DNA of 18,416 bases from Clostridia bacterium (GTDB lineage: Bacteria > Bacillota_A > Clostridia > Oscillospirales > CAG-272): the NCBI GenBank assembly GCA_017472105.1, contig JAFUQY010000023.1:1-18416 (forward strand). Reading direction: 5' to 3'. This document shows positions 1 to 18,416 of this stretch, piece by piece; position 1 is the first letter of the stretch; every line of letters starts with the position of its first letter. The position numbers and the translations under genes were made by a program. Below the pieces are notes generated by a model that was given only the letters and a program-made list of their open reading frames with translations, was not told the origin of the DNA and did not search any database.

Positions 1-456
1 CGTCTCGCCGAGGCACAATGTCCCGTAGAAATTCTTTGCATTGGTGACGAATTTCAGTGCGGGTTCGTAGTCGTGCGCGCTGAGCGGCAGTTCCGTGACC
101 CGGCGTGCATTATTCCGCATCAGCTCGTAATTTTTCCGGTCTTCCTCAGAGCCGGCGTAAACGAGCTCCGAATCCGCAAGAATCGATACGCGCATGTCTT
201 CCCATCTCAGCATCGCGCGGAGTGTCTCCCAGCCGGTGCACCAGATGTCGTACCCGATGCCGCCGAGGATGAAGGTTTTCGCGAGATTCCGCCCCGTCCA
301 GTTCTTCGGAATGAAGAGAATGTCCAGATCGGATTTGTCGTCCGCAGTTCCGTTGAGCGCAGAGCCGTAGACGATCATGAGCGCAATGTCGTCCGCGTAT
401 TTTTCCTTCACTGCGGCGAGGATTGCGTCAAGAACGGCTTTGAGATGGTCAGGCAT
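1..456 (-). CDS. Nucleotidyltransferase-domain protein, partial (C-terminus beyond the window edge)
   Basis: My translation of the minus strand gives 152 codons with no stop before the left edge. Residues 30-47 contain the nucleotidyltransferase signature: a GS pair (YGSALNG, residues 30-36) followed by DLD at 43-45. These are the catalytic GS and DxD elements of the pol-beta-like MNT/kanamycin-nucleotidyltransferase superfamily. The rest (FILGGIGYDIWCTGW and onward) is not a domain I can name. The ATG is preceded by GGAGGA with a short spacer. It overlaps the last 8 nt of radA, so the two genes are probably co-transcribed and translationally coupled. The target of the transferase cannot be told. 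A role in antibiotic modification or in a MNT/HEPN toxin-antitoxin pair is possible, but no partner is visible on this side. The superfamily call is fairly sure; the function is unknown. Confidence 0.72.
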   Translation of the reverse strand, partial: MPDHLKAVLDAILAAVKEKYADDIALMIVYGSALNGTADDKSDLDILFIPKNWTGRNLAKTFILGGIGYDIWCTGWETLRAMLRWEDMRVSILADSELVYAGSEEDRKNYELMRNNARRVTELPLSAHDYEPALKFVTNAKNFYGTLCLGET

Positions 457-1873
457 CGTCTTCCTCCCTGTGTACCGGCTGATTCTGTGCGTTTCCAAGC
501 AGCTTCAGCGCATCGTAAATTCCGGCAAGCGGTATGATTTCCACACCGGACTGCTCGAGAGTTTCTTTATTTTTCAGTGCCGCACGTTTCGGCAGAGCAA
601 TTTTCGTGAATCCGAGACGGAATGCCTCGTTGACGCGCTGTTCAATCGACGCAACTGAGCGGAATTCGCCCGACAGACCGACTTCGCCGAATGCAATCAC
701 ATCATCCGGTACGGGAATATCGCGAAGGGACGAGATCATCGCCAGACAGCAGGCAGCGTCAATCGCAGGCTCGTCCAGCTTCATACCGCCGATGACGTTG
801 AGATACACGTCGCTTGTGGAGAATTTCAGCCCCAGCCGCTTTTCCAGAACCGCGAGGAGCAGGCACATCCGGTTGTAGTCGATGCCGTTTGCAGTGCGCC
901 GGGGAGCAGGGAAGACCGTCGGCGTCACGAGAGCCTGAATTTCCGCGATGAGAGGACGGCTGCCCTCCATGATGCACACAGCACAGCTCCCGCTCACACC
1001 GGACGGACGGCCTTCGAGAAGCATCGCCGAGGGATTTGCGACCTCTTCCAGTCCGGTTTCACACATCTCGAACACGCCGATTTCGTTCGTTGAGCCGAAA
1101 CGGTTCTTGATCGCGCGGACGATGCGGTGCGGCTGACGGCGGTCGCCTTCGAAGGAAATCACGGCGTCAACCATGTGTTCAAGAACCTTCGGACCTGCAA
1201 TGCCGCCTTCCTTGTTCACGTGCCCGACGATGAGAACCGCACATCCGTCGGTCTTTGCCTTGGCGATAATCATGGATGAGCACTCCCGCACCTGTGTCAC
1301 ACTGCCGCTCATGGAAGTCGAAACGTCGGTGTAGATGGTCTGGATGGAGTCCACGATCATGATATCCGGCTTGATTTTGTCGTATTCCGCAAGAATATCG
1401 TTGATGCTGGTCGCGGTGAGGATGTAGAGAAATTCCGCGGAGATTCCGAGCCGATCCGCGCGCATCTTGAGCTGACTGCCGGATTCTTCTCCGGAGACGT
1501 AGAGCACTTTGCACGAATCTCCGACCTGACCGCAGAGCTGCATCAGAAGCGTGGATTTGCCGATGCCCGGTTCGCCCGCAAGCAGAATCACGGAGCCTTC
1601 GACAAGTCCGCCTCCGAGTACGCGGTCAAATTCGCCGATTCCGGTGCTGTGGCGCAGGTACTCCGGCAATTTGAATTCACTGAATTTGGACGCACGTTCA
1701 CGCTCGCCGGTGACGGTGGGACGCGCGGTTGCGTGAGTGGATGCGGTTTTCGCGGGTTGGGTGTAGGTCTCCTCCTCAAAGGAATTCCACGCGCCGCACT
1801 GGGGACACTTGCCGAGCCATTTCGCGCTCTGATAATCGCATGCACTGCATACGTAGACGGTTTTCTGTTTCAT
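449..1873 (-). CDS. radA: DNA repair protein RadA (Sms), RecA-like branch-migration ATPase
   Basis: The 474-residue product matches the usual RadA length of about 455-460 plus a slightly long linker. An N-terminal C4 zinc finger uses C9, C12, C23 and C26. A RecA-type ATPase core follows, with Walker A GEPGIGKST (100-108), Walker B IMIVD (171-175) and the RadA-specific KNRFG motif (256-260). The C-terminal third is the Lon-protease-like domain. RadA is known to drive branch migration and extend recombination intermediates together with RecA in the cytoplasm. I chose the ATG at 1873 because AAGGA lies 7 nt upstream and the product starts MKQKTVYVC, just ahead of the zinc finger. An ATG 21 nt further upstream has no ribosome-binding site and sits next to the -10 box. 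The stop overlaps the start of the nucleotidyltransferase gene. Confidence 0.96.
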   Translation of the reverse strand: MKQKTVYVCSACDYQSAKWLGKCPQCGAWNSFEEETYTQPAKTASTHATARPTVTGERERASKFSEFKLPEYLRHSTGIGEFDRVLGGGLVEGSVILLAGEPGIGKSTLLMQLCGQVGDSCKVLYVSGEESGSQLKMRADRLGISAEFLYILTATSINDILAEYDKIKPDIMIVDSIQTIYTDVSTSMSGSVTQVRECSSMIIAKAKTDGCAVLIVGHVNKEGGIAGPKVLEHMVDAVISFEGDRRQPHRIVRAIKNRFGSTNEIGVFEMCETGLEEVANPSAMLLEGRPSGVSGSCAVCIMEGSRPLIAEIQALVTPTVFPAPRRTANGIDYNRMCLLLAVLEKRLGLKFSTSDVYLNVIGGMKLDEPAIDAACCLAMISSLRDIPVPDDVIAFGEVGLSGEFRSVASIEQRVNEAFRLGFTKIALPKRAALKNKETLEQSGVEIIPLAGIYDALKLLGNAQNQPVHREEDDA

Positions 1874-1903
1874 GGTTTCGTCCTTTTTCTTCATTATACT
1901 TAT

Positions 1904-1932
1904 ATTATACAGCGGAAACGGCGATTTGGCAA
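1904..1932 (-). promoter_or_regulatory. Sigma-A-type promoter of radA
   Basis: On the minus strand, TTGCCA (1927-1932) and TATAAT (1904-1909) are separated by exactly 17 nt. The -35 box begins 7 nt past the stop of the amidase gene. radA therefore has its own promoter and need not be read from the amidase transcript. The predicted transcript starts about 20-25 nt before the radA ATG. Confidence 0.8.
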
Positions 1933-1939
1933 GACCCAA

Positions 1940-2674
1940 TTACGGCGTGCCGCTCACCCACTCCATGGACGCGGCGAAAACCGAGGCGGCGAGCTTCACC
2001 TGATACGCCGGATCGCACAGATTCGCACATTCCGCGGGATTGGAGAGGAATCCGCATTCCACGAGCACCGCCGGTATCTGAATCCGGTCGAGAATGTAGA
2101 TCGCCTGCGTGGCTTCCTTGATTTCGCGTTCGTTTTCCGGCATCAGATACTTGCGCGCGTAGGTCTGAATCAGCCGTGCGGCGTTTTCCGAACCGGCGGC
2201 GTTGGGCGTGTAGTACACCTGCAAACCCTTGTATTTCTCCTGCGGGAATTTGTTCATGTGAATCCCGACGAAGAGGGACGCACCCGATTCCTCCGCCATC
2301 CGCAGACGGTTTCGCAGATCGTAGGTTTTCTTTTTGCCTGCGTAATCCTCGAGATCGTCGTACGCGTCGTACAGGAGAAGGTCGGAATTGCGCGTGAGCT
2401 GAACGTTCTGACCGAAGATGGTGCAGATGTCGGCGAGATTGCGCGAAACGGTCAGATTCAGATCCTTCTCAAGGATGTTCCCGACCGATGCGCCGCCGTC
2501 CTCTCCGCCATGTCCCGGGTCGATCAGAAGTACCGGGGAAGGGGATTCGGTTGACGCCTGCGCGATCTCCGGGACGGTGTACTCCACGGCGGCATGCCCG
2601 AGAATCATGCAGGCGGACGTGAAGAGAAAAGCGAAAAGAACGTAGTTGACAGCGGTGCGTGCGGGCAGTTTCAT
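1940..2674 (-). CDS. N-acetylmuramoyl-L-alanine amidase (Amidase_3), CwlD-like
   Basis: This 244-residue protein has an N-terminal hydrophobic segment (about 9-30) that acts as a membrane anchor or signal. An Amidase_3 zinc hydrolase domain fills the rest. Visible key residues are H55 in IDPGHGGEDGG, E69 in LEKDLNL, H139 in VGIHMNKF (zinc ligands) and catalytic E206 in VECGFLSN. The family cleaves the bond between N-acetylmuramic acid and the stem peptide outside the membrane. Size, single domain and anchor match CwlD of spore formers, which acts in muramic-delta-lactam formation of spore cortex. I see nothing here that proves a sporulation role, so a vegetative cell-wall amidase remains possible. 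The ATG at 2674 follows a GGAGG with a 5-nt spacer. The gene is divergent from the sigma-factor operon. Confidence 0.9.
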   Translation of the reverse strand: MKLPARTAVNYVLFAFLFTSACMILGHAAVEYTVPEIAQASTESPSPVLLIDPGHGGEDGGASVGNILEKDLNLTVSRNLADICTIFGQNVQLTRNSDLLLYDAYDDLEDYAGKKKTYDLRNRLRMAEESGASLFVGIHMNKFPQEKYKGLQVYYTPNAAGSENAARLIQTYARKYLMPENEREIKEATQAIYILDRIQIPAVLVECGFLSNPAECANLCDPAYQVKLAASVFAASMEWVSGTP

Positions 2675-2698
2675 AGGCTCCTCCGGGGTTTTTGATGC

Positions 2699-2704
2699 AG
2701 TATA
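2699..2704 (-). promoter_or_regulatory. Possible -10 box for the amidase gene
   Basis: TATACT lies on the minus strand about 25 nt before the amidase ATG. No convincing -35 or extended -10 accompanies it, so this is tentative. Confidence 0.3.
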
Positions 2705-2724
2705 TGCGGTTGAGAAGAGATTTA

Positions 2725-2733
2725 TGGTATAAT
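2725..2733 (+). promoter_or_regulatory. Extended -10 promoter of the sigma/anti-sigma operon
   Basis: TGGTATAAT on the plus strand is a perfect extended -10 (TGn plus TATAAT). The -35 region is poor, as is common for extended -10 promoters. The resulting leader of about 85 nt contains a 6-bp hairpin (CTGTAT/ATACAG, 2775-2790) and a 10-bp palindrome GAACCGGTTC (2790-2799) before the ribosome-binding site. Confidence 0.6.
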
Positions 2734-2824
2734 AGAAAAAATGATTCCGATCTGGGACAAAACGTGCTTTCCGTCTGTATTGTTATACAGAACCGGTTCA
2801 AAACAAAATAAAGGACGTGACGCC

Positions 2825-3298
2825 ATGAGTGATTATCAGGAGGTTTATACGCGTAATGCTCCGCGGGTGTACCGATTGTGCTATTCCCGATTAGGCAACC
2901 GTGAAGATGCGGAGGACGCGGTGCAGAATGTTTTTGTGCGTTGGCTGAAAAACGGAACGCAGTTTGAGACAGCGGAGCATGAGAAAGCGTATTTTCTGCG
3001 TGCGGCAAGCAATGAATGCATCAATGTGCGCTCCAGTTTCTGGAGAACAAAGCGCGTGGATTTCGAGGATATTCCCGAGCCGTCGTCGGATGACAGCATG
3101 CCGGAAGAACCCGGCGCGATTCTCAGGAGCATTCCGGCAAAATATCGGGAAGTGCTGTATTTATTCTATTACGAGGAGCTGTCATCGGAGGAAATTGCCG
3201 AAACGCTGTCCCGGAACCACAGCACCGTACGGACACAGCTGCAAAGAGGACGCGAGCTCCTGAAAAAAGCTCTGGAAAAATCGAATGAGGAGGATTGA
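2825..3298 (+). CDS. ECF-type RNA polymerase sigma factor
   Basis: A 157-residue sigma-70 family protein of the extracytoplasmic-function group. Region 2 occupies about residues 5-75 (LGNREDAEDAVQNVFVRW is the core-binding/-10 recognition part). An acidic linker follows (80-98). Region 4 covers about 99-150, with an HTH around SSEEIAETLSRNHSTVRTQL. I chose the ATG at 2825 because AAAGGA lies 9 nt upstream and it gives a standard ECF start (MSDYQEVY). An in-frame ATG at 2741 would add 28 unlikely residues and sits at the transcription start region. The next gene begins 1 nt after the stop and encodes a membrane protein, the usual sigma/anti-sigma arrangement. The regulon is unknown. No clear ECF self-promoter is visible upstream; a housekeeping extended -10 is. 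Confidence 0.92.
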   Translation: MSDYQEVYTRNAPRVYRLCYSRLGNREDAEDAVQNVFVRWLKNGTQFETAEHEKAYFLRAASNECINVRSSFWRTKRVDFEDIPEPSSDDSMPEEPGAILRSIPAKYREVLYLFYYEELSSEEIAETLSRNHSTVRTQLQRGRELLKKALEKSNEED

Positions 3299-3299
3299 A

Positions 3300-4652
3300 A
3301 TGAAGAACGAAAAGGAGCAGTTCAGAAATTTGTTTGGTGCATTGTCTCCGGATGCGGAACAGCTTGAGCGGATGGAAAAATGTATTGTTCAGGAAAACAA
3401 CACGCAGAAACGTCACCGTATCCGACCGGCGGCTCTGATTGCGGCTGTTGTACTGATTGGGGCGGGAATCACTGCGGTATCTGCGGCTCCGGCTCTCAGT
3501 CGGTACTTCTTCCCGGATGCGGGAGTTGTCGAGCTTGATGATGAAGCAGAACCGCTCTATCTGATGCTGGACGCAGATACCGGAACAGACGCGGATTTCC
3601 GGATCCAGTATGGGTACTGGTATGACAGTACGGCGCAGTTCTGGATTGAATCGCAGATCCGGTACGAAGAAACCGATGCCGGGATTCTGATGCCTGATGC
3701 GGCGGGATCGGTGGAGCTTCTGCTGGTTGCGAATGACTCGGACGGAGAACTGCGGCAGCAATACCGGATTACGGTAGAGGATGTTTCTGCCGAAGACGCC
3801 ATGAACGGCGTAGTGTTTGCCGGCAGAACTGTGCAGTTTAATCAGGTTCCGGCGCAGTACCATCCCTATATCGCGGAGAACAACGGCATTCGTCTCACCC
3901 TGATTCCGCTGACACAGGACATGACCGCCTTTGCAGCGGAAGCGGAATATGTGAACGGGAACGGAAAGGTGAATCTGTCCGATCATTATTCGTACTACAT
4001 GGACAGCTATGCCGCAGTGAATGCACCGTCCATGGTTCTGGTATCGGAGGACAGCTGTGAATACGTATTGTCGGAAATCGGGGACAGCGATATTTTCGTC
4101 CTCGAAGAAAAGCCGTCCTCTCCCATCACAGGATTCCGTTCGGATGCTTTGACGTTCACTTCCGGCGCATCGGACAGCGTAACCGTTTCGGTTGAAGTTC
4201 CTGCTGACGGAGAAGCCGCCGTGCTTGATCTGGAATTCCTCTTCCCGGATCAGGCTGCATCGGGCAGAATTCATGCGGTAGGTCACAACAACCCCATATC
4301 GGATACGGAGATCATTGATCGTGAGACGGAATTCCCGATGGGATATCTCTCGGTTATCACAGATGTGACGGATCGTAACGGAATCCGGTACTGGTACAGT
4401 GTACACTATACGGAGGAGTTTGAAATACATATGTCGCATTACTACGAAAATGTTGTAAAATCTCCCTACGATCGAGTCATACCGGTGGCGCCGATGTCGC
4501 CGAAAACCCGCGTCAGCCTGGACGAACTTGAGAATCAGATGCACTATACATTCCACTACATTTCCGACAGATCGGATACCGTGGAACTGGTGGTTGACGG
4601 TTATACCGCACTGACTCAGGAAAGCTGGAAAATTGATTTTACGGCTGAATAA
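3300..4652 (+). CDS. Single-pass membrane protein, probable anti-sigma factor with large ectodomain
   Basis: The 450-residue product has a short charged cytoplasmic N-terminus (1-43). One membrane segment follows (about 44-63, AALIAAVVLIGAGITAVSAA). About 385 extracytoplasmic residues then follow, rich in Asp, Glu, Tyr and beta-type sequence. Clostridial ECF sigma factors often have a downstream partner of this layout, whose N-terminus holds the sigma factor while the ectodomain senses a signal. I do not recognise the ectodomain, and no zinc-binding HxxxCxxC anti-sigma motif is present. The start at 3300 is preferred over ATG 3285 because GAGGAGG is spaced 6 nt from it; that ribosome-binding site lies in the last codons of the sigma gene. 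The function is inferred from position and topology. Confidence 0.75.
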   Translation: MKNEKEQFRNLFGALSPDAEQLERMEKCIVQENNTQKRHRIRPAALIAAVVLIGAGITAVSAAPALSRYFFPDAGVVELDDEAEPLYLMLDADTGTDADFRIQYGYWYDSTAQFWIESQIRYEETDAGILMPDAAGSVELLLVANDSDGELRQQYRITVEDVSAEDAMNGVVFAGRTVQFNQVPAQYHPYIAENNGIRLTLIPLTQDMTAFAAEAEYVNGNGKVNLSDHYSYYMDSYAAVNAPSMVLVSEDSCEYVLSEIGDSDIFVLEEKPSSPITGFRSDALTFTSGASDSVTVSVEVPADGEAAVLDLEFLFPDQAASGRIHAVGHNNPISDTEIIDRETEFPMGYLSVITDVTDRNGIRYWYSVHYTEEFEIHMSHYYENVVKSPYDRVIPVAPMSPKTRVSLDELENQMHYTFHYISDRSDTVELVVDGYTALTQESWKIDFTAE

Positions 4653-4656
4653 CATA

Positions 4657-4694
4657 AAAAAGAGAGAACTCATTCTGCATGAATTCTCTCTTTT
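4657..4694. terminator. Bidirectional terminator between the anti-sigma and AraC-type genes
   Basis: An 11-bp perfect inverted repeat, AAAAGAGAGAA (4658-4668) and TTCTCTCTTTT (4684-4694), flanks a 15-nt loop. It has A-rich sequence on the left and T-rich sequence on the right, so it can end transcripts from both converging genes. It starts 5 nt after the anti-sigma stop codon and ends 5 nt before the AraC-type stop. Confidence 0.8.
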
Positions 4695-4698
4695 GCTT

Positions 4699-5571
4699 TC
4701 ACTTCCGCTCCACCGGAATCCACACCTCATAATACCGCTGCTTCTGCCGGATGTCGTGATCCGTCCAGAGATGCAGGATCTCGACGGCGAGGTCGGATTT
4801 CTGACGGTATCCCGACGACGGCAGCCATGAGTCGAAGATCAGCCCGAACAGCTTCGGAAATTCCTCCCATGCGACTCCGCCGGGTTCTGTCCGGAATGCG
4901 GCATATGTTCCCGCGGACAGGGTGAATGTCTCCGCCGGTGCGCCTTCCCGGATGGTGTGCCGTGCGATCATGTACCTGCCGCCCTGCCAGATGCCGTACC
5001 AGACGCCGTCGAATGCGGTGCTTCCGGGTTCATTCCACCTTCCGCCGCAGAGCTGTCCCGGGACGTCGTCGTAGTTGTCCGCCCACATGCTGTGCCGCAG
5101 TTCCTCGCGGTTCCGGTATCCCTGTCCGTCGTACGGATTCGAGATGCCGAAAAGTTTGGTTTCTTCCAGTTCAATCAGTCTGAAATCCATGTCTTCTGCT
5201 CCTTTGATTGTGATGTGGAAGGAAACAGGGGGACACAGCTTCAATGGACCGCCGTTTTTCCGGCAGAGTGACGGCGTGATTCCATGCTGACGCGCGAATG
5301 CACGGGAAAACGCCGCCGCGCTGTCGTAGCCGTATTTCACGGCAATGTCGACGACGGGAGCCCTGCTGTTCAGAAGCTCCTCAGCCGCGAGGGTCAGTCT
5401 GCGCCGCCGGATGTATTCATTCAGCGTCATCCCGGTCATGTAGCTGAAAAAACGCTGGAAGCTGTCCGTGGTGACGCACGCGATTTTCGCCGCTTCATCG
5501 GGATCGAATTCTGCGCACAAATTTGCCTCGATGTATGCGGCCGCGTCGTTCAGCTGTTTGAGTATGTTCAT
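4699..5571 (-). CDS. AraC-family transcriptional regulator with C-terminal GyrI-like effector domain
   Basis: A 290-residue cytoplasmic regulator. The AraC/XylS DNA-binding domain is N-terminal (about 8-105). Its two HTH units are visible around DPDEAAKIACVTTDSFQRFF and VVDIAVKYGYDSAAAFSRAF, ending in the usual GITPS. Residues about 120-290 resemble the AraC-effector-binding/GyrI-like domain (FRLIELEETKLFGI at its start), the Rob/SoxS-with-sensor layout that binds small hydrophobic or amphipathic molecules. I chose the ATG at 5571 because GGAGGTG precedes it by 6 nt; the frame stays open further upstream but without a ribosome-binding site. The glycosidase gene lies 70 bp upstream on the same strand. 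Whether it is a target is unknown. Confidence 0.9.
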   Translation of the reverse strand: MNILKQLNDAAAYIEANLCAEFDPDEAAKIACVTTDSFQRFFSYMTGMTLNEYIRRRRLTLAAEELLNSRAPVVDIAVKYGYDSAAAFSRAFARQHGITPSLCRKNGGPLKLCPPVSFHITIKGAEDMDFRLIELEETKLFGISNPYDGQGYRNREELRHSMWADNYDDVPGQLCGGRWNEPGSTAFDGVWYGIWQGGRYMIARHTIREGAPAETFTLSAGTYAAFRTEPGGVAWEEFPKLFGLIFDSWLPSSGYRQKSDLAVEILHLWTDHDIRQKQRYYEVWIPVERK

Positions 5572-5590
5572 CTGCTTCACCTCCGGACAC

Positions 5591-5599
5591 AGTATATCA
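5591..5599 (-). promoter_or_regulatory. Extended -10 promoter of the AraC-type regulator gene
   Basis: TGATATACT on the minus strand reads as TGn followed by TATACT, about 20 nt upstream of the ATG. The -35 region is weak. Confidence 0.5.
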
Positions 5600-5641
5600 G
5601 AATCATGCGCGCGATGACTGACTTTTTCCGTGCAGGATCGG

Positions 5642-6838
5642 TCAGCCGCGGTATGTGATGGTAACTTCGCCGTTTTCCATGAGCACATCCGCGGTTCTTC
5701 CGAAGACGGGAAGTCCGGTCAGCGATGCCGATGTCATGCCTTCGGGCAGGTTCGGATTTGCGGTGACAGTCTTCGATTCACAGTCGTAGGTGATGCCCAT
5801 CATGCCGAAGACGAACGCGCCGACGCACGCGAAGGAAACCTCCGGATATTCACGCCGCTTCAGCTTGGGAGAAGTGTAGTGACGGAGCCAGTGTTCACCG
5901 CGCTCGGGCTGGTTGTGGCGGTAGAAAATCTCCGCGAGATGGGAGCCGACCTCGACGTTGATCGCATTCGCAAGACCGCGCTGATGGAGCTTGTCAAGGG
6001 TGATGGAGAGCTTTTCCGGATCGTGCGTCGCATGGAAATAGGGCACACATTCCACAGCGATGTGCGAAATATCACCGAGGGAGCCGTCTTTTCTCTTGGT
6101 GAAGTGATAGCGTCCCTGCTCACCGTCCCACCAGCGGTCGATTTCGGAGAGGATTTTATCGCCCCATTCGCGGTAATACGCTCCGTCCGCGCCGTTCAGC
6201 TCACGGATTTCGGCATACGCGAACATTGCGGCAGACTGTGCGGCAAGCAGATCGAGCATCTGAGCCGAACCGCCGCCTTCGCTTTCTTCATAGGACGGAA
6301 TACCGCGTCTTGTACCGGAGCCTTCGGGGATGCCGTCGCCGTTTTTGTCCCATGTTTCGATGTACTGCTTCATGGTCAGCTCATAAAAGTGCAGGAAATC
6401 CTCGCTTTCGATGTAATCCCGGTCGCCGGTCAGCCTGTACATTCTGAGACAGCATGCGAGCAGGTCGAAATTCGCGGGAAGATTGTACCAGAAATCCGTG
6501 TCGGAGGTGTAGTCAACCGGTGCGGGACGGTAGTGCTTGTCGATTTCCCAGAAGCAGCAGTAGTCACGGCTCGCGGCGATGGACTGCACAAACCGCAGGA
6601 GCATGTTCTTCGTGTACTGCTCCAGACCGAGCGCATGGGCACCGTTTGCCTGATGACACACATCGCGGATGCAGAACGCGTCACGGCCAGGAAGTGCGGC
6701 TTCGTACCACGGACCGACGAGATCCTGACGTTCGCCGGACTTCGGATGTACATAATAAAGTGCCTGCTGTTTCGCCCAGTCAAAGCCGGCATTCAGTGCT
6801 TCGTCGGGGCAGCGGAATTGGATGGATCCGATATTCAT
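5642..6838 (-). CDS. Six-hairpin glycosidase-type protein, putative glycoside hydrolase
   Basis: A 398-residue protein without a signal peptide, so probably cytoplasmic. Trp-, Tyr- and Asp-rich helices and the elements GRDAFCIRDVCHQ (51-63), WDKNGDGIPEGSG (163-175) and PEVSFACVGAFVFGMMGI (332-349) suggest an (alpha/alpha)6-barrel of the six-hairpin glycosidase superfamily (GH78/GH95/GH63-like). The C-terminal 40 residues look like the beta-sheet cap seen after such barrels. I cannot assign a GH family or a substrate. Acidic candidates for catalysis are D59, D165, D167 and E172. ATG 6838 has AAAGGA 8 nt upstream; an in-frame TTG at 6844 is too close to it. No promoter of its own is obvious. 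It lies after the terminator of the ABC module and before the AraC-type gene, so it may be a small separate unit. Confidence 0.6.
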   Translation of the reverse strand: MNIGSIQFRCPDEALNAGFDWAKQQALYYVHPKSGERQDLVGPWYEAALPGRDAFCIRDVCHQANGAHALGLEQYTKNMLLRFVQSIAASRDYCCFWEIDKHYRPAPVDYTSDTDFWYNLPANFDLLACCLRMYRLTGDRDYIESEDFLHFYELTMKQYIETWDKNGDGIPEGSGTRRGIPSYEESEGGGSAQMLDLLAAQSAAMFAYAEIRELNGADGAYYREWGDKILSEIDRWWDGEQGRYHFTKRKDGSLGDISHIAVECVPYFHATHDPEKLSITLDKLHQRGLANAINVEVGSHLAEIFYRHNQPERGEHWLRHYTSPKLKRREYPEVSFACVGAFVFGMMGITYDCESKTVTANPNLPEGMTSASLTGLPVFGRTADVLMENGEVTITYRG

Positions 6839-6875
6839 AAACAAAATCCTTTCGTGCGATGCTCAAAGATAAAGG

Positions 6876-6912
6876 AAAAAGGAATTCCCCGGAGTGCGAA
6901 GAATTCCTTTTT
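6876..6912 (-). terminator. Terminator after the ABC ATPase gene
   Basis: A perfect 12-bp inverted repeat, AAAAAGGAATTC (6876-6887) and GAATTCCTTTTT (6901-6912), surrounds a 13-nt loop. Read on the minus strand it ends in a T-rich tract and lies 14 nt after the ATPase stop. It separates the ABC module from the glycosidase gene. Confidence 0.75.
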
Positions 6913-6925
6913 GGATGAACGGAAA

Positions 6926-7657
6926 TTAATAGGAGGTAACGGTCTTCTTGGTGCCGCCGATGTAGTCACGGTGGAGGGTGAGAATACCGTTGTCCATGCG
7001 GAAGATACGGTCTGCGTGGTCAGCGATTGCAAGGTCGTGGGTAACCATGATGAGGGTCTGACCCATTTCTTCTCTGGTCTTGAGAAGGAGCTTGAGAACT
7101 TCATCCGCGTTGTTGCGGTCGAGGTTACCGGTAGGTTCGTCGGCGAAGAGGATATCGGGCATGTTAATCATTGCACGCGCGATTGCAACTCTCTGCTGCT
7201 GACCGCCGGAAAGCTCGGAGGGAAGGTGGTTCAGACGTTCGGTGAGCTGGAGGGTTTCCACCAGACGGCGGAGGGTTTCCTGATAGGAGAGCTCGGACTT
7301 GTTGCACATCATGGTGGGGATGAGGATGTTTTCCAGAGCGGTGAACTGAGGAATCAGGTTGTGTCTCTGGAATACGAAGCCCATGTTCATACCGCGGAAG
7401 CGGCTGAGCTCGTCGGCGGACATCTTGGTGATATCCTGACCGCGGATCATAACGCGTCCGGCGTCACAGGAGTCCAGACCTGCACAGATGTGGAGGAAGG
7501 TGGACTTACCGGAACCGGAAGTACCGATGATAGCGACGAATTCGCCGGGTTCTACTTTGATGCTTGCGCGGTTAACAGCGGTGATGACCGTGTCGTACTG
7601 CTTATACTGCTTGATAACGCTTTCGGTTTGCAGCATGTATTCAATGGTATCTGCCAT
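6926..7657 (-). CDS. ABC transporter ATP-binding protein, LolD/MacB type
   Basis: A 243-residue nucleotide-binding subunit with every expected motif: Walker A GTSGSGKS (45-52), Q-loop Q97, signature LSGGQ (149-153), Walker B ILFADE (169-174) followed by PTGNLD, and the H-loop H207. The PTGNLD form and its FtsX-type partner place it in the MacB/LolD/FtsE-like group. Those transporters usually act by mechanotransmission at the membrane and export lipids, peptides or antibiotics. It is encoded 77 bp after the permease and would be co-transcribed with it. The ATG at 7657 has AAGGT 9 nt upstream. The substrate is unknown; Bacillota relatives include bacitracin/lantibiotic-resistance exporters, but no sensor kinase is adjacent. 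Confidence 0.94.
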   Translation of the reverse strand: MADTIEYMLQTESVIKQYKQYDTVITAVNRASIKVEPGEFVAIIGTSGSGKSTFLHICAGLDSCDAGRVMIRGQDITKMSADELSRFRGMNMGFVFQRHNLIPQFTALENILIPTMMCNKSELSYQETLRRLVETLQLTERLNHLPSELSGGQQQRVAIARAMINMPDILFADEPTGNLDRNNADEVLKLLLKTREEMGQTLIMVTHDLAIADHADRIFRMDNGILTLHRDYIGGTKKTVTSY

Positions 7658-7670
7658 TTTATATTACCTT

Positions 7671-7687
7671 AGCTGTGGGAAACAGCC
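7671..7687 (-). other. Small intercistronic hairpin between permease and ATPase
   Basis: AGCTGT (7671-7676) and ACAGCC (7682-7687) can form a 6-bp stem (one G-U pair) with a 5-nt loop in the mRNA, just before the ATPase ribosome-binding site. There is no T-tract, so it is not a terminator. It could set the ATPase/permease ratio. Confidence 0.35.
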
Positions 7688-7734
7688 GGATCCTTTCTCA
7701 AATCAATAAGTATTTCCTTGGGTTTCTGTAAAAA

Positions 7735-10005
7735 TTACTCGTCTCCGCCGAATTCGTGACCTGCGCCGCCGTTGTCAAGGGAGTAGCGGTTCTTGTAATA
7801 GCTGCGGAAGGGCAGGTAGGTGGAGAAGAAGCCGCACGCTACGGACATGACGATGCTGATGAGGATTGCGTACCAGGGCATGTAGAACATGTAGCGTACG
7901 TTTTCCTTGGTGAAGTAGGGCATCATGACGTTGTAGACGTAGAAGAGGATGTAGCTGCCCGCATAGCTGAGGATGATGGATACGAACAGGGACATGACTG
8001 CCATGGAAAGACCGCCCTGCAAGTAGATCATCTTGATTTCCTTTGCTACCGCACCGATGGACTGAAGGATATTGAATTCCTTTTCACGCTTGGTGTAGTA
8101 CAGAGTCTGGGAGAAGAACCAGATCAGCGGGGAGATAAAGAGAATGAGAACGGAAATGCAGATGTAGAGCTCGTTGTAATGCTTGTCGTGAGCAACTGCG
8201 GTGAGAAGGGTGTTTTCCTTGTTTCTGACCTTGACGTCACCGTAGTCGTGGCTCCATTCCTGAACTTCGCGGTACAGGGTCTTTACTTCATCGACGGTAG
8301 CTTCCTGATCGACGTAGATGTTGAAGGAGGTAGCCTTCGGGGTCTTGCCGGTCATGGTCTTGTAGTCATCGAGGTTGAGGTAAATGGGAGTGGAGCCGGA
8401 GGGAACGTCGTGAAGAACCGCACCGACAGTGAATTCGTAGTATTCGTAACGGAAGAATTCGATCTGATTCTTCAGAAGCGCACGACCGGATACGTTGGTA
8501 TCAACCGCCTTGATCTGACCGGTCTTCTTGGAGAGGTAGATCTTGTCGCCGACGTCGAACTTGTAGGTGGGAACGTTGGAGATTGCGTCGCCTACGATTA
8601 CGGTACCGGGCGTGAGAATGGAGGTCAGGTCACCGGAGTATTCGTAGTCTTCGAGAATCTTGATCTGTTCCTCGGGAATTGCGGTGTAGATGATTTCGGA
8701 GTTGACACGCCAGTACTTGTCCTGGGTATCAAAGTCGGTGCCCGCGTATGCAACGAGGTTCTTGAATGCACGGACGTCCTTCTTTTCCACGATCATGTGG
8801 GAAGCAAGCTCGTAGCCTTCGGTGGTGTTGTCGTTGATTTCAACCGCACGCACACCGTCAAGGGCGTAGAGTTCGTCGGACATGATTTCATCGTATTCGA
8901 AGCCGGAAGCCGTCATGTCGATTTCAAACTGCGGACGGGGATAATACAGGTCGGTGGTGTAGATATCCGCCATGTAAAGACCCATGATGAACAGTGCGCA
9001 GAATACGATCGCGGAGGTGAGAAGCTGGATATTGTACTTGCGGAAACGCCACATGGAGTAGAATTCGTACTTGACGGGGAAGTTTTCCGCGAAGATGTTG
9101 AAGGAACGCTGGGGAGAGGTAACAAGGTTGGAGTTGTCTTCGGTCACGATGAGGGACATGGGATCCTTCACGGACATTATCTTCATGGGAGTCCAGCAGG
9201 ATGCCAGAATAACGAAGAGGGTGAAGAGGAACACCTTGAGGATGGAAAGCGGATTGAAGATGAAGCCGAAACCGTTGCCGAGATAGAGGCAGAAGGAAAT
9301 CAGCGTGGAGAGAAGCATCGAAGGAACGAAGGTCACGATGAAGATGACGAACAGTTCCCAGAAGCAGGTCGAGAAGAGCATCTTGAAGTCCGCGCCGAAC
9401 GTCAGATAGATACCGTACTGGAACTTGTACTGGTTGATTCTGATGTTGTAAAGCTGCGTGAGCAGGAAGATACAGACCGCGAGAAGGATGAGGGTGATGA
9501 GGAAGAACGTGACGGCGTTGGCGCGCTCGTTGTCCTCAAAGGTCAGAAGCTGCGTGGTTCGTTTGGAGAAGGATGATCCCTCCGACCCGAGCGCTGCAAG
9601 ATCCTTTTCGTATTTTTGTGAGAATTGCTTCAGGCTGTAATCGATATCGTTGATGAAGAGCAGATATACGTCGTAGCGTTCTTCACCGGTGAAGTTGTTG
9701 GTGTACTGATACGTATCGACAACCTTGAATATCGTATCCGATGCGAATACGGTACCGCGGTCCTCGATGAGGTAGAGCGCCTGGTCATGGTTCAGACCAA
9801 GGAGTACCATATGATAGTTATATTCTTCGGTGACATGCTGGTATTCCACGTAGTTGTTGTTGTCGTTGGAAACCGTCATCATGCCGTAAAGAAGCTGAAC
9901 AATGATGATTGCAATGAAGAAGCACACGTACTGCTTGAAATTGAAGAATACGGACTTCCATGCAATGGATATGCTTCTTTTTAAGTATTCAAATACCTTT
10001 TCCAA
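7735..10005 (-). CDS. ABC transporter permease, FtsX/MacB-like
   Basis: A 756-residue membrane protein. Eight probable membrane segments are visible: about 26-43, 165-187, two between 208 and 243, 254-272, 326-346, and three after residue 630 (ICISVLILFISPLIWFF, then around SMAVMSLFVSIILSYAG, and YAILISIVMSVACGFF). An ectodomain of about 120 residues follows segment 1 and a larger one of about 280 residues follows segment 5. This is the duplicated FtsX layout. The cytoplasmic element REKEFNILQSIGA after segment 6 matches the coupling-helix region of this family. The start is TTG at 10005, with AGGAGG 10 nt upstream; no better-placed ATG exists. It is the first gene of the ABC module. The cargo is unknown. 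Confidence 0.88.
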   Translation of the reverse strand: MEKVFEYLKRSISIAWKSVFFNFKQYVCFFIAIIIVQLLYGMMTVSNDNNNYVEYQHVTEEYNYHMVLLGLNHDQALYLIEDRGTVFASDTIFKVVDTYQYTNNFTGEERYDVYLLFINDIDYSLKQFSQKYEKDLAALGSEGSSFSKRTTQLLTFEDNERANAVTFFLITLILLAVCIFLLTQLYNIRINQYKFQYGIYLTFGADFKMLFSTCFWELFVIFIVTFVPSMLLSTLISFCLYLGNGFGFIFNPLSILKVFLFTLFVILASCWTPMKIMSVKDPMSLIVTEDNSNLVTSPQRSFNIFAENFPVKYEFYSMWRFRKYNIQLLTSAIVFCALFIMGLYMADIYTTDLYYPRPQFEIDMTASGFEYDEIMSDELYALDGVRAVEINDNTTEGYELASHMIVEKKDVRAFKNLVAYAGTDFDTQDKYWRVNSEIIYTAIPEEQIKILEDYEYSGDLTSILTPGTVIVGDAISNVPTYKFDVGDKIYLSKKTGQIKAVDTNVSGRALLKNQIEFFRYEYYEFTVGAVLHDVPSGSTPIYLNLDDYKTMTGKTPKATSFNIYVDQEATVDEVKTLYREVQEWSHDYGDVKVRNKENTLLTAVAHDKHYNELYICISVLILFISPLIWFFSQTLYYTKREKEFNILQSIGAVAKEIKMIYLQGGLSMAVMSLFVSIILSYAGSYILFYVYNVMMPYFTKENVRYMFYMPWYAILISIVMSVACGFFSTYLPFRSYYKNRYSLDNGGAGHEFGGDE

Positions 10006-10070
10006 AGCGGAATTTCCTCCTGATTGTTATTCACCGTGCCAACGAGGGCATGGTATAAATTATCTTCAAT

Positions 10071-10079
10071 ATTATATCA
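10071..10079 (-). promoter_or_regulatory. Extended -10 promoter of the ABC module
   Basis: TGATATAAT on the minus strand is a perfect extended -10. It lies about 65 nt before the TTG start of the permease. The -35 region (TATATT at 17-nt spacing) is weak. Confidence 0.6.
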
Positions 10080-10237
10080 CGAATTTTTCCGGAAATATAT
10101 AATAAATTGTGAACAACGGCGTTTTTCGGGCTGTTGCGGATGGATAAAATTCGGTCTGTTTTTTGTTGAAAATGTATATTGTCGCTGAATTGTAAATTTT
10201 TTCGCAGACTTAAATTCCGGAAATTTCCCGCTTCCTC

Positions 10238-10266
10238 TTGCAATTTCGCGCCGGATGGGTTATACT
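10238..10266 (+). promoter_or_regulatory. Promoter of the acetyltransferase gene
   Basis: TTGCAA (10238-10243) and TATACT (10261-10266) are 17 nt apart, about 40 nt before the ATG. This is a good housekeeping promoter. Confidence 0.7.
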
Positions 10267-10306
10267 TGAGAAAATCAAAACGAAAGAATGAAAGAAGGAT
10301 AACAGA

Positions 10307-10960
10307 ATGACGGAAAAGGAACGGATTGAGCTGGAGGAAGTTTACCGGAAAACGCACAGCGGGCTTCTCTTCACCTGCGACAACGAAAATCTTGCGGCGG
10401 AACAGGCGGCATGTCTGGAGATGCAGTACGACTACAACATGACGCGTCCCTCGGAAGGGAAGAAGCGGACGGAGCTGCTGAAGAAGATGTTTGCCGAGAT
10501 CGGTGAGGGATGCTACATCGAGCCGCCGCTTCACGCGAACTGGGGCGGGCACAACGTTCATTTCGGAAAGAATGTCTACGCGAACTTCGGACTGACCCTC
10601 GTGGATGACACGCACATCTACGTCGGCGACAGCGTCATGTTCGCGCCGAATGTCATTGTTTCCACCGCCGGTCATCCGATCGAGCCGAGCCTCCGCAAGC
10701 GGGTGTACCAGTACAATCTCCCCGTGCACATCGGGAATAATGTATGGATCGGTGCGGGCGCCATTATCTGTCCCGGCATCACCATCGGCGACAATTCCGT
10801 CATCGGTGCGGGCTCGATTGTGACGCGCGACATTCCCGCAAATGTGGTCGCATACGGCAATCCCTGCCGCGTGATCCGCGAAATCGGCGAGCGTGACCGC
10901 GAATTCTACTGGCACGACCGCAGAATCGAAGACGCCGACAAGGTCTGGGAAAACGAATAA
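10307..10960 (+). CDS. Hexapeptide-repeat O-acetyltransferase, maltose/galactoside acetyltransferase type
   Basis: A 217-residue cytoplasmic enzyme. The N-terminal helical part (1-60) has the Mac-domain pattern seen in maltose and galactoside acetyltransferases. A left-handed beta-helix built from hexapeptide repeats follows (for example VHIGNNVWIGAGAIICPG and ITIGDNSVIGAGSIV), with the conserved catalytic-type H123 in TAGHPI. It ends in the family's NVVAYGNPCRVIREI segment. These enzymes transfer acetyl from acetyl-CoA to a sugar hydroxyl; the true acceptor is usually unknown. The ATG at 10307 has AAGGA 7 nt upstream. The gene stands alone between a promoter and a terminator. Confidence 0.93.
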   Translation: MTEKERIELEEVYRKTHSGLLFTCDNENLAAEQAACLEMQYDYNMTRPSEGKKRTELLKKMFAEIGEGCYIEPPLHANWGGHNVHFGKNVYANFGLTLVDDTHIYVGDSVMFAPNVIVSTAGHPIEPSLRKRVYQYNLPVHIGNNVWIGAGAIICPGITIGDNSVIGAGSIVTRDIPANVVAYGNPCRVIREIGERDREFYWHDRRIEDADKVWENE

Positions 10961-10966
10961 CAGCAG

Positions 10967-11000
10967 AAAACTCCCGTTGGAAAATCCTTCGGGAGCTTTT
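10967..11000. terminator. Bidirectional terminator between acetyltransferase and aroQ
   Basis: CTCCCG (10971-10976) pairs with CGGGAG (10990-10995), flanked by AAAA on the left and TTTT on the right. It lies 6 nt after the acetyltransferase stop and 4 nt before the aroQ stop, so it can serve both converging transcripts. Confidence 0.75.
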
Positions 11001-11004
11001 GTTT

Positions 11005-11442
11005 TCAGTTGGCTTCGATCAGATCCCTGAGCTGAAGAATCGCTTCGCGGTAGCCGTCCAGACCATGACCTGCGATGGTGAACTTCGCCGCAAGGGACAC
11101 GTAGGAGAACTTCCGGAATTCTTCACGGGTGTTGATGTCCGAGATGTGTACTTCCGCTGTGGGAATGCCGACCGCTTTGAGCGCATCGAGAATCGCAACG
11201 CTGGTGTGGGTGTATGCCGCCGGGTTGATGACGATGCCGTCGAACACACCGTAGGCTGCCTGAATTTTGTCAACGATGTCGCCTTCGTGGTTGGACTGAT
11301 AGGTTTCGTATTCGATTCCCGCTTCGTCACAGGTGTCGCCCACCAGCTTGAGCAGTGCCGCGAAATCCTGTCTGCCGTAGATCGAAGGCTCGCGGATGCC
11401 AAGCATGTTTAGATTGGGTCCGTTGATGATGAGAAATTTCAT
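11005..11442 (-). CDS. aroQ: 3-Dehydroquinate dehydratase, type II
   Basis: A 145-residue enzyme of the usual type II length. Clear family motifs are INGPNLNMLGIREPSIYG with catalytic Y22, QSNHEGDIVD, the NPAAYTHTSVAI loop with the active-site His, and VHISDI. It dehydrates 3-dehydroquinate to 3-dehydroshikimate, step 3 of the shikimate pathway, as a dodecamer in the cytoplasm. It is the last gene of the aromatic operon. Its ATG overlaps the aroE-aroK stop (ATGA), with GAGGTGA upstream inside the preceding gene. The operon terminator follows 4 nt after the stop. Confidence 0.97.
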   Translation of the reverse strand: MKFLIINGPNLNMLGIREPSIYGRQDFAALLKLVGDTCDEAGIEYETYQSNHEGDIVDKIQAAYGVFDGIVINPAAYTHTSVAILDALKAVGIPTAEVHISDINTREEFRKFSYVSLAAKFTIAGHGLDGYREAILQLRDLIEAN

Positions 11443-12671
11443 AAGCCGATCACCTCAAGAATGTGCTTCGCGTTCTCTTGTGCAGAGGGCTGAACATCGA
11501 TTTCGTATTCGGAAACCTCTTCGTAGAAGGGACGGCGTACTTCGTACAGCTTTGCAAGATCGTTCGCCTGAGAAACCGGACGTCCGTCCTTCGGGAGCAG
11601 AGCGAGATCCCGCTTGAGGAATACCACGGTGCTGTTCTGACGGATCATCCGACGGTTGCCGGGACGAACGGGAGTGCCGCCGCCCATGGAGAGAACCATG
11701 CCGGAGAGCTTGGAAACCTCCTCGAGGCACTGCGTTTCGAGATCGCGGAAATAGGGTTCCCCGTGCTGTGCGAAAATTTCGGGAATGGGCATGCCCGCTT
11801 TTTCCGTGATGTAGTCGTCAAGGTCGATGAATTCGCGTCCCGTGAGAGCTGCGAGCGCGCGTCCGATGGTGCTCTTTCCGGATCCGGGCATGCCGACGAG
11901 GGTGATGTTCTTTTTCGCCAGCTGAACCTTGCGGGTTACGGTTGCGAGAACATCGTCGGAGATTTTTGTGCCGGTGAACAGCTCGGATGCGACCTTTGCC
12001 TGTGCGACCAGCATGGTCAGACCGGAGATGCAGGGAATACCGCGTTCCTCGGCGTCAAGGATGATGGCGGTCTTCGAGGGATTGTAGACCACGTCAACGA
12101 CGCCGCAGAGGTGCGGGAAATTGTCCATGGGAACGGGGGAACGTCCGTTTTTAGGGTACATACCCACGGGAGAGGTGTTGATGAGGATTTCGGCGTCCGA
12201 GTATTTCGGCAGATTTTCGGGCGTGTTGCCTTCCTCGGTCAGAATCCGGATTTCCTTTGCACCGCGGTCAGCCGCAACGGTACGGGCCGTCATGGATGCA
12301 CCGCCGTCACCGATGACAACGACGATTTTGTCCTTCACGTCGATTCCCGCGCAGTCGAGCATGTATGCAAAACCGAAATAGTCGGTGTTGTCGCCGCGCA
12401 GACGTCCGTCGGGCAGATGGGTGACGGTGTTGACCGATCCGATGCGCAGGGCTTCGTCGGAGATCACGTCGAGGAACTGCATGACGGTTTTCTTGTAGGG
12501 AATGGTGACATTGGTGGCGTCGTAGCGGTCGGAGCGGATGTATTCACCCACTTCCTCCTCGTGAAGTTCGGTGAGGGTGTAGTCGTAATCGCCCAGTAAG
12601 GCGTGAATTTCAGGGGAATAGCTGTGACCGAGGGGCATGCCGATCAGTCCGCATCTTAATTTCTTGCTCAT
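11439..12671 (-). CDS. aroE-aroK: Bifunctional shikimate dehydrogenase - shikimate kinase fusion
   Basis: A single 410-residue ORF encodes two enzymes. Residues 1 to about 245 are shikimate dehydrogenase: GHSYSP with shikimate-binding S17 and S19, NVTIPYKK with catalytic K60, GDNTDYFG with D97, the NADP-binding GDGGAS (121-126, Asp where Ala is usual) and INTSPVGMYP. Residues about 255-410 are shikimate kinase: Walker A GMPGSGKST (260-268), DLDD (283-286), the FRDLE arginine R309, the GGG stretch at 330-332 and lid arginine R364 in DGRPVSQ. The linker is only about 10 residues. The product would reduce 3-dehydroshikimate and phosphorylate shikimate, steps 4 and 5. Each half has its full set of key residues, so both are likely active. 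ATG 12671 overlaps the aroC stop (ATGA); GGAGG lies 10 nt upstream. I see no frameshift or internal stop. Confidence 0.95.
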   Translation of the reverse strand: MSKKLRCGLIGMPLGHSYSPEIHALLGDYDYTLTELHEEEVGEYIRSDRYDATNVTIPYKKTVMQFLDVISDEALRIGSVNTVTHLPDGRLRGDNTDYFGFAYMLDCAGIDVKDKIVVVIGDGGASMTARTVAADRGAKEIRILTEEGNTPENLPKYSDAEILINTSPVGMYPKNGRSPVPMDNFPHLCGVVDVVYNPSKTAIILDAEERGIPCISGLTMLVAQAKVASELFTGTKISDDVLATVTRKVQLAKKNITLVGMPGSGKSTIGRALAALTGREFIDLDDYITEKAGMPIPEIFAQHGEPYFRDLETQCLEEVSKLSGMVLSMGGGTPVRPGNRRMIRQNSTVVFLKRDLALLPKDGRPVSQANDLAKLYEVRRPFYEEVSEYEIDVQPSAQENAKHILEVIGL

Positions 12672-13765
12672 CTTTCCATATCCTCCCAGTTATCGGAGTC
12701 AAGCAGCGCGTCGTAAACAGCAATGGCAAGCGCCGCTTCAAATACGGGAACGGCACGCTGAACGATGCAGGGATCGTGACGTCCGCCGATCTCGAGGGTT
12801 GTATTTTCCATTTTGTCCATGTCGACACTCTGCTGGGGCTTGCCGATGGACGGAGTGGGCTTGATAGCCGCGCGGCAGATCAGAGGCATACCGATGGTCA
12901 TACCGCCGAGGATTCCGCCGCAGTGATTGGTGACGGTGGTGATGGTTCTGCCGTCCGTGGTGTACGGGTCGTTGTTTTCGGAGCCGAGAGCCGACGCGGA
13001 CGCAAATCCGTCACCGAACTCGATTCCTTTGACGGCGGGAATACCGAAGACGACGGAGGAAATTCTGCCCTCCATGCCGCCGAACATGTGCTCACCGATG
13101 CCGACGGGAAGTCCGACTGCCGCAAATTCGACGACACCGCCGACGGAGTCAAGCTCCATACGTGCCGCGTCAATGACTTCCTTCATTTTTTCACCCGCAT
13201 TCCGGTCAATCACGGGAAAATCCGTGGGAATTGCGTCAAAATCAGCCTTCGACAGGTTGACCGGGTCAAACGGTTTGTCCTTCACGGCTCCGACCGAGGC
13301 AATGTGCGCACCGATGAAGGTGCCGCGGCGTTCGAGTTCCTGCTTGAGGATGCCGCCGATGATGCACATGGGAGCGGTCAGTCTGCCGGAGAAATGTCCG
13401 CCGCCGCGAAGATCCGCGTGTCCGTGGGATTTCACCATTGCCGGATAATCCGCGTGGGACGGACGGGGGATGAACGCGAGCTTTTTGTAGTCGGACGAAC
13501 GCTGGTTGGTGTTGCGGATCACTGCGCGGAGCGTGCCGCCCGTGGTAACGCCGTTTTCCAGACCGTCCGTGAATACCGGGATGTCCGGCTCCTTGCGGGA
13601 GGTCGTGAGCTTGCTCTGTCCGGGAGCGCGGCGTGCCATGAATGCCTGAAGTCCGGCTTCGTCCACGCGGATTCCGGCGGGTAACCCTTCTGCGATCACG
13701 CCGATTTCCTCATCGTGCGAGCCGCCGAAGATCCGGATGTTCAGATTGATTCCGTAGCTTGTCAT
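12668..13765 (-). CDS. aroC: Chorismate synthase
   Basis: A 365-residue FMN-dependent lyase that converts EPSP to chorismate, step 7. The signature regions are present as variants: GGSHDEEIG with H17, APGQSKLTTSRKE, RPSHADY with the second catalytic His H104, RGGGHFSGRLTAP, and GGRHDPCIVQRAVP near the C-terminus. The first motif has Asp where Gly is common (SHD for SHG). The GGHFSGR form, with His and Gly for the R and A of proteobacterial enzymes, is what I recall from clostridial enzymes. The ATG at 13765 has AAAGGAGA 5 nt upstream. The gene begins 11 nt after the aroA stop, the loosest junction downstream of tyrA, and so has its own strong ribosome-binding site. Confidence 0.97.
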   Translation of the reverse strand: MTSYGINLNIRIFGGSHDEEIGVIAEGLPAGIRVDEAGLQAFMARRAPGQSKLTTSRKEPDIPVFTDGLENGVTTGGTLRAVIRNTNQRSSDYKKLAFIPRPSHADYPAMVKSHGHADLRGGGHFSGRLTAPMCIIGGILKQELERRGTFIGAHIASVGAVKDKPFDPVNLSKADFDAIPTDFPVIDRNAGEKMKEVIDAARMELDSVGGVVEFAAVGLPVGIGEHMFGGMEGRISSVVFGIPAVKGIEFGDGFASASALGSENNDPYTTDGRTITTVTNHCGGILGGMTIGMPLICRAAIKPTPSIGKPQQSVDMDKMENTTLEIGGRHDPCIVQRAVPVFEAALAIAVYDALLDSDNWEDMER

Positions 13766-13776
13766 GGTTGTCTCCT

Positions 13777-15024
13777 TTACCGGCAGAGTTTTTCAAGCTC
13801 CGCGAAGAATGTGGGATAGGATTTTGCCGAGCATTCCGCACCTTCAATGGTCACGGGATTCTCGCAGATCAGGGACGCAGCCGCCGCCGACATGGCAATC
13901 CGGTGATCCCCGAACGAGGAAACCGTGCCGCCGGTCAGCGTTTTTCTTCCTTTAATTATAATAGTGTCACCGTCGAGCGTACAGTCACCGCCGAGGGAAG
14001 TCAGGGTCGCGCGGATTGTCTCCATGCGGTCGCTTTCCTTGAGCCGCAGTCTGCCGCAGTTTCTGATGACGGTGGTGCCTTCCGATGCCGCCGCGATCAC
14101 GGACAGAACCGGAATCAGATCCGGGATTTCCGCCGCATCAATTGTCGCTGCACGGAGGACGTTTTTCTTTACGGTGTACCGGTCGCCGTCTCTCGAGCAG
14201 TCCGCACCGAATGCGGCGAGAATGTCGAATACGGCGCTGTCGCCCTGCGCGGTGTCGGGATTGAGCGAGGTCACGGTCACGCCTTCCTCGGAGAGCGCAC
14301 CGATGCACAGCATGAACGCCGCGGAGGACCAGTCGCCTTCCACGGTCACGTCTCCGTCCGGTGCAGTGAAGCGGGATTCGGGAATCGTGAATTCTGCACC
14401 GCCGTCGATGACGTTTACGCCGAACTGTCGCACGGTGGCAAGGGTGAGATCAATGTAGGGGCGGGATTCGACTTTTCCGGTCAGCCGGATGACGGAGTTT
14501 TCACCGGTCAGGGGCAGTGCCAGAAGCAGTCCGGTTGTGAACTGGGACGATACGCCGCCGTCGAAGGTGAAATTCCCGCCGGTCAGTCTGCCGGAGATGT
14601 GAAACGGATTCGAGCCCTGCGGGGACAGCGTCACACCGTGCTCCTGCATGATTTCGTACAGCGGAGACAGCGGACGGTCCGGGAGACGCCCGTGCAGAAC
14701 GAAATCCGCGTCAACACCCAATGCGGCAGTCACGGGAAGCATGAACCGCAGGGTGGATCCGGATTCGCCGCAGTCGAGGGAGGCACCGTTCACGGGAGTT
14801 TGGATGGGATTGACGGTGAAAATGCCGTCGTTGTATGTGATTTCAGCCCCGAGAGCAGTCAGACAGCGCACGGTAGCGTCAATGTCGTCGTTTGTCCGGT
14901 CACAGCGGATCCGGCACGGTCTGTCAGCAAGCGCCGCACAGATCAGAAGCCGGTGCGCATGGGATTTGGACGGCGGAGCGATGACGGTGCCGCGGGGCTT
15001 GGGTTGATTCAGTGTGATGTTCAT
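13777..15024 (-). CDS. aroA: 3-Phosphoshikimate 1-carboxyvinyltransferase (EPSP synthase)
   Basis: A 415-residue enzyme, slightly shorter than E. coli AroA at 427. It joins PEP to shikimate-3-phosphate, step 6. Visible active-site elements are PSKSHAHR with K20, CGESGSTLRF (85-94) at the PEP loop, VSSQFTTGLL, IPDLIPVLSV with D302, LKESDR with E330, FGDHR (371-375) and the C-terminal SKSYPTFF with K401. The PEP loop differs from the E. coli NAGTAMRP sequence: the Gly equivalent to E. coli G96 is kept, but Ser replaces T97 and Phe replaces P101. The ATG overlaps the aroB stop (ATGA). Confidence 0.97.
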   Translation of the reverse strand: MNITLNQPKPRGTVIAPPSKSHAHRLLICAALADRPCRIRCDRTNDDIDATVRCLTALGAEITYNDGIFTVNPIQTPVNGASLDCGESGSTLRFMLPVTAALGVDADFVLHGRLPDRPLSPLYEIMQEHGVTLSPQGSNPFHISGRLTGGNFTFDGGVSSQFTTGLLLALPLTGENSVIRLTGKVESRPYIDLTLATVRQFGVNVIDGGAEFTIPESRFTAPDGDVTVEGDWSSAAFMLCIGALSEEGVTVTSLNPDTAQGDSAVFDILAAFGADCSRDGDRYTVKKNVLRAATIDAAEIPDLIPVLSVIAAASEGTTVIRNCGRLRLKESDRMETIRATLTSLGGDCTLDGDTIIIKGRKTLTGGTVSSFGDHRIAMSAAAASLICENPVTIEGAECSAKSYPTFFAELEKLCR

Positions 15025-16070
15025 TCTGCGATACCGAGACGGATGATGTCCGTCAGTTCGTCCGTGGTGAATTTCATCAGCTCCGATACACCGATTTCTC
15101 TGGGAATGACGAGGGAAATGGTGTTTCCGCGGAGCTTTTTGTCGTGCAGGGTGCCGCGGTGCAGATCTTCCACGCTGTGACGGGAACAGAGCATGGGATC
15201 GAGTCCCGCCGCACGGAGCGTATCATCGAGATCGGTGAGAAGTTCATCGGAGCAGAGTCCGCGTGCGGCACAGGCTTTCGTGATGACATGCATACCTGCC
15301 GCGACCGCGTGACCGTGGCGGATGGTGTAGTCGGAGAGAACCTCGAGCGCATGCCCAACGGTGTGACCGAGATTGAGTTTCTGCCGCTCGCCGTTGTCCT
15401 TGAAGTCGCGGGAGACGATGTCGCGCTTGTCGGTGACGCACATCTCGATGATTTCCGCGGTCGTGAGCGTGTGATTCCGGATGCCGTCGAAGAGAGGACG
15501 GTTGCCGAGCATGCCCATCTTGATCGCTTCCGCCATGCCGTCGGTGAAGAAATCCGCGGGCAGCGTGGAGAGCGTATCGGGATCGCAGACAACGAGTGCA
15601 GGCTCATGGAACGCACCGACGAGATTCTTGCCCGCCGAGAGATCCACCGCAGTCTTGCCGCCGACGGAGGAATCCACCATCGCGAGCAGGGACGTGGGAA
15701 TCTGCACGAATTTGATGCCGCGGAGATAGCATGCCGCCGCAAATCCGGTCATATCTCCCGTGACACCGCCGCCGAGCGCGAAAATCACGTCGGTGCGGGT
15801 CAGGTGTTCGGCTGCGAGATGCTCGAGAATTTCGGAAAATGTGCGGAGATTCTTCTGCTCCTCGCCGTGCGGGAAGACAAAGGACTGCGCCACATCAAAT
15901 CCGGCGCCGGTGAGACTGTCTTCCACGGTTTTTCCGTAGAGCGGGTACACATTGTCGTCGGAGACCACCACGGTACGGCAGGGCTTGACCGCTTCTGCGG
16001 CGTACTGTCCGACCTTTGCGATGGCTCCGGCTTCAATGATGATTTCGTATGTTCCGGCGTTCAGTCTCAT
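15021..16070 (-). CDS. aroB: 3-Dehydroquinate synthase
   Basis: A 349-residue NAD- and metal-dependent enzyme that cyclises DAHP to 3-dehydroquinate, step 2. The motifs run in normal order: FPHGEEQKN (67-74), GGGVTGDMTGFAAA (100-113), FVQIPTSLLAMVDSSVGGKT (121-140), KNLVGAFHEP (148-157), AEAIK with metal ligand E181, LNLGHTVGHALE with H236 and H240, and RHGHAVAAG with H254. The ATG overlaps the tyrA stop (ATGA). The sequence just upstream has no GGAGG-like site, so initiation probably depends on ribosomes finishing tyrA. The gene's own stop overlaps aroA. Confidence 0.97.
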   Translation of the reverse strand: MRLNAGTYEIIIEAGAIAKVGQYAAEAVKPCRTVVVSDDNVYPLYGKTVEDSLTGAGFDVAQSFVFPHGEEQKNLRTFSEILEHLAAEHLTRTDVIFALGGGVTGDMTGFAAACYLRGIKFVQIPTSLLAMVDSSVGGKTAVDLSAGKNLVGAFHEPALVVCDPDTLSTLPADFFTDGMAEAIKMGMLGNRPLFDGIRNHTLTTAEIIEMCVTDKRDIVSRDFKDNGERQKLNLGHTVGHALEVLSDYTIRHGHAVAAGMHVITKACAARGLCSDELLTDLDDTLRAAGLDPMLCSRHSVEDLHRGTLHDKKLRGNTISLVIPREIGVSELMKFTTDELTDIIRLGIAE

Positions 16071-16912
16071 GTGGGCGTACCGTCAGCGGATTCCTTGGCG
16101 AGCCGTCCTTCGCGGAGCAGGTTCAGCAGGGTTTCACGGTCTTCGTTTTCCATTGCGGACTTGTATGCGTTGAGACAGCCGACGAGCTGGTCGATTTCGT
16201 TGATGAGGTTATCGCGGTTTTCCATGAACAGCTCGGTCCACATGGTTTCGTTCAGCCATGCAACACGGGTCAGATCCTTGTAGGAGCCTGCGGAGATGCC
16301 GACATGATTCTTTTCCTGAGCAACGGGGCTCTTGACGTAGGCATTGGACACAACGTGCGCCATCTGGGAGGTGTAAGCGATCACGCGGTCGTGTTCTTCA
16401 GCGGTCGTGAAGGTGAACTTGCCGAAGTGTGCGGGAACGAGGAGGCATTCGATCTTGTCATACAGTGCGATGTCGTCGAAATTCGGAGGAACGATGACCA
16501 TCGGTGCGCCGGCGAACATGTCTTCCTTGGAATTCTTGATGCCGGAGAGATGCAGACCCGCCATCGGATGACCGCCGACGAAGGTGAAGCCGTATTCTTC
16601 CGCCAGTGCAAAGCCGGTTTCGCAGATCTGACGCTTGGTGCCGCACAGGTCGATGACCATGGTTTCACGTGCGATTTTGGAAGCGTTGTCGCGGAGCCAC
16701 TGGCATGCGATGTCAGGGTTGACCGCGAGGAGAATCAGGTCGCAGGTGCCGAGATTTTCGTCCGTGAGCTTGTCATCCGCGATTCCGGAGAGAAGTGCGT
16801 ATCCGAGTGTGATTTCGTTGGCATCTGCGCCGTAAACGGTCTGACCGCTTTTCTTGTATGCTTTGGCCATGGATCCGCCGATGAGACCCAGACCGACAAT
16901 TCCTGTTTTCAT
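16067..16912 (-). CDS. tyrA: Prephenate dehydrogenase (TyrA family)
   Basis: A 281-residue NAD(P)-dependent dehydrogenase of the monofunctional TyrA type. The Rossmann motif is VGLGLIGGS (6-14). GGHPMAGLHLSG holds the conserved substrate-site His (H115), and the helical C-terminal half is typical for the family. There is no chorismate mutase or ACT domain. It would oxidatively decarboxylate prephenate to 4-hydroxyphenylpyruvate, on the way to tyrosine; arogenate use cannot be excluded. ATG 16912 is preferred over the in-frame TTG 16924 because the GAGGT ribosome-binding site lies between them. It is the second gene of the operon and the only branch-specific one in view. Its stop overlaps aroB. 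Confidence 0.93.
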   Translation of the reverse strand: MKTGIVGLGLIGGSMAKAYKKSGQTVYGADANEITLGYALLSGIADDKLTDENLGTCDLILLAVNPDIACQWLRDNASKIARETMVIDLCGTKRQICETGFALAEEYGFTFVGGHPMAGLHLSGIKNSKEDMFAGAPMVIVPPNFDDIALYDKIECLLVPAHFGKFTFTTAEEHDRVIAYTSQMAHVVSNAYVKSPVAQEKNHVGISAGSYKDLTRVAWLNETMWTELFMENRDNLINEIDQLVGCLNAYKSAMENEDRETLLNLLREGRLAKESADGTPT

Positions 16913-16930
16913 GATGTACCTCAATGATGC

Positions 16931-16951
16931 GGTTATTGAATAACCGGTTAT
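16931..16951 (-). other. Hairpin/palindrome between DAHP synthase and tyrA
   Basis: GGTTAT (16931-16936) and ATAACC (16940-16945) can form a 6-bp stem with a TGA loop, or the palindrome ATAACCGGTTAT (16940-16951) can fold instead. It lies in the 58-nt gap between the first two genes, the longest junction in the operon. There is no T-tract. It may be a processing or stability element. Confidence 0.35.
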
Positions 16952-16970
16952 ATTAATAAAATGAAGGGAT

Positions 16971-17978
16971 TCAGTCGTTCACGAGTTCGAGAACCTTGTT
17001 CACAGCCTTCATCACGTCGTCGAACTGATCGGGAGTGAGGGACTGGGGACCGTCGCAGAGAGCAGCCTTGGGGTTGTTGTGAACTTCGATCATGATACCG
17101 TCCGCACCGCATGCAGCAGCCGCGAGAGCCATGGGCTTTACGAGTCTGGAGAGACCGGTTGCGTGGCTGGGGTCAACGATTACGGGGAGGTGGGAGAGCT
17201 CATGCAGCATGGGAACTGCGGAAAGGTCGAGGGTGTTTCTGGTGTAGGTTTCGAAGGTACGTACGCCGCGTTCGCAGAGGATGACGTTTTCGTTGCCGCC
17301 TGCCATGATGTATTCCGCGGACATGAGCAGTTCCTTGAGGGTATTTGCGAGACCTCTCTTGAGGAGAATGGGCTTCTGGGTCTTGCCGAGTTCCTTGAGA
17401 AGCTCGAAGTTCTGCATGTTTCTTGCGCCGACCTGGATAACGTCAACGTCTTCGAAGAGGGGCAGGTGCTTTGCGTTCATGATTTCGGTTACGATGGGAA
17501 GACCGGTTTCCTTCTTTGCTTCGAGAAGGAGCTCGATACCGTCAGCGCGGAGACCCTGGAAATCGTAGGGAGAAGTACGGGGCTTGAACGCACCGCCGCG
17601 GAGCATGGTCGCACCGGAAGCCTTGACAGCCTTTGCAACGGTGATGATCTGTTCTTCGGATTCAATGGAACAGGGACCTGCGATAACGCCGAAAATATTG
17701 CCGCCTACGCTGGTCTTGCCGGAAATGTCGATAACGGAATCGTCCGGATGGAACTTTCTGTTGGCACTCTTGAAGGGGTCGGAAATACGCTTTACGGATT
17801 CAACGATTTCGAGACCGTTGAGCATATCTTCGTCGATTCTGGAGGTGTCACCGATGAGGCCGATAACGGTCTGGAATTCACCGCAGAAGGGATGTACACC
17901 CACGCCCTGGGACTTCAGCCATTCGCAGAAATTGTCGATCTGTTTCTGTGTGGTTCCGTTCTTGAGTACAGCAATCAT
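16971..17978 (-). CDS. aroF: 3-Deoxy-7-phosphoheptulonate (DAHP) synthase, type I-beta with N-terminal regulatory domain
   Basis: A 335-residue enzyme that condenses PEP and erythrose-4-phosphate, step 1. The catalytic barrel begins at about residue 95: AGPCSIES with metal ligand C103, RGGAFKPRTSPYDFQGL (127-143), LLKRGL, CERGVRTFE, DPSHATG with H272, EVH with E298, and D309. Residues 1-70 form a ferredoxin-like domain as in Thermotoga maritima DAHP synthase (338 aa), where it mediates feedback inhibition by Tyr and Phe. The gene symbol is used differently among species (aroF, aroG, aroA in Bacillus). The ATG at 17978 has AGAGGA 6 nt upstream. It is the first structural gene of the operon and lies after the leader peptide and attenuator. 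Allosteric control here is inferred from the family. Confidence 0.97.
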   Translation of the reverse strand: MIAVLKNGTTQKQIDNFCEWLKSQGVGVHPFCGEFQTVIGLIGDTSRIDEDMLNGLEIVESVKRISDPFKSANRKFHPDDSVIDISGKTSVGGNIFGVIAGPCSIESEEQIITVAKAVKASGATMLRGGAFKPRTSPYDFQGLRADGIELLLEAKKETGLPIVTEIMNAKHLPLFEDVDVIQVGARNMQNFELLKELGKTQKPILLKRGLANTLKELLMSAEYIMAGGNENVILCERGVRTFETYTRNTLDLSAVPMLHELSHLPVIVDPSHATGLSRLVKPMALAAAACGADGIMIEVHNNPKAALCDGPQSLTPDQFDDVMKAVNKVLELVND

Positions 17979-17995
17979 GATAAATCCTCTTTCTG

Positions 17996-18009
17996 TGCAT
18001 ATATATGCA
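17996..18009 (-). repeat. 14-bp palindrome in the aroF leader
   Basis: TGCATATATATGCA is a perfect palindrome just upstream of the aroF ribosome-binding site. It could fold in RNA or bind a dimeric protein. It may also be a chance AT-rich symmetry. Confidence 0.4.
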
Positions 18010-18041
18010 AATCAAATTATTGATGTAGTCGTCAGGAAGTC

Positions 18042-18089
18042 AAAAAAGCGAATCTCCCGACAGTGTCAATACTGTGGTGATCCGCTTCT
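18042..18089 (-). terminator. Attenuator: Rho-independent terminator upstream of aroF
   Basis: In the minus-strand RNA, AAGCGGAUC (18087-18079) pairs with GAUUCGCUU (18054-18046) through one G-U pair. Inside, ACAGU (18075-18071) pairs with ACUGU (18064-18060) around the 6-nt loop AUUGAC, and two CC/GG pairs bridge the two stems. A run of six U (18047-18042) ends it. It lies 51 nt after the leader-peptide stop and about 65 nt before the aroF start, with no gene of its own to end. It therefore acts as a conditional terminator in the operon leader. Confidence 0.88.
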
Positions 18090-18157
18090 ATATTTTCTAT
18101 AAAAACTATTATCGCAGCACAAACACTCTTACTTTATTTCACAGCGTAAAGTAAGAG
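18062..18157 (-). promoter_or_regulatory. Pause hairpin and candidate antiterminator of the aromatic operon leader
   Basis: Strand 1, CUCUUACUUUA (18157-18147), covers leader codons Ser13, Tyr14 and Phe15. It pairs perfectly over 11 bp with strand 2 (18136-18126) around a 10-nt loop that contains the end of the leader ORF. Segment 18127-18115 (AGUGUUUGUGCUG) can pair with 18074-18062 (CAGUAUUGACACU) at 12 of 13 positions (9 Watson-Crick, 3 G-U). It then can add GAU (18113-18111) with AUC (18081-18079). That pairing would open the upper and inner part of the terminator. The hairpin and the antiterminator share only 2 nt (18126-18127), so their exclusivity needs folding to confirm. Confidence 0.65.
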
Positions 18158-18192
18158 GTAAAATATGCAAAATATACGACAAACGTTTTCAT
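18139..18192 (-). CDS. Phe/Tyr-rich leader peptide of the aromatic operon
   Basis: A 17-codon ORF, MKTFVVYFAYFTSYFTL, begins about 25 nt after the predicted transcription start. Its ATG has AAGGA 9 nt upstream. Four codons are Phe (4, 8, 11, 15) and three are Tyr (7, 10, 14), and there is no Trp. Seven aromatic residues of 17 is far above what chance gives. The ORF is followed by a terminator and then by DAHP synthase. Known attenuator peptides such as those of pheA, pheST and trp have the same size and bias toward the end product. By analogy the ribosome would stall here when Phe- or Tyr-tRNA is scarce, and so let transcription continue. The peptide itself probably has no function. Confidence 0.85.
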   Translation of the reverse strand: MKTFVVYFAYFTSYFTL

Positions 18193-18222
18193 GATTTGAT
18201 ATCCTTCCGTGATGATGGTGTA

Positions 18223-18251
18223 ATTTTAGCACAAGCTAACTGAATTGTCAA
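18223..18251 (-). promoter_or_regulatory. Consensus promoter of the aromatic (shikimate) operon
   Basis: On the minus strand, TTGACA (18246-18251) is a perfect -35. Exactly 17 nt separate it from TAAAAT (18223-18228), preceded by TGC, which gives an extended -10. The predicted start is near 18216. This is the strongest promoter in the window, as expected for an operon controlled mainly by attenuation after initiation. Confidence 0.88.
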
Positions 18252-18290
18252 TACGTTTGATGCAATTTTTGCGCTTTCTGCATATTCCAT

Positions 18291-18333
18291 AAAAACAACA
18301 TTCGAAATGTGCGGAAATTATTGATAATGCACA
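18291..18333 (-). terminator. Probable terminator of the gene entering from the right edge
   Basis: Two overlapping hairpins are possible on the minus strand. One is TGTGC-ATTAT with ATAAT-GCACA (18308-18333). The other is ACATT/AATGT around TCG (18298-18310), followed by TTGTTTTT (18298-18291). They lie between the stop of the upstream gene and the aromatic promoter. The second, followed by the T-rich tract, is the more terminator-like but short. Confidence 0.45.
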
Positions 18334-18343
18334 AAATACAGGT

Positions 18344-18416
18344 TTACGCCCGGCAGATGACGACGGAATCGAAGTGTTTTTCGCAGAACGCAGTCATCTT
18401 CCGGATCTCACCCGGC
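18344..18416 (-). CDS. C-terminal end of an unidentified protein, partial
   Basis: The minus strand reads in one open frame from the right edge to TAA at 18344-18346, ending in SVVICRA. Only about 23 residues are visible, including PGEIRKMTAFCEKHFD. Codon use fits the neighbouring genes, and a possible terminator follows, so it is probably a real gene end. I cannot assign a family. Confidence 0.5.
   Translation of the reverse strand, partial: PGEIRKMTAFCEKHFDSVVICRA

Follow-up and report, generated by a model that had tools for sequence, protein, structure and literature searches.

Organization of the aroF Locus

The window analyzed here, that is, the whole stretch of 18,416 nucleotides of clostridial DNA, carries on its minus strand a run of aromatic biosynthesis genes assigned by Pfam matches: aroF (DAHP synthase, 16971..17978; domains DAHP_snth_FXD and DAHP_synth_1), tyrA (prephenate dehydrogenase, 16067..16912, with the ATG start picked by inspection), aroB (3-dehydroquinate synthase, 15021..16070), aroA (EPSP synthase, 13777..15024), aroC (chorismate synthase, 12668..13765), a single ORF in which aroE and aroK are fused (shikimate dehydrogenase and shikimate kinase, 11439..12671) and aroQ (type II 3-dehydroquinase, 11005..11442). 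In the fusion ORF, the match to the dehydrogenase C-terminal domain fell below the cut-off. Because the genes share a strand and, judged by ORF coordinates, overlap or are separated by gaps of at most about 60 bases, aroF to aroQ likely form a single transcription unit, with aroQ as its final gene. No prephenate dehydratase was found in the window's operon. When 10 relatives' genomes were inspected, 7 of them (G001, G003, G005, G006, G007, G009, and G010) had a prephenate dehydratase match downstream of the leader or of aroF, on its contig and strand and no more than about 8 kb away. Elsewhere in the window (2741-10005) there are, by resemblance only, sigma-factor-like and anti-sigma-like ORFs, an AraC-type regulator, a glycosidase-like ORF, and an ABC transporter with a large permease.

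The preliminary description of this DNA had placed an attenuator in the interval 18042..18251, which leaves the aroF start codon (17978) outside, and had listed a promoter, a ribosome-binding site, a short ORF rich in Phe and Tyr, a hairpin, a competing pairing, and a terminator ahead of the DAHP synthase gene. All of these elements can be read on the minus strand, in the order promoter, ribosome-binding site, leader ORF, leader hairpin, alternative pairing, terminator, and aroF. The candidate promoter (18223..18251, minus strand) is of the sigma-70 type, with TTGACA at 18251-18246, a 17-nt spacer, TAAAAT at 18228-18223, and a TG before the second hexamer; it matches 11 of 12 consensus bases, but the promoter scan of the leader region that picked it up returned 2 sites versus a mean of 1.7 in shuffled sequences, which counts against its significance. 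Sequence inspection places a ribosome-binding site, GGAAGGA (18202..18208, minus strand), 9 nt 5' of the leader ATG. The leader ORF (18139..18192, minus strand) encodes 17 residues, MKTFVVYFAYFTSYFTL, among them four Phe and three Tyr; a stretch with seven F/Y in 12 residues together with a ribosome-binding site was reached in only 1 of 2,000 dinucleotide shuffles of the region upstream of aroF.

The structural elements, all on the minus strand, follow. The 5' arm of the leader hairpin, CTCTTACTTTA (region 1, 18147..18157), lies over the Ser-Tyr-Phe codons, and its 3' arm, TAAAGTAAGAG (18126..18136), overlaps the start of region 2 (18114..18132). This conserved region, GUAAGAGUGUUUGUGCUGC, has two possible partners, the leader arm and the 5' arm of the terminator. 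Region 3 (18062..18074) comprises the terminator 5' arm and loop and is the antiterminator partner of 18127-18115; by inspection, 12 of 13 positions pair, with a duplex energy of -14.8 kcal/mol. The intrinsic terminator (18042..18088) consists of a hairpin at 18088-18045 and six T ending at 18042. This hairpin (-20.2 kcal/mol, z = -5.6) was equalled in stability by none of 200 shuffled sequences, and the extended leader hairpin (-19.7 kcal/mol, z = -3.2) by 1 of 200. A simple terminator scan of the window's leader region called no terminator, which we attribute to interior mismatches in the stem that defeat such a scan. No Rfam leader family matched the window up to E 5; a permissive-E search returned four chance-level matches, none of them in the leader, and these were discarded.

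Conservation of the Leader ORF and Its Aromatic Codons

Relatives were collected by a scan of genome contigs, from which the best 80 of 589 aroF-matching loci (63-82% identical) were retained. Their titles are mostly Clostridia, Clostridiales, Eubacteriales, Oscillospiraceae, Ruminococcaceae, or Lachnospiraceae, and the sources of these best 80 are mostly metagenome-assembled genomes, many from animal gut. Named strains among them are Sporobacter termitidis and Angelakisella massiliensis; S. termitidis DSM 10068 (L010) carries the leader element. An aroF like that of the window was also seen in loci titled Treponema, Spirochaetales, Bacteroidaceae, Sutterella, or Lentisphaerae; the oddly titled loci are L016, L027, L034, L050, L054, L058, L059, L069, L075, and L077, with a leader ORF present in L050, L058, L059, L075, and L077. 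Such cases point to mislabelled bins or transfer.

Upstream regions of at least 240 bases could be evaluated for 80 aroF genes, those of the window and of 79 relatives (L004 was left out, as it lies at a contig end). A comparable leader ORF precedes 67 of these 80 genes from the best 80 of 589 loci, a number obtained from 70 automatic calls after removal of L022, L030, and L052 by eye; in the other 13 upstream regions, no convincing leader ORF was found. A ribosome-binding site is present before 61 of the 67 leaders, and 64 start with ATG. An automatic strict test, which demands at least six F/Y in 12 residues plus a ribosome-binding site, was passed by 57 of the 80 upstream regions from the same best 80 of 589, whereas the average for dinucleotide shuffles was 0.45 and no antisense strand passed. 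Across the 67 leaders (again from the best 80 of 589), F and Y together account for 33.5% of residues in frame, versus 10.6% and 12.4% in the other two frames; the individual shares are 17.9% for Phe, 15.5% for Tyr, and 0.2% for Trp. The low Trp content would fit an operon serving Phe and Tyr. Four loci (L003, L006, L039, and L080) may represent a second leader subtype, with a GFYFFSAG-like stretch, little match to region 2, and the same aroF.

Codon changes were compared in 91 leaders, the 67 above and 24 from loci found with the covariance model described below, using 106 pairs that were at least 50% identical. In aromatic codons, single third-base changes were synonymous in 162 cases versus 2 that were not; second-base changes comprised 38 F-to-Y exchanges and 15 others, and first-base changes numbered 21. 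All these counts come from overlapping pairs of related leaders, so that the events are not independent, but the direction of selection is clear: aromatic residues are retained, and Phe and Tyr interchange. The preliminary description had held that a short ORF or aromatic codons unconserved in relatives would speak against an attenuator, and in both respects conservation was found.

These counts bear on what the leader would sense. One refinement of the attenuator reading is that a single amino acid is sensed and the codons of the other are merely tolerated. The relevant passage of a review provides a precedent, the aroR-controlled operon of Corynebacterium glutamicum, which responds to Phe and on whose transcription Tyr availability has no effect (PMC11802643). 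We regard such single sensing as possible but somewhat unlikely for the clostridial leaders, given the 38 interchanges between F and Y and the similar shares of the two residues. It is very unlikely that the RNA structure itself is the sensor, as a riboswitch or a protein-binding leader, with an incidental ORF whose F/Y content is a by-product of a need for UUUUAC pairing. Region 2 and a UUACUUU stem are indeed conserved as nucleotides, as such a sensor would require, but third-base changes that almost always keep Phe or Tyr, the excess of F-to-Y among second-base changes, an approximately threefold enrichment of F and Y in frame, and the prevalence of ribosome-binding sites and ATG starts all argue for a translated peptide.

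The Terminator and the Two Competing Helices in Relatives

A terminator-like hairpin of -12 kcal/mol or lower before a T run was detected in 62 of the 67 loci with a leader (from the best 80 of 589), whereas four shuffled sets gave 18, 12, 19, and 7 of 67. With the threshold set at -18 kcal/mol, the numbers were 48 of 67 versus 3, 2, 1, and 1. Leader ORFs act on translation in some other systems, but it is extremely improbable that this leader governs the accessibility of the aroF start site instead of termination, since the terminator-like hairpin and T run stand between leader and aroF well above the shuffled level, and since the ribosome-binding site of the window's aroF lies about 50 nt past the terminator and is unpaired with region 2 in the predicted fold.

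Region 2 scored above the 95th percentile of shuffles in 43 of the 67 loci, a partly circular measure because its consensus was written by eye from the same loci. We then compared, for the 62 loci that have both parts, the pairing of each element with its own partner and with partners permuted among loci. Region 2 paired with its own terminator arm at -13.6 kcal/mol versus -9.9 kcal/mol when permuted (z = -10.6; 0 of 20,000 permutations), and the leader arm with its own region 2 at -14.3 versus -11.0 kcal/mol (z = -10.4; 0 of 20,000). On average, both helices are matched locus by locus. As controls, spacer against terminator arm gave z = 0.1, and leader arm against terminator arm, where pairing is not expected, gave z = -4.0. 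The own partner was the single best one in 7 of 62 loci for the 2:3 helix and in 9 of 62 for the 1:2 helix, because the sequences of the loci resemble each other; together with the control value of -4.0, this indicates that relatedness explains part of the signal. RNAalifold applied to an alignment of 35 sequences (A1) produced a conserved 8-pair stem that involves the 3' arm of the leader hairpin; for 4 of its pairs, at least one sequence has both bases changed.

When the nascent RNA of the window was folded up to a point short of the terminator 3' arm, it gave hairpin 1:2 with the leader free and the 2:3 helix (13 pairs) with region 1 masked. With region 1 masked and the whole terminator present, the minimum-energy fold was the terminator and not the antiterminator; read-through would hence need a kinetic step, with 2:3 formed first and persisting. 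The window is among the 31 of 62 loci whose nascent RNA reproduced the full switch by minimum free energy. Even with the leader free, 18 of 62 formed the antiterminator, and masking region 1 gave a 2:3 helix of at least 7 pairs in 53 of 62 loci versus about 30 expected with a shuffled region 2.

With respect to region 2, the stop codon of the leader ORF lies upstream in 19 of the 67 loci (from the best 80 of 589), within the region in 18, and past it in 30, counts that are affected by the uncertain position of region 2 in low-scoring loci. Since many leader ORFs end in or beyond region 2, a ribosome that is not stalled would, in many relatives, itself cover region 2.

A Model for Attenuation of the aroF Operon

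The locus and its relatives combine the features by which an attenuator is recognized: codons for the regulated amino acids clustered in a short ORF, whose translation we infer from the ribosome-binding site, the start codon, and codon selection; a hairpin 1:2 that overlaps these codons; an alternative antiterminator 2:3 that excludes the terminator, although folding gave the full switch in only half of the 62 loci; and an intrinsic terminator ahead of the structural gene. The architecture of ribosome-mediated attenuation that the preliminary description recognized is thus borne out by the conserved ORF and its aromatic codons, by both competing helices, and by the terminator. On the strength of these sequence features, we consider the leader of the aroF operon to be very probably a ribosome-mediated transcription attenuator, which would sense charged tRNA-Phe and tRNA-Tyr.

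In the proposed course of events, RNA polymerase would start near 18216, and a ribosome would follow on the leader ORF. When Phe-tRNA or Tyr-tRNA is scarce, the ribosome would stall on the UAU/UUU/UAC/UUU codons and cover region 1. Region 2 (18132-18114) would then be free and could engage region 3 (18074-18062) as soon as the latter is made, while the 3' arm of the terminator has yet to be transcribed; with 2:3 paired, transcription would proceed into aroF to aroQ. With both tRNAs charged, the ribosome would continue as far as the stop codon, which lies in the loop of the hairpin; in many relatives it would instead proceed through region 2. Region 2 would be held by the ribosome or by hairpin 1:2, allowing the terminator (18088-18045) to form.

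Distribution and Target Genes of the Leader Element

A covariance model, R1, was built from alignment A1 and searched against genomes. At E ≤ 0.01 it matched 55 distinct places across the searched genomes. Going downstream on the strand of the element, the first gene with a match was aroF at 49 places, tyrA at 2, aroB at 2, and a phenylacetate-CoA-ligase-like gene at 1; the remaining place (L086) is cut by a contig end. Five weaker matches (E 0.016-0.079; L091-L095), in loci without aroF, were taken as chance. In the 10 genomes behind the loci, 8 of which lie behind R1 training sequences, one strong match each was found; nine of these matches precede aroF, and the tenth lies at the end of a contig, its aroF probably beginning another contig.

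Because only part of the candidates was scored, genome counts for R1 are lower bounds. At least 23 of 197 genomes in the order of G006 match at E ≤ 0.001, the central genome included. In family samples (E 0.01), matches were found in at least 8 of 40 genomes for G001 and at least 13 of 41 for G006; three genomes common to the G001 family sample and the G006 order sample place G001 and G006 in one order. All 4 genomes in the genus of G624 match. A sample of the phylum, searched with reduced sensitivity, gave 3 of 398 genomes, the central one included, and the element is therefore no general feature of the phylum.

The tyrA places (L175 and L222) and the aroB places (L178 and L224, with E 0.0012 and 0.0034) come from G624 and G768, two genomes that share a genus and in which tyrA and aroB have separate leaders. 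A search for the window's aroF in G624 came back negative, a result that is itself weak.

Enzymes resembling phenylacetate-CoA ligase can, together with an oxidoreductase, make Phe from phenylacetate. The ligase gene downstream of the leader in L189 is a partial ORF. A ligase match was present in 66 of 150 genomes; among 29 further ligase loci taken from these, one more R1 match was found, in L193 (E 1.1e-9), so that the leader element precedes phenylacetate-CoA-ligase-like genes in two genomes (L189, 1-783, minus strand; L193, 1333-2811). Salvage of Phe through such a gene may share the leader control. No oxidoreductase of this kind was seen beside two ligases that were read further (L225 and L226). 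Two loci, L205 and L218, have F/Y-rich ORFs before paaK-like genes with no R1 match.

T-Boxes and Other Amino Acid Leaders in the Same Genomes

Aromatic genes of Bacillota are usually described as controlled by T-boxes or TRAP. T-box control of aroF was considered and rejected, as a covariance search found no T-box (RF00230) in the window or in the 20 of the 80 aroF loci that were scanned; these 20 loci also gave no match at gathering scores to any Rfam amino acid leader. All 10 genomes examined do contain T-boxes, the number of matches per genome ranging from 5 to 14. In three of them (G002:C27, G004:C17, and G006:C31), the TrpE N-terminal domain was detected, in each case about 160-240 bases past the end of a T-box match, two of the three T-box matches being below the gathering score. 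It was not found in the other seven, an absence that is soft because the completeness of these genomes is not stated. Leaders of other genes were also sought: no convincing His-rich ORF was seen upstream of hisG in 9 loci, and no convincing further Phe/Tyr leader upstream of pheA in 10 loci; one GTG-start ORF was noted in L154.

Taken together, these data make it reasonably probable that this clostridial order has its own leader-peptide regulon for Phe and Tyr supply. One conserved element with a dual-pairing region 2 would control aroF, tyrA and aroB where the operon is split, and a paaK-like gene in some genomes, working beside trp T-boxes where trp genes exist. A mechanism of the E. coli type appears to be conserved across many Clostridia, most of them uncultured, that have T-boxes in the same genomes. 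From the element one would predict which genes respond to charging with Phe and Tyr, among them a ligase with a possible role in arylacetate salvage; if so, the leader before the paaK-like gene would tie salvage of Phe and Tyr from arylacetates to tRNA charging.

Comparison with Known Systems

The attenuators of enterobacterial pheA (pheL), trp, and his are the classical cases of ribosome-mediated attenuation. The window leader has the same logic and the same order of parts, but differs in lacking a match to any Rfam leader family up to E 5.

The preliminary description had thought such a regulator unusual and perhaps undescribed in Bacillota. This holds in part. In the open-licence literature, we found no description of a Phe/Tyr leader family for this clostridial order. 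Comparable leaders had, however, already been predicted or described. Predicted His leader-peptide attenuators of Firmicutes share the leader peptide, antiterminator, and terminator and likewise occur in Bacillota, but they precede histidine genes and belong to the B. cereus group, Peptostreptococcaceae with Lutispora, and Erysipelotrichales (PMC2965389, PMC9413887). A Leu/phe leader of Lactococcus lactis is among the RNAs listed in a survey from 2010 (PMC2864571). Closer in its target is the uORFC-13-1 motif, a predicted uORF with Phe codons, a promoter, and a terminator before aroF (PMC8632094). Its 24 unique examples come from Acholeplasma and unassigned environmental sequences, whereas the window's element is clostridial; as far as the text of that report describes the motif, the two could possibly be identical.

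The C. glutamicum aroR leader was likewise described earlier. According to the review passage cited above, it stands before the aroF operon (Neshat et al., 2014) and answers to Phe limitation (PMC11802643). Like the present leader, it comprises a leader peptide with aromatic codons (Phe-Tyr-Phe) before a DAHP synthase operon, with stalling under Phe limitation raising transcription; unlike it, and as judged from the review's description, its host is an actinobacterium. The mechanism of attenuation is thus a classical one, and what seems new is a Phe/Tyr leader family in this clostridial order.
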